From assembly GCA_946183145.1 (NCBI GenBank), contig CAMGZM010000003.1, positions 62,001 through 126,000 of the forward strand: DNA of 64,000 nucleotides, read 5' to 3'. Made by a program: the position numbers and the translations under genes. The stretch's first letter is position 1. The number at the start of each line of letters is the position of its first letter. The stretch is from an uncultured Fretibacterium sp. Its GTDB lineage: Bacteria; Synergistota; Synergistia; Synergistales; Aminobacteriaceae. Under the pieces are notes generated by a model, which was not told the DNA's origin, searched no databases, and saw only the letters and a list, made by a program, of their open reading frames with translations. Shown one piece after another: positions 1-64,000 of this stretch.

Positions 1-104
1 AGTTTCACCTTGTCGATTCCGTTTGCTGTCGGCTTAATGTCAAAGACATCATCAAGCGTAAAGCATCCCCATCTCACACCGTCAAGCGAAAATTTCCCCG
101 TCAG
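1..104 (-). CDS. Restriction-modification specificity (S) subunit, N-terminal fragment
   Basis: Only about the first 34 codons lie in the window; the gene runs off the left edge. Read directly after the methylase stop and in the same frame, the peptide contains a VRWGCFTLDDVFDIKPT stretch, which resembles the start of a target-recognition domain in type I and BcgI-type S subunits (WGxFxxxDxFxIKP). No ATG, GTG or TTG with a good ribosome site fits. The nearest usable start is the CTG at 102-104, immediately after the TGA, with AAGGAG twelve bases upstream; a GTG some ten codons later has no Shine-Dalgarno. It would choose the DNA target of the upstream nuclease-methylase. The S-subunit assignment rests on a short peptide. 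Confidence 0.55.
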   Translation of the reverse strand, partial: MTGKFSLDGVRWGCFTLDDVFDIKPTANGIDKVK

Positions 105-2042
105 TCAAGTATCATTCTCCTTCACTCCGAACAGATAACCCCGCCCGTGCACGATCATGTTAAACTCAAACGTAAGATAATCCGCGAGGCTGTCAGCAAA
201 ATCTTTCTCCGTAGGTATCTCGTCATTGTAGTAGTAGAACGAATGCAGCCATTCATCGCCGGAATCAATAACAGTCTCAACCATGAAATCAGAAGGAGCG
301 TCAGAGATTTTCCCCCGCCAGCAGTCAAGAAGATACTGCCTCCTGTCGTCCGCGCTGTCAGTCTTCACGAGTCCTTTGTGCATTTTGACTTCATAGCCGT
401 CATTCTGAAAGTTGATGAACTTCACGCGCTTTTCTTTGGGATGAGGTTCGCCCGCTGTGAACACCGCTATACACGGCACAGTACCAACGCCGTAAAATGT
501 ATCTTTGTTGAGGCTGATGACTCCTTCAAGGGTGTGGCGTTTGAGTATGTCGGATTTGAGCTGCCTGTCTTCTTTCGTCTTGCCGATCATGACAGAGACC
601 GGGACAATCACCGCAGCCCTTCCGCCGGGTAATATGCAGTCAAGCAGGCGCGATATGAATTTGAGTTCGGATAAATTTTGCGTCTCTTTGCTTTTTGCCT
701 GAGAGTAAGGCGGATTCATGAAGCCCGCTGTGATTTGCTGAAGTTGAATGTCATCAGGATTTTTCATGAGGAAGTCTTCACAGATGAGATTGCTTTGCCC
801 GTCGCCCCTGAGTATCATATTTGTAGTTGCGACTGCGAACATGTCATCGCGTATTTCTATGCCGAAAATTTGAGTCTCCTTTACGCGCTTACGGTCTGAG
901 TCATTTTCCGCGAGGCTCAAGAGTCTGTGCATTCCCGCAACGAGAAAGCCGCCAGTCCCGCAGCAAGGGTCAAAGATAACATCATTGGCTTTGAGGTTCA
1001 CGAGGTCGCAAAATAGTTCGGTGATGTGAGAAGGAGTCAGAACGATTCCGAGCGTCGCACCGTCCCCGCCTGAATATCTCACGAACTCGCTGTAGAATAT
1101 GCCTAAATAATCTTCCGGCGAATTTCCCAGACGTATAGCCCGGTAAATGTTGCTGTTGATGTACTCGGCAAAAAATTTCAGCGGAGTCTTGCCATAAGGA
1201 TTCTTTTCGTTCTTCCATTCTTCGCGCAGTGTGTTCAATATCGGCCTGTTCTTTATGAGTGTGAACTGGTCAATTACTTTCTGAAGTTTCACGGCAGGAC
1301 TCACTTTTGCGCGTTTGAGACTCTTCTCCATATAGTCATAAAGAATTTCACCGTCCGTATGAACGTTATCACCCGTGAGGCTCTCCAGCTTGAATCCGTG
1401 AGCTTGTTCCATCAATGCAAGCAGTATAGCCGACACAACAAGGGGTTTCTCTTTGTCTCCTAACTGGCCGTAATTGCGTAAATGCTCGTGAAGAGTTTTA
1501 GCCTTATCGCGTAATTCGGCCTGCTGAATTTCTGCGGGAGGAGTCTCTTTGCACACTGCGCTGTGATAATAAGCGTCAATATTTTCCGGCGAAAAATTCC
1601 CGAACGTCTCAATTTCTGCAAGCTCAACGATTTTTTCAGCGTCAACAAATATCGGCTTCATTGTGTGATGCTTGGGATTTCCGGCATTCCCGAACGCAAA
1701 AATTTTCGTGTACGTGCTTCCTTCGAGTATCTTTCTTGCGTACCACAACGCGCCGTTGAGAGCGTAATCTTTCGTTGCTTTAACGTCCTGCGAGATTTTG
1801 CCGTCATTGTCGCGAAGGCATAATTTATCCCGGTCTGCTTTGTCCTCGATGATGAGGAGAAATTCTCCAACACTCGCAATGAAGTCGGGCATTCCGCGCT
1901 CGCCTGTCTGAGATTTTGAGGCTGTTGAAAGCGCGTTCTGCAATTCTGTGATTGAGGTGTGCTGATATTCGGCGTTGATTCCTGAGTCAGTCAGCAATTT
2001 GTGAACGTATAAATCAAAATTGGATTCGTGGTTGTCTGTCAT
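105..2042 (-). CDS. BcgI-like fused nuclease / N6-adenine DNA methyltransferase
   Basis: A 645-residue protein that probably both cuts and methylates DNA together with an S subunit. Residues about 45-75 contain GMPDF followed by IIEDKAD, a PD-(D/E)xK-type nuclease signature. Residues about 300-560 are a gamma-class adenine methylase: motif I is DPCCGTGGF and motif IV is NPPYS. A nuclease fused to HsdM-like methylase with a separate S gene downstream is the layout of BcgI (A subunit also about 640 residues), so I prefer a type IIB/IIG system to classical type I, for which no hsdR is seen. The ATG lacks a clear Shine-Dalgarno and follows a terminator serving the neighbouring chemoreceptor gene. 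The cut site and activity cannot be read from the sequence. Confidence 0.8.
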   Translation of the reverse strand: MTDNHESNFDLYVHKLLTDSGINAEYQHTSITELQNALSTASKSQTGERGMPDFIASVGEFLLIIEDKADRDKLCLRDNDGKISQDVKATKDYALNGALWYARKILEGSTYTKIFAFGNAGNPKHHTMKPIFVDAEKIVELAEIETFGNFSPENIDAYYHSAVCKETPPAEIQQAELRDKAKTLHEHLRNYGQLGDKEKPLVVSAILLALMEQAHGFKLESLTGDNVHTDGEILYDYMEKSLKRAKVSPAVKLQKVIDQFTLIKNRPILNTLREEWKNEKNPYGKTPLKFFAEYINSNIYRAIRLGNSPEDYLGIFYSEFVRYSGGDGATLGIVLTPSHITELFCDLVNLKANDVIFDPCCGTGGFLVAGMHRLLSLAENDSDRKRVKETQIFGIEIRDDMFAVATTNMILRGDGQSNLICEDFLMKNPDDIQLQQITAGFMNPPYSQAKSKETQNLSELKFISRLLDCILPGGRAAVIVPVSVMIGKTKEDRQLKSDILKRHTLEGVISLNKDTFYGVGTVPCIAVFTAGEPHPKEKRVKFINFQNDGYEVKMHKGLVKTDSADDRRQYLLDCWRGKISDAPSDFMVETVIDSGDEWLHSFYYYNDEIPTEKDFADSLADYLTFEFNMIVHGRGYLFGVKENDT

Positions 2043-2048
2043 GGCCGT

Positions 2049-2087
2049 AAAAAAACAGGCGGGGAAAATTTCTCTTCCTCACCTGTC
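2049..2087 (-). terminator. Rho-independent terminator after the chemoreceptor gene
   Basis: On the minus strand, ACAGG and CCTGT arms with additional G-C pairs inside close a hairpin that is followed by seven T. It lies between the chemoreceptor stop and the methylase start, so it separates the two transcription units. Confidence 0.65.
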
Positions 2088-2110
2088 GTTTTGTCGTCAA
2101 GATTTCGGGG

Positions 2111-4282
2111 TTAAGCCTTCTTCTTAGCGGGTGCTTTTGCCGGAAGTGCTTTTCTTGCTCCGCCCTTCTTCTGTGCTGGGCCTTCATCCTCAATATGGAA
2201 CTGTGAAAGTGCTTCCGTGATGCTCTCAACAAGCCCGGTCTGATCAACTGCTCCCGTTGCGGCGCGTTCTGCGATTAACGCGGTCTCGTCCATGTCGTTC
2301 TTGATGCTCTCAAGGTTCTCAAGAATTTCTGTCGTTGCCTTCGTTACGTTGTCGATTCCGGCGGCTATTTCACGGCTTGAGGCTGCCTGCTCCTGAGCTA
2401 CTGCGGCGATGTTCTGTATACGGTCATTCGCTTTATCGATCTGCCCAATTGCTTCGGCTAATGAGTCCTGCGCTCCGTTTGCTTTCTCGGTTGTCTCGTC
2501 AAGGAGTACTGCTGTCTCATCGCTTGATGTCTTTGTCTCTCTCACACTGAGCTGTAATGACTCGATAAGCCCCCGGACGTTTTCAGCGGCGCGGCTTGAA
2601 TCTTCAGCGAGTTTGCGTACTGATTCTGCGACAACTGCGAATCCTCTTCCGGCTTCACCTGCTCTTGCGGCCTCGATTGCGGCGTTCAGTGCTAAAAGGT
2701 TCGTCTGATCCGCTATTGATGTGATTTCGCCAATGAACTCGGAAATCTTGTTTGAGTTTTCTACGAGTTCCTGCAATTTTTCTCCGCTTTCTTTCGTCTT
2801 CTTCTGGAGGATTACGATGTTTGCTATTGCCTCTTTAACCGTGTCTACTGCGTTTCCTGTTACTGTTGTCATGTTGGAGATGAACTCCGCGCAGTCTGTT
2901 GCGGCCTGTGCACTTGTCATTGAGGCGGCTGACATTTCCTCTGTTCCTGCGTTGGACTCCTGAAGTGATGATGCGTTGCCCTCCATGAGCTTGACGACAT
3001 TGGCGACGTTTGAGCGCACGTTGTTGGCGTATTCGGTGTTCTTTGTCGCGTCTTCCTTCATGTTCGCTGATGTCTCATGACTCTGAATCGCAAGCCCGCG
3101 AATATCCCCGATTGCCGTGCTTAATGACGCAAACATTTCCGACAGAGCATCGCCCAAGTTGCCGAGTTCGTCTTTGCCCTCGTAGCGGAAATCAGCGCGG
3201 GTAATGGCCATTTCACCGTTGCTTGCTTCCTTGCACAGCTCAACAACACGGCCGAGAGGTGTGGAGATTGATTTTGCGATATACAGCGCGATCCCAACGC
3301 CCAATACGATAGCAACAGCCGCCAGCGAAATAACAAGCGTCATTGTGCTTCCGAGCGAGTCATTAACTCCTTGCGACAAGCTGACGATTCTGTTTGTGCC
3401 TGCGTCCGTTATCTTGTTGGTTATGTTCACGAGGTTGAGTCCGTCACCAAGAAGAGTCGCGAACATTGGCTCAGTCTGCGTGAATGAGTTGAGAACGTCA
3501 TTAAAGCCGTTTTTCAGCGTCGTGAATGTCCCGCGCCCGGCCGTCATAAGGTCTCTGATTTCCTTCAGCGTTGAGCTTTCGTAGAATCTGTTGTACTGGT
3601 TCTCGCCGTTCACAAGCTGCTGCACGATGTCATTCATCATCTTTGCGTCCCTTGTGTCAAGAGCTACCGCGTAATTTCTCGCTGTTACTGCGAATGCTGT
3701 CGTCAGTGCTTCAGCCTGCCTTATGCGGTTGATGTATGTCTCCATGCTCGTGCCTTCAAGATTTGTCTTTAGCTGGCTTAGTGTTACCTGGTACTGCATA
3801 TCCACAACGCTCGTAAGAAGGTCTATCATCTTGTCGATTTCCTTGTTGAGTGTGTTGGAGACTGTGCGCTTTGTGCGAATCATCTGGTATACCTTGTTTG
3901 CTGTTGATCCGGCATTGCGTAAAATCCGCTCCATTTCCGGAAGGTTTTCGGACAAAGTTACGAGTGAAGAATCCTGCGCGTACATCTGCTTCCCGCTGTC
4001 TATGAGCGTCTGAAGCCCGGACAAGAAATTCTGCAATCTGTCTATGTCCTCGTCGCTTTCTGAGAACTTCAAATCCCTTACACATGCCCTTATCCAGCTT
4101 ATCTGGTTTGTGAGCTTTACAGCAAGTGTTACCGTAGTGTCAACAACTTTCTGAAGGTAGGCGACATCTGACTGAACCGCTGAAATGCTCGTCCATGAGA
4201 AGAACACCGCAACGCCGAAAAGCGCAAGGACAATCCCGAATCCTATTGTGAGCTTGCCCGTAATCTTGAAATTGTTTAACAT
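2111..4282 (-). CDS. Methyl-accepting chemotaxis protein
   Basis: A 723-residue transmembrane chemoreceptor. A membrane helix near residues 10-32 is followed by a roughly 270-residue helical periplasmic sensor region of four-helix-bundle type, a second helix near 310-335, a HAMP linker, and a long cytoplasmic coiled coil. The signalling tip is recognisable as [28 protein letters not shown]. It would control CheA through CheW or CheV; cheV lies at 11708 but no cheA or cheW is in the window. The last about 20 residues are rich in Lys, Ala and Pro (ending APAKKKA) and carry no NWETF-type CheR/CheB pentapeptide. The ligand is unknown. The gene has its own terminator and a TAGGAGAG ribosome site. 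Confidence 0.93.
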
Positions 4283-4353
4283 AAAATTTTTTCTCTCCTA
4301 ATGAAAATTTTTGTGATATGAAAACGGAAACCCTTTAGCGCGACTGTGAAAAG

Positions 4354-4920
4354 TTATAGGTCAGGGGCGATCCCCTCCTTAGCCATGAGCCACGAGAGAG
4401 CCGCAAAAGTCTTCGAGTCCCGTATTTTTCCCTCACGTATCATTGTCGGTACGTCAGACAGCTTCACTTCAACGACTGAAACATTCTCGTCATCGTCCTG
4501 CGGAAGTGCTGAACGTGTAAGTCCCTCAGCAAGATACAGCGTGAAAAGCTCCGTGCAGAATCCCGGCGAGGCGTAAAAGTCTCCTATGCGGTAAAGTTTC
4601 GAGGCTTTTACGTTCAGTTCCTCCTGCATTTCGCGTTCGGCTGCCTGATCGGGGTTTTCTCCCGGCTCAATCAGTCCGGCGCAAATTTCGAGGGTTTCTT
4701 CATGGACGGCGTAACGGTATTGTTTCACGAGAAGAACTGTCTTTTTGTCTGTGAAAGCTATCATACCTACGGCGGGTTTGTGTTCGACAACTTCGCGGGT
4801 TGCGAGTCTTCCTGAAGGCAAACGCACATCATCAGAACGCACGCTCAAAATTTTCCCGTCAAAGAAGCGGTTTTCTTTTACGCAGACTTCTTCAATGTTG
4901 GAGTTCATATTTTCCGGCAT
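4354..4920 (-). CDS. Nudix hydrolase, ADP-ribose pyrophosphatase-like
   Basis: A 188-residue cytosolic Nudix protein. The Nudix box reads GLIEPGENPDQAAEREMQEEL, matching G-x5-E-x7-R-E-x2-E-E; the usual final glycine is Asn. The family hydrolyses nucleoside diphosphates linked to another group, and the length and flanking VEHKPAVGMIAF region suit the ADP-sugar pyrophosphatase branch (NudF type). I place the start at the ATG at 4918-4920 because AGGTG precedes it and a TATAAT box lies upstream within the longer open frame, which would put the alternative start at 4977 before the transcription start. It stands just downstream of fmt, separated by about 60 bases. Confidence 0.85.
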   Translation of the reverse strand: MPENMNSNIEEVCVKENRFFDGKILSVRSDDVRLPSGRLATREVVEHKPAVGMIAFTDKKTVLLVKQYRYAVHEETLEICAGLIEPGENPDQAAEREMQEELNVKASKLYRIGDFYASPGFCTELFTLYLAEGLTRSALPQDDDENVSVVEVKLSDVPTMIREGKIRDSKTFAALSWLMAKEGIAPDL

Positions 4921-4983
4921 AAGAACACCTGCCCTTTTCTGTTTTCTGTGAATTTCCGTAATTATAGCGCATATCACAAAACT

Positions 4984-5883
4984 TTACACAATCTGTACTC
5001 CTGCTTTGAGCCTGAGTCCCGCTGACCATTCGCGCCCCGTCATCTTTCGTTTTCCCTCGCTCTGTACTTCCTGAAGCTCAACGCCGAAATCAGCGCACAT
5101 TATTACGGGATTCCCTTCAACGTTCACGACATGGCCGCATTCGCCCGCAATATCTTTTCTCACGCACGCACGCCAGATTTTGACTCTCTTCCCCGAAATT
5201 ACCGCGTAAGCTCCTCCAGACATATCAAGAGCGCGCACAGTGTTCACGAATCGCAATGCCGAGTCCGTGAATGAAAGCTCAAATTCCGGCTTCTCGATTT
5301 TTGCCGCGTAAGTCGCAAGTGAGTCATTCTGCGGTGAAAACTTCATCTCACCTTTCAGATTCTCACACGCAATATCACATCCGATTTCTGAGAGTCTCAG
5401 GTACAAATCTGACGCATTTTCTGACGGCTCTATGTCTATTTCTGACTGTGCGAGAATTTCCCCCGCGTCCATTTTCGCAGCAAGACGGAACACAGTAACG
5501 CCCGTGTGATTTTTTCCGTCAAGCAATGCACGCTGAATCGGCGCCGCCCCCCGGTATTCGGGAAGCAATGACGGGTGAATGTTGAGGCATAACCGGGACA
5601 AAAACGGCTCGCGGATTATCTGCCCGAAGTCAACAACAAAAATTACTCCGGGATTCTCAGCTTCAAGCGCGGTAATCAGCTCCTCATTCTGTGATAATTT
5701 TCCCGTTCGTGTTACGTTGAGTCCGAGTCGTGATGCTGTGATTTCGACTGCTGAAGGATTCTCACGGTTATTGCGTCCTGAGCGCGTTGGGTTGCCTGTG
5801 ATGATTCGTGTGAAACTGAGTCCCCTCTTCACGAGTCCTTCAAGACAAAGCGAGGCAAAAATCCCCGTGCCTATGAACCACAT
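4984..5883 (-). CDS. fmt: Methionyl-tRNA formyltransferase
   Basis: A 299-residue enzyme that formylates the methionine on initiator tRNA using 10-formyltetrahydrofolate. The formyltransferase core shows NIHPSLLPEYRGAAPIQ and TGVTVFRLAAKMDAGEIL, both hallmarks of Fmt; the C-terminal third is the tRNA-binding domain. The start ATG overlaps the def stop by one base (TGATG), so translation of the two is probably coupled. The N-terminus reads MWFIGTGIFASLCLEGL, the usual Rossmann-like start. The def-fmt pair is a classic arrangement: one gene adds the formyl group and the other removes it from the finished protein. Confidence 0.95.
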   Translation of the reverse strand: MWFIGTGIFASLCLEGLVKRGLSFTRIITGNPTRSGRNNRENPSAVEITASRLGLNVTRTGKLSQNEELITALEAENPGVIFVVDFGQIIREPFLSRLCLNIHPSLLPEYRGAAPIQRALLDGKNHTGVTVFRLAAKMDAGEILAQSEIDIEPSENASDLYLRLSEIGCDIACENLKGEMKFSPQNDSLATYAAKIEKPEFELSFTDSALRFVNTVRALDMSGGAYAVISGKRVKIWRACVRKDIAGECGHVVNVEGNPVIMCADFGVELQEVQSEGKRKMTGREWSAGLRLKAGVQIV

Positions 5884-6395
5884 CAAAAATGGCCTCCTGT
5901 ATGCTTGCTGACTTTCTTCTTGATTGCGTTTCGCTTGAGATTCGACAGGTAATCGATGAATAATTTTCCTGAAAGGTGATCCATCTCATGAAGGAACGCA
6001 CGGGCCGTAAATCCTTCAACTTCATATGTTACTGTTTCGCCGTTAAGGTCTTTGGACTCAATTTTTACCCATTGAGGCCGGATGACATTCGCATAAATTC
6101 CCGGAAAACTCAAGCAGCCCTCTTCACCTTCCTGAATGCCTTTCTGATCGATAACTTTCGGATTGATTAGAACGTAGCTTTTTCCCTCGTATTCAACGAC
6201 AGCAATTTTTTTCAGCACTCCGACTTGAGGCGCGGCGAGTCCGACTCCATCGTGAACTCTCATTGACGCAAATAAATCCTTCACGAACTTTGCGAGATTC
6301 TCATCAAAAACTGTAACAGGCTCTGAGATTTTTTTCAGAACAGGATCAGGATACTTTTTGATTTCGAGGATTCCTGACAATGATTCATTGCTCAA
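5883..6395 (-). CDS. def: Peptide deformylase
   Basis: A 170-residue metalloenzyme that removes the N-formyl group from nascent proteins. All three family motifs are present: GVGLAAPQVG, EGCLSFPG with the metal-binding cysteine, and HEMDHLSG, the HExxH site. It is the first gene of the def-fmt pair, and its stop overlaps the fmt start. It is transcribed divergently from ctsR, with about 130 bases between them. Confidence 0.96.
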   Translation of the reverse strand: MSNESLSGILEIKKYPDPVLKKISEPVTVFDENLAKFVKDLFASMRVHDGVGLAAPQVGVLKKIAVVEYEGKSYVLINPKVIDQKGIQEGEEGCLSFPGIYANVIRPQWVKIESKDLNGETVTYEVEGFTARAFLHEMDHLSGKLFIDYLSNLKRNAIKKKVSKHTGGHF

Positions 6396-6464
6396 AATTT
6401 TTTCACACTCCTTTGGGATTTATGAGTCAATTTTATGTGATAAGGGGTAATAGTCAATTCATGC

Positions 6465-6481
6465 GTTGATTATCGTTGACC
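6465..6481 (+). promoter_or_regulatory. CtsR operator overlapping the ctsR-clpC promoter
   Basis: Two heptads, GTTGATT and GTTGACC, are separated by three bases. This is close to the inverted form of the CtsR box (TTTGACY, three bases, TTTGACY). The promoter itself is TTGATT (6466-6471), 17 bases, TATAAT (6489-6494), so the operator covers the -35 element and part of the spacer, a good position for autorepression. The match is by eye. Confidence 0.7.
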
Positions 6482-6527
6482 TATAAAATATAATTCACAT
6501 TCAGCGCAGAAGGAGATGAAAATCATC

Positions 6528-6980
6528 ATGAACTTATCACATGACATAGAGAAATATATACTTGATTTGCTTGACGGCGGGGACGGAAATTTTATCAGCC
6601 TCAGAAGGAAAGAGCTTGCGGAAATGTTTGAGTGCGTTCCGAGTCAGATAAATTATGTTTTACGCAGCAGGTTTACGCCTGAGCAGGGTTATCTGATTGA
6701 GAGCAGGAGAGGCGAGCACGGCTACATAAAAATATTCCGCATAACGTGTGAGAGTGCTGACGAGAAAATAGCGCACATTCACGACATAATAGGGGACGCA
6801 ATGAATCTCAGTGAGGCGCGGAGACTCCTTGAGGCATTGCAGGAGAGAAAATTTATCACAGCAAGAGAGAGACTTTTGATTGAGGTAGCATTGAGGCATG
6901 TTACGAGTGAGGGACGTTACGAGGATGAATACGAGATTGCAGAGTTATTGCGCAATATGCTCTGCGGGATAATGGGATAA
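6528..6980 (+). CDS. ctsR: CtsR-family heat-shock repressor
   Basis: A 150-residue DNA-binding repressor of class III heat-shock genes. The N-terminal winged helix-turn-helix includes LAEMFECVPSQINYVLRSRFT and the RRGEHGYIKI wing with the conserved glycine; the C-terminal helical domain follows. I prefer the second ATG, since AGGAG directly abuts the first ATG at 6516, leaving no spacing. The gene is followed 28 bases later by clpC. In Firmicutes, CtsR activity depends on McsA and McsB encoded between the two genes; neither is here, so repression is presumably relieved in another way, perhaps by heat sensing in CtsR itself. Confidence 0.88.
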   Translation: MNLSHDIEKYILDLLDGGDGNFISLRRKELAEMFECVPSQINYVLRSRFTPEQGYLIESRRGEHGYIKIFRITCESADEKIAHIHDIIGDAMNLSEARRLLEALQERKFITARERLLIEVALRHVTSEGRYEDEYEIAELLRNMLCGIMG

Positions 6981-7008
6981 AGGGACGAAAGGAAGAAGGA
7001 GAAAATTC

Positions 7009-9477
7009 ATGTGGCAGTTCTACACAGAGAGAGCGAAAAGAGTCGTACAGCTCGCACATCAGGAAGCCGCGAATATGGGTCATACAATGGTAGAACCTGA
7101 ACACCTGCTTATAGGACTTTTGACGGAAGGAGGCGGAACAGCCTGCCAGGCACTTGCGGAATTAGGCGTAGACCCGGAGAATTTAGCCGCACATATTCGG
7201 GATCTCATCGGAAAATCTCAGGACATTTTAGCGAAAACCGTTGACCTTCCTATGAGCCAGAGAATGAAGCGCGCAATGGATCTCGCAATGGCAAAAGCCC
7301 GTGAAATGGGTGTGAATTATGTTGACACTGAGCATATTTTGCTTGGGATTCTTGCTGATGATTCCGGCTTGGCTGTTCAGCAGTTCAGGGTGATGGGACT
7401 GACTCCTACAGCGGTTCAAAAGCAGGTCAATGAGATTCTCGCAAGCACTTCGGGGAACAAAGTATCATCATCAAACGTAGACTCAAGCACAAAGCGTAAA
7501 GCAAAAATGAAGACTCCTACGCTTGATCATCTTGGTGTTGACTTGACCGAACGAGCAAGAAACGGAGAACTTGACCCCGTAATAGGCCGCGAGAAAGAAA
7601 TTCGCAGACTCATGCAGGTACTTTGCAGACGGACGAAAAGCAATCCCGTATTAATCGGTGATCCTGGAGTCGGAAAAACAGCAGTTGTTGAGGGACTCGC
7701 ACGTCTCATAGTTTCGGGTACAGTCCCTGAGCCTTTGAGGGACAAACGAATCGTACAGCTCAACATGGGAACTCTTGTAGCAGGCACAAAATACCGCGGT
7801 GAATTTGAAGAGAGACTCCGCCGAATCGTGAAGGAATTGACCGACAGCAAAGGAGATGTGATTCTCTTTGTCGATGAAGTTCACACGATAATCGGTGCGG
7901 GAAATGCAGAAGGCTCAACGGACGCGGCCAATATCCTCAAGCCTGAGTTATCGCGGGGAGCATTCCAGCTCATAGGCGCAACAACGCAGGACGAGTACCG
8001 AAAGCACGTAGAGAGGGACGCTGCATTAGAGCGGAGATTTCAGCCGGTGCAGGTTGACGAGCCTCCTGTTGATGACGCTGTGAAAATCTTGCAGGGACTC
8101 AAAGACAGGTACGAACATCATCACAACGTAATGTACACGGAAGACGCAATAAACGCCGCCGCTAATTTGGCCTCGCGCTACATTCAGGACAGATTTTTGC
8201 CGGACAAAGGTATAGATCTCATTGACGAGGCAGGAGCTAGAACGCGTTTACTTGGTCTTGAGCCTCCCGAATATATACACGAGATTGAACGCAGGCTTGA
8301 AGACGTACAGCGCAAAAAGGAAGAAGCCGTGTTATCTGAGCAGTACGAGCTTGCGACGGAGTTACGCGACAGGGAGCGCAGAATTTCAGACGAGCTTGAC
8401 CGCGCAAAAAGAGAATGGCAGATGAACCGCAAGAACATCAAGCACAGAATCACAGCTGAGGACATCGCAACAGTTGTAGCAGAACAGACAGGAATCCCCG
8501 TAAAGCAGCTGACGGAAGCAGAGACATCACGACTCCTGAAAATGGAGGAGGAAATCTCAAAACGCTTAATCGGCCAGGATGAAGCAGTGAGCGCAGTATC
8601 AAGAGCGATTCGCCGTGCTCGTACAGGACTCAGAGATCCCCGGCGGCCTATAGGGTCATTTCTCTTCATGGGGCCAACAGGAGTCGGCAAAACGGAATTA
8701 GCTCGGTGCCTTGCGCGGTTCATGTTCGGGCGTGATGACGCAATGATTCGAATCGACATGAGCGAGTTTATGGAACGTCATGAAGTCTCGAAACTCGTAG
8801 GCGCGCCCCCCGGTTATGTCGGCCATGAATCCGGCGGAAAATTGACGGAGGCTGTCAGGCGAAAACCCTACAGTGTCGTATTGTTTGACGAAATCGAGAA
8901 AGCACACCCTGATGTCTTCAACATATTGTTACAGGTGCTTGATGACGGGAAATTGACGGACGGACAAGGGCGCAAGGTAGATTTCCGCAACACCGTAATC
9001 ATCATGACAAGCAATGTCGGCGCAAAGGAAGCCCAGAAGGGTAACTCATTGGGATTCGGACTCAATGCGGAGACTCAGACTGAACGCGATTGGGATCGTA
9101 CAAAGTCAATCATTCTTGACGAGGCAAATAAACTTTTCCGCCCCGAATTTCTGAATCGTATTGATGAGATGGCAGTCTTCAAACCCCTTTCACGCGATAA
9201 TCTTTTACGAATCATTGACACAATGCTTGATGACTTGTCAACGAGGCTCGACACAAAGGGAGTCAAGATTCGTGTTGCTGATGACGTGAAAGCAAAAATT
9301 CTTGAGAAGGGTTACAAGCCCAAATACGGAGCGAGGCCGTTAAGGAGGGCTATACAGTCAATGCTTGAGGACAAATTATCGGACTTCATGCTCTCAGGGA
9401 AAATCCCGGAAGGAGACTCAACAATCAGCGTGAATCTTGAGGGTGAAGAGCTGAAATGCGCGTTGCAGGAAGCATAA
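7009..9477 (+). CDS. clpC: ATP-dependent unfoldase ClpC
   Basis: An 822-residue class I Hsp100 ATPase that unfolds proteins for ClpP. The order is: Clp N-domain repeats (residues 1-150), AAA module 1 with GDPGVGKTA and a VDEVHT Walker B, a middle domain with a UVR-like helix pair (RKKEEAVLSEQYELATELRD), and AAA module 2 with GPTGVGKTE and LFDEIEKAHPD. A short middle domain separates it from ClpB. It is co-transcribed with ctsR, and its last 22 bases overlap azlC. The UVR-like motif is where McsA-type adaptors normally act, although no McsA gene is next to it. Confidence 0.96.
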   Translation: MWQFYTERAKRVVQLAHQEAANMGHTMVEPEHLLIGLLTEGGGTACQALAELGVDPENLAAHIRDLIGKSQDILAKTVDLPMSQRMKRAMDLAMAKAREMGVNYVDTEHILLGILADDSGLAVQQFRVMGLTPTAVQKQVNEILASTSGNKVSSSNVDSSTKRKAKMKTPTLDHLGVDLTERARNGELDPVIGREKEIRRLMQVLCRRTKSNPVLIGDPGVGKTAVVEGLARLIVSGTVPEPLRDKRIVQLNMGTLVAGTKYRGEFEERLRRIVKELTDSKGDVILFVDEVHTIIGAGNAEGSTDAANILKPELSRGAFQLIGATTQDEYRKHVERDAALERRFQPVQVDEPPVDDAVKILQGLKDRYEHHHNVMYTEDAINAAANLASRYIQDRFLPDKGIDLIDEAGARTRLLGLEPPEYIHEIERRLEDVQRKKEEAVLSEQYELATELRDRERRISDELDRAKREWQMNRKNIKHRITAEDIATVVAEQTGIPVKQLTEAETSRLLKMEEEISKRLIGQDEAVSAVSRAIRRARTGLRDPRRPIGSFLFMGPTGVGKTELARCLARFMFGRDDAMIRIDMSEFMERHEVSKLVGAPPGYVGHESGGKLTEAVRRKPYSVVLFDEIEKAHPDVFNILLQVLDDGKLTDGQGRKVDFRNTVIIMTSNVGAKEAQKGNSLGFGLNAETQTERDWDRTKSIILDEANKLFRPEFLNRIDEMAVFKPLSRDNLLRIIDTMLDDLSTRLDTKGVKIRVADDVKAKILEKGYKPKYGARPLRRAIQSMLEDKLSDFMLSGKIPEGDSTISVNLEGEELKCALQEA

Positions 9478-10127
9478 TAGCGAGGGCATTCCGGGACTCC
9501 GTTCCTGTCATGGCCGGGTATATTGTTCTGGGAATGGGTTTCGGGATTCTTTTGAGCGCGAAAGGTTACGGCGTTTTGTGGGCAATCGCTACGGGGATAA
9601 TCATTTACTCCGGGACAATGCAGTATGCTGCGGCTGAAATGTTCACGGGCGGGGCTGCTCTCACTGAAGCTGCTATGACGGCGGCCATGATGGGAGCGAG
9701 GCACATATTTTACGGCCTCACAATGTCCGAACGCTACAAGAATATTCACGGTCTCAAGAAAGCATACATGATTTTTGCGCTGACTGATGAAACGTATTCG
9801 CTTGTCTGTGAGTCTGATGATGAGGATTATTGCTTCTGGGTATCACTCTTTGACCAAATATATTGGGTAACGGGCGGTGTAATCGGCTCGCTGCTCGGTG
9901 AAATTCTGCCGTTTGACTCTCGCGGGATTGATTTCGCGCTTACTGCGTTATTCGTGAGCATATGCACGGAGCAATGGCTCAACGCTGAGAATCATTATCC
10001 GGCGTTAATCGGATTCACAGCAAGTATTTTGTGCCTCGTGATTTTCGGTGCGGGGAATTTCCTTATTCCGTCAATGATTTCTGTTACGGTTATGCTTTTT
10101 GCGATGAGGGGGAGAATTGATGTTTGA
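9456..10127 (+). CDS. azlC: AzlC-family branched-chain amino acid export subunit
   Basis: A 223-residue integral membrane protein with several hydrophobic helices and the family motif MMGARHIFYGLTMSE (residues about 80-95). AzlC is the large subunit of a two-component exporter of branched-chain amino acids and their analogues; AzlD is the small one and follows directly. The coding region begins inside the end of clpC (22-base overlap, different frame), so it is probably translated from the ctsR-clpC transcript. The substrate is not shown by the sequence. Confidence 0.88.
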   Translation: MRVAGSIIARAFRDSVPVMAGYIVLGMGFGILLSAKGYGVLWAIATGIIIYSGTMQYAAAEMFTGGAALTEAAMTAAMMGARHIFYGLTMSERYKNIHGLKKAYMIFALTDETYSLVCESDDEDYCFWVSLFDQIYWVTGGVIGSLLGEILPFDSRGIDFALTALFVSICTEQWLNAENHYPALIGFTASILCLVIFGAGNFLIPSMISVTVMLFAMRGRIDV

Positions 10128-10443
10128 CGTTCACGCGGGGTATATCGTGATAATTTCGGGAGCTGTTACGGCGTTTATGCGCTTCCTTCCGTTTGTGGCG
10201 TTCAGAAAGTCGAGGCCGGATTTCATTCTCTATCTTGGGCGCGTTCTTCCTCCTGCTGTGATGGCTATGCTTGCGGTTTACTGCCTGAGAGGAACGGAGA
10301 TTTTCACAGGCTCGCACGGAATCCCGGAGGCTGCAGCGTGCATTGTCGTTGTGATTTTGCACGTGTGGAAGCGTAATACTCTCATCAGCATTACAGCAGG
10401 GACATTGATATACATGATGATGATTCAATTCTTGTTCATGTGA
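10120..10443 (+). CDS. azlD: AzlD-family transporter small subunit
   Basis: A 107-residue membrane protein with about four hydrophobic segments and an RFLPFVAFRKSRP motif typical of AzlD. It overlaps the end of azlC by eight bases; I chose the ATG at 10120 because the preceding TTG codon has no separate ribosome site, while GGGGGAG lies just upstream of the ATG. It completes the exporter with AzlC and closes the ctsR-clpC-azlCD transcription unit, with a strong terminator 8 bases after the stop. Confidence 0.87.
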   Translation: MFDVHAGYIVIISGAVTAFMRFLPFVAFRKSRPDFILYLGRVLPPAVMAMLAVYCLRGTEIFTGSHGIPEAAACIVVVILHVWKRNTLISITAGTLIYMMMIQFLFM

Positions 10444-10450
10444 AAATGAG

Positions 10451-10482
10451 TCCCCGCCGGAATATGACGGGGATTTTTTTTT
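10451..10482 (+). terminator. Rho-independent terminator after azlD
   Basis: CCCCG and CGGGG arms separated by a ten-base loop are followed by a run of T interrupted only by the first A. It ends the heat-shock and AzlCD transcript. Confidence 0.85.
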
Positions 10483-10485
10483 GCG

Positions 10486-10830
10486 TTACTTTTTCCCGGT
10501 TAACATGCTTTTGATTGAGTCCTTTATGGCAATCTCTATGACTTTTATCACATCGCCGCCCCTGTACTGCCTGTTTATTTCGTATTTCGCAACCGCTCTG
10601 TAATCTCCCATGTAATCTTCTGCAAGAAACAATTTCGGCTGGCATCCCGTGTAAAGATATGTTACATTCTGGCCGGGAATTGTTATCGCGTTGTTCTGCG
10701 GAACGCTCACAGTACCCGACACATAAAAGACATCAAGCGACATCTCTTCGATTTTCAGCGAAGGATTCTGCCATGTCTTGACAGTTGTACCTGCTAAAAC
10801 TTCTCCTGCCATTACAGCAACACAAAACAA
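10486..10830 (-). pseudogene. 5'-truncated, internally deleted duplicate of the adjacent secreted protein
   Basis: An open frame of about 114 codons whose C-terminal half aligns with the next gene upstream: NVTYLYTG with DVTYLQTV, YMGDYRAVAKYEI with DPDGDYISAVNYRI, and endings SMLTGKK and NLFAGKK. The mature N-terminus also matches (TVKTWQNP against VEVWQEP). About 115 residues from the middle of the longer copy are missing. The frame follows the upstream stop in phase; the first possible start is a TTG without a Shine-Dalgarno, and the basic N-region of the signal peptide is gone. I read it as the remnant of a tandem duplication. If expressed, it would be a short exported protein of unknown function. 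Confidence 0.55.
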
Positions 10831-10836
10831 TACGGA

Positions 10837-11544
10837 TTATTTTTTCCCTGCAAAAAGATTCTTCATTGACGCGATTGTGATATTCTCAACAACTTTCATC
10901 ACTGGCCCGCCTTGATATTCGCGGTATATTCTGTAGTTCACAGCCGAAATATAATCTCCGTCCGGGTCATTCGTCCTGTAGAGTCTCGGCTCGCTCACTG
11001 TCTGCAAATACGTTACATCATGAGCCGGGATAATCTCTGTTCTTTCTTCCGGGATTGTTATCGTCTCAATGACTCGCCCGCGGTGATCTTTCTTCTCTAT
11101 CGTCCTGTACTCCGTGTATGTCCTCGTCGTTTCGGGTATATGCTCCGTAACAAATTCCTGCCTCACTTCTGCCGTAATGAATGCCGTATATCCCATCTCA
11201 TTCGCCCACTTGAAAAACTCCCGGCTGTCAGGCGAAACATTATCACCGTGAATGAATTTCATATCATCAACAACAGAATTAATATCCTTCACAAGCAGCT
11301 TGCTTCTTTTCCCGAATGCCGAGCGTATTCCCTGATTAACCCAGTCAAAGAAATCCGCGCGCAATTGTTTCTGCGGCATTAGCTGACTTCCTGCTTTGAG
11401 ACTCAAAACCGGCGGCATCACAAAAATTTTCTTCAGGCCCGCGAAATCTACACCCGGTTCCTGCCACACTTCAACATCGCTCGCAACCGCAGGAACGCAC
11501 ATAAACATCACGAAAAGAATCGCAATAATTTTTCTTGCTGACAT
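10837..11544 (-). CDS. Exported protein of unknown function
   Basis: A 235-residue protein with a clear signal peptide (MSARKIIAILFVMFMCVPAVAS, cleavage probably after Ala-Xaa-Ala). The mature part has no motif I recognise. A charged central segment (YRTIEKKDHRGRVIETITIPEER) is followed by a conserved C-terminal block, shared with the truncated duplicate downstream. It may be periplasmic or attached to the outer envelope; there is no lipobox cysteine. AGGAGGT precedes the ATG. Orientation is opposite to both neighbours (azlD and cheV), so it and its duplicate form their own unit. Confidence 0.75.
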   Translation of the reverse strand: MSARKIIAILFVMFMCVPAVASDVEVWQEPGVDFAGLKKIFVMPPVLSLKAGSQLMPQKQLRADFFDWVNQGIRSAFGKRSKLLVKDINSVVDDMKFIHGDNVSPDSREFFKWANEMGYTAFITAEVRQEFVTEHIPETTRTYTEYRTIEKKDHRGRVIETITIPEERTEIIPAHDVTYLQTVSEPRLYRTNDPDGDYISAVNYRIYREYQGGPVMKVVENITIASMKNLFAGKK

Positions 11545-11652
11545 GATTTTTACCTCCTGAAATTTTGCCGTTATTATACATTTTGAATTTGGAATGATTC
11601 ATTTTCACAAGCTGTTTGAGACTCATAAAAGCCCGCATTAAATGTGATAATA

Positions 11653-11658
11653 TATAAT
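11653..11658 (+). promoter_or_regulatory. Promoter -10 element of cheV
   Basis: TATAAT lies 49 bases upstream of the cheV start. A convincing -35 hexamer is not visible at 17 bases. The gene has no other obvious promoter. Confidence 0.45.
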
Positions 11659-11707
11659 GACATGTCAGCATTGTTATTTTCACCCGAAAGCAGAGGCTTA
11701 ATCACAA

Positions 11708-12640
11708 ATGCAGGAAGTCAAAAAAGTTACTACTGAAGCCGGGACTAATGAATGGCAGTTAGTCGTGTTCGTACTCGGCGATCAGTCTTTCGCAATCAAC
11801 GTTGACAAGACACGGGAAATTCTGCGCTGGCCGGGGGTTCGCTCAATCCCTGATGCACCAGTTGCGTTAATCGGAATAACATCAGTGCGCGGAGAAGTTC
11901 TCCCGATGGTAGACTTGAGAATCTTTTTGGGAATCCCTCCCGTAACGCCGATGGAGCAGAGCAAAGTTATCATAGCGGAGTTCAACGAGGTGAAGCTCGG
12001 CTTTGTTGTTGACGCAGTAGAAAGGATATACCGAATCAAATCAGAAGACCTTGACGCGAGCATGACGGGTAAATATTTAGGCGACTGGATACTATACGTA
12101 ATCAAGCGCGACTCACGGAATGTACTCCTTCTCGACTATGAAGCGATAGTGCAGACGATAAGCCCGCAGCTAGTCATTCAGCATTCAGGAGACCCCGGGA
12201 AGGCTGTTGCTATGATGGAGGGAGTTGGGCATCCCGGCGACTATCACATTATTGTTGCGGAAGACTCGCCGCTGATTCGCAAGCAGGTTGAAGACGCGTT
12301 AATGGCGAGCGGGTTTACGGATCTTCACATCTGCCCTGATGGAAAAGTTGCGTATGATGCGATTGTCGGAGCTAATGAACACTGCGACTTGCTGATTACT
12401 GATGTCGAAATGCCCCGCCTTGACGGACTCACATTAACGAGGCGCATAAAGGAGAATCCCGAAACGAAATCGATCCCGATAATAGTATTCTCGTCAATCA
12501 TGGCCAATGACATCAAGAACAAGGCCGCCAGCGTGGGAGCAAATTACCAGGTAACGAAGCCGGAAATAACACAGCTCGTTGAATGCGTTGTGAAAGTTAT
12601 CCGTGAGAAGCAGGAGAAAGAATCGGAGGCCGCAAGCTGA
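11708..12640 (+). CDS. cheV: Chemotaxis coupling protein CheV
   Basis: A 310-residue cytoplasmic protein with a CheW domain (residues about 15-165, with VRGEVLPMVDLR typical of CheW) followed by a response-regulator receiver domain (about 185-305). The phospho-acceptor is the Asp in LLITDVEMPRLDG, and the conserved Lys is in QVTKPE. CheV couples receptors to CheA and uses phosphorylation of its receiver domain for adaptation. It fits with the chemoreceptor at 2111 and the flagellin at 34854. Its stop codon overlaps the CTG that appears to start the next gene (CTGA). Confidence 0.94.
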   Translation: MQEVKKVTTEAGTNEWQLVVFVLGDQSFAINVDKTREILRWPGVRSIPDAPVALIGITSVRGEVLPMVDLRIFLGIPPVTPMEQSKVIIAEFNEVKLGFVVDAVERIYRIKSEDLDASMTGKYLGDWILYVIKRDSRNVLLLDYEAIVQTISPQLVIQHSGDPGKAVAMMEGVGHPGDYHIIVAEDSPLIRKQVEDALMASGFTDLHICPDGKVAYDAIVGANEHCDLLITDVEMPRLDGLTLTRRIKENPETKSIPIIVFSSIMANDIKNKAASVGANYQVTKPEITQLVECVVKVIREKQEKESEAAS

Positions 12641-13320
12641 TATTACCGTTCTGGAGTTCTGAGTTATACGTAGAAATATCCCCGTGGTTTCCTTTCGGCA
12701 AAGACTATCAGCCCGTCTCAGTCAACAGATTTTACGACTCAACGCTGAAGAGCATAGCCGGGTCATGTATAGATCTTGACAGTGAATTTTTCTTCATGGC
12801 CTCGCCTCTTACTGGGTGTGTTGGGAATTTGCCGCGTGAAAATTTCTTCAGGTATCAGGCTGACAGCTCGTTCAGTCTTGGCTTTTTGCTGATACTGGGA
12901 TATTCCGAGAAAGTAGAGCGTGCTGTGATATTGTCGCTTGGCATCACCGGCCCTAAAAGCGGACTCAATGCGGGTATAACTGCGTGTTCGATATGGAGCC
13001 GGGGAATCTTCAAGGGTACGACGAAAGTTATTGCTGTTGCGGGTGATGATCCATTTTATGACTGTACGGACTATCTTAAAACGTTGTCGCGTGTCTTGAA
13101 TGACGTGAAGAATGTTATCGGTACTCCGGGGCAGTCGTATTACGCTGAGAAATTCGGCTATGACCGTTTCTTTATGAGCTGGGAGAATGACAGCCCTTAT
13201 GACATATCAGCGAGCCGGGTAATCTCAGAATTTGAGCTTGACGGAACTCGTGAAATTGTCGGGGGTTCGTCAACGGAAGATTTTCCGCCTTTCATGGGCG
13301 CGTCAGTGAATATACAGTAA
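12637..13320 (+). CDS. Conserved-looking protein of unknown function, apparent CTG start
   Basis: An open frame encoding about 227 residues. The first ATG in frame is 53 codons in (12796), yet the frame upstream is clearly protein-like ([20 protein letters not shown]) and extends to the CTG at 12637, which overlaps the cheV stop as CTGA. A GGAGG at 12625-12629 is spaced seven bases from that CTG, an ideal ribosome site, and no ATG, GTG or TTG fits. I recognise no domain; the protein has no signal peptide and no clear membrane helix. It lies between cheV and rpoD on the same strand and is probably translated with them. Confidence 0.7.
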
Positions 13321-13336
13321 GGAGAGGTGCATATTC

Positions 13337-14581
13337 TTGGCAAGAAAGAAGAAAGAAGAAACATTAGAGGCACAAGAGCAGACTCAGGATCAGGAGCAGG
13401 AGAAAGAGACAAAGACAAAGGCAAAAAAATCCAGGACAAAGAAGCCTAAAACTGACGAGAAAACTAACACAGAAGCCGAACCAGCAGAAGAAATTTCTGA
13501 CGACAAAAGCACCGACGCAGTAGACACACTTCTTGACGAGGGAAGCGGAAGGGGTTACGTGACTCATGATGATATAGAGCGTCATTTGCCCGCAGAGAGC
13601 TGGGACGCAGATACTCTTGACAGGATATTCACGAACCTTCAGGAGATGGGAATTGATGTTGTCGACAAGTCCGAAATCGGGAAAATGCCATCACAGGCAG
13701 ACACACGCGAGGAATTTATCCCGACAGTTGACAGCGAAATGGGAAAACTTGACGATATTCCCCTCACTGACCCCGTGAGAATGTATCTGCGTGAGATCGG
13801 TAAAGTATCACTCTTGACGGCGGCGGAAGAAGTTGACTTAGCGCAGAAAATGGAGAAAGGCGATGTTGAAGCGAAAAAGAGACTCATTGACGCGAATTTG
13901 AGACTCGTTGTGAGTATTGCGAAAAAATATATCGGGCGCGGAATGCTCTTTCTTGATTTGATTCAGGAGGGCAATTTAGGACTGATACGCGCTGTAGAAA
14001 AGTTTGACTATCGGCGGGGCTTCAAGTTCAGCACATATGCAACGTGGTGGATCAGGCAGGCTATAACGCGTGCTATTGCTGACCAGGCCAGAACGATTCG
14101 AGTCCCTGTTCACATGGTAGAGACTATCAACAAGATGGTGAGAATGTCGCGTTTGCTCGTTCAGGAATTGGGACGCGAACCTACAGACGAGGAAATAGCC
14201 GCGAAAATGGGCATTGAGCCTTCACGCGTTGAGGAAATTCGGAGAATATCACAATTACCCGTATCACTTGAGACACCTATAGGCGAGGAGGAAGACTCAC
14301 AGCTCGGAGACTTCATAGAGGATCACGAACTCCCAAGCCCTGACGAGGCCGCCGCGGGTCATTTGCTTCATGAGCAGATAGAGGAAATGTTATCGACTCT
14401 CTCAGACCGTGAAAGGGAAGTACTGCATTTCCGTTTTGGGCTTGAAGACGGACATTCATACACGCTTGAGGAAGTCGGCAAAAAGTTCAACGTAACGAGA
14501 GAGAGAATCCGCCAGATTGAAGCGAAAGCACTCCGAAAATTACGGCAGCCCAGCAAAAGACTGAAAGATTTTCTGGACTAG
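13337..14581 (+). CDS. rpoD: Principal RNA polymerase sigma factor (sigma-70)
   Basis: A 414-residue primary sigma factor. An N-terminal charged segment (Lys/Glu/Gln-rich, residues 1-70) precedes region 1.2 ([11 protein letters not shown]), region 2 ([32 protein letters not shown] with the -10-recognition helix), region 3, and region 4 ending in the [16 protein letters not shown] helix-turn-helix that reads the -35 box. The start is a TTG at 13337 with GGAGAGG upstream. It directs housekeeping transcription; TATAAT boxes seen before several genes here are its expected targets. It is followed nine bases later by the channel-like gene. Confidence 0.96.
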
Positions 14582-14590
14582 GGGGAGGCA

Positions 14591-15673
14591 ATGTCGGCAA
14601 AAAGTTTCATCAAAACCGTGAAGGGCGCGAAACGTGGATATTCATTAGCGCAGAGTCTTCATTACAGGCTCGGAATGGTTATGCTCGTTCTTGCGGGGCT
14701 TCTCTGCGGGAGCGCGTTTTTCGTCTGGTGGCTGGAAAAAGATTTCAGGGGATCATATTTCGACTCGCTCTGGACGATAATGTTCACGCTTATAGGGCAG
14801 GGCGAATTTGCGTCATATCCTCACACATTCGGCGGGAAAATTATCGTGTTCCTGATTTCGATTTTCGGCGTTGCGATTCTCGGTGTAGTTTTTGCTGAAG
14901 TTCTGCAGAGGATAATCAACAGCAAGATACGACAGATATTAGGGGAGATGATGGGTATAAATACGTGCAAGTTTGAAGGCCATGTGCTTTTATGCGGATG
15001 GAACGCAAGAGCGTCTCACATTCTCCGCGAGCTTTCAGCCTCAGGGACTCAGGCGGCATTAATCGCGAAGGAGAGACCCGCTGACCTTGACAGCAATGTG
15101 TTCTACGTTCAGGGCAACCCTTCAGAGCGTGAGACACTTTTGCGCGGAGGAATACAGAAAGCACACAGCGCGATAATCCTGAAAGACTCGAATTTCGGCG
15201 AGGACGACTCACACTCTATACTCACTGCGCTTGCTGTTGAGGACACAGCCCCGGACATTTACACGGTGATGGAACTCGACAACCCCGACAACGAACGTTA
15301 CGCAAGGTACGCACATGTTGATGATATTCTTTACTCTGACAGCTTAGTCGCAAACATCACGGCCATGTGCACACAGAACGAGGGAATTTCCGCATTCATC
15401 AAAGATATTTTGTCGACGGCTGATGACGGGCATAGCTTCGCGGCGTTTGATGTCCCTGAAGATTACAGAGGCAAAACGATTCGCGAGATGTTCGCATACC
15501 TTAAGGGCGAGGGCGGATTGCCTGTAGGTGTTCTCACTCCGCCGGATATGGACGGGCATGTTCCTTCGTCCGCATGGATCTCACAGGTTAATCCCCCGGA
15601 CAATATGATTATCACCCTTCCGATGAAAGTTGTCTGCATTGTGAAGGACAATTTTGCGAATCAGGACGTGTAA
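14591..15673 (+). CDS. Potassium-channel-like protein with TrkA-N domain and unusual pore loop
   Basis: A 360-residue protein with two membrane helices (residues about 30-50 and 83-105) flanking a pore-like segment, then a Rossmann TrkA-N/RCK domain (GHVLLCGWNARASHIL, with later motifs HSAIILKD and the acidic end of strand two). The architecture is that of ligand-gated K+ channels. However, the pore loop reads TLIGQGEFA where the selectivity filter TVGYGD is expected. Either the selectivity differs or it is not a channel. The cytosolic domain probably binds a nucleotide. It lies immediately after rpoD and may share its transcript. Confidence 0.75.
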   Translation: MSAKSFIKTVKGAKRGYSLAQSLHYRLGMVMLVLAGLLCGSAFFVWWLEKDFRGSYFDSLWTIMFTLIGQGEFASYPHTFGGKIIVFLISIFGVAILGVVFAEVLQRIINSKIRQILGEMMGINTCKFEGHVLLCGWNARASHILRELSASGTQAALIAKERPADLDSNVFYVQGNPSERETLLRGGIQKAHSAIILKDSNFGEDDSHSILTALAVEDTAPDIYTVMELDNPDNERYARYAHVDDILYSDSLVANITAMCTQNEGISAFIKDILSTADDGHSFAAFDVPEDYRGKTIREMFAYLKGEGGLPVGVLTPPDMDGHVPSSAWISQVNPPDNMIITLPMKVVCIVKDNFANQDV

Positions 15674-15675
15674 TC

Positions 15676-15999
15676 ATGTATAGAGAAGAAAATTTGACGG
15701 AAAAAATGATTAATTCGCCGGAATATTATCAGGAATTGAGCGATGAAAAAAAAGAGCGTTTGTGTGATTGGATAATATGCAATATTTTTCTGCGCAAGAC
15801 TCCAAATCACGAGCATTCAAGCTACAAACTGAAGCACTATTTTGAACATGATAAAGGAGGCTTCTATATCACTAACGGACAATTCAAAGGAGCTATGATT
15901 GCCTGCGGTTTTGAGCCTGTCAACGAAAACGAATTGAACTGGCACTTCCGCATAAGCCAGAAATCACCGATATTTCACAGAGGGCTATCATGTCTTTAG
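15676..15999 (+). CDS. Small protein of unknown function
   Basis: A 107-residue soluble protein with no signal or membrane segment. The middle (SYKLKHYFEHDKGGFYITNGQFKGAMIACGF) resembles a short family I associate with prophages and integrative elements of gut bacteria, with the pattern of a folded single domain; I do not know a function. It starts two bases after the channel-like gene and its last ten bases overlap the next small gene, so the two are probably translated together. Confidence 0.6.
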   Translation: MYREENLTEKMINSPEYYQELSDEKKERLCDWIICNIFLRKTPNHEHSSYKLKHYFEHDKGGFYITNGQFKGAMIACGFEPVNENELNWHFRISQKSPIFHRGLSCL

Positions 16000-16163
16000 A
16001 TTACAGCAGGGAAATCACAAAAGAAGAAGCAGACAAGATGACAGCAGATGAGCTTTTAGAGTATGCAATCAAGACAGGAAAAGCTCCGCCCAGAATGCCG
16101 ACAACAAGCGAGCTTATGAAAAGCAAATACTTCATATTCCCCGGAGTAAACAGAAAAGATTAA
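15990..16163 (+). CDS. Small protein of unknown function (57 residues)
   Basis: A 57-residue open frame starting at the ATG that overlaps the end of the previous gene by ten bases; the peptide begins MSLDYSREITKEEADKM and is mostly helical and charged. The tight overlap is the main evidence that it is real, and it is followed by a terminator. A two-gene overlap of small proteins is also how toxin-antitoxin pairs look, but I see no toxin or antitoxin motif in either. Confidence 0.55.
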   Translation: MSLDYSREITKEEADKMTADELLEYAIKTGKAPPRMPTTSELMKSKYFIFPGVNRKD

Positions 16164-16177
16164 CCGTCATCAAAAAA

Positions 16178-16213
16178 AGGAGACTCCCAAAAAGGAATCT
16201 CCCAATTTTTTTT
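16178..16213 (+). terminator. Rho-independent terminator, possibly bidirectional
   Basis: GGAGACTCC and GGAATCTCC pair with one mismatch around a six-base loop. Eight T follow on the plus strand and a run of A precedes, so the hairpin could also stop the converging ADP-ribosylglycohydrolase transcript. Confidence 0.75.
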
Positions 16214-16216
16214 ACA

Positions 16217-17037
16217 CTAAGCGCGCCACAATTCCCACTTCAACAATTTATCCGTGAGAAAATCATCAAGCAATGGCAACATCATATCATCAATTTCTTC
16301 CGGGATACCGTACATTCCTTCAGCGATTGAGCACGATATAGCCGCTAACGTGTCAGCATCCCCGCAAAGTGATACAGCCTCCTCGTAACGTCCTCAAAAT
16401 CATTCCCTTCAAGAAACGCCGTAACAGCTTCCGGCACTGTCTCCTGGCATGTCTCAACGTGCGAGTAAAACGGGCGGATCTCATCCAGAGTCCTCGACAG
16501 ATCATAGCCGTAATGACTCGTGATGTATGACTTGATTTCGGGCTTGCTGACTCCTGTTCGTGCCATGAAGATTGCGGACGCTGTAGCCTGCGCTCCCTTT
16601 ATGCCTTCGGGGTGATTGTGCGAGACTTCCGCGCTTATTTCCGCAAAACGTTCCACAGTCTGCAAATCATCAAACGCCCACGCAACAGGCGAGACTCTCA
16701 TTGCTGAACCGTTCCCGAAACTCCCATAAGGCTGGGGCTTGTCCCTCAGTAACCAGTACATGAATCTAGAGCCGTAACCCGCATAAGGATATTTTCTCGC
16801 AAATTCGCGCATTGATTTCTTCACGGCCTCGCGGAATTTTCCCTCGTCAGCATTTCCGCCCCTCTTAGGCATAACATTCATTAACGCGTCAGCAACAGCA
16901 AGAGTCAAAACAGTATCATCCGTGAAATGTGATACGCCTTCAAGCACAAGGGGAAATTTCATGCTGTGCGCCTCGTCCCGCCGCCTGTCAAACTCGTACG
17001 GGCTTCCTACAATATCGCCAACAATAGCTCCTAACAT
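16217..17037 (-). pseudogene. ADP-ribosylglycohydrolase, frameshifted copy
   Basis: A tandem paralogue of the gene at 17042. The first 220 or so residues keep the fold and the TDDTVL metal site. At about 16390 the frame shifts: in one frame the protein ends as RRLYHFAGMLTR, while the correct C-terminus continues in another frame (EEAVSLCGDADTLAAISCSIAE, ending KLLKWELWRA at 16217). Insertion of one base restores the whole alignment to the intact copy, whose end reads VSLGGDSDTLSSIAGSIAEPF. The GDxDT segment supplies the second half of the metal site, so the short product should be inactive. It may be a real inactivation or a sequencing error. Confidence 0.8.
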
Positions 17038-17041
17038 TGTG

Positions 17042-17848
17042 TCAATTCCTCCATTGCTCCCACTTGCAGACTATGTACTTCAAATCGTGGTGTAATTTTT
17101 CGTATGCTTCAACCTGAATCAGCGTAGGGATTCCGAAAAAAGGCTCTGCGATTGATCCTGCTATTGATGATAATGTGTCGGAATCTCCGCCGAGTGATAC
17201 CGCCTTCCGTATAACGTCCTCGAAATTCTCACCTTCAAGGAACGCCGTAAACGCTTCAGGAACAGAGCCGGGACATGATGAGCAGTAAACGTAATCCGGG
17301 CGAATCTCGTCAAGACTCCGCGACAAATCATAGCCGTATTTCCCCGTGATGTAGCCGCGTATTTCGTCCTTTGTGTGTCCTGTACGAGCCAGATACACCG
17401 CACCAGCAACCGAGCACGCGCCCTTTATGCCTTCCGGGTGATCGTGAGTCGGAAGTGCTGTAATCTCCGCAAATCTCTCAACAGTCTGCAGGTCATTAAA
17501 CGCCCACGCAATCGGTGATACTCTCATGGCCGACGCATTTCCCCAGCTCTGATATGGGTGAGGCTCTTTAGCGTGAAGCCATGCCGCGAATCCTCTTCCG
17601 TAACCAGCATCAGGAAATTTCCAGCCCATGTGGCGAATCGTCCAGACGAATGAGCGCGAGAATCTTTCTTCCGTTACGGAGTCTTTTCGAGTTCTCATGC
17701 AGTACATCAGAGAACGCGCCGTTGCGAGAGTCATAACAGTATCATCTGTGAAGTGAGACTTTTCGGAGAACAGCGGGAAATCCATCGTCTTTATGCCTTC
17801 ATGCTCGTACGCGCTGCCTATTATGTCCCCTACTACTGCTCCGAGCAT
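17042..17848 (-). CDS. ADP-ribosylglycohydrolase family protein
   Basis: A 268-residue metal-dependent hydrolase of the DraG/ARH fold. The dinuclear metal site is made by FTDDTVMTLA near the N-terminus and GGDSDTLSSIAG near the C-terminus, both intact. The family removes ADP-ribose from proteins or small molecules; the substrate is not visible here. The start is the ATG at 17848; the TTG one codon upstream lacks a ribosome site. It lies three bases after the DUF362 gene and five before its own frameshifted copy, so the three form one operon reading leftwards. Confidence 0.9.
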   Translation of the reverse strand: MLGAVVGDIIGSAYEHEGIKTMDFPLFSEKSHFTDDTVMTLATARSLMYCMRTRKDSVTEERFSRSFVWTIRHMGWKFPDAGYGRGFAAWLHAKEPHPYQSWGNASAMRVSPIAWAFNDLQTVERFAEITALPTHDHPEGIKGACSVAGAVYLARTGHTKDEIRGYITGKYGYDLSRSLDEIRPDYVYCSSCPGSVPEAFTAFLEGENFEDVIRKAVSLGGDSDTLSSIAGSIAEPFFGIPTLIQVEAYEKLHHDLKYIVCKWEQWRN

Positions 17849-17851
17849 CAA

Positions 17852-18829
17852 TTAACCCTCAAAGGGCTTTACACCTTTCACAGCGTCGGCCGGGTAAATT
17901 CTTGAGTCTCCGTTGTCTGTGTCAATTAACACGTACCTGTCGTTGCCCATGCCTAACTCTTTCATGTAAGTTAATTGTCTGTGGCCATGACGTGACTCGA
18001 TTCTCTCTACTAAATCGTGATGGAAATGTTCCGGGAGCGCGTAAACCAAATCAACGGAAGCTGAGTCGATTGCAAGAATATCAAGCGAGGCAAGTATACC
18101 AACATTCGGAGTAACTACAGGTTCAGCCGCAACGCCCTCGCAGTCGCATGATACTGACATGTTGCGCATTACGTTAATGTACGCGATATTTTTCCCGAAA
18201 TGGTCGACTGTTGCTTTTGACGACTCGCAGATTTTCTCCATAAACTCTTCGTTAGCGATGTCCCATTGATCAGGCTGCCCGGGTGTTGTGTGAATCCATG
18301 CTTTTCCGATTCTGCCGTCAGCGCATCCGATTCCTATGTTCTTGTTTGAGCCTCCGAAGCCCCCCTGAACATGTCCCTTGAAGTGTGTGAGAACGAGAAG
18401 AGAGTCATAATTCAGCAGATTGATTCCCATTGACATATTTGAGAAGTGATGACCGCCCTTTACGGGTAATAATGTTGTGCCTAACTCGTCAATAATATCA
18501 ACGTTCACGAAATCCCAGCCGTTAATATTGAGAGTCTTGCGGTGCTGCTCTGTAGTGTACCTGTCGCCCTCATAGTATGAATTTGTCTCGATGATTCTTG
18601 CGCCTGGTATGTCGTTTGTGATGAGTTCTTTGACCCAGGGGCGCGGGATAATGTTCGGGCCGTGAGGTTCACCCGTGTGAAGCTTTACGGCGATTTTCCC
18701 GGTGATGTGCTGATTGATTCGTGCGTAAATTTTTCTGAGTCCGTCCGCTGACAAGTCGCGCGTGAAGTATACTATTGACTCGTTGCCTTTGCGTGATGAG
18801 TAAGGCAGGTATTTGCTCCCGTCTGTCAT
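17852..18829 (-). CDS. DUF362-family protein
   Basis: A 325-residue protein of the DUF362 family, whose members often carry iron-sulphur clusters or bind metals but have no agreed function. Conserved features are HTGEPHGPNIIPR, LTHFKGHVQGGFGGSNKNIGIGCADGRIGK and the C-terminal VYALPEHFHHDLVERIESRHG. No four-cysteine ferredoxin motif is seen in this copy. The start is the ATG at 18827-18829, preceded by AGGAGG; a longer in-frame extension to 18919 has no ribosome site. It heads the operon with the two ADP-ribosylglycohydrolase copies. Confidence 0.85.
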   Translation of the reverse strand: MTDGSKYLPYSSRKGNESIVYFTRDLSADGLRKIYARINQHITGKIAVKLHTGEPHGPNIIPRPWVKELITNDIPGARIIETNSYYEGDRYTTEQHRKTLNINGWDFVNVDIIDELGTTLLPVKGGHHFSNMSMGINLLNYDSLLVLTHFKGHVQGGFGGSNKNIGIGCADGRIGKAWIHTTPGQPDQWDIANEEFMEKICESSKATVDHFGKNIAYINVMRNMSVSCDCEGVAAEPVVTPNVGILASLDILAIDSASVDLVYALPEHFHHDLVERIESRHGHRQLTYMKELGMGNDRYVLIDTDNGDSRIYPADAVKGVKPFEG

Positions 18830-18949
18830 GATGAAAATTCCTCCTGATAATTGTGATTTGATGTGATGAAATGTGAAAAGTATTCTAGCATACGTGAAAA
18901 GCAAAAGCCCCGCCCGCATAAATGGACGAGGCTGTGAATGTCATAATTA

Positions 18950-19025
<76 letters not shown>

Positions 19026-19062
19026 ACGCTTGCGTTGTACAAGCGCAAACGCAATGACGAGA

Positions 19063-20532
19063 TTATATCACTCCTTGCGCTATCTTTGAGAAAAAGTTTA
19101 TCATCGGCTCTGAATACATACCGTAAAGGAACGAACCCGCCGCCAAAATCCCAAGAGGCAGCAACATCTCATAGCCCGGATCTTTCACGCCCTTGTTCGC
19201 TGTCTTGAAGTCAAATTTTTGTCCCGGCATAATGAATATGCTGAATATCGAGAACACATAAAGCACCGTCAACACCGCCGAAATCATGAGCATAGCAATT
19301 CCCGCATGACCCATTGAGACAGAAGCCGAAGCCGTTCCGAGCTGCCATTTTCCCATGAAGCCCGCTGATGGTGGAAGACCGCATAACGCCAATCCCGAAA
19401 TCAACAGCGCAAGAAATGTTTTCGGCATTCCGAGTCCGAGTCCCCGCATGTCAAAAAGATATTCCCTCTCAGTCTGGCACAAAACAGCACCGGCGCAGAA
19501 GAACAGATTTATCTTCATCACTGCATGGCCGCCCATGTGAGTCAATGCCCCTGTGAGTCCTTCAGGAGTCAGCAAAAGAACTCCCAATAAAATATATGAC
19601 AGCTGGCTTATTGTTGAGTATGCGAATCTTCGCTTTAAGTGCTGAGTCGCAAGTGCCATTGATGAGCCGTAAATTATCGTGATACATACCATCGTGAAAG
19701 CGGCATATTGCGCCCACGTTCCCGCTAAAGTCTCAGGCTCATACACGTACCAAGTGAGTCGAATCACCGCAAATACTCCGGCCTTCACGACAGCAACAGC
19801 GTGCAACAACGCAGTAACGGGAGTCGGAGCAACTGACGCAGAAGGAAGCCAGCCATGAAACGGAAATACAGCAGCCTTAACGCCAAATCCCAAGAAGCCC
19901 AAGAACCACGCAACAAGCAACATGTTATCGGGCTTGTTCGGCCAAATTCCGAATGTCCCGCCAAGTGTGAATGACTCCCCGCCTCCCTGCGACATCGCAT
20001 AAGTCAGAGCAATAAACGCACACGCAGCACCCGCTACAGAGTACGTAAGATATTTACGCCCCGCATATCTCGCACGGCCGTCCATCTCGTGCATCACAAG
20101 AGGGAGAGTCGTCAATGTCATAATCTCGTAGAACAAATACAGAGTCAGCAAGTCAGACGACAACGCAATACCCGAAACGACTCCATAAGTCAGCACGAAC
20201 CAGCCGAAAAATGATGTCTCGCGGTGTTCATGGCTCATATACTCGAATGCGTATAGAGTCGTCAATGGCCACAATACAGCAATCAATACGGCGAAAACCA
20301 TTCCGAGTCCGTCAAGCCTCAGTGAAAATCCTGCACGTTCTGAGAACCTGAAGAGCGTTAATGCGTTTGAAGGGGGATAAATCACAAGGAGCAAAATTGC
20401 GAGAGTGTTCAAGATTACGCATGACTCTATGAATATGTTGCGCTGAGTCCGGCTCTTGAAGTTAAGAGTCGTAATGAGAAGGGCGGAAATTGCCGGGATA
20501 ATTATCGGAAGAAGCAATAATTTTTCGTTCAT
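19063..20532 (-). CDS. Stand-alone proton/cation antiporter-like membrane subunit (NuoN/MrpD type)
   Basis: A 489-residue integral membrane protein with about 14 hydrophobic helices. It belongs to the proton-translocating subunit family shared by complex I, Mrp antiporters and membrane-bound hydrogenases: LFYEIMTLTTLPLVMHE carries the conserved helix-5 glutamate, KAAVFPFHGWLPSASVAPTPVTALLHAVAVVKAGVF is the signature block, and lysine-containing RRFAYSTISQLSYILLG follows. No other subunit of such a complex is adjacent. A second member stands alone at 32741, so a complex might be assembled from scattered genes. The start ATG has GGAGG upstream. Confidence 0.88.
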   Translation of the reverse strand: MNEKLLLLPIIIPAISALLITTLNFKSRTQRNIFIESCVILNTLAILLLVIYPPSNALTLFRFSERAGFSLRLDGLGMVFAVLIAVLWPLTTLYAFEYMSHEHRETSFFGWFVLTYGVVSGIALSSDLLTLYLFYEIMTLTTLPLVMHEMDGRARYAGRKYLTYSVAGAACAFIALTYAMSQGGGESFTLGGTFGIWPNKPDNMLLVAWFLGFLGFGVKAAVFPFHGWLPSASVAPTPVTALLHAVAVVKAGVFAVIRLTWYVYEPETLAGTWAQYAAFTMVCITIIYGSSMALATQHLKRRFAYSTISQLSYILLGVLLLTPEGLTGALTHMGGHAVMKINLFFCAGAVLCQTEREYLFDMRGLGLGMPKTFLALLISGLALCGLPPSAGFMGKWQLGTASASVSMGHAGIAMLMISAVLTVLYVFSIFSIFIMPGQKFDFKTANKGVKDPGYEMLLPLGILAAGSFLYGMYSEPMINFFSKIAQGVI

Positions 20533-20587
20533 GGGAATATTTCAGCCTCCTTAATGTCTTTTGGGAATGACTGAATTATAACAGCAA

Positions 20588-21418
20588 TCATATTTTCACG
20601 CGCTCACGGTCAGGGTGTTCACCGCTCCAGCCTATAGGGGGCATACTCTCAATGCGTGATATGTCCTCATCATCAAGCGAAAAATTCACGCACGCTAAAT
20701 TCTCGCGCATACGTTCACGACTCGACGCTTTCGGCAATGGCATAACGTTTTCATGAAGGCAGAATCTCAGACAGACTTGCGGCGGCGTAACGTGATACTT
20801 CATCGCAAGCTCGCGAATCAGAATGTCATCAAGTACCCGCCCGCGTCCCATTGGACTCCAAGCCTGAACCTGAATTCCCTTCTGCCTGTAATAATTCAGC
20901 GCGGGGAACTGCAAATATCCCGGGTGAAACTCAAATTGCGCGACTGACGGCATAATCTCACAGCGTGAAAATATATTCTCAGCGTGATACGGAAGAAAGT
21001 TGCTCAGTCCTAACGCCCGTATTTTTCCCTGAGAGTATAGATGCTCCATCGCCCGCCATGTTTCGAGGTCTGATGATTTCCAGTCGTCAAGCTCAAGATT
21101 TGGTCTAGGCCAGTGAATCAGATATACATCAACGTAATCACTTTTCAGATTCTCAAGCGTCTTTGCGAATGCGTTAATCGTATTGTCATAACCCATTTCG
21201 GATTTCCAGACTTTTGACGCAATTAATACATCCTCGCGCTTAATCCCTGAATGCGTGAGAGCCTCTGCGATTTCGGACTCGTTCCCGTAAAACGAAGCCG
21301 TGTCAAAATATCTGTAGCCTTCATCAAGCGCGGCCATGATTGAGTTGTAAGTTGCTTTGTACGTTCCGAAACCTATTGCTGGGATTTTGAGTCCGCTGTT
21401 AAGAGTCAGAGTGTGCAT
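20588..21418 (-). CDS. Aldo/keto reductase
   Basis: A 276-residue NADPH-dependent oxidoreductase of the AKR superfamily, TIM-barrel type. The catalytic tetrad is visible: Asp and Tyr in YRYFDTASFYGNE, Lys in IASKVWKSEMG, and His in YLIHWPRP. The C-terminal cofactor block includes PKASSRERMREN. It reduces aldehydes or ketones; the physiological substrate is unknown. The start is the ATG at 21416-21418 with AGGAGG seven bases away. It is followed by the antiporter-like gene, but more than 50 bases separate them. Confidence 0.93.
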   Translation of the reverse strand: MHTLTLNSGLKIPAIGFGTYKATYNSIMAALDEGYRYFDTASFYGNESEIAEALTHSGIKREDVLIASKVWKSEMGYDNTINAFAKTLENLKSDYVDVYLIHWPRPNLELDDWKSSDLETWRAMEHLYSQGKIRALGLSNFLPYHAENIFSRCEIMPSVAQFEFHPGYLQFPALNYYRQKGIQVQAWSPMGRGRVLDDILIRELAMKYHVTPPQVCLRFCLHENVMPLPKASSRERMRENLACVNFSLDDEDISRIESMPPIGWSGEHPDRERVKI

Positions 21419-21471
21419 TATGAGTCCTCCTTCTGAATTTGGGAATGTGAAAGATATAATACAGGTATTAC

Positions 21472-21804
21472 GTGAAACTTCACAAGCCTCGTACAAAATT
21501 AACACTTGAGCATGAAGATACAGGAACATCAACGCCATTAACACCATTAACACACAATGAGGCCGAAATTCCGAATGTATACGAAAATGATAATGTGTAT
21601 GTGTATTTCGGCAATGCTGCGCTTTATGAAGGCGGGAAAATTGCCGCTGTGCTTCCTATGATTTCGGCTGTTATTCCAGTTATGTATGACTTTGAGATTA
21701 CGTTTTATGATGACGTTCAAAAGTGTGAAGAGTTGATTTGCATCTCTAATTTCTCTGAGCCTTCCGAAGATGATGAAATTACAGAATTTTATGATGATAC
21801 ATGA
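21472..21804 (+). CDS. Hypothetical small protein
   Basis: A 110-codon open frame beginning with GTG just after a TATAAT box (21454-21459). If that promoter is used, the transcript has almost no leader, so translation would be leaderless. The N-terminus is Thr-rich (TGTSTPLTPLT), the middle weakly hydrophobic, the end acidic (EPSEDDEITEFYDDT). No motif recognised. It points away from the aldo/keto reductase gene. The protein-like composition supports it, but an ordinary ribosome site is absent, so it is a tentative call. Confidence 0.4.
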   Translation: MKLHKPRTKLTLEHEDTGTSTPLTPLTHNEAEIPNVYENDNVYVYFGNAALYEGGKIAAVLPMISAVIPVMYDFEITFYDDVQKCEELICISNFSEPSEDDEITEFYDDT

Positions 21805-21944
21805 ATGAAAAAACAAATGTGCAGAAAAACAACAAAATTATTCTCTCAATGTTGCTCAGGAAGGGGATAATATATGCTCCTGTTGTCATTGTGAAAGGAG
21901 ACTAAATTTCAAGGTGAGATATACCGAAAAACTTGACAGAATGA

Positions 21945-21968
21945 AAAAGCCGGCGTAAAATTCCGGCT
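21945..21968 (-). terminator. Terminator downstream of the transglutaminase-like gene
   Basis: On the minus strand AGCCGG and CCGGCT pair around a nine-base loop and are followed by TTTTTC. A second GC-rich stem-loop (GCCGGG 22041-22046 with CCCGGC 22062-22067) lies nearer the gene but has no good T tract. Between 21805 and 22082 I see no convincing gene, only these hairpins. Confidence 0.6.
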
Positions 21969-22082
21969 CAAATCAATTCAGACACATATTGCGAATGTAA
22001 ACAATATCTTTTCGGACTTACCTTTCAGAGAAATGCAACAGCCGGGAGAAATCGCAAATCCCCCGGCTTGAAACCTTCCTTG

Positions 22083-22619
22083 CTAATATTCTCCGTAACC
22101 CGCCGCGCCTAACTGACCGTCAGCAAAACCCTTCCGGCCGTCCATTTCAAGAATGCACCACTGATGAGAGTATTGATTTTCGTTTGCGTGTTCCCATTTG
22201 TAGCCCATGAAATCAAGAACGCGGCCCAATGCCCTTGTAGCACCTGAGCATGTGAATATTCCCGCAACAAAAACACCGTAAGGCGATCTGTAATATTTGT
22301 AGGGGTCATTGCCGTACATGCACCGTGAGCAGTAACGCGCAACAATTACGGCGGCTGCTTTCACGCGCTGAAGGTCTGACGTTAAAGATTTTTCCGACAT
22401 TACGGCCTCTGCGATTTTCCGCGCTACATTATCGGCCTGTTCTGCCTGCTCCGGCTTCAGTCCCCTGTAGTAGCTGTGAGGGTCTGACTTCTTCACCGGC
22501 TGTGTCTGAGGCTGTGATGATTTTGGGCGTGATTTCTTCTTCTTTGCGCAATATGCTTCGGGTGAAAATGCAAGCGTTAAAGCTATTACAGCGAGAATTA
22601 ATGCTACTGTGCGTTTCAT
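22083..22619 (-). CDS. Exported transglutaminase-like protein
   Basis: A 178-residue protein with a signal peptide (MKRTVALILAVIALTLAFSPEAYCA) followed by a Lys-rich stretch. The C-terminal part has the order Cys (FTCSGATRALGRVLDFMG), His (YSHQWCILEMDG) and Asp (FADGQLG), as in transglutaminase-like cysteine hydrolases. That family cleaves or cross-links peptides, often in the cell wall or in surface proteins; the substrate is not known. The Cys-His-Asp reading is by eye from a short domain, so the family call is moderate. It lies four bases after yqeY. Confidence 0.65.
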   Translation of the reverse strand: MKRTVALILAVIALTLAFSPEAYCAKKKKSRPKSSQPQTQPVKKSDPHSYYRGLKPEQAEQADNVARKIAEAVMSEKSLTSDLQRVKAAAVIVARYCSRCMYGNDPYKYYRSPYGVFVAGIFTCSGATRALGRVLDFMGYKWEHANENQYSHQWCILEMDGRKGFADGQLGAAGYGEY

Positions 22620-22623
22620 GGCC

Positions 22624-23073
22624 TTAACCGTTAAGGAACGCCGTAACCCTTTCTTTTACCTTTGAGCCGTCAGCCTGTCCTTTTGCTTTTGACATTACGG
22701 CCTTCATGAGTTTTCCCATATCTTTAGGCGATGAGGCGTTAATCTCTTTTGCGGCCTCTGTGATTATCGCGTCAATCTCATCATCACCGAGCTGCTTGGG
22801 CAGATACGGTTCAAGAATGCTTATCTCTGAGAGTTCTGACTCCGCGCGGTCAATTGCTCCTCCGGCTTTGTACTGTTCAGCCGCGTCTTTTCGCTGTTTG
22901 ATGAGACGGCGTATAACCGTGTGAACGTCATCGTCTGTGATTTCGACTCCCCTGCCTTTGTCCGCCTGTAATTTCTGGAGTTCGGCTTTAAGCATTCGGA
23001 GTGTTGAGAGTCTCGGCTCTTCGCGTAATTTCATGGCCTGAGTCAAATCGTGTGTTATGTCCTGTGTGAGCAT
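22624..23073 (-). CDS. yqeY: GatB/YqeY domain protein
   Basis: A 149-residue helical protein of the YqeY family, the stand-alone version of the tail of the amidotransferase subunit GatB. The family signature is clear: RKDAAEQYKAGGAIDRAESELSEISILEPYLPKQL, followed by DMGKLMKAVMSKAKGQADGS. It is thought to have a tRNA-related role, but that is not established. It follows rpsU by about 65 bases with a terminator between them; the rpsU-yqeY neighbourhood is common in many bacteria. Confidence 0.94.
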   Translation of the reverse strand: MLTQDITHDLTQAMKLREEPRLSTLRMLKAELQKLQADKGRGVEITDDDVHTVIRRLIKQRKDAAEQYKAGGAIDRAESELSEISILEPYLPKQLGDDEIDAIITEAAKEINASSPKDMGKLMKAVMSKAKGQADGSKVKERVTAFLNG

Positions 23074-23095
23074 AAATATTCCTCCTTAAGTCAAC

Positions 23096-23125
23096 AAAAA
23101 ACGGGAGCATCTTTCAGCCCCCGCA
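23096..23125 (-). terminator. Terminator or attenuator between rpsU and yqeY
   Basis: On the minus strand CGGGGGC and GCTCCCG form a hairpin followed by TTTTTTG. It could let rpsU be transcribed more than yqeY. Confidence 0.75.
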
Positions 23126-23138
23126 AAACGTTCAAATT

Positions 23139-23336
23139 CTAGCCTGGATTCCTTCTCCGCATACTCTTGCGCTTACGGGCTGCCTCTGCGCGTTTTATCT
23201 TCTTGGCATCGCTGGGCTTCTCGTAATGTTCGCGTTTGCGTGCTTCCCGGAGCGTTCCTACTTTGGCAACTTCACGCCTGAATCTTTTCAGAGTCTCTTC
23301 GAGCTGCTCGCCTTCTTTGCGTACAACAGTAGTCAT
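23139..23336 (-). CDS. rpsU: Small-subunit ribosomal protein S21
   Basis: A 65-residue very basic ribosomal protein of the 30S subunit. The family features [31 protein letters not shown] and the Arg/Lys-rich tail ([11 protein letters not shown]) are intact. It sits near the mRNA exit side of the 30S platform and supports initiation. It lies between a HIT gene and yqeY, both on the same strand. Confidence 0.96.
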
Positions 23337-23383
23337 GGTTCACATTCCCTCCCTTCGGGTTCTCTTACAGCATGGGAACTCAG

Positions 23384-23722
23384 TTAGCCCGGAGGCCAGC
23401 CGAGATTACGTCCTGCCAGCAGGTGCAGGTGAAGGTGAGGTACTGACTGCCCGCCCTGTTCGCCTGTGTTGATTACCATACGGTAGCCGTTCTCTTCCAG
23501 TCCTAATTTACGGGCAATTTTTACGGCACTGCTCATTAAGCTGCTCCACACTGAAGAATCATCGACAGCTGCGGAGGAGGCTATGTGCTTCTTTGGGATT
23601 ACAAGTACATGAACGGGTGCCTGCGGGTTTACGTCATTGAATGCCGCTACGTTTTCATCTTCATAGACAAAATTTGACGGAATTTCACCGCGGGCTATCT
23701 TGCAGAAAATACAATCACTCAT
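23384..23722 (-). CDS. hinT: HIT-family nucleotide-binding protein
   Basis: A 112-residue histidine-triad protein. CIFCKIARGEIPS at the N-terminus and the triad HLHLHLLAG near the C-terminus (H-x-H-x-H) are both intact. HinT-type enzymes hydrolyse nucleoside phosphoramidates. It stands about 50 bases upstream of rpsU and is probably co-transcribed with it. Confidence 0.93.
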   Translation of the reverse strand: MSDCIFCKIARGEIPSNFVYEDENVAAFNDVNPQAPVHVLVIPKKHIASSAAVDDSSVWSSLMSSAVKIARKLGLEENGYRMVINTGEQGGQSVPHLHLHLLAGRNLGWPPG

Positions 23723-23860
23723 GAAATTTTTTTGCGCCTCCTCTGAATTGACATGATAATTCTATAACAGATTGATATAGTTCACAATTCAAATATACGT
23801 AATTTTCTGCTGTGATTTCAAATACATAAATCACACAGAGTGTAAAAAACTTCACAATGA

Positions 23861-23866
23861 TATAAT
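23861..23866 (+). promoter_or_regulatory. Promoter -10 element of the TTT transporter operon
   Basis: TATAAT lies 66 bases upstream of the first tctC. No strong -35 hexamer is seen 17 bases upstream. The AAGGAGG ribosome site at 23914 precedes the start by an unusually long 12 bases. Confidence 0.45.
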
Positions 23867-23932
23867 CTCTGCAACCAATTTTCACACAATCAGCAATCAA
23901 AATCCATAATCATAAGGAGGTCTCATAGTATC

Positions 23933-24889
23933 ATGAGAAAATTCTTTGCGTTACTTTTTGTGCTTTGTCTCGCTCTTCCTTCATTCGCCGCAGATTATCC
24001 CGCGCAAAATGTTACGGGCGTTGTTCAGTGGGGCGCAGGCGGAGGAACTGACTCGCTTGTCCGTCCCCTTTCAGCAATCGCAGAGCAGTATCTCGGAAAG
24101 TCCATCATCATACAGAACATGACGGGCGCAACAGGCTCAATTGCGACTCAGTATGTTTATGACGCACCCGCTGACGGCTACACGCTTTTGATGGGAGCAG
24201 AGAACCCCGCGCTTTATGACGTTCTCGAAATCTCCGAACTGACGTATAACAATTTCGACTGCGTTTACCTGATCGGTGATGAGGTTGTCGGAATCGTTGT
24301 CGGGAAAAATTCTCCGTACAAATCCTTCAAGGAAATTATTGATGCGGCACTCAAAGCCCCGTGGACAATCAAAATTTCTACGACAGGCACAGGCGGACTC
24401 CCTTGGGAGGTCGGAGCATTCATCACGGACATAACAGGAGCATTCTTCAACCAGATTCCTTATGACAGCGACGCAAGCGCAAAAACTGCGGTCATGAACG
24501 GCGAATGTGATTTCACGGTCTGCAAAGTTCAGTCAGGAGTCGAGGACTGGAAAGCAGGAGATCTCAAATTCCTCTGCATGTTGTCAGAAAAGCCCGTGCC
24601 AGTCATGCCCGATATACCGTTAGTTACGGCTGAATATCCCGATTTCGCGAAATATCTTCCTTGGGGGCCTTTCTACGGCGTTTTTGTGAAGAAAGGAACT
24701 GACCCCGCAATCACCGCAAAATTATCGGAGGTGTTCACAAAAGCCGGGCCCGCTGAAAGCTATCAGAAAGTCCTCGCTAACTTCAACATAAACTTTTTGG
24801 GCTGGTCAGGCGAGGAAGCAGCAAAATATATTTCCTCGTGGCGCGAAAACACAATCAACGCTCTCAAGAAGTCAGGAGCTTTTGACTAG
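23933..24889 (+). CDS. tctC: TTT transporter periplasmic binding protein (first copy)
   Basis: A 318-residue binding protein of the tripartite tricarboxylate transporter family. The signal peptide MRKFFALLFVLCLALPSFA ends at an Ala-Xaa-Ala-type site. The two conserved folds are visible: GAGGGTDSLVRPLS in the N-lobe and TTGTGGLPWEVGAF in the hinge. It would capture a carboxylate in the periplasm and deliver it to TctAB. The next gene encodes a close paralogue, separated by only three bases. The ligand cannot be read from the sequence. Confidence 0.93.
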   Translation: MRKFFALLFVLCLALPSFAADYPAQNVTGVVQWGAGGGTDSLVRPLSAIAEQYLGKSIIIQNMTGATGSIATQYVYDAPADGYTLLMGAENPALYDVLEISELTYNNFDCVYLIGDEVVGIVVGKNSPYKSFKEIIDAALKAPWTIKISTTGTGGLPWEVGAFITDITGAFFNQIPYDSDASAKTAVMNGECDFTVCKVQSGVEDWKAGDLKFLCMLSEKPVPVMPDIPLVTAEYPDFAKYLPWGPFYGVFVKKGTDPAITAKLSEVFTKAGPAESYQKVLANFNINFLGWSGEEAAKYISSWRENTINALKKSGAFD

Positions 24890-24892
24890 GCC

Positions 24893-25849
24893 ATGAAGAA
24901 ATTACTCGCATTAACGCTGATATTTGCGCTTGCCTTTCCTGCATTCGCTGATTACCCTGACAGGAACATTACAGGCGTTGTCTTATGGGGCGCGGGAGGA
25001 ACAACAGACTCACTCATCCGGCCATTGTCGGCAGTCGCTGAACAGTATTTAGGGAAGTCGATAATCATTCAGAACATGACCGGGGCGGCTGGTTCAGTTG
25101 CGACTCAGTATGTTTATGACGCGAAGCCTGACGGGTATACATTGCTGATGGGCGCGGAAAATCCTGCGCTGTATGACGTTCTCGGAATAAGTGAAGTAAC
25201 GTATGATGAGTTTGACTGCGTATATCTCATCGGCGACGAGGCTGTCGGAATAATCGTCGGCAAAAATTCTCCGTACAAAACCTTCACGGAAGCCATCAAT
25301 GCCGCTAAAGAAAAGCCCTTCACGCTGAAATATTCCATGACTGGCAAAGGCGGACTCCCCTGGGTAGTAGGCTCGTTCATAATGGACGTAACCGGCGCGA
25401 TGTTCAACATGATACCTTATGAGAGCGATTCGGCCGCAAAAAATGCTGTCGTAAACGGTGAATGTGATTTTACGGCGTGCCTTCTCCTTCAGGGAATCGA
25501 GGAAGCCAAAGCAGGAGACGTAAAATTTCTCTCGGTTATGGCGAATGAACCCGCCCGCGCTCTTCCTGATGTGCCGTTAATCGTGAAGGAATTTCCAGGC
25601 TTCAGCAAATATTTGCCTTGGGGAGCGTTTTACGGAGTCTTTGCGAAAAAAGGAACTGACCCGGCAATAATAGCAAAACTCGCAGACGCATTCAAAAAGG
25701 CCGGCCCTGATGAAAATTATCAGAAAGTACTCGTGAATTTTGACGTGAATTTTATGGGCTATACTGGCGAAAAAGCAGCGCAGTATATTTCCTCGTGGCG
25801 AAAAAATACCGTTGAAGCTCTCAAATCAAGCGGAGCATTAGACGACTGA
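24893..25849 (+). CDS. tctC: TTT transporter periplasmic binding protein (second copy)
   Basis: A second 318-residue binding protein, clearly a tandem duplicate of the preceding one: both share the DYP start of the mature chain, NITGVVLWGAGGTTDSLIRPLS-type blocks (here with GAGGTTDSL) and LPWGAFYGVFAKKGTDPA. The signal peptide is MKKLLALTLIFALAFPAFA. The copies differ mainly in the middle and in the ligand-facing segments, so the second may have a different substrate. It starts three bases after the first gene and is followed by a strong hairpin terminator that precedes tctB. Confidence 0.93.
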   Translation: MKKLLALTLIFALAFPAFADYPDRNITGVVLWGAGGTTDSLIRPLSAVAEQYLGKSIIIQNMTGAAGSVATQYVYDAKPDGYTLLMGAENPALYDVLGISEVTYDEFDCVYLIGDEAVGIIVGKNSPYKTFTEAINAAKEKPFTLKYSMTGKGGLPWVVGSFIMDVTGAMFNMIPYESDSAAKNAVVNGECDFTACLLLQGIEEAKAGDVKFLSVMANEPARALPDVPLIVKEFPGFSKYLPWGAFYGVFAKKGTDPAIIAKLADAFKKAGPDENYQKVLVNFDVNFMGYTGEKAAQYISSWRKNTVEALKSSGALDD

Positions 25850-25861
25850 CAATCACGGAAT

Positions 25862-25898
25862 TACCCCCCTGATTCATTTTCGGGGGGATTAATTTTTG
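25862..25898 (+). terminator. Intra-operon terminator between tctC and tctB
   Basis: CCCCCC and GGGGGG arms, extended by flanking AATTA and TTAATT pairs, are followed by TTTTT. It lies inside the operon, between the binding-protein genes and the membrane genes, and would reduce transcription into tctBA. Confidence 0.85.
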
Positions 25899-25918
25899 TT
25901 GAAGAGGTGAAAATTTCA

Positions 25919-26485
25919 ATGGCTGATACAGAGAAAGAATATCCCGATTTGAATCCGAATCTTGAAGTTGATACGGATGACATGATAGTAGTGAAGGAAC
26001 ACCCGTTAGAGGCGGGAGAAAAAGTATTCTCGTTCATCGTTCTGATTTTCGGAGTGATTGCGCTGAAATTGTCCGTTGATTTATGGTTCAGCATATCATT
26101 GCGCAGAGGCCCGCGAATCGCTTCAGCCGCCGCTGTTCCTGTCTTTGTGAGCGCGTTGTGGGTAATCATGGCATTGTGGACTGTCATCGAGAACTTCAAG
26201 CTGTCGACTCCCCTCTCGAAAGTCAAAAGCACTTGGGAGAAATTCACGAAAGCAATAGCATACGCCCTCCCGTTAAACGTCGTAATAATGCTCGTGTTAA
26301 TTGTCGCGTATTGTGCCTCGCTCGTTATGGGAGTAAGTTTCTACATTTCGACTCCTGCGTTCCTCTACATATCTATGTGCTACTTGACGCGAAAAGATTA
26401 CGTGAAAAATATTCTGTGGACTGGAATCGTTATGGCGTTTATTGTCGTAGTCTTCAGGGTATTGTTCAGCGTTGTATTTCCGTAA
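25919..26485 (+). CDS. tctB: TTT transporter small membrane subunit TctB
   Basis: A 188-residue protein with four hydrophobic helices (residues about 35-60, 70-95, 125-150, 165-185), the pattern of the small TctB subunit. The N-terminus is polar. I chose the ATG at 25919 because GAAGAGGTG precedes it; the GTG at 25907 lies within that ribosome site. It works with TctA. The sequence of TctB is poorly conserved, so the call rests on position and topology. Confidence 0.85.
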   Translation: MADTEKEYPDLNPNLEVDTDDMIVVKEHPLEAGEKVFSFIVLIFGVIALKLSVDLWFSISLRRGPRIASAAAVPVFVSALWVIMALWTVIENFKLSTPLSKVKSTWEKFTKAIAYALPLNVVIMLVLIVAYCASLVMGVSFYISTPAFLYISMCYLTRKDYVKNILWTGIVMAFIVVVFRVLFSVVFP

Positions 26486-26500
26486 AAGGAGGTCTCAATC

Positions 26501-28003
26501 ATGGAAGCATTATCACACATGGCCGTAATGATTCGTGAGCCTTGGCTGATTGCTCTTGTTGCGGCCGGGACATGCGCGGGAATTTACGTAGGAGCGATTC
26601 CGGGACTCTCCGGGACTATGGCCGTATCGCTTCTCGTATCGTTCACATTCGGATGGGAGCAGCACATGGCACTTGCTGTAATGGTCGGCGTGTATGTCGG
26701 ATCAGTTTTCGGCGGTTCACGCTCTGCAATCCTGCTGAATATTCCCGGCGCGCCTGCTGCGGTTGCAACTGCTCTTGACGGTTACGCGCTCGCCAAAAAG
26801 GGCCGTGCGGGTGAAGCGATGGGACTCGCAACGTCTCAATCAGTAATCGGGACTCTCTTGGGCGTTCTTGCGCTTGCTACATGCGCTCCGTTAGTTGCAA
26901 GCATAGCGCGTAACTTTCACTCAATAGATTATCTTATGCTGTCATTGATGGGCTTGATGATGGTCGGCTCATTGTCGGGGCGTTCGGTACGTTTCGGACT
27001 CATTGCGGGGTGCATAGGAATATTCTTAGGGTGCGTAGGTGTTGACGGACAAACGGCGGTCAAAAGATTCACATTCGGAATCGTATACCTTAACAGCGGA
27101 GTTGATTACGTTGTTGCGATGATTGGCCTTTTCGGAGCGTCTGAAGCATTGAGTCAGATAACCGACATGAAAGCGACTCCCGTAAAGCAGAAAGTCGACA
27201 AAATTTTACCGTCATGGGCTGAGTCAGCAAAATATTTGTGGCTCACTGTGAAGTCGTCAATCATAGGCGTGTTAGTCGGAGCTTTGCCGGGTGCTGGAGG
27301 AGACATAGCCGCGCTGCTGAGTTACGATCAGGCGAAAAGGAGCGTGAAGAATCCCTCTGCGCCATTCGGGAAGGGAGCTGTTGAGGGGATAATTGCGCCG
27401 GAGTCCGCGAACAATGCCGCAATAGGAGGAGCGTTTATCCCGATGCTGACACTTGGAATCCCCGGCGATGCTGTTACGGCGGTCTTAATCAGCGCATTGA
27501 CGATACAGGGACTCAGGCCCGGACCGAATCTCATCTCACAGACTCCTGATTTGTTCTGGCTGATTGTTGCGAGTCTTCTGGTCGCGTCATTCTTCCTGTT
27601 AGTTTTCGGGCTGACGGGGATAAAGGCGTTCACGAAAATTGTAGAAGTCCCGAAAGGAATCCTAATGCCCACGATATTAATCTTGTCGGTAATCGGAGCA
27701 TACGCAATACGAAACAGCGTGTACGATATTTTGTGGATGTTCGGATTCGGGATAATCGGTTACTTCCTGAAGAGATTCAATTATCCGATTGCGCCAATCG
27801 TTTTGGGAGTGATTCTGACTCGCTTATGTGAAGAAAATTACCGTCGCGGAGTAATGTTGCAGGGCGGCTCAGTGATGGGAATGTTAGGGAGCATTTTCAC
27901 GAGCTATATATCAATCGCGCTGTTTGTGCTGTTGGTTGTGCTTTTTGTTACGCAGACTGAGAGCTATAAACACTGGCAGGCAAAAAGGCGCGGCGAAAAT
28001 TAA
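26501..28003 (+). CDS. tctA: TTT transporter large membrane subunit TctA
   Basis: A 500-residue integral membrane protein with about 11-12 helices. The family motifs GAIPGLSGTMAVSLLVSFTFG and GALPGAGGDIAALLSYDQAKR are intact, and a KNPSAPFGKGAVEGIIAPESANNA block follows the second. TctA forms the translocation channel, driven by a sodium or proton gradient. Sixteen bases separate it from tctB, and its ribosome site AAGGAGGTCTCA is the same sequence as the one before the first tctC. Confidence 0.95.
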   Translation: MEALSHMAVMIREPWLIALVAAGTCAGIYVGAIPGLSGTMAVSLLVSFTFGWEQHMALAVMVGVYVGSVFGGSRSAILLNIPGAPAAVATALDGYALAKKGRAGEAMGLATSQSVIGTLLGVLALATCAPLVASIARNFHSIDYLMLSLMGLMMVGSLSGRSVRFGLIAGCIGIFLGCVGVDGQTAVKRFTFGIVYLNSGVDYVVAMIGLFGASEALSQITDMKATPVKQKVDKILPSWAESAKYLWLTVKSSIIGVLVGALPGAGGDIAALLSYDQAKRSVKNPSAPFGKGAVEGIIAPESANNAAIGGAFIPMLTLGIPGDAVTAVLISALTIQGLRPGPNLISQTPDLFWLIVASLLVASFFLLVFGLTGIKAFTKIVEVPKGILMPTILILSVIGAYAIRNSVYDILWMFGFGIIGYFLKRFNYPIAPIVLGVILTRLCEENYRRGVMLQGGSVMGMLGSIFTSYISIALFVLLVVLFVTQTESYKHWQAKRRGEN

Positions 28004-28023
28004 TTGTGATTCAGAAATTGAGT

Positions 28024-28054
28024 CCTCCGTTCAGAAATGGGCGGGGGATTTTTT
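28024..28054 (+). terminator. Rho-independent terminator after the TTT operon
   Basis: CCTCCG and CGGGGG arms around a twelve-base loop are followed by TTTTTTG. It ends the tctC-tctA transcript; the next gene begins about 90 bases later. Confidence 0.85.
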
Positions 28055-28144
28055 GTTGTCTGAGGGAGGTTAATGAAAAAAAGTTTGCAAAAAAAATTAT
28101 TCGGAATATCATTACACAAAATAATCCTTAAAGGAGGAAATGCC

Positions 28145-31100
28145 ATGAGACGAACAATCTTGTGGAAAGCGTTTTTATTGCTCGCAGTATTGTTGCTGAT
28201 GTTTCCTGTCGGTGATAATCTGCATTCGTGCGGCGGAATTTTCGGTGCGGCATTGTTTGATTCAGTTGCTGAAGGCCATACGGTAACCTACATTAATGAG
28301 AACGGCGAAGAAGTTACAGAAGATGGAGAAGACAATGGCTCATTTAAGTTTATTACTGAACTCCCAAGCGAGGGACTCTATGGGTCGAGTACCTACGAAG
28401 CTTACGTCATCAATGCCCCTATTACTTACAGCGGAGATGCAGCACTCAATATCTGGGGGACACGCGATATAATTCTCGCAAACTCACTCACGATTGACGT
28501 CTCAGCGAAAGCAGGTACTTACGGTATACGAGGTGGTTATACTGAGACACTCCGTATTTTCCGTGCAACTAAAATCGACGGTGAGCCTGTAAACTCTAAA
28601 GATTGCAAAATCGAAATCACGACAACGCTGCCTACGACGCAGTGGGAGGGTGCCGGGTACGCTATTAGTGCCCTGAACATCCATATTTACGGCGGAAAGA
28701 TCACGACAACGAACGGCGGACTCAATGCTCATGAAACCATCACGCTGAGTTACAGTGATGCGGAGCATGACAGCATAACGGTACCAAGTTATGTAACTGA
28801 GAAAGGTACTGTCAGTGTTGCAGACGGAAAATATTTCAAAGTTACGAAAGACGATAATACAACATAATTACACCGGCAATATCAGTAATACTGGAGATAT
28901 TAGCGGCGTAACACTAACTCCTGCTCCCAATGCTCTAACGTACATTAATGCGGACGGTGAAGAGATTATAACTGAAGCTGATCCGCTCCCCGCAGACGCA
29001 CAAGAACTCAGCGGCACATACGGAGTCAAAAAGGCTCAAGAACTCAACGCAGCACTAACGATTCCTAACAACGGCACAGTGAACCTCATACTCGGCAATG
29101 AACTCACGATAAGCACGGACGGCAAGATCGGAAAAGCAGAGAATGCCGCAAATACGACTCTCAACATCTACAGCGAGAAGGGTGCATCAACAGCGGAGAT
29201 TATAGGCGGCTTAGAGGCAGATACGATTGTCATCAACGGCGTTTCTATCAGCGGCGACAATGCAGAACTCAAAGCCGGAACGATCAACATCTACGGCGGA
29301 AATATTGACGTGAATGCTATCGGCCAGGAAGACGCAAATATCACGCTGAGTTACGTTTCTTCCTATGGTACGAGCATCGATAATACGAGCATTAAAGCAG
29401 GAACGTACGCCGGGAATGTCAAAGTAGCAGATAATCAATATCTCACCTTCACGAAAGACAGCATAAAGTACATTCTCTCAGGCGATATTACGGATGATGA
29501 GAATGATGACAGCAGGAAATTTCTTACGGCCATTGCAGGACAGACACTCACGCCGCTAACGTCTGAGCTTATCACGATTAGCATTGACGAAATGACGAAC
29601 GGCAAAGTAACAGTAGCTTCACCGAAGGCAAACGGCGATTCTCTTTTAGCAGGAGAGAACGATACCGTAATGCTGAAAGTAACGCCGGATAATTACTATA
29701 AGCTGAAGGAAAATACTCTTACGGTGAAGAAGACAGATGATGAGACTGCTGAAGCTTTAACGCTGACTGCTGACACTGAAAACAAAGGCATATATACATT
29801 CACGATGCCTGATTGCGCTGTAACGGTTGCGGCTGAGTTTGAACTTGAACCAATCACGTACTTCACTTACGACGGCACAAGCGAAGAGGGAACAGAAATA
29901 ACGACAAATGATTTCACGCTGCTTACGAGCCAAGACAGCATGACACTCACAGGCGGAACAATCTATGTCGCAAGAGACAATGTAACAATCAGCAAGCTCG
30001 TGCTTAAAGCTGGAGACGGTGATAACGCTGATAAACCCGTTACGATTGTCATCGAGAACGCAACTCTCGAAGTAACCGAAATTGCAAATGATGGAAGCGC
30101 AAATGTTTCACTTAATATTTGGGGTAATGGAGAACTCGGGAAGCTCAACGCCGGAACAAAAGCTACAGCCATTAATCTTGGTTCGGCTGCTTTGACGATT
30201 GGGAACGCTGTCTTAACAGTTGATACGTCCAACACGGGAACAGTGAACGTATATATGTCTAATGTCAACGGCACTTATTACAATGATAAAGGCATAAGCT
30301 ACACAGTAACATTTATTTACGATGATGATTTGGGAAGCAGAGTAACGCAGATGTTAAAGTACGGGCAGACAAAAGCCGAAAGACCCGTAGACCTTGCGCG
30401 TACTGGCTACGTTTTCGATAACTGGTATGCTGTTGAGAATGCTGACGCGGAAATAGCTGAAAATGCGACTGCTTACGATTTCAACGCCGATGTAACAAAA
30501 GACACCTACATCAAAGCAAAGTGGCTCAAACCTCACAATATCACCTACATAGGCATAGAGAACGCAACGTTTGATGATGGTGATCAAGTAACAACATACA
30601 ATGAAGGATCAGCAACAAAGCTCAATAACCCCTCGCGTAAGAGCTGGACATTTACGGGCTGGACTTGCACCGAACTCCCCGGCATAGCGCAGACTGCCGA
30701 CTTCACAATCCCAACGACAGCAAATAGTGATCTCACAATGACAGCGCACTGGACGAACAACGAATATACACCTGAAGACGGCTCAAACGTTCCGCAGTTC
30801 GCGTATCATGCTCTCATTCTCAGCGGGAAAATAGGCGTAACCTTCTACGTTTACCTGCCTGACGGGATTAATTCTGATGACTGCTCAATGTCATTCACGA
30901 TCGGTACAAGCGGCATAGGAACTTTGGAGGGCGTGAAGTCTTCAGAGACCGAAAAAATTGGCGATTATACATACTACATTTTTGAATGCCCTATAACGTC
31001 AATACAGATGGCCGACGAAATCACCGCAACTCTGACTTATCCCACAAACCAAACAGTAACGAATACGTACCCGGCGAAAAGGTATCTCGATTATGCCCTG

Positions 31101-31709
31101 ATGAATGATAACGAGGCTTTCAACGGGGAGCTTAAAGCCCTGATCGGAACAATCAAGAATTACGGCCATTACGCACAGGAAGCACTAAGAGAAAAATGGA
31201 ATGATGACAACAAGTATACGGCTATGGACAGCTACGACGAGATAACAGATGACGAAGTAGCGACTCTTCCCAGCGGTCTTGACAGTGTTTCAATTCCTGA
31301 GAGAACGAGTGATATGACGGGAATCGCGGATAACGGTATAGGCTTGCAGTTAGGTCTTGACTCTGACACTTCGCTTGTTCTTGTTCTGACTCCTGCTGAC
31401 AACTGCACGCTTTCAGCAAAAGTCAGCGGCTGGGATGATGTTGACACCACAACAGACAATACAGTAACCTTCAAGGGGATCTCCGCGCACCTTCTCGGCC
31501 AGGAGTTCACTGTAACGGTTACGCCAACTGTGAACGGCACAGCGGGTACACCTTTCGGCATTAAGTTTTCTGCCCTGTCATATGTCAAAGCGGTGCTTAA
31601 TGACAGCACTCAAGATACGAAACTGAGGAAGGCGGTCAAGGCTCTGTATGATTACTACAATGCAACAGTAGCATACAGGGAGACTCTGGACACCACGCAA
31701 GGCAATTAG
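28145..31709 (+). pseudogene. Large repeat-containing surface protein, interrupted by one frameshift
   Basis: Two overlapping frames make one protein of about 1,190 residues. The first (28145-28867) has a signal peptide (MRRTILWKAFLLLAVLLLMF) and stops at DDNTT. The second resumes in the next frame as NYTGNISNTGDISG. Removing one base near 28860 joins VADGKYFKVTKDD to the rest; the same join occurs intact further on (VADNQYLTFTKD then SGDI), so an unbroken ancestor is likely. It carries right-handed-helix-like repeats, InlB/Listeria-Bacteroides-type repeats (ARTGYVFDNWYA, WTFTGWTC), and a C-terminal domain (LILSGKIGVTFYVYLPDG). No LPXTG or CTERM tail. Probably an adhesin; a base error in the assembly is also possible. 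Confidence 0.7.
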
Positions 31710-31737
31710 GACAAAATAGCACAGTGAGAAAAAACAG

Positions 31738-31773
31738 CCGGGAGATTCGATGAGAGTCCCCCGGATTTTTTTT
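31738..31773 (+). terminator. Rho-independent terminator after the surface-protein gene
   Basis: CCGGGAG and TCCCCCGG arms form a stem followed by a run of eight T. It lies between the converging surface-protein and MBL-fold genes. Confidence 0.8.
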
Positions 31774-31778
31774 GCGGA

Positions 31779-32702
31779 TTAGATTTCTTCCTCTTTGAGC
31801 ATCATTGAGAGAAGTTCATCCCTCTTAGCGTCGAGTTTTTTCCCCCACGCATCAGAATGAATAAAGCTGTCCCCGCTCCCGTCATCAGACTCAGAAGCTC
31901 CGAAAAAATCATAGCCCACGAACCTCGCAGGGTATGAAGGAAGCACAACATCAACATGAATATCCCTCACTTTGTCGATGCTCGCAAGATAGTTATCACG
32001 CATTGACAGAGGTATTCCGCTCCGTGCCATGACATCACGCGCAAGGAATGACGCACCTATACCGCCGTGAATCGCGCAAGTCAGAGTCCTCCCTTTGTGG
32101 TTGATGTCAAAGAAGAATGACGTTGTTCCGGGAGTATGTCCGGGGCAGTGAAGCGGCTTTATCCGAATGTCTCCGCAATCTATCACGCTGTCGTAATCGT
32201 AGAAATTTGTTATCGGGAAAACGGGTACAGTGTCCTCAAACATTATCATGTGCCTGCTTTCCGTCAGGTAAAATTCATCGTGCTTCCCAAGCCATATTTC
32301 ACAGCCGCTTAGATCGTGAATTGCTTTTGCGCCTCCGCATTTGTCGTAATGCGCGTGAGTGATGAGAAGTCTGCGGATATTTTTCGGGTCAAAGCCGAGT
32401 GCCTTTATGCTGTCGATGAGGAGATAAGCTGTCTGGCTCATTGTGGAATTTATGAGGATTAAGCCTTCTTTTGTGTCGAGAAGGTATGCTGATGTCCAGT
32501 AATTTCCGACGTAGTAAATATTTTCGATAACGTGAAAGGGTTTGTGATAAAGCTCGTGAGGATTCTGCATCCAGTGCGCAATCTGTTCGCCGAATGTCAG
32601 AAACAATAAAGCCGCCTTCTTTCTGCGTATGATTGTCTGTTTTCGCGGAATGAGCGTCAATATATCAGAATATTTTTTGCGCTGCAAGTATAATATGTTC
32701 AA
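31779..32702 (-). CDS. Metallo-beta-lactamase-fold hydrolase with HAHYDK motif
   Basis: A zinc-hydrolase-fold protein, up to 307 residues. The fold markers are YYVGNYWTSAYLLDTKEGLILINS, the metal motif THAHYDKCGG, CPGHTPGTTSF and FDINHKGRTLTCAIHGG. The layout is that of subclass B3-like proteins, but the usual H-x-H-x-D-H is H-x-H-x-D-K: the sixth position is Lys, so one metal site is probably changed. There is no signal peptide, so a role as an antibiotic-degrading enzyme is not supported. The start is uncertain: the far upstream TTG lies in the promoter of the divergent gene; the TTG near 32609 or the ATG at 32570 are better. Confidence 0.75.
   Translation of the reverse strand: MNILYLQRKKYSDILTLIPRKQTIIRRKKAALLFLTFGEQIAHWMQNPHELYHKPFHVIENIYYVGNYWTSAYLLDTKEGLILINSTMSQTAYLLIDSIKALGFDPKNIRRLLITHAHYDKCGGAKAIHDLSGCEIWLGKHDEFYLTESRHMIMFEDTVPVFPITNFYDYDSVIDCGDIRIKPLHCPGHTPGTTSFFFDINHKGRTLTCAIHGGIGASFLARDVMARSGIPLSMRDNYLASIDKVRDIHVDVVLPSYPARFVGYDFFGASESDDGSGDSFIHSDAWGKKLDAKRDELLSMMLKEEEI
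32689..32694 (+). promoter_or_regulatory. Promoter -10 element of the second antiporter-like gene
   Basis: TATAAT lies 47 bases before the ATG at 32741. A clear -35 box is not visible. It overlaps the upstream end of the opposing MBL-fold frame, which argues for a later start of that gene. Confidence 0.45.
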
Positions 32703-32740
32703 TCACACAAATCACAATTCATTTCAGGAGGTTGAAACAG

Positions 32741-34714
32741 ATGAGGGGGAATTATGCGCTTCTTTTCCTCGTATTGTGGCCGATGTTCGGGGGGCTTTTG
32801 TCGTTTTACGCCGGCAAGAAGAGTCGTCTTGTGCGCGACTGCATGGCCGATGCTGTTTGCGTGATTGAGCTTGCGTTTGTGTTGTCGATGTGGGGGAGTC
32901 TCGGCACGGAGCTATTTATCCCGGGAGTCTGCGGACTCGGAATGAAGCTGAAGATTGACGGGTTCAGATTCATTTATGCCGTGATTATCGCGTTCATGTG
33001 GTCGGCAACAACAATTTTTTCACGGGAATATTTGCAACATCATCACAACCGTAACCGTTACTACACGTACGTATTGTTGACTCTCGGCTCAATAATGGGA
33101 GTTTTCATTTCTGGGGATTTGTTCACGACGTTTATGTTCTTTGAGATGATGTCTCTTTTCTCGTACATTATGGTTGTTCAGGACGAGACTCACGAAGCAC
33201 AGAGAGCCGCGCAGACATACTTAGCGATTGCGATAATCGGCGGCCTTGTTACGCTGACGGGATTAATACTGCTGTATAACTACACTGGGACTCTTGATAT
33301 TGACTCTCTCGCAAAGTTCACGCTTCAGGACAAATCACCGTTATACGTTCCGGGCTTCCTGGTGTTTGTGGGATTTGCGGCTAAGGCGGCTATATTCCCG
33401 TCTCACATCTGGCTTCCTACAGCGCACACTGCTGCCCCTGCTCCGTCAAGCGCGTTATTGTCCGGGCTTCTCACTAAGTCCGGGCTTTTCGGGATTATCG
33501 TTTTGTCGTCAGGAATCTTCATGCACGACCCGCGATGGGGATTCATGCTGCTGATTCTCGCGGTTATCACTATGGTATTAGGGGCTGTACTTGCTGTTTT
33601 CTCCGTCAACATAAAACGCACTCTCGCATGTTCGTCAATGTCGCAGCTTGGATTCATTCTCACGGGAATCGCAATGCAGTGCTTCTTAGGACATGAGAAT
33701 GATTTGGCCGTAAGAGGTACGATTCTCTACATGGTCGGGCATTCGCTGATAAAATTGGTGTTGTTCCTTTGCGCTGGAGTCGTACACATGAACACTCACA
33801 AACTGAATCTCAACGACATACGCGGATTCGGGCGGGGAAAAAGGTTATTCATGTTTGCGTTTGTGATGGGCGGACTCGGATTGATGGGTTTCCCGTTAAT
33901 CAATGGCTATTTAGGGAAGACTCTAATTCATGAGGCGATTGTTGAGCATCTGCACGAATTATCGCACGGAGCCGGGACTCTCTCATTCATGACTGCGGGC
34001 GCGGAAAAATTTTTGTTCTCGGTCTGTGAATGGCTCTTCCTGATTTCGGGAGGACTCACAACTGCTTACGTGATTAAATTGTTCGTTGCGCTGTTCATCG
34101 CTAAACCCGCTGAAGGTATGCACCAGAAAGATATTTATCTCTCATGGCCGAATGCGATAATCATAACTCTGTCAGCATTAATTCTCCCTGCAATCGGAAT
34201 TTTCACGTCAGAAATCGGCGACAAAATAGCGTTTCTTGGTTCTGCGTTCATGCACGGCCCGGAACATCATCACGCTGTACATTATTTCGTGTTTGAGAAT
34301 CTTGAAGGCGCGTTGATTTCCCTGACGATTGGAGTCGCTGTTTACTTCCTGTTTATTCGCAAAGTGCTTCAGTCTGAGAGGGTTAAAGGCGAGATTGTTT
34401 ATGTTGATTTGTGGCCTTCATGGCTTAACATTGAGAATGCAATTTTCCGCCCCGTTATCGGATTGTTATTGCCTTTCATCGGTTCATTGTTCGCAAAAAT
34501 TGTTGACCTAATCACCGCAGGCCCTGTAACGCTGTTATTGTCTCAAGCGTCGAGGATAAAATTCATCCGTCCTCCTGAAGATACAGATTTCGGATATTAT
34601 CAGGACGAGTCGAAACAGGAAACAATAAGCACGCTTCTTCCGTCGAGTCTTGCTTACGGGTTAATGACATTCGCGGCGGGATTGCTATTTGTGATTGCGT
34701 TCATGATGATGTGA
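32741..34714 (+). CDS. Stand-alone antiporter-like membrane subunit (NuoL/MrpA type)
   Basis: A 657-residue membrane protein, longer than the first copy. It has the complex I/Mrp core: FFEMMSLFSYIMVV with the helix-5 Glu, KAAIFPSHIWLPTAHTAAPAPSSALLSGLLTKSGLFGI, RTLACSSMSQLGFILTG, and a C-terminal extension with further helices (residues about 540-650), as in NuoL. I chose the ATG at 32741 because AGGAGG lies nine bases upstream; the TTG at 32732 abuts it. Again no partner subunits are adjacent. It probably moves H+ or Na+ as part of a larger complex. Confidence 0.88.
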   Translation: MRGNYALLFLVLWPMFGGLLSFYAGKKSRLVRDCMADAVCVIELAFVLSMWGSLGTELFIPGVCGLGMKLKIDGFRFIYAVIIAFMWSATTIFSREYLQHHHNRNRYYTYVLLTLGSIMGVFISGDLFTTFMFFEMMSLFSYIMVVQDETHEAQRAAQTYLAIAIIGGLVTLTGLILLYNYTGTLDIDSLAKFTLQDKSPLYVPGFLVFVGFAAKAAIFPSHIWLPTAHTAAPAPSSALLSGLLTKSGLFGIIVLSSGIFMHDPRWGFMLLILAVITMVLGAVLAVFSVNIKRTLACSSMSQLGFILTGIAMQCFLGHENDLAVRGTILYMVGHSLIKLVLFLCAGVVHMNTHKLNLNDIRGFGRGKRLFMFAFVMGGLGLMGFPLINGYLGKTLIHEAIVEHLHELSHGAGTLSFMTAGAEKFLFSVCEWLFLISGGLTTAYVIKLFVALFIAKPAEGMHQKDIYLSWPNAIIITLSALILPAIGIFTSEIGDKIAFLGSAFMHGPEHHHAVHYFVFENLEGALISLTIGVAVYFLFIRKVLQSERVKGEIVYVDLWPSWLNIENAIFRPVIGLLLPFIGSLFAKIVDLITAGPVTLLLSQASRIKFIRPPEDTDFGYYQDESKQETISTLLPSSLAYGLMTFAAGLLFVIAFMMM

Positions 34715-34728
34715 ATGTGAAATTGAGT

Positions 34729-34759
34729 CGGCGGTCTCTTTTATGGGAGGCCGTTTTTT
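34729..34759 (+). terminator. Rho-independent terminator after the antiporter-like gene
   Basis: CGGCGGTCTC and GGGAGGCCG arms form an imperfect stem followed by six T. It separates the antiporter gene from flagellin. Confidence 0.75.
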
Positions 34760-34801
34760 GTTAATGCGGGAATTTGCCGGATTTATTTTTTGCGCTTCAT
34801 G

Positions 34802-34821
34802 CCCGATAATTAACTTATAAT
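34802..34821 (+). promoter_or_regulatory. Candidate flagellin promoter(s)
   Basis: CCCGATAA (34802-34809) differs by one base from the sigma-28 -10 consensus GCCGATAA, but the -35 TAAA is poor (TTAT). A TATAAT at 34816-34821 offers a sigma-70 alternative. Sigma-28 is expected for flagellin, but the sequence does not decide. Confidence 0.35.
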
Positions 34822-34853
34822 CCAGTATCTTGACAGAAGAAGGAATGATCACC

Positions 34854-36542
34854 GTGATTATCAACAACAATCTTACAGCGTTATCCGCCCTGAACGCTAC
34901 AAAAGCTACGGACAACATGATGACGAAATCGGTTCAGCCTTTAGCGACAGGACTCAAAGTAAATTCTGCTGCTGATGATGCTTCCGGTTTGGCGATAAGC
35001 GAGAAAATGCGCGCTCAGGTGAAAGGCTACGACATGGCCGTGAGAAATGCTCAGGACGGTATATCAATGCTGCGTGTTGCTGAGGGTGCGCTAGGTGATA
35101 CAAATGACCTTCTTCACAGGATGAGGGAGCTTTCAGTTCAGGCCGGGAATGGCACACTCACAATGCAGGACAGGACTCACATACAGGAAGAAATAGACGA
35201 GCTGAAAGAACAGATAAATCACATCTCAGACTATACGAATTTCAACACAAAAAGACTCCTTAACGGCAATTTAGGCGCGTTGTGGTCAGCCGATGACGCA
35301 AAAATAAAAGTGCGTGTAAAAGGCGGACTCTTAATGACAGATGAAGACGGACGGACTTCAAACAGCGAAGCAAATTATCGTCTCGAAATCAGGTCTAATC
35401 CCGGAGCGGCGCAAGTCCAGAAGAGCAATATTATGACAGTAACAGAAACTATGATTGTTGAGGGTGAGAATGAAGACGACAGCGCAATAGAAGTATATTA
35501 CGACAAAGCATTATGGGAGATTGACCAGTTTTATGACTCTGAGGGAGAATTTCTTGTTGATGAGCCTCAAAAACTCACTCTGATTCAGGGCGACGGAAAA
35601 ACAGCAAGCGTTACGATTTACCGCGAAGACACATTGAAGGATACAGCCGAGAAAATCAATATGGCGATTGCTGACGGACTCGGCCAGGCTGCATATACAG
35701 ATGACGCTAATCAGTTTGCTGTGATTTCTGACGGAACGGGAAATACATCGGAGTCAATTTTCTCACGGTCTGCAATTTATGACGATGAAGGCAGCATTAC
35801 GGGTTATGACATAAAATCGACTCTCGTAATACGCTCGGCAATTCAGGGTACTGACGGGGAAATATATTTTGCGGGAAATGATGACTTGATTCACGCTTTC
35901 GGCCTCAACACGATTCAGGACGCGGAAGACGGCACGTACAGAGTCTCAATCTACAACGCCCACACGGGAGAAGCTGTTGTTTCTGACATGAAGGTTACAG
36001 GCCATGAGCTTGGCGGGATAATTCACCCGAATATTGATGTCGAGTTTGACCCTATGGCGGGAACTATTGCGGCTTGGGACGAGTCTACAAAGCAGTACAG
36101 CATGACAGCAACAGGAGCATACACGGCGAATATTCATCTTTCGGACAACGGATTAACATTCCAGACGGGAACGAATCAGGCGGAAACTTTCAGCGTACAG
36201 TTCGGGAATGTCTCAGCGGATATGCTTGGTGTTGACCGCGTTAATGTCATGACGAGAGATCTTGCGGAAAAATCCGTAACGTACATTGACGAGGCTATAG
36301 ACAGCATAGTGAAGCAGAGAACGCAAATTGTATCGTACTCGAACGCATTGGAGCATTCAATCGCAAATCTCACAGTCTCAGGCCAAAATCTTGCTGACTC
36401 TCGCAGCCGTATAACTGATGCAGATTACGCGAAATCGGCCATGAGATATATAGAGTTCCAGATATTGAGCCGCGCTGAAGATGCTGTATTGTCTCAGGCG
36501 AACCAGCAGCCCGAAGCAGTTTTCAGCCTCATAAATTCATAG
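34854..36542 (+). CDS. Flagellin
   Basis: A 562-residue filament protein. The N-terminal D0/D1 helices (IINNNLTALSALNATKATDNMMTKSVQPLATGLKVNSAADDASGLAISEKMRAQ) and the C-terminal helices (VSGQNLADSRSRITDADYAKSAMRYIEFQILSRAEDAVLSQANQQPEAVFSLI) are well conserved. The central 280 residues are a variable surface domain rich in acidic and Thr residues. The start is GTG, chosen because AGAAGGA lies nine bases upstream; the ATG three codons earlier abuts that site. It is exported by the flagellar type III system. No other flagellar gene is in the window. Confidence 0.95.
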   Translation: MIINNNLTALSALNATKATDNMMTKSVQPLATGLKVNSAADDASGLAISEKMRAQVKGYDMAVRNAQDGISMLRVAEGALGDTNDLLHRMRELSVQAGNGTLTMQDRTHIQEEIDELKEQINHISDYTNFNTKRLLNGNLGALWSADDAKIKVRVKGGLLMTDEDGRTSNSEANYRLEIRSNPGAAQVQKSNIMTVTETMIVEGENEDDSAIEVYYDKALWEIDQFYDSEGEFLVDEPQKLTLIQGDGKTASVTIYREDTLKDTAEKINMAIADGLGQAAYTDDANQFAVISDGTGNTSESIFSRSAIYDDEGSITGYDIKSTLVIRSAIQGTDGEIYFAGNDDLIHAFGLNTIQDAEDGTYRVSIYNAHTGEAVVSDMKVTGHELGGIIHPNIDVEFDPMAGTIAAWDESTKQYSMTATGAYTANIHLSDNGLTFQTGTNQAETFSVQFGNVSADMLGVDRVNVMTRDLAEKSVTYIDEAIDSIVKQRTQIVSYSNALEHSIANLTVSGQNLADSRSRITDADYAKSAMRYIEFQILSRAEDAVLSQANQQPEAVFSLINS

Positions 36543-36705
36543 CTTCCCACAAAAAATTTTCAGCTTCACGAAAAAATTATTTTAACCGTTATTCCCGCTG
36601 ACAGTAATTGTGCGTTCAGGGGATTTATTTTTTATCACTCTGTAATAAGATACTCGCATTCCATAAACACAATCACAAAATATTTCAGAGGGAGGAAATC
36701 TCATC

Positions 36706-38358
36706 ATGAAAAAATTGTTATGCGCGTTCCTTTTCGTTGTCATTTTCGCGGGCAGTGTGTCAGCTTTTGACCTGAATAACCCGCCTGTCGTGAAAATTTC
36801 CGGCGGTCAGTTGATGGGCTTCATGAACGGAAAAACATTCACATTCTTGGGAATACCTTACGCACAGGCAAAACGCTTTGAGCCTCCGCAGAAAGTCCCG
36901 GCGTGGGATGGCGTGAAGTCCGCACAGTCTTACGGCGCAATCTGCCCTATACAGAATCAAACAGAAGTCGGAGCGGGTAAGCCACCTCACGGCTAAAGCC
37001 GGAAGCTTTCAGAGAAGTATGGTACACGGACTAATGTCTGAACACGCTTGTTACCGCTTCAGAATACCCTTATTCACTGGGGCGTGCTTACTCGCCTCTA
37101 CCCGGTAGAGCATTGCTACTCATCCGCTTACTTTTTACGGCTTACTCCCACACCTCATGTTTTGGCAATTTTTATGCGAAAATCGCAAGGGCGACATGCC
37201 AGCCCGGAACGGCTCTAAGACCGTTGTGTATTTTTATCCGTTCCTGTTACAGAACGCCCATTTGTTAATGTATTTGTATTTTAAGAAACAAAAGGGAAAA
37301 AGTAAAGTAAAGTAGCTCGATTCCTCCCCATAGCAAAAGCTAGGGGCATCCGCGCGAGGGTTGTGATGAATCTCAATGTCTGGACTCGGTCAATCACAGA
37401 AGGCGACAAAAAGCCCGTAATTGTATTCTTTCACGGCGGTGGCGGAAAAGTCAACAACCTTATGCGTATGCCGTCAGCAAAAGGAACATTCCACAAGGCG
37501 GCGGCACTCAGCAGCTCATACGGATTAATCACGAAAGAGCTTAACGACAAAATAGTGAAAGGCACTCTCGAAAAGTTAGGGCTTAAAGACGTTTCGGAGC
37601 TTGAGACCTACGACTATTACAACATGATGAACGCGGCGCAGTCTGTATGCTCTGAGCTTGGCACGAACTGGACATCGGAAGCAGACGGAGTAATCATTCA
37701 GGAAAAATTATGCTCATGGGCTGATGAGATTCCGTTCATAGGAAGCACGGTATTTTCTGAGTTCAATTACAACTGGAGAGTCGCAGGGCCGGGAAAAAAT
37801 ACATGGACAGATGACGAGGCCATGAAGAATTTGACGGAGAAATACGGCGACAAAGCAGAGGGAATCGCAGAGGAGTTCAGGAAAGTATTTCCAGGCAGAA
37901 AACTCGCTGACGCATATTTCTATTACGGCGCGGCACCAGTCAGCAGCACAATATACTACATATGCAGGCGCGGACTTGAAGAGACTGTTTTAACCGAGAA
38001 AACTGCAACCGCAAAAGCTCCAGTGTATGAATACCTGTTTGATTATGAAGTCCCGGTTAACGGCGGTGTTCTTTCGTTCCATTGCTCGGATTTGATTTAC
38101 ATCTTCCACAACGTTGACATACCCGTAGTATCAATCGCGACTGCCGGGGATGATGACGCGCACAAAATGCAGGACGTTGCAGCAAATGCTTTTCTCGCTT
38201 TCATGAGGACGGGGAATCCTTCAACCGAAAAACTCGAATGGAAACCCTACACGCCTTCAGAGAAAAATATCATGGTGTTCTCGCGTGAAAGCAAATGCAG
38301 AATTTTGGGTGATGAGAAACTCTATACGCTGATGGATGAAGCCGTCAACAAAAAGTAA
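36706..38358 (+). pseudogene. Type B carboxylesterase, disrupted by a mobile element and an internal deletion
   Basis: Two fragments of one secreted esterase. The 5' fragment (36706-36977) has a signal peptide (MKKLLCAFLFVVIFAGSVSA) and the start of the fold (KTFTFLGIPYAQAKRFEPP). The 3' fragment resumes at about 37363 with NLNVWTRSITEGDKKPVIVFFHGGG and continues to the catalytic His region (SFHCSDLIYIFHN). Between them lies an approximately 380-base IS605-type remnant. In addition HGGG is joined directly to GKVNNLMRMPSAKG, so about 110 residues holding the nucleophile elbow (normally GESGGG) are missing. The protein cannot be active as an esterase. A terminator follows. Confidence 0.82.
36978..37357 (-). 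mobile_element. TnpB-less IS605-type remnant with omega-RNA-like 3' end
   Basis: An insertion of about 380 bases in the esterase gene, with no intact transposase. On the minus strand it starts near 37357 with a hairpin CCCCTAGCTTTTGCTATGGGG and ends near 36978 with AGCTTCCGGCTTTAGCCGTGAGG, which has the form of the right-end hairpin of IS605/IS1341 elements, where the omega-RNA of TnpB ends. The interior has short inverted repeats but only scraps of coding sequence (for instance SSNALPGRGE and a stop). The guide segment of an omega-RNA would be the esterase sequence just beyond 36978. Boundaries are approximate. Confidence 0.65.
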
Positions 38359-38375
38359 CGTCATGAAAATGAATG

Positions 38376-38406
38376 CCGGGGCGTAAATGAGCGTCCCGGT
38401 TTTTTC
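38376..38406 (+). terminator. Rho-independent terminator after the esterase pseudogene
   Basis: CCGGGGCG and CGTCCCGG arms are followed by TTTTTTC. It lies between the converging esterase remnant and the Ig-domain gene. Confidence 0.8.
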
Positions 38407-38409
38407 GTG

Positions 38410-40143
38410 TCAAAATAATTTTCTCCTGCGAGCCGTCAGAATCATCATCAACATTATCATCAATATCATCACGCACATAACACCGAACGAATCACACCCC
38501 GAATATGTACCCTGCAAAGGCTGTGTATCATTTGCGGGTTCTCCCTCCGCTTTAGGTTCTTCCGTATTAACCCTCGCTGTGATTACTGGCTCATAACGCA
38601 CGCCGCCTTCAAGATACGCATTCACAATGACATGATGATTCGCCGGGACTGTGAGAGTCTCTTTTCCGTCCGAATTTCTGAACGTGTAATTTTCATCTTC
38701 TGCCTCAACTCCATACGGGAATGAATGAAACTCGATATTTGCCCCCTCAGGTATTTTCGCGTCAATGCTCACTGGGAAATCATATCTTCCGTCATCACTC
38801 ACTGTTATCACGGGCATTATTGCGGCTGTAAGATATTCATGCGGTAAATTCTCCGAGACTCTGAGAGAAAACCTGCGTGTAGCTTTTCCGCCGGAATTTT
38901 CTGCTGATGCGCTGAGACTGAAACGCCCGGTTTTTTCCGGCACTCCGTGAATTATTCCCTCTCTGCTGAAGCTCAAGCCGTCAGGAATTTTCCCCCTGAA
39001 TGACCACGTTATACCCTTCCCGCCTTCTGCTTTAAGCTCCGTCCTGTAATCCTCGCTGAGGAATCCTTCAGGAAGAATCGTTGTTGTGATTTGCGGCCTC
39101 TTTGTCCTTATGCTGAACTGAATCAGGCGCAATGACTTTTCACCGTCTTCATTCATGGCCGTAACGCTGATTTTCCCCTTGAAGTCAGAAACAGGAATCC
39201 CGGAGATTATTCCCGTCTCAGAATCAAGACTCAAGCCTTCAGGAAGTGAGTTGCAAGTCCATTTCACTTTGTCCGGGCCTGAAACTTTAAGCGTGAATGT
39301 GTACTCCTCGCCCGTAAAAGCCTGTTTCATTGATGATGATGATATTCGCGGCGGTCTTTTGGGTCTTTGCGGAGGACGGTTAATCTTTGGCGTTTGTGCT
39401 TTTGTGATTTTAGCGTCAGGGCTTGAGACTTTCAGGGATAATTTTGCTGACGATTCCCCGTAACTGTTCGCGGCTGTAATCTCTATCGTGTAATCCCCCG
39501 GCGTTTTGGGAGTGCCTGAAATTTTCCCGTCATCGTTAAGCGTGAGTCCTTGCGGGATTTCTCCGGCCATGATGACAGATGCGGGGCTGTCGTTCATCTT
39601 TATGCGGAAATCGTAGGGAGTTCCGGCTTTTGCGTCAGGAAGCGAATTTGTGAGAATCTCCGGCTTTCCGTCAGCAAAAATTTTCAGCGTGAACTTCTGA
39701 GTCTCTCTTCCTTCTGTGATGTCCGCGCTGAATACCCCCGATTCTTTCGGAGTCCCTGAAATCCTCCCTGATGTTGATATTCTGAGTCCATCGGGGAGTC
39801 CTTTTGCTGACCATCTGACACGCTTTCTGCCTTTTACGCTGAATGTGTATGTGTATTGATGGCCTGAGATCCCCGGCGGCAAAATATTCTGTGATGATTT
39901 TGACTCTGTGCTGTTTTTGCTGTCGTCAAGAGTCCATTTTCCCGGAATATCTATCTTCATCGGAGGAACGTTATAGCCCGAATCCGAATCACGCCGGAAA
40001 ATTACAGCGTCGCGGGAGTCTGACCAGCTCAGTATCAGCATATCGCCGGAAATTTCGAGCCGTGTTGTAACCTCTGCTTTTGCCGGGGAAATTTCTGCTG
40101 ACATAAGAGCCGCTATGATTAACAGGGAAAATATACCGCGCAT
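38410..40143 (-). CDS. Exported putative-Ig-repeat protein with Synergist-CTERM-like tail
   Basis: A 577-residue exported protein. A signal peptide (MRGIFSLLIIAALMSAEISPA) is followed by at least four putative-Ig (He_PIG) repeats, each with GLPxGLxxxxxGxISGTP-type cores (residues about 95-440), then a domain ending in VNTEEP. The tail is a Gly-Cys-Asp motif (YSGCDSFG), a hydrophobic helix (VMCVMILMIMLMMILT) and ARRRKLF. This order, small residue-Gly-Cys, helix, Arg-rich end, matches the Synergist-CTERM sorting signal. Such tails are thought to be processed at the membrane during surface attachment. It probably binds carbohydrate or protein at the cell surface. It is downstream of the yhcH gene. 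Confidence 0.78.
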   Translation of the reverse strand: MRGIFSLLIIAALMSAEISPAKAEVTTRLEISGDMLILSWSDSRDAVIFRRDSDSGYNVPPMKIDIPGKWTLDDSKNSTESKSSQNILPPGISGHQYTYTFSVKGRKRVRWSAKGLPDGLRISTSGRISGTPKESGVFSADITEGRETQKFTLKIFADGKPEILTNSLPDAKAGTPYDFRIKMNDSPASVIMAGEIPQGLTLNDDGKISGTPKTPGDYTIEITAANSYGESSAKLSLKVSSPDAKITKAQTPKINRPPQRPKRPPRISSSSMKQAFTGEEYTFTLKVSGPDKVKWTCNSLPEGLSLDSETGIISGIPVSDFKGKISVTAMNEDGEKSLRLIQFSIRTKRPQITTTILPEGFLSEDYRTELKAEGGKGITWSFRGKIPDGLSFSREGIIHGVPEKTGRFSLSASAENSGGKATRRFSLRVSENLPHEYLTAAIMPVITVSDDGRYDFPVSIDAKIPEGANIEFHSFPYGVEAEDENYTFRNSDGKETLTVPANHHVIVNAYLEGGVRYEPVITARVNTEEPKAEGEPANDTQPLQGTYSGCDSFGVMCVMILMIMLMMILTARRRKLF

Positions 40144-40147
40144 GAAT

Positions 40148-40600
40148 TTACGCTTTCACCTTTATGACAACCTTCCTGACTTTTTCCGGGAATTTCACCG
40201 CGCATTTAGGCATGTGGGCTTCTTCTGGTGATACGATGATGAAATCTCCCGAGCTGAGAAGGACTCTCCCGTAAGATTCGGGCTTTTCGTGAAAGTATGT
40301 ATCACGTTCGGGATGAGATTCGGCAACCGCAATATCTTCAGCAGGATGAACGCAGAAATATTCACGGCCTTCTGCGACATACTGAATGTCAAAGTGTTCA
40401 TGATTTGATTCGAATCTGCAATCATTCTCGGGCTTTGAGTCGTAAGTCTGAACGTCAGCAAAAAGATCTGTTCCGGGGATTTCGTGCTTACCGTCAGGAA
40501 ATTTTCTGATGTCGTTTTCTGAAAGCCATTTGAGTCCGGCTGTGAATTTTTCCGTGAGATATGAATATTTACCCGCAAGATTTATTTTGCACGAGTACAT
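40148..40600 (-). CDS. YhcH/YjgK/YiaL-family cupin protein
   Basis: A 150-residue cupin-like protein of the YhcH (DUF386) family. The recognisable blocks are EIPGTDLFADVQTYDSKP and FESNHEHFDIQYVAEGREYF, and the C-terminus has PEEAHMPKCAVKFPEKVRKVVIKV with the metal-binding histidines. Members are linked to sialic-acid and other sugar pathways, possibly as sugar-anomerase-like enzymes. It is four bases upstream of the Ig-repeat gene on the same strand, so the two may be co-transcribed. Which sugar it acts on here is unknown. Confidence 0.87.
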   Translation of the reverse strand: MYSCKINLAGKYSYLTEKFTAGLKWLSENDIRKFPDGKHEIPGTDLFADVQTYDSKPENDCRFESNHEHFDIQYVAEGREYFCVHPAEDIAVAESHPERDTYFHEKPESYGRVLLSSGDFIIVSPEEAHMPKCAVKFPEKVRKVVIKVKA

Positions 40601-40881
40601 TTTTATTCCTCCCTGATTAGGTTGTATTATTGATTTTGCGTTTTACTATGGTCGCCATAAATTTTAATCCCTCCGAAAAATTATACAGTCAAGAATATAT
40701 CTTTTACAGCAGCAAAAAACAAATGTCAAATCAATTCCCGCAAGCCTCAAAACCAAGTCTGCAATCAAAAATTTCACGCAAAAGAATCAAATCACAGCTT
40801 GATATAATTTTCCGAGCAACATAAATTTTCATTCAAAGAAGGGAATCAATCATAGAAAGCTCACATTACTTTGACGAAATC

Positions 40882-41649
40882 GTGAATATCATCGAGAGAT
40901 TACGCGCCCCGGACGGCTGCCCATGGGATCGCAAACAGACTCTTGAAACCTTACGCACTTCCATAACAGAAGAAGCCTACGAACTCGCAGACGCAATCAC
41001 AAAAAAGAACATGGCCGAAATCAAAGAGGAAGCCGGAGACTTATTGCTTCAGGTTGTATTTGTCGCCTCGCTTGCGAATGAAGCAGGAGCTTTTGACATG
41101 AAAGATGTTGTGCGTACTGTATGTGATAAGTTAATCCGCCGTCATCCTCATGTTTTCGGGAATGTGAAAGCAGAAGACAGCGACGAGGTTTTACGGAATT
41201 GGGAGAAAATCAAAGCTGAGGAACGAAAAGAGAAGCACGAAAATTTGTCGATCCTCGCGGGAATCCCGGACGGTTTGCCGCCATTGCTCAAAGCATACAG
41301 GATACAAGGCAAGGTGAAGCATGTCGGATTTGACTGGCCTGCGGGTGAAACTGAACCGCTATTCACGAAACTTGACGAGGAAATTCAAGAACTCAAAGAG
41401 GCCGCAAAAGAAAATGACCCCGATCACATGACGGAAGAATTAGGCGATGTGTTATTCATGGCCGTGAACATTGCGAGACGACTCAATGTTGACCCTGACG
41501 CGGCATTGAATACAGTCTGCAGGAAATTCACAAAACGCTTCATGATTATGGAGGAATTAGCCCGCAACGAGGGAAAATCAATCTCAGATTACACGCTTGA
41601 AGAGCTTGACTCATTCTGGGACAAGGCAAAAGAAATTTTGAGGAGGTAA
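40882..41649 (+). CDS. mazG: Nucleoside triphosphate pyrophosphohydrolase MazG
   Basis: A 255-residue, two-domain MazG that hydrolyses nucleoside triphosphates to monophosphates and cleans the nucleotide pool. Both MazG domains are intact: EEAYELADAI and EEAGDLLLQVVFVA in the first, DEEIQELKEA and EELGDVLFMAVNIAR in the second, with the acidic metal ligands. The annotated GTG at 40882 has no ribosome site. Upstream, in frame, YFDEIVNIIERLRAPDGCPWD is the family's conserved start, reached from an ATA codon at 40852 preceded by GAAGGG, so the true N-terminus is probably about ten residues longer. Upstream lies TATAAT (40803-40808). Confidence 0.9.
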   Translation: MNIIERLRAPDGCPWDRKQTLETLRTSITEEAYELADAITKKNMAEIKEEAGDLLLQVVFVASLANEAGAFDMKDVVRTVCDKLIRRHPHVFGNVKAEDSDEVLRNWEKIKAEERKEKHENLSILAGIPDGLPPLLKAYRIQGKVKHVGFDWPAGETEPLFTKLDEEIQELKEAAKENDPDHMTEELGDVLFMAVNIARRLNVDPDAALNTVCRKFTKRFMIMEELARNEGKSISDYTLEELDSFWDKAKEILRR

Positions 41650-41655
41650 TCTTCT

Positions 41656-42480
41656 GTGAGAAAAGTTTTTGCTGTGCTTTGCTTTGTTCTGCTTACGGCT
41701 TCAATTTGTCATGCTTCCGTTACGTCAAATGACCGCGCATATTATCCGGCTGTCTTAATGTATCATGAGCTGAAAACGACTCCGCTTAACGAGTTCGACA
41801 CGACTCCGGCGGATTTTGCGTCCCAGCTCGACTGGCTCAAGAATAACGGCTACGTAACATTGTCGCTTGAAGAGTTCATCACGTACACGCAGAAAGGCGA
41901 GGGCTTCCCGGAAAAATCTGTGCTGATTACGTTTGATGACGGTTACGAGGGAATATATGATTACGCATTCCCGGAGCTTAAGAAGCGCGCAATGAAGGCA
42001 GCATTCTTCATAACAGCGTTTACAGTAGGAGGCATTTCGGGAGAATATCCGCACATAACGTACTCACAGCTTGCAGAGATGGCCGCTGACGAAAATATAT
42101 CTATCGGCTCTCACACAATATCACATTCACGGCTGACGGAATTATCCCCTGACGCAGTGAAAATTGAGGTATTGAGGTCAAAGCAGATACTGGAAAATTT
42201 CACGGGCAAAAAGATTCGTGCGTTCGCTTATCCTGAAGGTTATTACAACAGTGAAGTTATTGACGCTGTGAAAGAAGCGGGCTATGAGATTGCGTTTTCT
42301 GTTCAGGACAGAGGGAGATTCGGACATGAAGCATGTTACAGCATACCGAGAATTTGCACGGGTCTTGAGCTTGCGGAGAATGATAACGCATTGTTCATCG
42401 AGTTCGTGAAAAACTATAAAGACATGCCGCCGGAAGCCTTCAAGGAACGTTATAAGCCCATCGATAACGGAGCGCATTAA
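41656..42480 (+). CDS. Exported polysaccharide deacetylase
   Basis: A 274-residue NodB-type deacetylase with a signal peptide (MRKVFAVLCFVLLTASICHA). The motifs are VLITFDDGYEGIYDYAFP (catalytic Asp and metal Asp), IGSHTISHSRLTELS (H-x3-H metal ligands) and RAFAYPEGYYN. It removes acetyl groups from N-acetylglucosamine in peptidoglycan, chitin or an exopolysaccharide. The start is a GTG with GAGGAGG upstream, six bases after mazG. The substrate is not fixed by the sequence. Confidence 0.9.
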   Translation: MRKVFAVLCFVLLTASICHASVTSNDRAYYPAVLMYHELKTTPLNEFDTTPADFASQLDWLKNNGYVTLSLEEFITYTQKGEGFPEKSVLITFDDGYEGIYDYAFPELKKRAMKAAFFITAFTVGGISGEYPHITYSQLAEMAADENISIGSHTISHSRLTELSPDAVKIEVLRSKQILENFTGKKIRAFAYPEGYYNSEVIDAVKEAGYEIAFSVQDRGRFGHEACYSIPRICTGLELAENDNALFIEFVKNYKDMPPEAFKERYKPIDNGAH

Positions 42481-42809
42481 TTTTCCGTGCAAATACAGTA
42501 TAATACAGTCAATTTTCCATAAAGAATGAAGGAGCTGCATATAGCTTCTGAAAAGTAATAATGCATAGCCGAACAGCCTGGCACAGGACAAAAGGAGGAT
42601 TATCTGCTACCAAAACCGGGACTGTTGGCAGAATAAGCATTTATCCGGGGAAACCTGGCTACCGCGGGCTGACGCGGGAAGTAAAAGCCTCTGGACTGCC
42701 GTAAAATCTCTAGTAGGCTCGCCGAACGAGGGCAGGAAATGCCTTAGCGATGAGGAAAGAACGAGGAAAATTCCAATCACTATATTATTCAGGTAGCAGA
42801 TATAATGAT
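42481..42809 (+). ncRNA. Structured leader of the oxaloacetate-decarboxylase-like gene
   Basis: The 329 bases between the deacetylase and oadA are not empty. A TATAAT at 42499-42504 would give a leader of about 300 bases. It folds into several compact hairpins: TCTGC...CCAA with TTGGCAGA, CCGGG-GAAA-CCTGG, CCGCG-CGCGG, CTCG-CGAG and GGCA-TGCC. A 47-codon frame (42561-42704) runs through it. I can match it to no riboswitch I know; a regulatory RNA or the 3' end of a TnpB-type element are the alternatives. Start of the gene at 42810 has only weak ribosome site AGGTAG. Confidence 0.45.
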
Positions 42810-44207
42810 ATGGCAGCAGAAAAGAGAGTAAGGATAACTGAAACCGGCCTGCGTGATGCTCATCAGTCATTAATCGCAACAAGAATGCGTACTGCTGATA
42901 TGCTCCCTGTTCTTGAGTACATGGACGCGGCGGGCTATTGGGCGTTAGAGATGTGGGGCGGAGCAACTTTCGACTCGGCGATGAGATTCCTTGACGAAGA
43001 TCCATGGGAGAGACTCAGGCTCATCCGCGCACGTGTCAAGAACGCAAAGTTACAGATGTTGTTGCGCGGTCAGAATCTCGTAGGCTATCGTCATTACGCA
43101 GATGATGTTGTTCGTGAGTTCGTGAAGAAAGCTGTCGGAAACGGTATAGATATTATCCGTTGCTTTGACGCATTGAATGACCTCCGTAATGTTGAAGTCG
43201 CCGCTGACCAAGTGAAGAAGGAAGGCGCGCACTTACAGCTTTGCATGAGCTACACGCTTTCACCCGTTCACACGCTCGAATCATTTGCGGGAATGGCCAA
43301 ACGTATGCAGGAAATGGGCGCGGACTCAATCGCGATTAAAGACATGGCCGGGCTTATCGGGCCGATGGACTGCGCTAAACTCGTTCACGCTATCAAGGCA
43401 AAAGTCGATATACCGATAGAGCTTCACAGCCATTACACGACAGGACTCGCGAGCATGGCATATCTTGCGGGAATCGAAGCGGGCGCGGAAATCGTAGACA
43501 CAGCAATATCACCGTTCGCATTAGGGACAAGCCAGCCCCCTACAGAATCACTTGTTGCGGCTCTTGCAGGCTCAGAATACGACACAGGAATCGAAATCGA
43601 GAAGCTGTTACCGATAACGAATCACTTCAAGAAGTTGCGCGAGAAGTACAAAGACTTGCTGCCGGAAATCGCCGGAGTCGACATCAACATTTTGCGTTAC
43701 CAGATCCCCGGCGGAATGTACTCGAACATGGTCAACCAGTTACGCGAAATGAACGCGCTCGACAAACTTGAAGCAGTGCTGAATGAAGTACCCGTTGTGC
43801 GCAAGGCTATGGGCTATCCTCCGCTTGTTACGCCTTCTTCACAGATGGTAGGAACTCAGGCAACAGTAAACGTTTTGCGCGGAAGATGGAAGAGTTTCCC
43901 GAAAGAAATCAAGCAGTATTTCTTAGGGTATTACGGTCAGCCCCCCGCGCCGATGGATCCGGAAGTCCAAAAGATGGCAATCGGCGATGAAGAGCCTATA
44001 ACATGCAGGCCAGGCGAGAAGATTCCGCCCGAAATGGAGCAGGCACGAAAGGACGCACAGCCGTGGATGACAGAGCCTGAAGACGCATTGACGTGGATAA
44101 TGTTCCCGCAGGTCGCAAAAGATTTCCTCCCGAAGAAGTACGCAAAAGTTCATCTCCGCGACACAGGTCTACAGGCACAGGCAGCACCGGAGGCTTACCC
44201 GGCGTAA
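42810..44207 (+). CDS. oadA: Pyruvate carboxylase subunit B / oxaloacetate decarboxylase alpha subunit
   Basis: A 465-residue carboxyltransferase. It has the DRE-TIM-barrel with LRDAHQSL, LRGQNLVGYRHYADD and ELHSHYTTGL (metal ligands His-x-His), and the PYC_OADA domain with PGGMYSNMVNQL. It transfers carbon dioxide between oxaloacetate and biotin. The usual C-terminal biotinyl domain with an MKM sequence is missing: the protein ends at EAYPA. So it needs a separate biotin carrier, and the Oad beta and gamma subunits (a sodium pump) are not in the window. It is translationally close to phoH (TAATG). The leader is structured. A Met start at 42810 is preferred to one 20 codons upstream. Confidence 0.9.
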   Translation: MAAEKRVRITETGLRDAHQSLIATRMRTADMLPVLEYMDAAGYWALEMWGGATFDSAMRFLDEDPWERLRLIRARVKNAKLQMLLRGQNLVGYRHYADDVVREFVKKAVGNGIDIIRCFDALNDLRNVEVAADQVKKEGAHLQLCMSYTLSPVHTLESFAGMAKRMQEMGADSIAIKDMAGLIGPMDCAKLVHAIKAKVDIPIELHSHYTTGLASMAYLAGIEAGAEIVDTAISPFALGTSQPPTESLVAALAGSEYDTGIEIEKLLPITNHFKKLREKYKDLLPEIAGVDINILRYQIPGGMYSNMVNQLREMNALDKLEAVLNEVPVVRKAMGYPPLVTPSSQMVGTQATVNVLRGRWKSFPKEIKQYFLGYYGQPPAPMDPEVQKMAIGDEEPITCRPGEKIPPEMEQARKDAQPWMTEPEDALTWIMFPQVAKDFLPKKYAKVHLRDTGLQAQAAPEAYPA

Positions 44208-45166
44208 TGGATATACCTTTCACGGGGGACGCACTGACTCAGGCGAGGCTTCTCGGAATCAATGATGAGAATTTCCGCACGATTGAGTCGCGTTATCCCG
44301 TATCACTGTCAGTAAAAAGCGGGGTCGTTCACGTGAGCGGCCCTGATTCTGAACCCGTAAGGCTCGCAGGCCATCTCATACGCGAATTGATTTCAGCCGC
44401 CGAAAAAGGGCACGAGATTCACACCGATGACATTCGCGCCGCAATGGACGCACAAGCAGAAGGCCATGAACTGAATCTCACAGCACTTTACAGCGAAATC
44501 ATCTGCACGACATCACGGGGAAAACCAATCCGCGCTAAAACTCCCGGTCAGCGTTCATACATCAAGGCAATACGCGATAACTTTATACTTTTTGCGACAG
44601 GCCCGGCAGGAACAGGAAAAACATATCTCGCTGTCTGTGAGGCCGTCTCAATGCTCAAAGCCGGAAAAGTGAACCGCGTTGTTCTCGTTCGTCCTGCTGT
44701 TGAAGCCGGCGAGAGTCTCGGATATTTGCCCGGTGATTTGCGCGAGAAGGTAGAGCCTTATGTGAGACCGTTATACGATGCGTTTTATGATTTGCTGTCG
44801 CCGGAAAAATTTTTGCGTTACGCTGACAAGGGAGTAATTGAGATTGTCCCGCTTGCCTACATGAGAGGGCGAACGCTTAATGAGAGCTTCATAATTCTTG
44901 ACGAGGCGCAGAACACGACCCCCCGCCAGATGAAAATGTTTCTGACTCGTCTTGGTTTCGGCTCAAAAGCTGTAGTTACGGGAGATATTACGCAGGTTGA
45001 CCTGCCCGGCTCTTCACCGTCAGGACTCAAAAGCGTACGTGAAATTTTAGGCGGCATTAAGGGTATAGGCTTCATTGACCTGACACACGCCGATGTTGTG
45101 AGACATGAGATCGTTCAAAAGATTGTTCAGGCATATTCACGTTACGAGGAGGAAAACAAGCTGTGA
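44207..45166 (+). CDS. phoH: PhoH-family ATPase
   Basis: A 319-residue P-loop ATPase of the PhoH family. Walker A is GPAGTGKTYLA and Walker B FIILDEAQNTTPRQMK; the N-terminal domain is a KH-like RNA-binding fold. It is thought to be an RNA helicase or nuclease partner, linked to YbeY in many bacteria, as it is here. The ATG at 44207 shares a base with the oadA stop (TAATG). Upstream extension in frame into oadA is rejected because AGG-rich ribosome site CGGAGG precedes the ATG. Confidence 0.93.
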   Translation: MDIPFTGDALTQARLLGINDENFRTIESRYPVSLSVKSGVVHVSGPDSEPVRLAGHLIRELISAAEKGHEIHTDDIRAAMDAQAEGHELNLTALYSEIICTTSRGKPIRAKTPGQRSYIKAIRDNFILFATGPAGTGKTYLAVCEAVSMLKAGKVNRVVLVRPAVEAGESLGYLPGDLREKVEPYVRPLYDAFYDLLSPEKFLRYADKGVIEIVPLAYMRGRTLNESFIILDEAQNTTPRQMKMFLTRLGFGSKAVVTGDITQVDLPGSSPSGLKSVREILGGIKGIGFIDLTHADVVRHEIVQKIVQAYSRYEEENKL

Positions 45167-47265
45167 AACGCCGCGTATTAATCCCTTCCGAACGTAATTT
45201 TTTCGAGCGCATAAACTTTTCAGCGTTCATAGAGTACACGACTCCCGTAATATTTCTCCTGATTGCCGGGATATTAATCGTCCTCGCTCAATGGGCAGTG
45301 CTCAACAGCAGGGGAGACAGCTTCAAGACAGGCGGAACTGCCCCGAAAACCTACAGAGTCATAACGCCTATGCGCTACGATGACAGAGAGTCAGCAGAAA
45401 AGCTCCGTGCTATGGTCGGTGAAAGCGTTGCGGGCGTAAATGTCCGTGATGTCTCGGCAAAAGACAGACTGATGAGAAGGCTTGAGGCTCTCGGAGATGT
45501 GAAAGACATTCAGGCGGCGAAAAGCTCGGAATATCTCTCTGTTTTTCCTGAAGGATTAATATCCGCGTTTTTGAGTTTGCCCGATGAGAGACGGACTCAG
45601 ATTCTCAACTCTTCATACACTGCGGGAGTCTCATACCTTGAACGCCTTGAACGCGAAAAAGTTTACACGTCAAATTTCCACATCACGAACCAAATATTAT
45701 GGGACGAAATCAGCAAGTCAGATGTTTCACCTGATGACGCAAATTTCATCTACCAGATTTTAGCGGGATTCGGGAATCTCAACATAAGACATGATGACGA
45801 ACTCACAGAAATTGCGAAGCAGGCGGCAGTTGATGAAGTGCCTACGATAGACAGAAGGCTAGACCCCGGCGACGTGATAATCAGCAAGGGAGAAATTGTT
45901 ACCACACAGACAGCGGAACTTCTCAGGCTTCAGGGTTATACGGAGGATGTTTTTCCTGTAGGTGAGATTTTTGCGGTGATACTCTGCGTTATGTCGCTTC
46001 CTTTGTGGATGAGCATTCTCAACAGGGGCGCGGGCGAACATAAACCTACTTGGCGTTCTGTAGTGTTCATCATCATAACGGCGTGGATTTTTGAGACTGT
46101 GGCGGCGAAATTCGGCATTTACGGAGCGGGTACACTTGCGGCTTCAAGCGTTGCGCTATTGTGCATTGATGACTATATGGCGTTCTGCATTGCGGCAATG
46201 TCAGCGGCATCGGGAGTGTTTGTTGTTACGGGTCAGGCTGTAACGAACGTAATACTTCTCGGAGCTATGGCGATATTCACGCCGACAATAGGCTTCTACG
46301 TTCTACGAAATCTTGAGTCGCGCCGTCAGGTCTCGTACAAAATTGTTGTCATGGCCGTAATTCTGACTCTTCTGCGTATGACACTGAGATATTTTCAGGG
46401 AACGCCCTACAGCCTGAGGAGTTTTTCTGTTGGTGCGCTGATGTTCTTTGCGTTTGAGGCGGGATCTGCTCACATGATGATGGGAGTCCTGCAATATTTC
46501 GAGGAATACCTTGGCACGCTCTCAATCATGAGCATACGTGAAATCAGCAACCCTTCAAGCCCTCTTTTACGTGATTTACAGCGTCAGGCACCGGGGACAT
46601 ATCAGCACAGCTTGACGATAGCAACATTGATTGAAGCTGTAGGAATGGAGTTAGGGATGGACACGAATTTATTGCGTGCGGGCGCGTATTATCACGACAT
46701 CGGGAAGCTCCGCAAGCCTGAATACTTTGTAGAGAATCAGGGCGGAGGCGTAAACATTCACGACTCAATGTCCCCTATGTTAAGCTCACTCGCAATAATC
46801 TCACACGTAAAAGACGGACTCGAATTAGCATGGGAAGCAAAATTGCCGAAAAGAATCCGGGACTTTATTGCAGAACATCATGGTGATACAAGCACGAGAT
46901 ATTTCTACAACAAAGCAGTTGCAGGCGGCGAAAATGTAGAATGGAGCCAGTTCTGTTATCCCGGCCCTAAGCCTCAGTCAAGAGAAACCGCGCTGTTGAT
47001 GATAACGGACTCAGTTGAAGCGGCAGTGAGGGCGGCAAATATCCGCGAGCTTGCGTCCGATGAATCAAATGACGGAAAAGGCCAGGCAGTAGCAAAAATA
47101 GAGAAGATAGTCGCGCAGGTAATACAGAGCAAAATAAACGAGAATCAATTTGAGAACGTAGCATTTACGATGAAAGATTTTACTGTGATAAAACAGACTC
47201 TAATCTCAGTATTAATATCAATGTACCACACGCGCCATGTAAAGAAGATTGAGCGCAGGAAATAA
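45163..47265 (+). CDS. Seven-helix HD-domain phosphohydrolase (PgpH/YqfF family)
   Basis: A 700-residue membrane protein. An extracellular 7TMR-HDED domain (residues about 60-240) lies after the first helix; seven membrane helices follow (about 275-470); the C-terminal HD domain has YYHDIGKLRKPEYF, NIHDSMSP and EHHGDT, the metal-binding residues. The PgpH family degrades cyclic di-AMP. The GTG start overlaps the phoH stop (GTGA). With ybeY and a corC-like gene downstream it forms the common phoH-pgpH-ybeY-corC cluster. Confidence 0.93.
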   Translation: MKRRVLIPSERNFFERINFSAFIEYTTPVIFLLIAGILIVLAQWAVLNSRGDSFKTGGTAPKTYRVITPMRYDDRESAEKLRAMVGESVAGVNVRDVSAKDRLMRRLEALGDVKDIQAAKSSEYLSVFPEGLISAFLSLPDERRTQILNSSYTAGVSYLERLEREKVYTSNFHITNQILWDEISKSDVSPDDANFIYQILAGFGNLNIRHDDELTEIAKQAAVDEVPTIDRRLDPGDVIISKGEIVTTQTAELLRLQGYTEDVFPVGEIFAVILCVMSLPLWMSILNRGAGEHKPTWRSVVFIIITAWIFETVAAKFGIYGAGTLAASSVALLCIDDYMAFCIAAMSAASGVFVVTGQAVTNVILLGAMAIFTPTIGFYVLRNLESRRQVSYKIVVMAVILTLLRMTLRYFQGTPYSLRSFSVGALMFFAFEAGSAHMMMGVLQYFEEYLGTLSIMSIREISNPSSPLLRDLQRQAPGTYQHSLTIATLIEAVGMELGMDTNLLRAGAYYHDIGKLRKPEYFVENQGGGVNIHDSMSPMLSSLAIISHVKDGLELAWEAKLPKRIRDFIAEHHGDTSTRYFYNKAVAGGENVEWSQFCYPGPKPQSRETALLMITDSVEAAVRAANIRELASDESNDGKGQAVAKIEKIVAQVIQSKINENQFENVAFTMKDFTVIKQTLISVLISMYHTRHVKKIERRK

Positions 47266-47294
47266 TCAGAAACACGAAAGAGGTCAGTTGAAAC

Positions 47295-47807
47295 TTGAAG
47301 TTATCAGTAACAATTGATGCCCCTGAAGATTCAGACGGCAGTAACAGCACCGCAAACCCGGATTGTACCAGCACAGAAATTGAACGAAAATTCAGCACCG
47401 AAAAAGTAACAGGAGTCCTTGAAGAATATCTGCGAGAGATTTACCCGTCATGCGAAAATTACGACTCAGCAGAGATCTCTTTGACGTTCATGGACGCTGA
47501 CGAAATACGCGCATTGAACCGCGACTACAGGGACGTTGACGAGTCTACAGATGTATTGTCATTCCCGATGCTTGATGACGCGGGCGAAATGATGAGTCCC
47601 GTGTTGATGCTCGGCGACATTGTGATTTGCCCTGAGGAAGTTTCACGCCTTCACCCCGAATTATCACAGACTGAAGGAATTTGCCTGATGATAGCTCACT
47701 CGTTTTTGCACCTTTTGGGCTATGACCATGACACAGAGGAGACTCAAGCGGCCATGTGGGCGAAGCAGGACGAAATTTCGCGCAAAATTCTGGAGGCACT
47801 GAGATAA
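47295..47807 (+). CDS. ybeY: Endoribonuclease YbeY
   Basis: A 170-residue metal-dependent RNase that takes part in ribosomal RNA maturation and quality control. The zinc motif is intact: HSFLHLLGYDHD (H-x3-H-x5-H). DYRDVDESTDVLSFPM is the other conserved block. The start is a TTG at 47295 with AGAGGT upstream; no ATG fits. Its stop overlaps the start of the next gene (TAATG). The first 40 residues are a polar extension (DAPEDSDGSNSTANPD). Confidence 0.94.
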   Translation: MKLSVTIDAPEDSDGSNSTANPDCTSTEIERKFSTEKVTGVLEEYLREIYPSCENYDSAEISLTFMDADEIRALNRDYRDVDESTDVLSFPMLDDAGEMMSPVLMLGDIVICPEEVSRLHPELSQTEGICLMIAHSFLHLLGYDHDTEETQAAMWAKQDEISRKILEALR

Positions 47808-49069
47808 TGCCGGAAATCATCATAGGATTCATCGTACTGTTTTTCCTGTCAGCATTTTTCAGCGGCGCGGAGACATCAATAACCGCAACAGGCACGGGGA
47901 AATTGCGTACATTCATTGAGACGGGGAAATATCGTTATCTCAACTCCACGTTTCAATGGCTGATTGATGACACGCAGGAGGCTCTTACTGTCTGCCTTAT
48001 CGCGAACAACATCGTGAACATTTCCGCGAGCGCTTTGGCTTCAGGGATTGCGCTTGAGATTTTCGGCACTGCTGCTGTTGTGGCTGTTGTGCCTGTAATG
48101 ACTGTTCTTATTGTGATATTCGGTGAGATTCTGCCCAAGAGCGCGGCAATGGTTTACTCTGAGAATGTCTTGATTGTCGCCGCTCCGATATTGCGTATAC
48201 TTGCGTTCCTGATTTCGCCTGTTGCGTGGCTGATGAAGAAATGCGTAACGGCTATAGGCTTTGTGCTTCACATAAATTTGGGAGCGCAGCAAGTTTTTGT
48301 TACGCGTGATGAGATTGAGCAGCTTGTGAAGATCGGCGAGGAGTCCGGCGCATTAGAGGCAAACGAACGGAGAATGATAGACGGGATAATAGACTTTGAC
48401 GAAACGAGAGTCCACGAGATAATGATACCCCGCACCGACATGATAGCGATTGAGGCAGACTCGACTCTTGAAGAAGCGGTGAAGGTGTTTATTGATGAGG
48501 GGCATTCGCGAATACCTGTCTACGAAGAGAGTCCCGACAACATAATCGGAATACTTTACGTGAAGGATACTCTGAAGAATCTTTGCGAGGGTGATTTGTC
48601 TGCGGGAGTCCGGGAACTATTGCGGAAGCCTATATTTGTGCCTGAGACGATAAGGACTGCTGAACTTCTCGAAAACATGAGGCGCGAACACAAGCATATT
48701 GCGGTGATTGTTGACGAATACGGCGGAGTCGCGGGTATTGTTACGATGGAAGATATATTAGAGCAGATAGTCGGGGAGATTCAAGACGAATACGACGAGG
48801 AGACTCCCGAAATACAGAAACTTGATGACGGGTCATATCTTGTGCAGGGAATAATGAGCCTTGAGAATCTGAACGATGAATTAGGGACGGACTTTCACAG
48901 CGATGATGCGGAGACGATTGGGGGATTGGTGCTTACGATTTCGGGGAGTTTTCCTGACGAGGGGGAAATATTCTACTACGAGGGCTGGACGATTCGCGTA
49001 ATGGGACTTGAGGATCACAGAATAACATTGCTCAATCTCTCAAAGAAGGAAGAACCGATCACAGAATAA
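47807..49069 (+). CDS. CNNM/CorC-family membrane protein with CBS domains
   Basis: A 420-residue protein with an N-terminal DUF21/CNNM membrane domain (four helices, residues about 1-140), two CBS domains (about 205-330, with RIPVYEESPDNIIGILYVKD and VDEYGGVAGIVTMEDILEQIVG) and a C-terminal CorC-HlyC domain. Family members are linked to magnesium export or Co2+/Mg2+ homeostasis. The ATG shares a base with the ybeY stop. TGGAGG lies upstream. Confidence 0.92.
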   Translation: MPEIIIGFIVLFFLSAFFSGAETSITATGTGKLRTFIETGKYRYLNSTFQWLIDDTQEALTVCLIANNIVNISASALASGIALEIFGTAAVVAVVPVMTVLIVIFGEILPKSAAMVYSENVLIVAAPILRILAFLISPVAWLMKKCVTAIGFVLHINLGAQQVFVTRDEIEQLVKIGEESGALEANERRMIDGIIDFDETRVHEIMIPRTDMIAIEADSTLEEAVKVFIDEGHSRIPVYEESPDNIIGILYVKDTLKNLCEGDLSAGVRELLRKPIFVPETIRTAELLENMRREHKHIAVIVDEYGGVAGIVTMEDILEQIVGEIQDEYDEETPEIQKLDDGSYLVQGIMSLENLNDELGTDFHSDDAETIGGLVLTISGSFPDEGEIFYYEGWTIRVMGLEDHRITLLNLSKKEEPITE

Positions 49070-49146
49070 GAATAACGCAACCCCCGGTAAAATTCAGACT
49101 GGGGGAAAATTTTTTGATATAATACTTAAATCTAGGTAGAAAGGAC

Positions 49147-49175
49147 TTGACAAATTACAAAATGGCCGCCATAAC
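49147..49175 (+). promoter_or_regulatory. Repeat-associated promoter, copy 1 (upstream of the FkbM relic)
   Basis: TTGACA (49147-49152), a 17-base spacer and CATAAC (49170-49175). It matches the two other copies at 54862 and 62069 in its hexamers and spacing, and is followed at once by 7-base repeats. Confidence 0.7.
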
Positions 49176-49200
49176 CGAACTACGAACCACGAACCACGCA
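49176..49200 (+). repeat. Heptamer repeat array, copy 1
   Basis: Three degenerate 7-base units (CGAACTA, CGAACCA, CGAACCA) and a partial one begin at the base after the -10 hexamer. Compared with the other copies the unit is read in the opposite orientation. Confidence 0.65.
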
Positions 49201-49634
49201 ATGTTTCTTGCCTTAGAGCAGTCCGTAACAGACTCCGTAAAGTAAAATTTCTCAGCCGTATTTGGTTTTTCTTCAAGAAATTCCGTTTTTACAAGCCATT
49301 AGTCCAGAAAAAGCACGTAAAGACTCTGGAAAGAGGAAATTACTGCAACAGCTTTTCATTTGCGCCGGAGCTTATGCCATGCAAACCGCTTGTATATTCT
49401 TTTGGTATAGGCTGGGATGTATCATTTGACTTGGCATTGATTCATGAATTTAACGCTGAAGTTTTTGCATTCGATTTCACGCCGTCAGTACTCGAATGGG
49501 CAGAAAAAAATATTTCTGATCCGAAGTTTCACATTATCCCCTGCGGTTTATCGTACAAAGACGGGACAGAAAAATTCTACTCATCAGGCGGATACGGAAC
49601 TATTGCCCCTGCTGAAAATGAATGCAGGAATTAA
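49200..49634 (+). pseudogene. FkbM-type methyltransferase relic
   Basis: A 3'-truncated fragment with no start codon in frame. In one frame it reads RKVKFLSRIWFFFKKFRFYKPL and then VYSFGIGWDVSFDLALIHEFNAEVFAFDFTP, resembling the SAM-binding start of FkbM methyltransferases, and stops at ENECRN after about 85 residues past the first Met. The rest of the domain is absent. It lies after copy 1 of the repeat-associated promoter, so it is probably the decayed target of that promoter. The stretch 49070-49200 otherwise holds only the promoter. Confidence 0.6.
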
Positions 49635-49641
49635 CATGCAC

Positions 49642-49673
49642 AAAAAATCCCCCGGCCATGTCTCAACCGGGGG
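49642..49673 (-). terminator. Rho-independent terminator after dnaK
   Basis: On the minus strand CCCCCGG and CCGGGGG arms around a loop are followed by ATTTTTT. It ends the hrcA-grpE-dnaK transcript; no dnaJ follows. Confidence 0.85.
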
Positions 49674-49692
49674 ACAAAATATTTACTTCACA

Positions 49693-51522
<1,830 letters not shown>

Positions 51523-51536
51523 TTATATTTTCTCCT

Positions 51537-52049
51537 TTACTTTTTTCCTACGATTACTTTTGCTGCCCGTAATACTCTGTCTTTTGTCCTGTAACCTTTT
51601 AGGACTTCCGTTATGATTTTTCCGTCAAGATCTGAGTCATCAACTTTTTCCGTGCCTGCTGCGTCGTGAATTGACGGGTCAAAATTTTCTCCCGCAGTCT
51701 TTATGACGCTGACTCCAAGTCCCTCAAGAACTCCGACAAATTGACGCTGTACCATCTCAACGCCTTTCACGATTCCCGCTGTGTCTTCACTGTTTGCTGA
51801 CAATGCGCGGTCTAAGTTGTCGAGAACGGGCAATATCTCCGTGATTACTTCCTCTTTTGCCCGTGAACGTGTCTCTGTGCGTTCCTTTATTGTTCGCTGC
51901 CTGAAGTTGAAGAAATCCGCCCTCACTGTTTTGATTTCCTTCTTGAGGCTGTCAATCTCTTCTTTCAGCTTGTCGGTTTCACTCTGTGAATCATCTTCTG
52001 TGATTTCGGGTTCTGATTCTTCCGTTTCGTCTAATTTTTCCTCGTCCAT
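51537..52049 (-). CDS. grpE: Nucleotide exchange factor GrpE
   Basis: A 170-residue cochaperone that releases ADP from DnaK. A long N-terminal acidic coiled coil (residues about 5-75) precedes the beta-domain, with GVEMVQRQFVGVLEGLGV and FDPSIHDAAG typical of GrpE. The C-terminus GYRTKDRVLRAAKVIV is conserved. It lies eight bases downstream of hrcA and 17 upstream of dnaK. Confidence 0.95.
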   Translation of the reverse strand: MDEEKLDETEESEPEITEDDSQSETDKLKEEIDSLKKEIKTVRADFFNFRQRTIKERTETRSRAKEEVITEILPVLDNLDRALSANSEDTAGIVKGVEMVQRQFVGVLEGLGVSVIKTAGENFDPSIHDAAGTEKVDDSDLDGKIITEVLKGYRTKDRVLRAAKVIVGKK

Positions 52050-52056
52050 TTCTCTA

Positions 52057-53070
52057 TCACCTCCCTGATGAGTCTTCGTCTAAAGCGTCAACAACAGTCT
52101 CAAGAACGCTGATTGATTTCTCGTAATCCATTCTCATCGGCCCGATTAAACCTAACACGGCCTTTTGCTGACGTGGGCGCGCTGGTATGAGAATCATTGC
52201 GTTATCCTCCATTCCCTCATCTTCATTCTCATCGCCTAATGTGATGTTGAGGGCTTTGCTTTTGCGGCATTTCTCTATGAGACGGGCTAAAGGTTTCTCC
52301 TGCTCCAAGAGATTCAAGACAGCCTGAATGCGTGAGATCGTCTGAAACTGCGGGAGGTCTAAAATATTTCTTGCGCCTGAGCTGTAAAACTTGTAATTCT
52401 GCTCCGTAAGAAACTTGTCAAGCTCCGTTATCGCGCTCCTGCATGAAGTTTCCGCCTCACTAAGCCCCGAAGAAGCATACTGTGAGAGAACCTCTTTTAC
52501 CTCGCTCCAGGAATGACCCGCCGCAATTGTGTTGATTCTCCTGCTGAAATCCTCAAGAGTCTTTGCGTCAACCTCATACGGCAATGTGAACTGCGAATGA
52601 TGTACGAGTCCCCCTTTAAGCACAATGAGCGCAAGTACGTTGTTTCCTCCCATAAGTATGAAGTCAATGTGCTGAATCTCTGCGCTCTCTAATGCCGGAA
52701 CCGCCGCAACCGCAATACAGTTTGTGAGTCTCGCCATCAAGTGTGTTACGTGCATGAGCAGATCTTCAACCCCGCTTTTGCCTCCTAGAATCTCGTTCCT
52801 TATGTCCTCAGCGTGAAGATGACTTCTTGCCCTTGATGTTACGGAGTCGATATATACCCGGTAAGCTCTTGCTGTAGGGAGTCTTCCTGATGATGAATGA
52901 GGCTGAGAAAAATATCCCATCTCTTCAAGGTCTGCCATCTCGTTGCGAATCGTTGCGGGACTCAATCCCTTTATGTATTTCCTTACGATTGTGCGCGACC
53001 CGGCAGGCTCACCCGTCTTTATGTACTCATAGACTACTGCAAGAATTATGCTTAACTGTCTTTCCGTCAT
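52057..53070 (-). CDS. hrcA: Heat-inducible repressor HrcA
   Basis: A 337-residue repressor of the class I heat-shock operon. The N-terminal winged helix (YIKTGEPAGSRTIVRKY and SPATIRNEMADLEEMGYF) binds DNA, and the C-terminal domain follows. It is first in the operon and is autoregulated through the CIRCE element in its own leader. In most bacteria its activity depends on GroEL, which is not in this window. Confidence 0.96.
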   Translation of the reverse strand: MTERQLSIILAVVYEYIKTGEPAGSRTIVRKYIKGLSPATIRNEMADLEEMGYFSQPHSSSGRLPTARAYRVYIDSVTSRARSHLHAEDIRNEILGGKSGVEDLLMHVTHLMARLTNCIAVAAVPALESAEIQHIDFILMGGNNVLALIVLKGGLVHHSQFTLPYEVDAKTLEDFSRRINTIAAGHSWSEVKEVLSQYASSGLSEAETSCRSAITELDKFLTEQNYKFYSSGARNILDLPQFQTISRIQAVLNLLEQEKPLARLIEKCRKSKALNITLGDENEDEGMEDNAMILIPARPRQQKAVLGLIGPMRMDYEKSISVLETVVDALDEDSSGR

Positions 53071-53097
53071 TTTGCTTTTTCACCTCCTGTCATGATT

Positions 53098-53124
53098 TTA
53101 GCACTCATATATAACGAGTGCCAT
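53098..53124 (-). promoter_or_regulatory. CIRCE operator of hrcA-grpE-dnaK
   Basis: TTAGCACTC, nine bases, GAGTGCCAT: a near-perfect CIRCE inverted repeat (consensus TTAGCACTC-N9-GAGTGCTAA), 27 bases upstream of hrcA and downstream of the promoter, so repression acts on the leader. Confidence 0.95.
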
Positions 53125-53142
53125 TACTATTTAGCGCGGATA

Positions 53143-53171
53143 AGATTAGCAGAGAGACTCTAAAATGTCAA
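53143..53171 (-). promoter_or_regulatory. Promoter of hrcA-grpE-dnaK
   Basis: On the minus strand TTGACA (53166-53171), a 17-base spacer and TAATCT (53143-53148). The expected transcription start lies just upstream of the CIRCE element. Confidence 0.7.
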
Positions 53172-53194
53172 CATCAACGAAAAATTTATCATGC

Positions 53195-53200
53195 TATAAT
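53195..53200 (+). promoter_or_regulatory. Promoter -10 element of the glycosyltransferase gene
   Basis: TATAAT preceded by TG and one base (extended -10). It lies 27 bases upstream of the ATG at 53228, so an in-frame start at 53165 would be untranscribed. Confidence 0.6.
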
Positions 53201-53227
53201 CGCGGCATTAAATCCCGAAATGAGGTG

Positions 53228-53974
53228 ATGAAAATCACAATACCTGTTACAGTTTTGACGGTCTCATTCAACGCAGAGGCTACAATTTCGCGGACAATCG
53301 AGAGCGTTATGAATCAGACTTACGAGGATATAGAGTACATTGTGATAGACGGAGCATCGAAAGATAACACGGCCATGATAGCGGAGTCGTATGTCAAAAA
53401 ATTTTGTGAGAAGCCCGGAAGAACCATGCGTGTAATCTCTGAACCTGACAAGGGAATGTATGACGCTCTCAACAAAGGCGCAAGGCTCGCAAGCGGAGTC
53501 ATTGTCGGGCAAATTAACGCTGATGATTTCTACGAGCCTGACGCGGTTCAGACTATGGCGGAATTATACGGGCGTGAAAAATATGATCTTGCTTGGGGAA
53601 GTGTCAACGTTGTTACGGAAAAAGGGAATTTCATCAAGCACGCAAAACGGGGACTCTTCTGGTCAACTTCTCACTGGTGTCATCCTGCTGCGTTTGCTTC
53701 ACGTGAAATACTTTTGCAGTATCCTTATCCCTTAATCAATTCTCATGATGATTTTGACTTTGCGACACATCTTTATGTTGACGGGAAAAAGTTAATCCCT
53801 CTCGACAAAGTGATAAGCAATTTCGCATTCGGGGGAATGAGTACGCAGAAAAGTTTGCGGGAAGCTAAAAAGAGGCTTGATGAAATTTACGCCATTCACA
53901 AGAAATACGGAATGAGCAAGTTATATTACGTTTACAGATTAATTTTTGAGGCAGTGAAATATATTCTGACGTAA
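53228..53974 (+). CDS. Family 2 glycosyltransferase
   Basis: A 248-residue GT-A glycosyltransferase that probably adds a sugar to a surface glycan. The nucleotide-sugar site contains VLTVSFNAEATISRTIESVMNQTYEDIEYIVIDGAS, the metal-binding QINADDFYEPDAV (Asp-x-Asp-like), and the acceptor region WSTSHWCHPAAF. No transmembrane helix is clear. The start is the ATG at 53228 with GAGGTG upstream. It stands by itself between hrcA and a methyltransferase gene, which reads in the opposite direction. Confidence 0.9.
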   Translation: MKITIPVTVLTVSFNAEATISRTIESVMNQTYEDIEYIVIDGASKDNTAMIAESYVKKFCEKPGRTMRVISEPDKGMYDALNKGARLASGVIVGQINADDFYEPDAVQTMAELYGREKYDLAWGSVNVVTEKGNFIKHAKRGLFWSTSHWCHPAAFASREILLQYPYPLINSHDDFDFATHLYVDGKKLIPLDKVISNFAFGGMSTQKSLREAKKRLDEIYAIHKKYGMSKLYYVYRLIFEAVKYILT

Positions 53975-53987
53975 AGAAAAAATGATG

Positions 53988-54017
53988 CCTCCCGTTGAAC
54001 TTGCGCGGGAGGTTTTT
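53988..54017 (+). terminator. Rho-independent terminator after the glycosyltransferase
   Basis: CCTCCCG and CGGGAGG arms with an eleven-base loop are followed by TTTTT. The converging methyltransferase gene ends just beyond it. Confidence 0.85.
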
Positions 54018-54019
54018 GG

Positions 54020-54778
54020 TTACGATTTTTCCGCCGTGAAGCAAATATACGCGCATAAAGGCTTCACGTGAAGAATGTACATCAGGCAGTCCCACAAAAG
54101 CGCGATTAACCCGAACGGCTCAAAGAACGAGAAATATCCCGCCTGATTGTAGTCAAACATGAAATCTATCTTGCTGAAACCGTTACGGGACAATAAATTT
54201 TTCAGCGCAGGATAATAACAGCGGTCATAATATGCCTTGAATATGCCAATCTTTTCACGGCCTGGAAATACCGCAAAGACTATCTTACGCGCAAGCCAGC
54301 CGGGTATAATCTGGTTGATGATCGCAAAAAGCGCAAACTTGCAGGGAAATACGCTGATGAATTTTCCGCCGGGCTTGATTATTCTGCTGACTTCTTTCAC
54401 TGCGCTCTCAAGATCCTTCAGGTGTTCAAGCACAGAAGATGACGTTACCATGTCAACAGACTCATCTTCAAGCGGGACTCTTTTGCCTGATGTAAGGTCA
54501 AACACTATTTTTTCATCCGCGTCATTGTTGAAGGCTAATTCTTCTGCTGAAACGTCAAGCGCGGTAATCTTTATGCCCGTGTATGTCCTGCATTCGTCCG
54601 CAAATGTGCAGCGTTTTCCGCCTCCTATATCAAGCACAGAAATATTATCCGCAAGATTTCTCTTGACCTCTTCACGGTAATGTCTGTATGCGCTGTGTTT
54701 TGTGTTTGGGAAAATTTTTGCGATTAATGAATGGCACTTCTTGTTGAAATTTATGAACGCTCTCAAAGGGTTAGACAT
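54020..54778 (-). CDS. Class I SAM-dependent methyltransferase
   Basis: A 252-residue methyltransferase of the UbiE/COQ5-like type. Motif I is VLDIGGGKRCTFADEC, motif II ALDVSAEELAFN, and SSVLEHLKDLESAVKEVSRIIKPGG is the post-III block. The C-terminal third (YDRCYYPALKNLLSRNGF and further) looks specific to a surface-glycan or lipid enzyme, but the substrate is not known. It is driven by copy 2 of the repeat-associated promoter, whose 5' untranslated region carries heptamer repeats. Confidence 0.88.
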   Translation of the reverse strand: MSNPLRAFINFNKKCHSLIAKIFPNTKHSAYRHYREEVKRNLADNISVLDIGGGKRCTFADECRTYTGIKITALDVSAEELAFNNDADEKIVFDLTSGKRVPLEDESVDMVTSSSVLEHLKDLESAVKEVSRIIKPGGKFISVFPCKFALFAIINQIIPGWLARKIVFAVFPGREKIGIFKAYYDRCYYPALKNLLSRNGFSKIDFMFDYNQAGYFSFFEPFGLIALLWDCLMYILHVKPLCAYICFTAEKS

Positions 54779-54813
54779 TGAAATACCCTCCGGCGTTGAG
54801 ACAGACTAAGCTA

Positions 54814-54838
54814 CTGCTGACTGCTGACTGCAGACTGC
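54814..54838 (-). repeat. Heptamer repeat array, copy 2
   Basis: Units CTGCTGA, CTGCTGA, CTGCAGA and CTGC, about 3.5 copies, end directly beside the -10 element. The units differ slightly, while the flanking ACAGACTAAGCTA sequence is shared with copy 3. Confidence 0.7.
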
Positions 54839-54867
54839 ATTATGGCGCGGGAATTAATCCCTGTCAA
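54839..54867 (-). promoter_or_regulatory. Repeat-associated promoter, copy 2 (methyltransferase gene)
   Basis: On the minus strand TTGACA (54862-54867), a 17-base spacer and CATAAT (54839-54844). Upstream AATAAGGAGG is shared with copy 3. Confidence 0.78.
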
Positions 54868-54916
54868 CCTCCTTATTACGCAATTTTTTACGGAGAAATT
54901 TTAACACAGCATGATA

Positions 54917-54922
54917 TATAAT
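54917..54922 (+). promoter_or_regulatory. Promoter -10 element of the beta-glucoside genes
   Basis: TATAAT lies 39 bases upstream of the GH1 start. No good -35 hexamer is visible and I see no antiterminator hairpin of the BglG type. Confidence 0.4.
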
Positions 54923-54943
54923 TCATTTATTCCCAAAAAATAA

Positions 54944-56410
<1,467 letters not shown>

Positions 56411-56440
56411 AATCATGGCTGAAAGTTAAGGAGGCAAATG

Positions 56441-57658
56441 ATGAAAACTATTATTGCATGGCTGAAGGAATATGCGGAAGTAATTGGACTTGTGTTGACA
56501 GTTTTAGGAGGGGTGTACAGTTTGTACGGGGCTATGGGGGTAATAATATGCGTGGCGGTGCTGGCTATGCTGGGATACATTCTGTGTCGTGCTTTAGATG
56601 ATAAAAAAGAGTCTACTGACGAGGAAAAGTCAGAGTCCATTGCCGGAAAGGAAGCAAAAACTATTTCTGAGGAGAAATTAGTAACAGCTGCAGGGAAAAA
56701 ATCACAGCCTTACGATCATATGAAAAAGCACCCCACAATGAATGATAGTGATTTTTTGAAGCTGTGCATGTCAGGTGATGCACGAAAGGTTGAACAAGCC
56801 ATAATGAATGGCGCAGATGCCAATACTAAAGACAATCACAGCAAGACGGCTTTATGGTGGGCAGCATGGAATGAGCATGTAGATGTAGCGGAAGTTCTCC
56901 TGAAAAACGGCGCGGATATTGACGCTAAGGACGATGACGGCAAGACGGCTTTATGGTGGGCGGTATATAACGGCAAAACAGAAACAGCAGAATTTCTCAT
57001 TAAACACGGTGCTGATGTCAACGCTAACAATAACGGCTGGACGGCTTTAATGGGAGCAGCAATTAGTAACCATGTAGATGTAGCGGAAGTTCTCCTGAAA
57101 AACGGCGCGGATATTGACACTAAGGATAATCACGGCAAGACGGCTTTATGGTGGGCAGCATGGAATGAGCATGTAGATGTAGCGGAAGTTCTCCTGAAAA
57201 ACGGCGCGGATATTGACGCTAAGGACAATGACGGCAGGACAGCTTTATGGTGGGCAGCATATAAATGCAAAACAGAAACAGTAGAATTTCTCATTAAATA
57301 CGGTGCGGATATTGATGCTAAGGACGAAGACGGCAATCCAGCTTTATGGTGGGCAGTATGGAATGACCATTTAGATGTAGTGGAAGTTCTCCTGAAAAAC
57401 GGCGCGAATATTGATGCTAAGGATAATCACGGCAAGACGGCTTTATGGTGGGCAGCATATAGCGGCGAAACAGAAACAGCAGAATTTCTCATTAAACACG
57501 CTGCTGATATCAATACTAAGGACAATGACGGTAGGACGGCTTTACAATGTGCAAAAGATGAAGGCCACACCGAAACCGCAGAGCTTTTACGCAAATACGG
57601 GGCAAAAGAATACGGATTTTTCGGTTGGTTATTTTCTATATTTAGCGCAAAAGAGTAA
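56441..57658 (+). CDS. Membrane-anchored ankyrin-repeat protein
   Basis: A 405-residue protein. A hydrophobic segment near residues 15-45 (VIGLVLTVLGGVYSLYGAMGVIICVAVLAMLGY) anchors it; a charged linker follows; then about eight ankyrin repeats of 33 residues with (D)GKTALWWAAWNxHVDVAEVLLKNGADIDAKDN consensus. Repeats are nearly identical in DNA, so they have expanded recently. Ankyrin repeats mediate protein binding; the partner is unknown. It lies between GH1 and PTS genes, all on the same strand with AAGGAGG sites, an unusual place for such a protein. A second ATG (56441) fits the ribosome site better than the first. Confidence 0.85.
   Translation: MKTIIAWLKEYAEVIGLVLTVLGGVYSLYGAMGVIICVAVLAMLGYILCRALDDKKESTDEEKSESIAGKEAKTISEEKLVTAAGKKSQPYDHMKKHPTMNDSDFLKLCMSGDARKVEQAIMNGADANTKDNHSKTALWWAAWNEHVDVAEVLLKNGADIDAKDDDGKTALWWAVYNGKTETAEFLIKHGADVNANNNGWTALMGAAISNHVDVAEVLLKNGADIDTKDNHGKTALWWAAWNEHVDVAEVLLKNGADIDAKDNDGRTALWWAAYKCKTETVEFLIKYGADIDAKDEDGNPALWWAVWNDHLDVVEVLLKNGANIDAKDNHGKTALWWAAYSGETETAEFLIKHAADINTKDNDGRTALQCAKDEGHTETAELLRKYGAKEYGFFGWLFSIFSAKE
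56820..57580 (+). repeat. Near-identical 99-base repeats in the ankyrin gene
   Basis: Units of 33 codons recur with the same wobble bases: the segment GGCAAGACGGCTTTATGGTG at 56843 returns near 57133 and 57430, and GAAGTTCTCCTGAAAAACGG occurs four times. The identity suggests recent unequal crossing-over. Confidence 0.75.
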
Positions 57659-57689
57659 TACACAAAAATTTTTCACAGGAGGCAAAACA

Positions 57690-59585
57690 ATGGACTTCAA
57701 AGAATTAGCATCACTCATCCTCGAAAACATCGGCGGAAAATCAAACGTCAAAAACGTAGTACACTGCGCAACACGTCTGCGCTTCACCCTCAAAGACGAC
57801 TCCAAACCCAACACCGACTCCATCAAGAAAGCCCCCGGAGTCCTTCAGGTCGTGAACGCAGGAGGACAGTACCAGATCGTTATCGGCCCGGACGTTCCGC
57901 AAGTCTATCAGGAAGTTATAGCCCTCGGAGGCTTCGAGGCTTCAGCGGCAATTGATGACCCTGACGCGGAGAAGGAAGACTCACGCTCACGACTCAGCAA
58001 AATTCTTGAGAGCATAGCGGGAATCTTCCAGCCCATAATACCCGCCATAACCGGCGCAGGACTCCTCAAAGCGTTAATGGCTCTCTTCTCGTCATTCGGA
58101 TTCCTCAAGGCAGGCACTCAGACTCACGCGATACTTAACGCAATGGCCGACGCAGCGTTTTACTTCATGCCCGTATTGCTCGCAGCTTCATGCGCCCGCA
58201 AGTTCAAGTGCAATCAGGGCAACGCAATGGCACTCGCTGGGATTCTCGTTTACCCCTCGTTTGTCGCACTCATGGGAGGAAAAGAGGCCGTGTCATTCTT
58301 GGGCTTTATCCCCGTAACAAAAGCTGTGTATGCCTCGTCAGTTATCCCGATAATTTTGGGCGTTTGGTTTATGTCAATCGTTGAACATTGGGTGCAGAAA
58401 GTTTCACCGCGCGCAATAAAATTCTTCTCCGTCCCTCTCGTGAGTCTCTTTGTCGGAGGAGTCGTAACAATAACTCTTCTCGGCCCTATTGGTTCATGGG
58501 TATCTGGACTCATAAACAGCCTTTTCACGTGGATGAACGCTTCAATCCCCTGGCTTGTTCCTACGGTCGTGGGAATCTTCTCGCCTCTTCTCGTCATGAC
58601 CGGGACTCACTACGGATTAATCCCAATCGGCACGAATAATCTTGCGACGGTCAAATGGGACTCTGTCGTTATCGGTATGCTTCCGTCAAACGTTGCACAG
58701 GGCGCGGCGGGTCTTGCGGTTGCATTGCGGTCAAAGAATCCCGACACAAAACAGCAGGCTTCATCAGCAGGATTAACAGCCGTACTCGGAATCACTGAGC
58801 CTGTATTGTACGGTGTGAATATGCGCTTCACGTTCCCTCTTTACGCGGCCATGATCGGAGGCGGACTCGGAGGTCTCTACATGGGATTGACTCGTGTTGC
58901 GAGATTCGCGGGCGGCTCTCCGGGACTCTTGGTGTTGCCGGGATATATTCCTCCTGCTGACGTTGCTTCACTCGGATATACGATGATGAATCTTGCTCAC
59001 GCTGTAATAGGCGGAGTCGTGATTGCGTTCATTGGCTCATGGGTTGCGTGCAACGTTCTCTATGATATTTGGGCGAAAAAAGGAAAGATTCCCGATGAAG
59101 AACTGCACGGGCCGGAAGTGATTCCAGATGTGCCGGATAATGTGATTGTTGCGCTTGCGAACGGGAAATTTATCGGGCCTGACGAGATGAAAGACGCAAT
59201 GTTTTCACAGCAGACAATGGGACAAACGGTAGCAATTGAGCCTTCTGACGGAGTAATCTGCGCTCCCGTCAACGGAACTATAGAGATGATTTTCCCGACG
59301 GCTCACGCTTTCGGAATGAGAATGCCGGACGGAACAGGATTATTGATTCACATCGGTGTTGACACTGTGAACTTGAAGGGGCAGGGCTTCACTTTGCTCA
59401 AGAAAGAGGGCGACGACGTAAAAGCAGGAGAACCTGTAGTGCGTGTTGATCTGGACGTTCTGAAGAATGCAGGCTATTCTCCTCAAACAATGATCGTGAT
59501 TACGGAGCCTGTTGAAGAAGGAAAGCTGATAGAGTTCGCCGACTTCGGAAGAGAAGTAATGCGCGGGGAAATCCTCAGCAAGTAA
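57690..59585 (+). CDS. PTS beta-glucoside transporter, subunits IIBCA
   Basis: A 631-residue phosphotransferase permease with domains in order IIB (residues 1-90, phospho-cysteine in VVHCATRLRFTLKD), IIC (about 105-470, membrane helices with GITEPVLYGVNM), and IIA (about 490-631, phospho-histidine in LLIHIGVDTVNLKGQGF). It imports and phosphorylates beta-glucosides, feeding the GH1 enzyme. The ATG follows CAGGAGG by six bases. The ankyrin gene is 31 bases upstream. A terminator follows. Confidence 0.94.
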   Translation: MDFKELASLILENIGGKSNVKNVVHCATRLRFTLKDDSKPNTDSIKKAPGVLQVVNAGGQYQIVIGPDVPQVYQEVIALGGFEASAAIDDPDAEKEDSRSRLSKILESIAGIFQPIIPAITGAGLLKALMALFSSFGFLKAGTQTHAILNAMADAAFYFMPVLLAASCARKFKCNQGNAMALAGILVYPSFVALMGGKEAVSFLGFIPVTKAVYASSVIPIILGVWFMSIVEHWVQKVSPRAIKFFSVPLVSLFVGGVVTITLLGPIGSWVSGLINSLFTWMNASIPWLVPTVVGIFSPLLVMTGTHYGLIPIGTNNLATVKWDSVVIGMLPSNVAQGAAGLAVALRSKNPDTKQQASSAGLTAVLGITEPVLYGVNMRFTFPLYAAMIGGGLGGLYMGLTRVARFAGGSPGLLVLPGYIPPADVASLGYTMMNLAHAVIGGVVIAFIGSWVACNVLYDIWAKKGKIPDEELHGPEVIPDVPDNVIVALANGKFIGPDEMKDAMFSQQTMGQTVAIEPSDGVICAPVNGTIEMIFPTAHAFGMRMPDGTGLLIHIGVDTVNLKGQGFTLLKKEGDDVKAGEPVVRVDLDVLKNAGYSPQTMIVITEPVEEGKLIEFADFGREVMRGEILSK

Positions 59586-59602
59586 CGTGTGAAAAATTAT
59601 GA

Positions 59603-59646
59603 GCAGACTATTTATTGTCATGTGCAGTAAATGTCTGCCCGTTTTT
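59603..59646 (+). terminator. Rho-independent terminator after the PTS gene
   Basis: GCAGAC and GTCTGC arms, with a larger loop, are followed by CCGTTTTT. It lies between the converging PTS and aldolase genes. Confidence 0.65.
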
Positions 59647-61264
59647 ATCTGAAGGCTTCCTCAAACTGCGAAGGAGTGAGAAATTTTATCTCGCATTTGT
59701 CCTTTACAGTTTCGTAATATTCGTGAAGCATGAGATTCAATTCCTTGTTGAGAAGTGAAAAGCTGTCTAGGTATCTGTCATTCTGAAATGATGAGTCAGA
59801 AAAATTATTCTCATTCTCAGGGCTGAAACCGTCAAAACCCGCAAAAGTTATTCTCTGAACACCGACACGCCGCAAAAGATTCAGCAGCATGATTGCGGAG
59901 TTCTCGAAATATTTATATCCCCTGTTTATCAGGCTGTAATAATTCACGGTGATAACATCTTCAGGAGTCTCAGGCAAAATATTTGACGTGATTATGATTC
60001 TCCCGCTTTCGTGTTTCGGCGCATCCTGAATATAACGCCTGCTGTTACCGTAAAACGCATACGTCCCGGGCAGATCAGACAGGAAATTAACGCTAATGAC
60101 AATCGGATTATGCTTCTTTGCGTATTCTCTTATGTCTTCATAACAATCGCTGAAAGTTTTTCCGGGTACAAGAATTAATATCTCCCTTCCCGAAAATATT
60201 TCCCTAAGAGTCTTTACTGCCTCGCTGTCGTCAACTTTATACGCTGTATATTCCATGTAGAGCCGCTCTATGTTGTCGTAATCGTAACGCTGACGCTTAA
60301 CGGGGTCAATCATTGCGAGAATTTTCCCGATGTCTTTCGTTGCGAGCCTGAATTTTTCCGTGAGATAAATTATGTTGTTCGGATGAGATTTATATATCCC
60401 CGCCATCATTGCAGGAACTGAATAGCCCCATTTGTGCCGCAGCGAGTACTGATGTATATACGTGTCTATTATGTCAAGAATAGTATCAAGGTCATAATCA
60501 TAATGCAGCTTGCGGATGAGATAATCAGCAATTAATTCCGTGCAGAGATTCCCGGCGGCTTTTCCCATTCCGCTGAGTGTCGAATCAATTATGAGCTTTC
60601 TAACTCCGCCTGAAAGTTTTATTACTTCCTGAGCAAATGAAAACGAAAGCTGATAATTATTATGCGAGTGAAAATTTATGCGTATACTAGGCTTCATATT
60701 GTGGTCAATGAGTCCGTAGAGCCTGCTTACATCATCAGAATACATTGCGCCGTAAGTGTCAACAATCCCAAAGCTGTAAGGCTCAATTTCATTCACCATG
60801 CTGACAAGCTCAAGTATTTCAATGTCGGAATAATTCAGAGAGTTCACGCCCTGAATGAAGAGCTTGTATCCCATCTCCTTAATGAGTCTCATACAGCGGA
60901 TCAAATCATTCTTTGCGCTGTCATAATCTTTCTTTGTGAAGCCGAATCGTATGGCATCAATCGAAGAAGGATCATGAGGCTTCAGCGAATCAAAATCAAA
61001 CATCCCGTAATCAATAAAGGCCGTGTACAATGCTTTTCTCGCGCGGGGAATGAATGGTGCAATCTGCTCTGTGTCAGTGAAAAATGTACTGTTGCCGGAA
61101 TAATTTACACTCCGTTTGTCTCTCAGGAATCCGACTTCTACAATATCAACGCCGGAATCATCAAGCCCCTGTGAAATTCCTCGTATCTCGCTGTCAGGAA
61201 ACGCGCAGTTTATGACTCGCCCGCCGTCCCTCAGTGTGCAGTCAAGAATCTGAATGTTCTTCAT
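59645..61264 (-). CDS. Aldolase-like protein with a second C-terminal domain
   Basis: A 539-residue, two-domain protein. The N-terminal half (about 1-275) is a DRE-TIM (HMGL-like) barrel: ILDCTLRDGGRVINCAF and NFHSHNNYQLSFSFA (H-x-H metal ligands) are clear, and STLSGMGKAAGNLCTE follows, as in hydroxy-oxovalerate aldolase. The C-terminal half (about 340-539) resembles a Rossmann-like domain (ILILVPGKTFSDCYEDI, ITFAGFDGFS) of unknown function. It is downstream of the CMP-sugar synthetase (13-base gap), so both may supply a keto-acid sugar. The reaction itself is not known. The ATG at 61264 has no close ribosome site except AGGGGTAGC. Confidence 0.72.
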   Translation of the reverse strand: MKNIQILDCTLRDGGRVINCAFPDSEIRGISQGLDDSGVDIVEVGFLRDKRSVNYSGNSTFFTDTEQIAPFIPRARKALYTAFIDYGMFDFDSLKPHDPSSIDAIRFGFTKKDYDSAKNDLIRCMRLIKEMGYKLFIQGVNSLNYSDIEILELVSMVNEIEPYSFGIVDTYGAMYSDDVSRLYGLIDHNMKPSIRINFHSHNNYQLSFSFAQEVIKLSGGVRKLIIDSTLSGMGKAAGNLCTELIADYLIRKLHYDYDLDTILDIIDTYIHQYSLRHKWGYSVPAMMAGIYKSHPNNIIYLTEKFRLATKDIGKILAMIDPVKRQRYDYDNIERLYMEYTAYKVDDSEAVKTLREIFSGREILILVPGKTFSDCYEDIREYAKKHNPIVISVNFLSDLPGTYAFYGNSRRYIQDAPKHESGRIIITSNILPETPEDVITVNYYSLINRGYKYFENSAIMLLNLLRRVGVQRITFAGFDGFSPENENNFSDSSFQNDRYLDSFSLLNKELNLMLHEYYETVKDKCEIKFLTPSQFEEAFR

Positions 61265-61277
61265 GCTGCTACCCCTG

Positions 61278-61940
61278 TTATTTCCCAGCAAGATATGACA
61301 TAGCAGCCTCCGCAAATGCAAAATCCTCTGCTGTGTCTATGTCTATTGCTTCGAACTGGTCAACCTCGCAGATATACGGCCTCTTTCCGATGCGCTGCCC
61401 TGTTTGTGTGAAAACTTCGCGCCTGAATATGAAGAATGCTCCTGTCTCCATGTATACAGGCTCAAGATCTTGTGAACGAGGAATATCCTTCATGTCGTAA
61501 TTGAACGGTCTGCCCTGATACCACATATAATCCCTGAGACAAACCGCAGAGAATGCAGAATCGTATTCACCGCTCATAACATTATGAAGTGATTTGCTGA
61601 TTGATTCGGATTTTGTGAAAGGCTGAGTCGTGTGAGTCAGAACATAAATATCGGCCATGACATCACGCAGAAAGTAATCAATAATTTCAAGCCCCTTAAC
61701 CTGAAAGCCGTCAAGATATTTATCGCGCTTCAAGAACCGCAAGCCCCGGTGTTCATACAGTGCTGTGTAAGATTTTATTGACTCATCGCTGCAATATACA
61801 TAGCGTTCATCAATTTCATCAACATTGCATACTGTCTCAAAAATATAATCGCATAAAGGTTTTCCGTTCAGCGGAAGTAAATTTTTGCCGGGTAATCTCT
61901 GGTTGTTGAGCTTGATGGGAATAAATGATACTACTTTCAT
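61278..61940 (-). CDS. Acylneuraminate cytidylyltransferase-like CMP-sugar synthetase
   Basis: A 220-residue nucleotidyltransferase that activates an acidic sugar with CTP. The N-terminal signature is IPIKLNNQRLPGKNLLPLNGKPL, close to the consensus IPARxxSKRLPGKN; the DxD region and METGAFFIFRREVF follow. Members activate sialic, legionaminic, pseudaminic or KDO-type acids. The start is the ATG at 61938-61940 with TGGAGG nine bases upstream. It lies under control of copy 3 of the repeat-associated promoter and next to the aldolase-like gene. Confidence 0.85.
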   Translation of the reverse strand: MKVVSFIPIKLNNQRLPGKNLLPLNGKPLCDYIFETVCNVDEIDERYVYCSDESIKSYTALYEHRGLRFLKRDKYLDGFQVKGLEIIDYFLRDVMADIYVLTHTTQPFTKSESISKSLHNVMSGEYDSAFSAVCLRDYMWYQGRPFNYDMKDIPRSQDLEPVYMETGAFFIFRREVFTQTGQRIGKRPYICEVDQFEAIDIDTAEDFAFAEAAMSYLAGK

Positions 61941-61988
61941 CCCGCAATGCCTCCATAACAAAACGGGATTAAGGGACAGACTAAGCTA

Positions 61989-62045
61989 CTGCGAACTGCG
62001 AACTGCGAACTGCGAACTGCGAACTGCGAACTGCGAACTGCGAAC
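61989..62045 (-). repeat. Heptamer repeat array, copy 3
   Basis: Eight perfect copies of CTGCGAA (61989-62044). They start at the base next to the -10 hexamer, so on the minus strand the transcription start falls inside the array. The array length is likely to vary by slipped-strand errors or recombination. Confidence 0.85.
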
Positions 62046-62074
62046 ATTATGCGGCGCAAATTCACATTTGTCAA
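62046..62074 (-). promoter_or_regulatory. Repeat-associated promoter, copy 3 (CMP-sugar synthetase gene)
   Basis: On the minus strand a perfect TTGACA (62069-62074), a 17-base spacer and CATAAT (62046-62051). AATAAGGAGG lies upstream, as in copy 2. Together with the array the leader is about 100 bases. Confidence 0.85.
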
Positions 62075-62110
62075 CCTCCTTATTGCTGGAATTTTGAGGA
62101 ATTATAGCAT

Positions 62111-62146
62111 AAAAAAAATTCCCCCCGCATATTTCACAGGAGGAAT
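62111..62146 (-). terminator. Rho-independent terminator after recA
   Basis: On the minus strand TTCCTCC and GGGGGGAA arms are followed by a run of T. It separates recA from the downstream promoter cassette. Confidence 0.75.
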
Positions 62147-62155
62147 CATTCTCAC

Positions 62156-63325
62156 TTACTCAGAGTCCGAATCCGAATCACCGTCAGCAATATCGAGCAT
62201 ATCATTTTCGCTTTCATCTTCATCATCAGAATCCGGGACTTCAGAGGCCATAGCTACATCATCGTCATCACTGTGCAGAACTTCTTTTGCGTCAGGCATT
62301 AATCCTATACCGTCATTTGCTTTAAGCATTATGGCTTTCATGATTTCGTCCTGCAATGCGGGATTTTCTGCGAGGAATTTTGCTACTGCTTCTTTTCCCT
62401 GCCCTAAAGTTTCGCCCTTGTACGTAACCCATGAGCCTTTACGCCCTATTACGCCGTAATCTATCGCCATGTCGACAACAGCAACTCCGACGGGAATACC
62501 TTTGCCGTAAATCAGGCTTGCGTGTGCTGTCCTGAAAGGGGGCGCGAGTTTGTTCTTCACGACCTTCAAATACAATTCATGGCCGATAGTAACATCACTC
62601 TTTTCGAGCTTCTTGCCTCTTCTCACTTCAAGACGTATTGACGCGTAAAATTTCAGGGCGCGTCCTCCTGTTGTTGTCTCTGAAGGGCCTTGCGCGTAAC
62701 CTGTTGAGATCATTGCGCGCAGCTGGTTGATGAATATTACGATGCAGTTTGTTTTTGCGACGATTGACGCGAGCCGCCGAAGTGAATATGACATCATCCG
62801 GGCTTGAAGTCCCATCTGACTCTCGCCTATTCTGCCGTCAATTTCTGCCTGAGGAGTCAAAGCCGCTACTGAGTCAACAACAACAATATCAACAGCTCCA
62901 GTCCTCACCATCTGATCCAGAATGTAGAGAGCTTGTTCCCCGCTGTCAGGCTGTGAAAGGTACAAATTTTCGATGTCAACGCCGAGAGTTTTTGCGAGCC
63001 TTGGGTCAAGCGCGTGTTCTGCGTCAATGAATGCCGCGACTCCTCCTGCCTTTTGCGCCTCTGCAACCGCACATAATGCTATTGTCGTTTTTCCTGAACC
63101 TTCAGGGCCGAAAATTTCTACTATGCGCCCTTTAGGGTAACCGCCGATCCCTAGTGCTACGTCAAGAGGAAGGACTCCGCTTGGTATGACTTCAATCTCT
63201 TTGTTCGCGGTATCTCCGAGCCTCATTATTGCGCCGTCGCCGAGTTTGCTGCGGATTTCGCCGAGTGCGTCCTCAAGAATCTGTTCACGGGTTAAACGTC
63301 CTGTTTTCTTTGCTGCTTTCGCCAG
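62156..63325 (-). CDS. recA: Recombinase RecA
   Basis: A 389-residue recombinase. Walker A is GPEGSGKTTIAL, Walker B DIVVVDSVAAL; the L1 and L2 loops contain EIDGRIGESQMGLQARMMS and NQLRAMISTGYAQGPSETTTGGRALKFYA. The C-terminus is an unusual long acidic tail with many Asp, Glu and Ser. The start is probably the CTG at 63323-63325: AAGGAG lies eight bases upstream. A GTG at 63334 overlaps that ribosome site; using it gives 392 residues. RecA pairs homologous DNA and triggers LexA cleavage. It follows cinA in the usual order, with a TnpB-type remnant between them. Confidence 0.96.
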   Translation of the reverse strand: MAKAAKKTGRLTREQILEDALGEIRSKLGDGAIMRLGDTANKEIEVIPSGVLPLDVALGIGGYPKGRIVEIFGPEGSGKTTIALCAVAEAQKAGGVAAFIDAEHALDPRLAKTLGVDIENLYLSQPDSGEQALYILDQMVRTGAVDIVVVDSVAALTPQAEIDGRIGESQMGLQARMMSYSLRRLASIVAKTNCIVIFINQLRAMISTGYAQGPSETTTGGRALKFYASIRLEVRRGKKLEKSDVTIGHELYLKVVKNKLAPPFRTAHASLIYGKGIPVGVAVVDMAIDYGVIGRKGSWVTYKGETLGQGKEAVAKFLAENPALQDEIMKAIMLKANDGIGLMPDAKEVLHSDDDDVAMASEVPDSDDEDESENDMLDIADGDSDSDSE

Positions 63326-63497
63326 TGTAATCACTCCTTATAGTTTTTCGTGTGAGATTTTTTTGCTTGGTAAGTATACAGCATTTTGACGCTGAAAAAA
63401 TAATTTATCAAACCGCGCAAGAAGATTCCCATCTCTATAATTTTTTTGTGATATATTTTCTAAACTTACGTATATCGGATATATTGGGTGGTACGTT

Positions 63498-63671
63498 ATG
63501 AAATATCCGAGTAGAATGCAAACAAAATATAAAAATAAATACCTATGGGACGTAGGAAATAACGCCTTTGGAGAGAATGTACAGCGCACGCAGGCGTGTA
63601 AGACTCTGGCAGAATATCGCGGAGCGGTCTCGATGAATTAGGAAGCCGCCGAATCCGTGAGGGGCGGTAGT
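63498..63671 (+). mobile_element. TnpB/omega-RNA-like remnant between cinA and recA
   Basis: A 47-codon frame (63498-63641) that starts MKYPSRMQTKYKNKYLW and ends NAFGENVQRTQACKTLAEYRGAVSMN; it looks like the C-terminal tail of a TnpB protein, where the omega-RNA overlaps the gene. Then GAAGCCGCC and GGCGGTAGTTCATC form the right-end hairpin of IS605/IS1341 elements (GAAGCC...GGTAGTTCA). No transposase or active TnpB part is left. The guide portion would be the sequence beyond 63671, the end of cinA. The left boundary is not visible. About 340 bases (63326-63671) without a normal gene are explained by this. Confidence 0.6.
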
Positions 63672-64000
63672 TCATCTGCGTATTTCCTTCCACAATTCCG
63701 CAAGCGCAAAACGTACTGCCCTCGTTCTTACTTCCTCACGTTTTCCCGGCAAATTTTTCATGGCCGAATGAGTCCCATTAACGCCCGCAACGCCAAACCA
63801 GACAGTTCCGACAGGTTTCGACTCGCTTCCTCCGTCAGGCCCGGCAATTCCCGTAATGCTCACCGCGTAATCAGCTCCGTAAATCTTCATCGCGCCTTCT
63901 GCCATTTCACACGCACATTCAGAACTCACTGCCCCGAATTTTTCCAGCGTATCAAGTTTCACGCCCAAAATTTTGTACTTCGACTCGTTGCTGTATGTTA
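63672..64000 (-). CDS. cinA: CinA-family protein (C-terminal part)
   Basis: The C-terminal 109 residues of CinA, running off the right edge. TYSNESKYKILGV, GAVSSECACEMAEGAMKIYGADYAVSITGIAGPDGGSESKPVGTVWFG is the nicotinamide-nucleotide amidohydrolase (PncC) domain. The enzyme recycles NMN, and cinA often stands before recA. The reading frame is open to the last base of the window. Confidence 0.93.
   Translation of the reverse strand, partial: TYSNESKYKILGVKLDTLEKFGAVSSECACEMAEGAMKIYGADYAVSITGIAGPDGGSESKPVGTVWFGVAGVNGTHSAMKNLPGKREEVRTRAVRFALAELWKEIRR

Follow-up and report, generated by a model that had tools for sequence, protein, structure and literature searches.

The leader of oadA in this uncultured Fretibacterium sp. 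is interrupted by a 265-nt element that is an RNA-only (tnpB-less) member of the RAGATH-18-type TnpB element family. Within the 64,000-nucleotide stretch of DNA that was analysed (the window), the element occupies positions 42535–42799 of the forward strand, which also carries all other window features described below, and it is one copy of a dispersed family. A second conclusion, graded apart from this identity, concerns translation: we consider it probable that this guide-RNA element, lodged within a ribosome-binding site, carries a spare Shine–Dalgarno (SD) sequence that rescues translation of the host gene.

The initial annotation had described a structured leader at 42481–42809, a range that does contain the feature, although its remainder is native oadA sequence. 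Positions 42481–42534 form the native leader with its own SD (AAGGAG, 42529–42534), the element begins immediately 3′ of this SD, and a native spacer (42800–42809) separates its right end from the oadA ATG at 42810. As a result, the native SD now lies stranded, 275 nt away from the AUG. The oadA gene itself (42810–44207) is intact and encodes a carboxylase/decarboxylase alpha subunit of 465 amino acids, with its best NCBIfam matches in the oadA/pyruvate carboxylase subunit B group. Alignment of homologous oadA leaders, which the initial annotation had suggested as a check, reveals an empty site in 22 congeners, composed of a conserved TATAAT, A(A)GGAG, roughly 9 nt and ATG, and these empty sites define the native SD and spacer. 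They also bear on the TATAAT that had been taken as a sign of a regulatory RNA. This sequence is indeed present at 42499–42504, upstream of the insertion, but it is most likely the −10 box of the native oadA promoter, as both its position and its sequence are kept before the empty sites.

Another locus in the same genome (L006) carries the filled arrangement, in which AAGGAG is followed by the element and then by CGATTAAT, beside a duplicated stretch that reads AAGGAGCGATTAAT. Because this locus holds both a filled and an empty version, both ends of the element are fixed to the base, without target duplication. The duplication at L006 (approximately 1700–2090) involves the junction between the 3′ end of priA and the next gene, which is repeated around the element copy such that empty and filled targets lie side by side. 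Separately, the left end of the window copy can pair with the stranded native SD (42530–42549, AGGAGCU with AGCUUCU), and AGCTTCT or AGCTCC is also present at the left end of several other copies. Such pairing may silence the old SD, or may be a trace of target recognition.

The leader matches dispersed copies both in its own genome and in many congeners. The conserved core AAGSCTCYGGACTGYC identifies seven copies in the same genome, six of which are RNA-only and one of which (L007, C9) carries tnpB. Across the genus, 68 copies were retained after the neighbouring DNA was read, each with a right end that reads TTTTTACGTAGCAG or nearly so, and tnpB adjoins L007 and about 20 genus copies, with the window copy lacking it. 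The genomes compared are mostly metagenome assemblies, and most of the named relatives are Synergistaceae assemblies from the ruminant gut. When the entire order was searched, the RNA-only block proved to be essentially confined to this genus, where it forms two subfamilies: family A (32 copies aligned) and family B (eight copies). A tnpB-bearing element in another genus of the family (L026, 1501–1640) has the right end TTTTAGTAGCAG and stops 8 nt before an ATG, so that placement of this kind may extend to members of this TnpB family outside the genus.

RAGATH-18 RNAs have been reported to be the guide-RNA cores of IS607 TnpBs (Ren et al. 2024, PMC11061315). In that study, the TAM was 5′-AGGAG in 18 of 22 strains, the loop of a 5′ flanking hairpin paired with the 3′ end of the scaffold to form PK2, and 64% of the RNAs adjoined tnpB, implying that copies without an adjacent tnpB exist. 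When scored with the RF03064 covariance model (gathering cut-off of 44.9 bits), the tnpB-bearing sister on C9 reaches 54 bits and a copy on C8 reaches 55.5 bits, with other copies at 18.6–42.7 bits. In contrast, the window copy gives no match to RF03064 even at an E value of 10, nor does an Rfam scan of the window, and it is too diverged to score against this model. The search against RNA family models proposed in the initial annotation thus gives scores above the cut-off for these two sister copies and none for the window copy itself. The window copy exhibits the covarying PK2 arrangement (helix A together with 42604–42611 paired to 42792–42799), and the AAGGAG at its left flank contains the published TAM (AGGAG, 42530–42534). 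Of 40 RNA-only copies, 26 have an exact AGGAG upstream of the spare SD at a distance of approximately 53–76 nt, compared with 8 of 40 in a control stretch. By analogy with the published guide position and length (PMC11061315), the native spacer plus the start of oadA (42800–42819) would constitute a 20-nt reRNA guide.

The protein encoded at L007 passes the general TnpB model and scores 276 bits against the IS200 and 186 bits against the IS607 TnpB model, both below cut-off. A serine TnpA of the IS607 type is absent from this genome and present in some congeners; one Y1 TnpA occurs here. The genome contains about 13 TnpB-like loci, several of which (on C24, C2, C10 and C1) are immediately followed by weak RAGATH-18-like signals, and the guide-RNA family may therefore be larger than the part that the Rfam model describes.

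An omega-RNA-like relic had been offered initially as a rival explanation, and this proposal was essentially right, given that homologous copies match RAGATH-18 and one has an intact tnpB. However, ‘relic’ undersells an element that shows conservation of both an SD-like block and its pairing partner. The same proposal linked the leader to an element at 63498, a link that is only generic: the sequence there looks like a TnpB right end of a different type, and blastn finds no relation between the two. That element (63498–63690, +) has a weak RAGATH-18-like signal of 22.5 bits, below cut-off, at 63565–63644, as well as a right-end-like tail (GAAGCCGCC...GGGGCGGTAGTTCATC), and resembles the remnant of a separate TnpB-type right end.

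The single-sequence free energy of the leader is unremarkable (z = −1.44, with 11 of 100 shuffles folding equally well), and thus the case for structure rests on comparison. A 49-pair model that includes the pseudoknot leaves 94.4% of cells paired in the 32 family A copies, compared with 33–48% when the model is slid along the alignment. Changes on both sides of a pair occur at 21 pairs versus 11.6 in shuffles, a value reached in 0 of 500. Both hairpins named in the initial annotation are present, and covariation backs them. The first (helix D, CCGGG-GAAA-CCTGG, 42645–42658) is paired in 99.4% of cells with double changes at four of its five pairs, and the second (helix E, CCGCG...CGCGG, 42662–42677) is paired in 97.5% of cells with three such pairs. 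Helix E is also the site of the last tnpB codons and the stop in tnpB-bearing copies. The 47-codon frame that had been noted across the leader lies beyond this stop and is not conserved between copies, and it was rejected both as a tnpB remnant and as a leader peptide.

Helix A corresponds to the 5′ flanking hairpin of the guide RNA. Its 5′ strand (CAGCCTGG, 42574–42581) pairs with CCGGGACTG (42616–42624) around a bulged A, with the inner helix paired in 95% of cells and the outer in 72%, and with some double changes. The RAGATH-18-like core (AAGCCTCTGGACTGCC...GAGGGCAG, 42685–42735) comprises helices F and G and is the region in which sister copies, but not the window copy, match RF03064. Helix I (CCTTA...TGAGG, 42742–42755) carries double changes at all four modelled pairs. 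PK2 joins CTGCTACC (42604–42611) to GGTAGCAG (42792–42799), the last bases of the element and the right end of all copies, and three of its pairs show compensatory changes. Copies with double changes in PK2 include that of the window (CTGCTACC with GGTAGCAG), and the covariation is understated because MAFFT places one base wrongly in two copies (L119 and L141). Family B has the same layout with a different helix A, and its PK2 pairs are almost invariant in the eight-copy alignment and hence carry no covariation information.

The loop of the 5′ hairpin holds the sequence AAGGAGG (42592–42598), which we call the spare SD. Among the 32 family A copies, conservation is at least 87% at every one of its seven positions, whereas the loop columns immediately upstream are free to vary. 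All RNA-only copies of both subfamilies have this sequence or a near match 5–6 nt ahead of the PK2 strand (CTGCTAC), and tnpB-bearing copies lack it. The variants AGGGAGG, AAGGGGG and GAGGAGG still pair with the anti-SD by wobble, with the exceptions being ATGGAGG (L037) and AAGGAGT in a decayed copy (L022). The CTGCTAC strand pairs with the last bases of the element, GTAGCAG, an interaction that is supported by covariation and is homologous to PK2 of the reRNA. All seven of these pairs form in 37 of 40 RNA-only copies. Two of the three copies with a broken PK2 (L022 and L129) have no proper gene start, and the gene after the third (L134) still has a GAGGA of its own between the insertion and its start. 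This association between PK2 breakage and the absence of need by a gene gives a Fisher p value of 0.002, in a test that is post hoc and on a small sample. Furthermore, a copy before uppS (L323) has lost the core motif and yet keeps AAGGAGG and a compensated PK2 (CTGCTGCG/CGCAGCAG). Judged by anatomy and covariation alone, PK2 is a helix between an SD and an AUG of the sort described for phage T4 genes 38 and 25, where such a helix cuts the effective spacing from 22 to 5 nt and from 27 to 11 nt, respectively (PMC3014915).

Approximately 90% of copies directly precede a start codon. Specifically, 52 of 67 copies have a start codon within 25 nt of the right end whose frame stays open through all available downstream DNA, and shorter frames begin near the right end of most of the others. 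The distance from the right end to the start codon has a mode of 8–11 nt in the 52 copies. Genes downstream include those for uS11, L19, YidC, UppS and a PurH-like enzyme, and those after tnpB-bearing copies include the genes for MurC and GatB. By comparison, a gene start follows no more than 15% of the AGGAG sites in the window. Insertions elsewhere are therefore probably removed by selection and those before start codons tolerated.

A related layout occurs in native leaders of the genus. The block GGAGG-NNN-AATCTGCTG also heads the cheB and rpsL leaders, and a reversed-pattern control yields zero matches. In 29 of 30 rpsL leaders (L267–L296), an SD is followed by 2–5 nt, a stem of 7–12 bp, 5–7 nt and GTG. 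These stems covary (CTACTG/CAGTAG and CTCCTG/CAGGAG) or are replaced by another stem at the same place (TGCAAAAG/CTTTTGCA). Most species also have a covarying stem before cheB (L237–L266), although about ten have a plain SD 5–13 nt from the start, and because some species lack it, the cheB hairpin came or went during evolution. The general native pattern is SD-NNNAAT-CTGCTG...CAGCAG-N5..9-start, with examples in the same genome at G000:C2:266815 and C5:112462, and four leaders of this type have no Rfam match. Given these SD–stem–start arrangements, ribosomes of this genus appear to initiate across a stem, as in T4 genes 38 and 25. The native stems may descend from decayed elements, or the element may have borrowed the block.

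The insertion site, the copies and their boundaries, the fold, the conserved spare SD and the position at start codons are observed; we infer a role of the spare SD in driving translation, use of the RNA by TnpB in trans, and the mode of movement of the element. According to the explanation we favour, the element is inserted exactly between the SD (AAGGAG, which contains the TAM) and the oadA start codon, and the 3′ end of the scaffold abuts the start-codon region, which would serve as its guide. The native SD is thereby stranded, and the element supplies a spare AAGGAGG in its 5′ hairpin loop. Formation of PK2 would then set this spare SD about 15 unpaired nucleotides plus one helix from the AUG, a ribosome could initiate across the folded element, and the interrupted gene, even an essential one, would survive. 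Host promoters would transcribe the element as part of the mRNA, and TnpB in trans may use the resulting RNA.

The main difficulty for this bridged initiation is posed by the tnpB-bearing copies that precede murC and gatB without a spare SD, which may mean that another route suffices. Those copies could be of recent origin, have low expression or reach translation in some other way. In addition, the effective spacing of 13–17 nt plus a helix is longer than usual, and PK2 has a known role in guide RNAs that does not need a translational explanation. An alternative that draws on the same points, and that we regard as rather unlikely, is that the RNA is a plain non-autonomous TnpB-type element whose guide RNA either functions or is in decay. 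If so, downstream translation would be SD-independent or weak, and AAGGAGG would be kept for a reason related to the guide RNA or to transposition. PK2 and the 5′ hairpin are indeed known guide-RNA features, and tnpB-bearing copies that precede important genes do without a spare SD. However, this reading fits poorly with the absence of AAGGAGG from tnpB-bearing copies of the same family, the retained anti-SD pairing of most SD variants, the persistence of SD and PK2 beyond the core at uppS, and the shared layout of native leaders.

Precise removal of the element from the RNA, as in IStrons, would rejoin AAGGAG to the native spacer and AUG, and would be an ideal rescue for exact insertion between an SD and a start codon. 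For some IS607-type IStrons, insertion follows a GG or AG site, and one of them has CAG at its end (PMC4227781). Nevertheless, splicing is very improbable here, as neither the window nor six copy loci match a group I or other Rfam intron, and only about 55 nt precede tnpB in the full-length copy. Equally improbable is a mobile promoter that drives the downstream gene, even though TTGACA and TAATCT are spaced by 17 nt in most family A copies. In family B, TTGACA is mostly missing although AAGGAGG is retained, the TTGACA is a strand of helix A (for example, TTGGCA facing TGCC in L002), and the window copy has CTGGCA...TATCTG. Moreover, the transcript would begin after strands that are conserved as RNA pairs, and a promoter alone would not solve the missing SD. 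Translation from an in-frame ATG at 42750, which would add a 20-amino-acid extension to the oadA product, was rejected as a general solution because the spacer length, and hence the frame, varies between copies. The cation- or metabolite-sensing riboswitch of oadA proposed in the initial annotation, for which the place before oadA and the stable fold had spoken, is refuted as a conserved device and scarcely credible in any form, as this RNA recurs in front of dozens of unrelated genes and none of the 22 other oadA leaders that could be read in the genus contains it.

Earlier work has described the guide RNA, its TAM and PK2, and in the openly accessible literature searched we found no description of RNA-only copies at SDs that carry a spare SD. 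If the bridged explanation is true, replacement of a ribosome-binding site would be another route to transposon harmlessness besides intergenic insertion and intron splicing, and it would give a biological reason for the use of AGGAG as the TAM by a TnpB lineage. OMEGA guide RNAs would also be linked to translation, and guide-RNA exaptation would gain a case that can be tested directly. Judging from the rpsL and cheB leaders, ribosomes of this genus may routinely initiate across a helix, a point relevant to gene-start prediction and to rules for SD spacing. We advance more tentatively, and hold to be doubtful, the wider idea that RNA-only elements are translation-transparent transposons that target SDs and supply a replacement through the guide-RNA pseudoknot, wherein TnpB binding could also switch the gene. 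In this view, elements at the end stage of decay left remnants that turned into bridged native ribosome-binding sites, with rpsL and cheB as examples in this genus.

HEARO (IscB-associated) RNAs offer another case of an OMEGA guide RNA with mobile RNA-only copies, although the nuclease, the target motif and the RNA differ from those described here, and we know of no SD delivery by such RNAs. Features common to the element and to RAGATH-18 reRNA and IS607 TnpB systems are the core motif, seen in sister copies, an AGGAG that flanks the left end, PK2 and a predicted guide beyond the right end. The element differs in that copies are mostly without tnpB, carry an additional conserved AAGGAGG and a PK2 of 7–9 bp, and lie between an SD and a start codon; a term search of PMC11061315 gives no mention of ribosomes or Shine–Dalgarno sequences. 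IStrons, which combine a group I intron with IS200/IS605 or IS607 (PMC4227781), are likewise mobile elements made tolerable to the interrupted transcript, in one case with similar AG/CAG ends, but no intron is present here and the rescue is proposed to act at translation initiation. In its proposed mode of translation, the element resembles T4 genes 38 and 25, in which a helix bridges SD and AUG to shorten their effective spacing; the phage uses small native hairpins, whereas the bridge proposed here is a mobile, pseudoknotted guide RNA of 265 nt.

Follow-up and report, generated by a model that had tools for sequence, protein, structure and literature searches.

In this study, we found that an exact heptamer array in the window (the whole 64,000-nucleotide stretch of DNA that was analysed) belongs, with high likelihood, to a portable phase-variation cassette. 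In such a cassette, the reading frame of a short leader ORF would control a glycan gene through translational coupling. The anatomy of the cassette, its recurrence, its frame logic, the genes downstream of it and a folding bias at their ribosome sites were each read directly from sequence.

The repeat array and leader ORF in the window

Tandem Repeats Finder reported a period of 7 at 61988-62045, with 8.3 copies and a 100% match. The eight perfect CTGCGAA repeats described in an earlier note on this DNA were borne out as an exact (TTCGCAG)8 array on the minus strand (61989-62044; Tandem Repeats Finder and sequence read-out). A 14-mer of two units had 8 matches in the window at up to two mismatches, 7 of them exact and all 7 within the array. 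Because the mean over 100 shuffles of the window was 0.73, the array lies beyond chance. A single G (62045) separates the array from a -10 hexamer, CATAAT (62051-62046, minus strand). With the -35 hexamer TTGACA (62069-62074, minus strand) at a spacer of 17, this hexamer forms a near-consensus promoter, P2, which matches 11 of 12 consensus positions and points on the minus strand toward a cytidylyltransferase gene (CTP_transf_3; Pfam, E=6.4e-13; 61278-61940, minus strand). The array adjoins the -10 and probably overlaps the transcription start, as the note had proposed, the start itself being a prediction from the -10. The note had also expected each unit change to alter the initially transcribed sequence. 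This did not hold, since periodicity begins at the first base of the array and the sequence is the same for every unit number n.

An upstream promoter, P1, was positioned from its extended -10, TGCTATAAT (62101-62109, minus strand), just after the recA terminator. The recA gene lies upstream in the same direction as the array, with a terminator-like hairpin (62147-62117) between recA and P1. The ribosome-binding site of the leader ORF, AAGGAGG (62075-62081, minus strand), is conserved in an alignment of 44 cassettes for which GGAGG formed part of the selecting pattern. The leader ORF (61937-62065, minus strand) starts at a GTG (62065-62063) and was computed to encode 42 aa at n=8, where its TGA overlaps the ATG of the next gene (61940-61938) as ATGA (61940-61937). 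This next gene, CTP_transf_3, is the putative switched gene. An HMGL-like aldolase-family gene (Pfam, E=1.2e-21; 59645-61264, minus strand) is the second gene of the probable operon. The ribosome-binding site of the cytidylyltransferase gene, GGAGG (61950-61954, minus strand), lies within a predicted hairpin.

The end of the leader was computed for every n from 4 to 12. The leader stop overlaps the ATG as ATGA when n is 5, 8 or 11. At the remaining n, TAGs within TAGCTTAG end the leader 43 or 48 nt before the ATG; with n=7 or 9, the TAGs that end it lie directly past the array. The exit sequence, TAGCTTAGTCTGTCC (61974-61988, minus strand), has a TAG in two of the three leader frames and leaves the third open. 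The assembled n=8 is the coupled phase. The statement that unit changes are without a frame effect was therefore not supported, because the array lies inside the leader ORF and the frame would decide the run-in to the start codon of the gene. The predicted effect of gaining or losing a unit is a change only in the length of the 5' region and in the reading frame of the leader ORF.

A second cassette in the window was located by core search. Its core, AAGGAGGTTGACA...CATAAT (54839-54874, minus strand), has ATT at the start-codon position. The array (54814-54838, minus strand; Tandem Repeats Finder and cassette script) comprises GCAGTCT followed by 2.7 copies of GCAGTCA, and the gene that it would switch encodes a methyltransferase (Pfam scan; 54020-54778, minus strand). 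The leader of this cassette is out of phase as assembled. In the assembled sequence, the window locus (n=8) would be ON and the cassette at 54.8 kb would be OFF. The methyltransferase was 93.3% identical to one in genome G030, where the units are TTCGCAG as opposed to GCAGTCA here. The window CTP_transf_3 was 73.6% identical to a gene in genome G039 whose cassette has the unit TCGGCTG. It is therefore likely that cassettes are swapped or rewritten more quickly than the genes that follow them. Elsewhere in the window, a gene at 56438-57658 (plus strand) contains 6-7 repeats of about 99 bp (Tandem Repeats Finder score 709), which look ankyrin-like by eye.

Spread and anatomy of the cassette in the genus

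An exact three-unit pattern was present in 21 of the 43 genomes of the genus, including the genome of the window, and in none of 57 other genomes of the family and order. The genome of the window (G000) had the pattern at three places, two of which are probably one locus, being contig ends with a 52-nt overlap of array sequence. At the end of contig C7 and the start of contig C11 of this genome (L009, L010), the assembly is broken within a third (TTCGCAG)n array, upstream of a gene that appears epimerase-like by eye from its first residues. Among the matches listed, the cassette-bearing records came mostly from ruminant guts and belonged to Synergistaceae or Synergistales. With an E cut-off of 1e-6, a sequence-only model built from 44 cassettes matched 25 of the 43 genomes of the genus and none of 38 genomes of other genera in the family. 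At E up to 0.01, matches occurred in 36 of the 43, and many of these weak matches are probably ordinary promoters. An array-first search found GGAGG and the -10 core at all 23 arrays with readable upstream DNA. A core-only search gave 33 distinct sites: 31 with arrays, one without and one truncated at a contig end.

A phage or plasmid element was considered and rejected: blastn with 61930-62125 gave no match in plasmid and phage collections, and none of the 17 matches to a closely similar core pattern in viral contigs had an array. In four of the viral contigs (L265, L269, L270, and L277), AAGGAGGTTGACA, an AACCTCC complementary to GGAGGTT, a T-run and TATAAT form an inverted repeat inside a promoter-like element.

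The shared layout of the cassettes is AAGGAGG-TTGACA-NNN-NTG...TATAAT-(array)-TAGCTTAG. In total, 74 cassettes were collected with the weaker ones included, of which 65 carry arrays and 9 lack an array of two units. The unit was 7 bp in 62 of the 65 arrays, 5 bp in 2 and 8 bp in 1, and no array had a unit length that was a multiple of three (3, 6, 9 or 12). These arrays contain 18 unit sequences in 2.0 to 11.7 copies. None of the 12 distinct 7-bp unit types in the 56 cassettes compared below has a stop in any frame, a property shared by 81% of composition-matched random 7-mers. One locus (L017, contig C87 of genome G037) has two same-direction cassettes about 1.2 kb apart, and one of its arrays contains a TTAGCAG unit in the middle.

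Fifty-six cassettes were compared position by position. NTG was found exactly 9 nt after GGAGG in 48 of them; the codon was TTG in 21, GTG in 15, ATG in 12 and another in 8, so that the first base of NTG was T, G or A and never C. NTG was absent from the cassette search pattern. The -35 was TTGACA in 45, and since the cassettes were gathered partly by core similarity, this conservation and that of GGAGG are partly by construction. The -10 was TATAAT in 44 and CATAAT in 9, with a spacer of 18 in 42 and 17 in 14. In 35 of the 56, a P1-like TGNTATAAT element was found no more than 60 nt upstream of GGAGG, mostly 19-22 nt away, and the other 21 had no P1 pattern. The position of the -10 against the -35 is kept, although the -10 falls in different codon frames.

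The array starts 0-2 nt past the -10 in 57 of the 65 array-bearing cassettes. This placement, together with near-consensus P2 hexamers kept regardless of codon frame, would fit a promoter or 5'UTR rheostat as in hmwA, in which n acts on P2 transcription or transcript stability and the frame is irrelevant. There is a precedent: the accessible part of a report on Haemophilus influenzae hmw1A/hmw2A describes a heptamer array in the 5' untranslated region that overlaps the P2 -10, with graded repression as n rises (PMC8262952). The same precedent, as far as that text describes it, weakens the earlier claim that the array differs from known promoter variation. A rheostat does not predict the start-codon signature, the stop in two frames after the array, the coupling in 41 of 44 cassettes and the in-frame fusions reported below, or the missing three-divisible units. 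In addition, the initially transcribed sequence is identical for every n. We therefore consider a rheostat, the kind of mechanism put forward in the earlier note, unlikely as the explanation of the cassette.

We give almost no credence to a neutral microsatellite carried by a duplicated promoter. Slippage-prone repeats do exist without function, and (TTCGCAG)n is also dispersed in unrelated phyla among the matches listed. However, the unit sequence varies in the cassettes while position, length class and frame logic are constant, and in the genomes searched the array is confined to this genus and tied to the core. The heptamer itself was also rejected as a functional motif, being a dispersed repeat in unrelated phyla, with 18 unit sequences sharing its position in the genus. 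Among the matches listed, two Gemmatimonadaceae MAGs have very numerous dispersed (TTCGCAG)n (L046, L048, L059, L060 and other loci), and the cassette script reported no cassette at the Gemmatimonadaceae loci among these matches.

Frame logic and predicted coupling to glycan genes

Frame logic was examined over 44 cassettes, with gene starts picked by ORF length and ribosome site, ignoring the leader. A phase was called coupled when the leader stop fell from -6 to +12 of the gene start, and the other two phases had to stop early. Exactly one coupled phase and two early phases were found in 41 of the 44 cassettes. As a control, 143 further gene starts were taken from these loci at matched distances, and 13.0% of them gave the same result (binomial P 5e-33, a value that overstates the evidence because the cassettes are related by descent). 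The three exceptions were a fusion (L042), a coupled case truncated where the stretch ends (L146) and a stop located at +16 (L235). When 49 analysable cassettes were classified with a separate script, 44 had one ON phase, 38 by coupling and 6 by in-frame fusion; 7 further cassettes were set aside as cut or too short. The five odd cases were L061, L146, L153, L179, and the second array in L017, of which L061, L146, and L179 look coupled by eye. The coupled stop was at +1 (ATGA) in 23 of the 38, and 82 of 88 off-phase stops were from -1 to +34 of the array end. As assembled, 10 of the 44 cassettes were ON and 34 were OFF, a weak excess of OFF (P=0.09).

The following mechanism is proposed. Transcripts from P1 would carry the ribosome site and start codon of the leader ORF, which spans the array. 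Slippage would add or remove units. As the unit length, usually 7 bp and sometimes 5 or 8 bp, cannot be divided by three, each such change would shift the frame of the leader. In one frame of three, the ON state, a ribosome would clear the array and stop on the downstream start codon, mostly at ATGA. It would thereby unfold the sequestered ribosome site and reinitiate at the glycan gene. At a minority of loci, an in-frame fusion of leader and gene would instead give the ON state. In either of the remaining frames, the OFF state, the ribosome would meet a stop, typically TAG, within a few bases of the array. We infer in this scheme that the leader is translated, that the gene depends on it, that units slip and that a phenotype results. 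OFF may mean low rather than zero expression, because the genes themselves have good ribosome sites and P2 transcripts would bypass the leader.

A Pfam scan was performed on 40 downstream proteins, 8 of which had no match. Most of the matched proteins belonged to glycosyltransferase, radical SAM, methyltransferase, DUF1919, DUF268, TupA ATP-grasp or cytidylyltransferase families. These families suggest a surface role for the switched genes. A tandem array that shifts a reading frame ahead of a surface-related gene is what characterises a simple-sequence contingency locus, and at the sequence level this is what was found here.

Ribosome sites downstream of the cassettes were less accessible than those of 135 controls (0.276 versus 0.430 unpaired, P=3e-7), and a difference was also found when GC and G content were allowed for (P=7e-5). 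The local fold at these sites was 3.3 kcal/mol more stable after GC adjustment (P=8e-7). The window hairpin taken alone was not significant (z=-0.75). A ribosome on the leader could also act by opening a terminator between leader and gene, which is leader-peptide attenuation as in Streptococcus gallolyticus pil1. In the part of the pil1/pil3 report available to us, GCAGA repeats lie in a short upstream leader ORF, and unit changes that are out of frame give a longer leader and higher expression of the surface gene (PMC3894217). The logic of a leader with repeats, as described there, is common to both. However, a terminator-like hairpin between the array end and the gene start was found in only one of the array-bearing cassettes scanned with a gene start, and the leader stops fall on start codons, not near a terminator. 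Because the ribosome sites are folded and terminators are nearly absent, translational coupling is favoured over attenuation, which we regard as very improbable. A pil1-like terminator as the main mechanism was rejected on this near absence.

Two contig pairs, C195 to C212 in genome G039 and C95 to C124 in genome G037, overlap by exactly 141 nt, which we take to be the word length of the assembler. The first contig of each pair ends inside the array, at the point where the path into a further unit separates from that into the exit sequence. Since the 141-nt overlap takes in the unique left flank, other loci are unlikely to have caused the branch. This pattern points to two array lengths among the reads of the source population at both loci. 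The array as a length-variable switch, as the earlier note proposed, is thus favoured by mixed lengths implied at two loci of related genomes, and not at the window locus.

The second promoter and relation to known systems

P2, with its predicted start within the array, is conserved and probably functional. It is kept in all six fusion cassettes, where P2 transcripts would be without the leader start codon and therefore unable to direct translation of the first gene. Possible roles of P2 are transcription of later operon genes, a basal level of expression and promotion of slippage. In a stronger form of the last possibility, P2 would destabilise the array, with initiation melting the repeats and driving slippage, so that the switching rate would track promoter activity. 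This idea arises because the open complex and start site would both be located on the first units and because P2 is kept in the six fusions; we consider it rather doubtful. If it were true, the cassette that is moved between glycan genes would be a contingency locus that throttles itself.

In the classical in-gene contingency loci of LPS glycosyltransferases, slippage shifts the frame of surface-glycan genes. This arrangement is seen in the six fusion cassettes, whereas most cassettes hold the repeat outside the gene, in a coupled leader. The cassette resembles pil1/pil3, as far as the accessible text describes that system, in having non-three-divisible repeats inside a leader ORF with its own ribosome site and start. 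Unlike pil1/pil3, where an intrinsic terminator is opened, it has a stop-start overlap and folded ribosome sites with almost no terminators. It also differs from the described pil1/pil3 arrangement by a second promoter on the array and by being copied at many glycan loci. With hmw1A/hmw2A, again as described in the available part of that report, it shares 7-bp units at the -10, an array within the transcripts, two promoters and a surface function. In contrast to that description, the cassette array would lie inside a leader ORF with a conserved start and a coupled stop, giving a logic of n modulo 3. By this comparison, the known systems closest to the cassette are hmwA and pil1, each of which has half of the design. 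A translationally coupled leader ORF with repeats was not found in the open literature searched (titles and abstract openings), and no report of phase variation in Synergistota was found in the literature searched.

These results suggest an apparent genus-wide phase-variation system in Synergistota. Promoter repeats and leader-ORF repeats, known separately, appear to be joined into one standard part that is reused before many glycan genes. The cassette also raises the question of what keeps a second promoter fixed at the repeats. With ON and OFF given by n modulo 3, the surface variability of rumen and gut Synergistota would become predictable from sequence.
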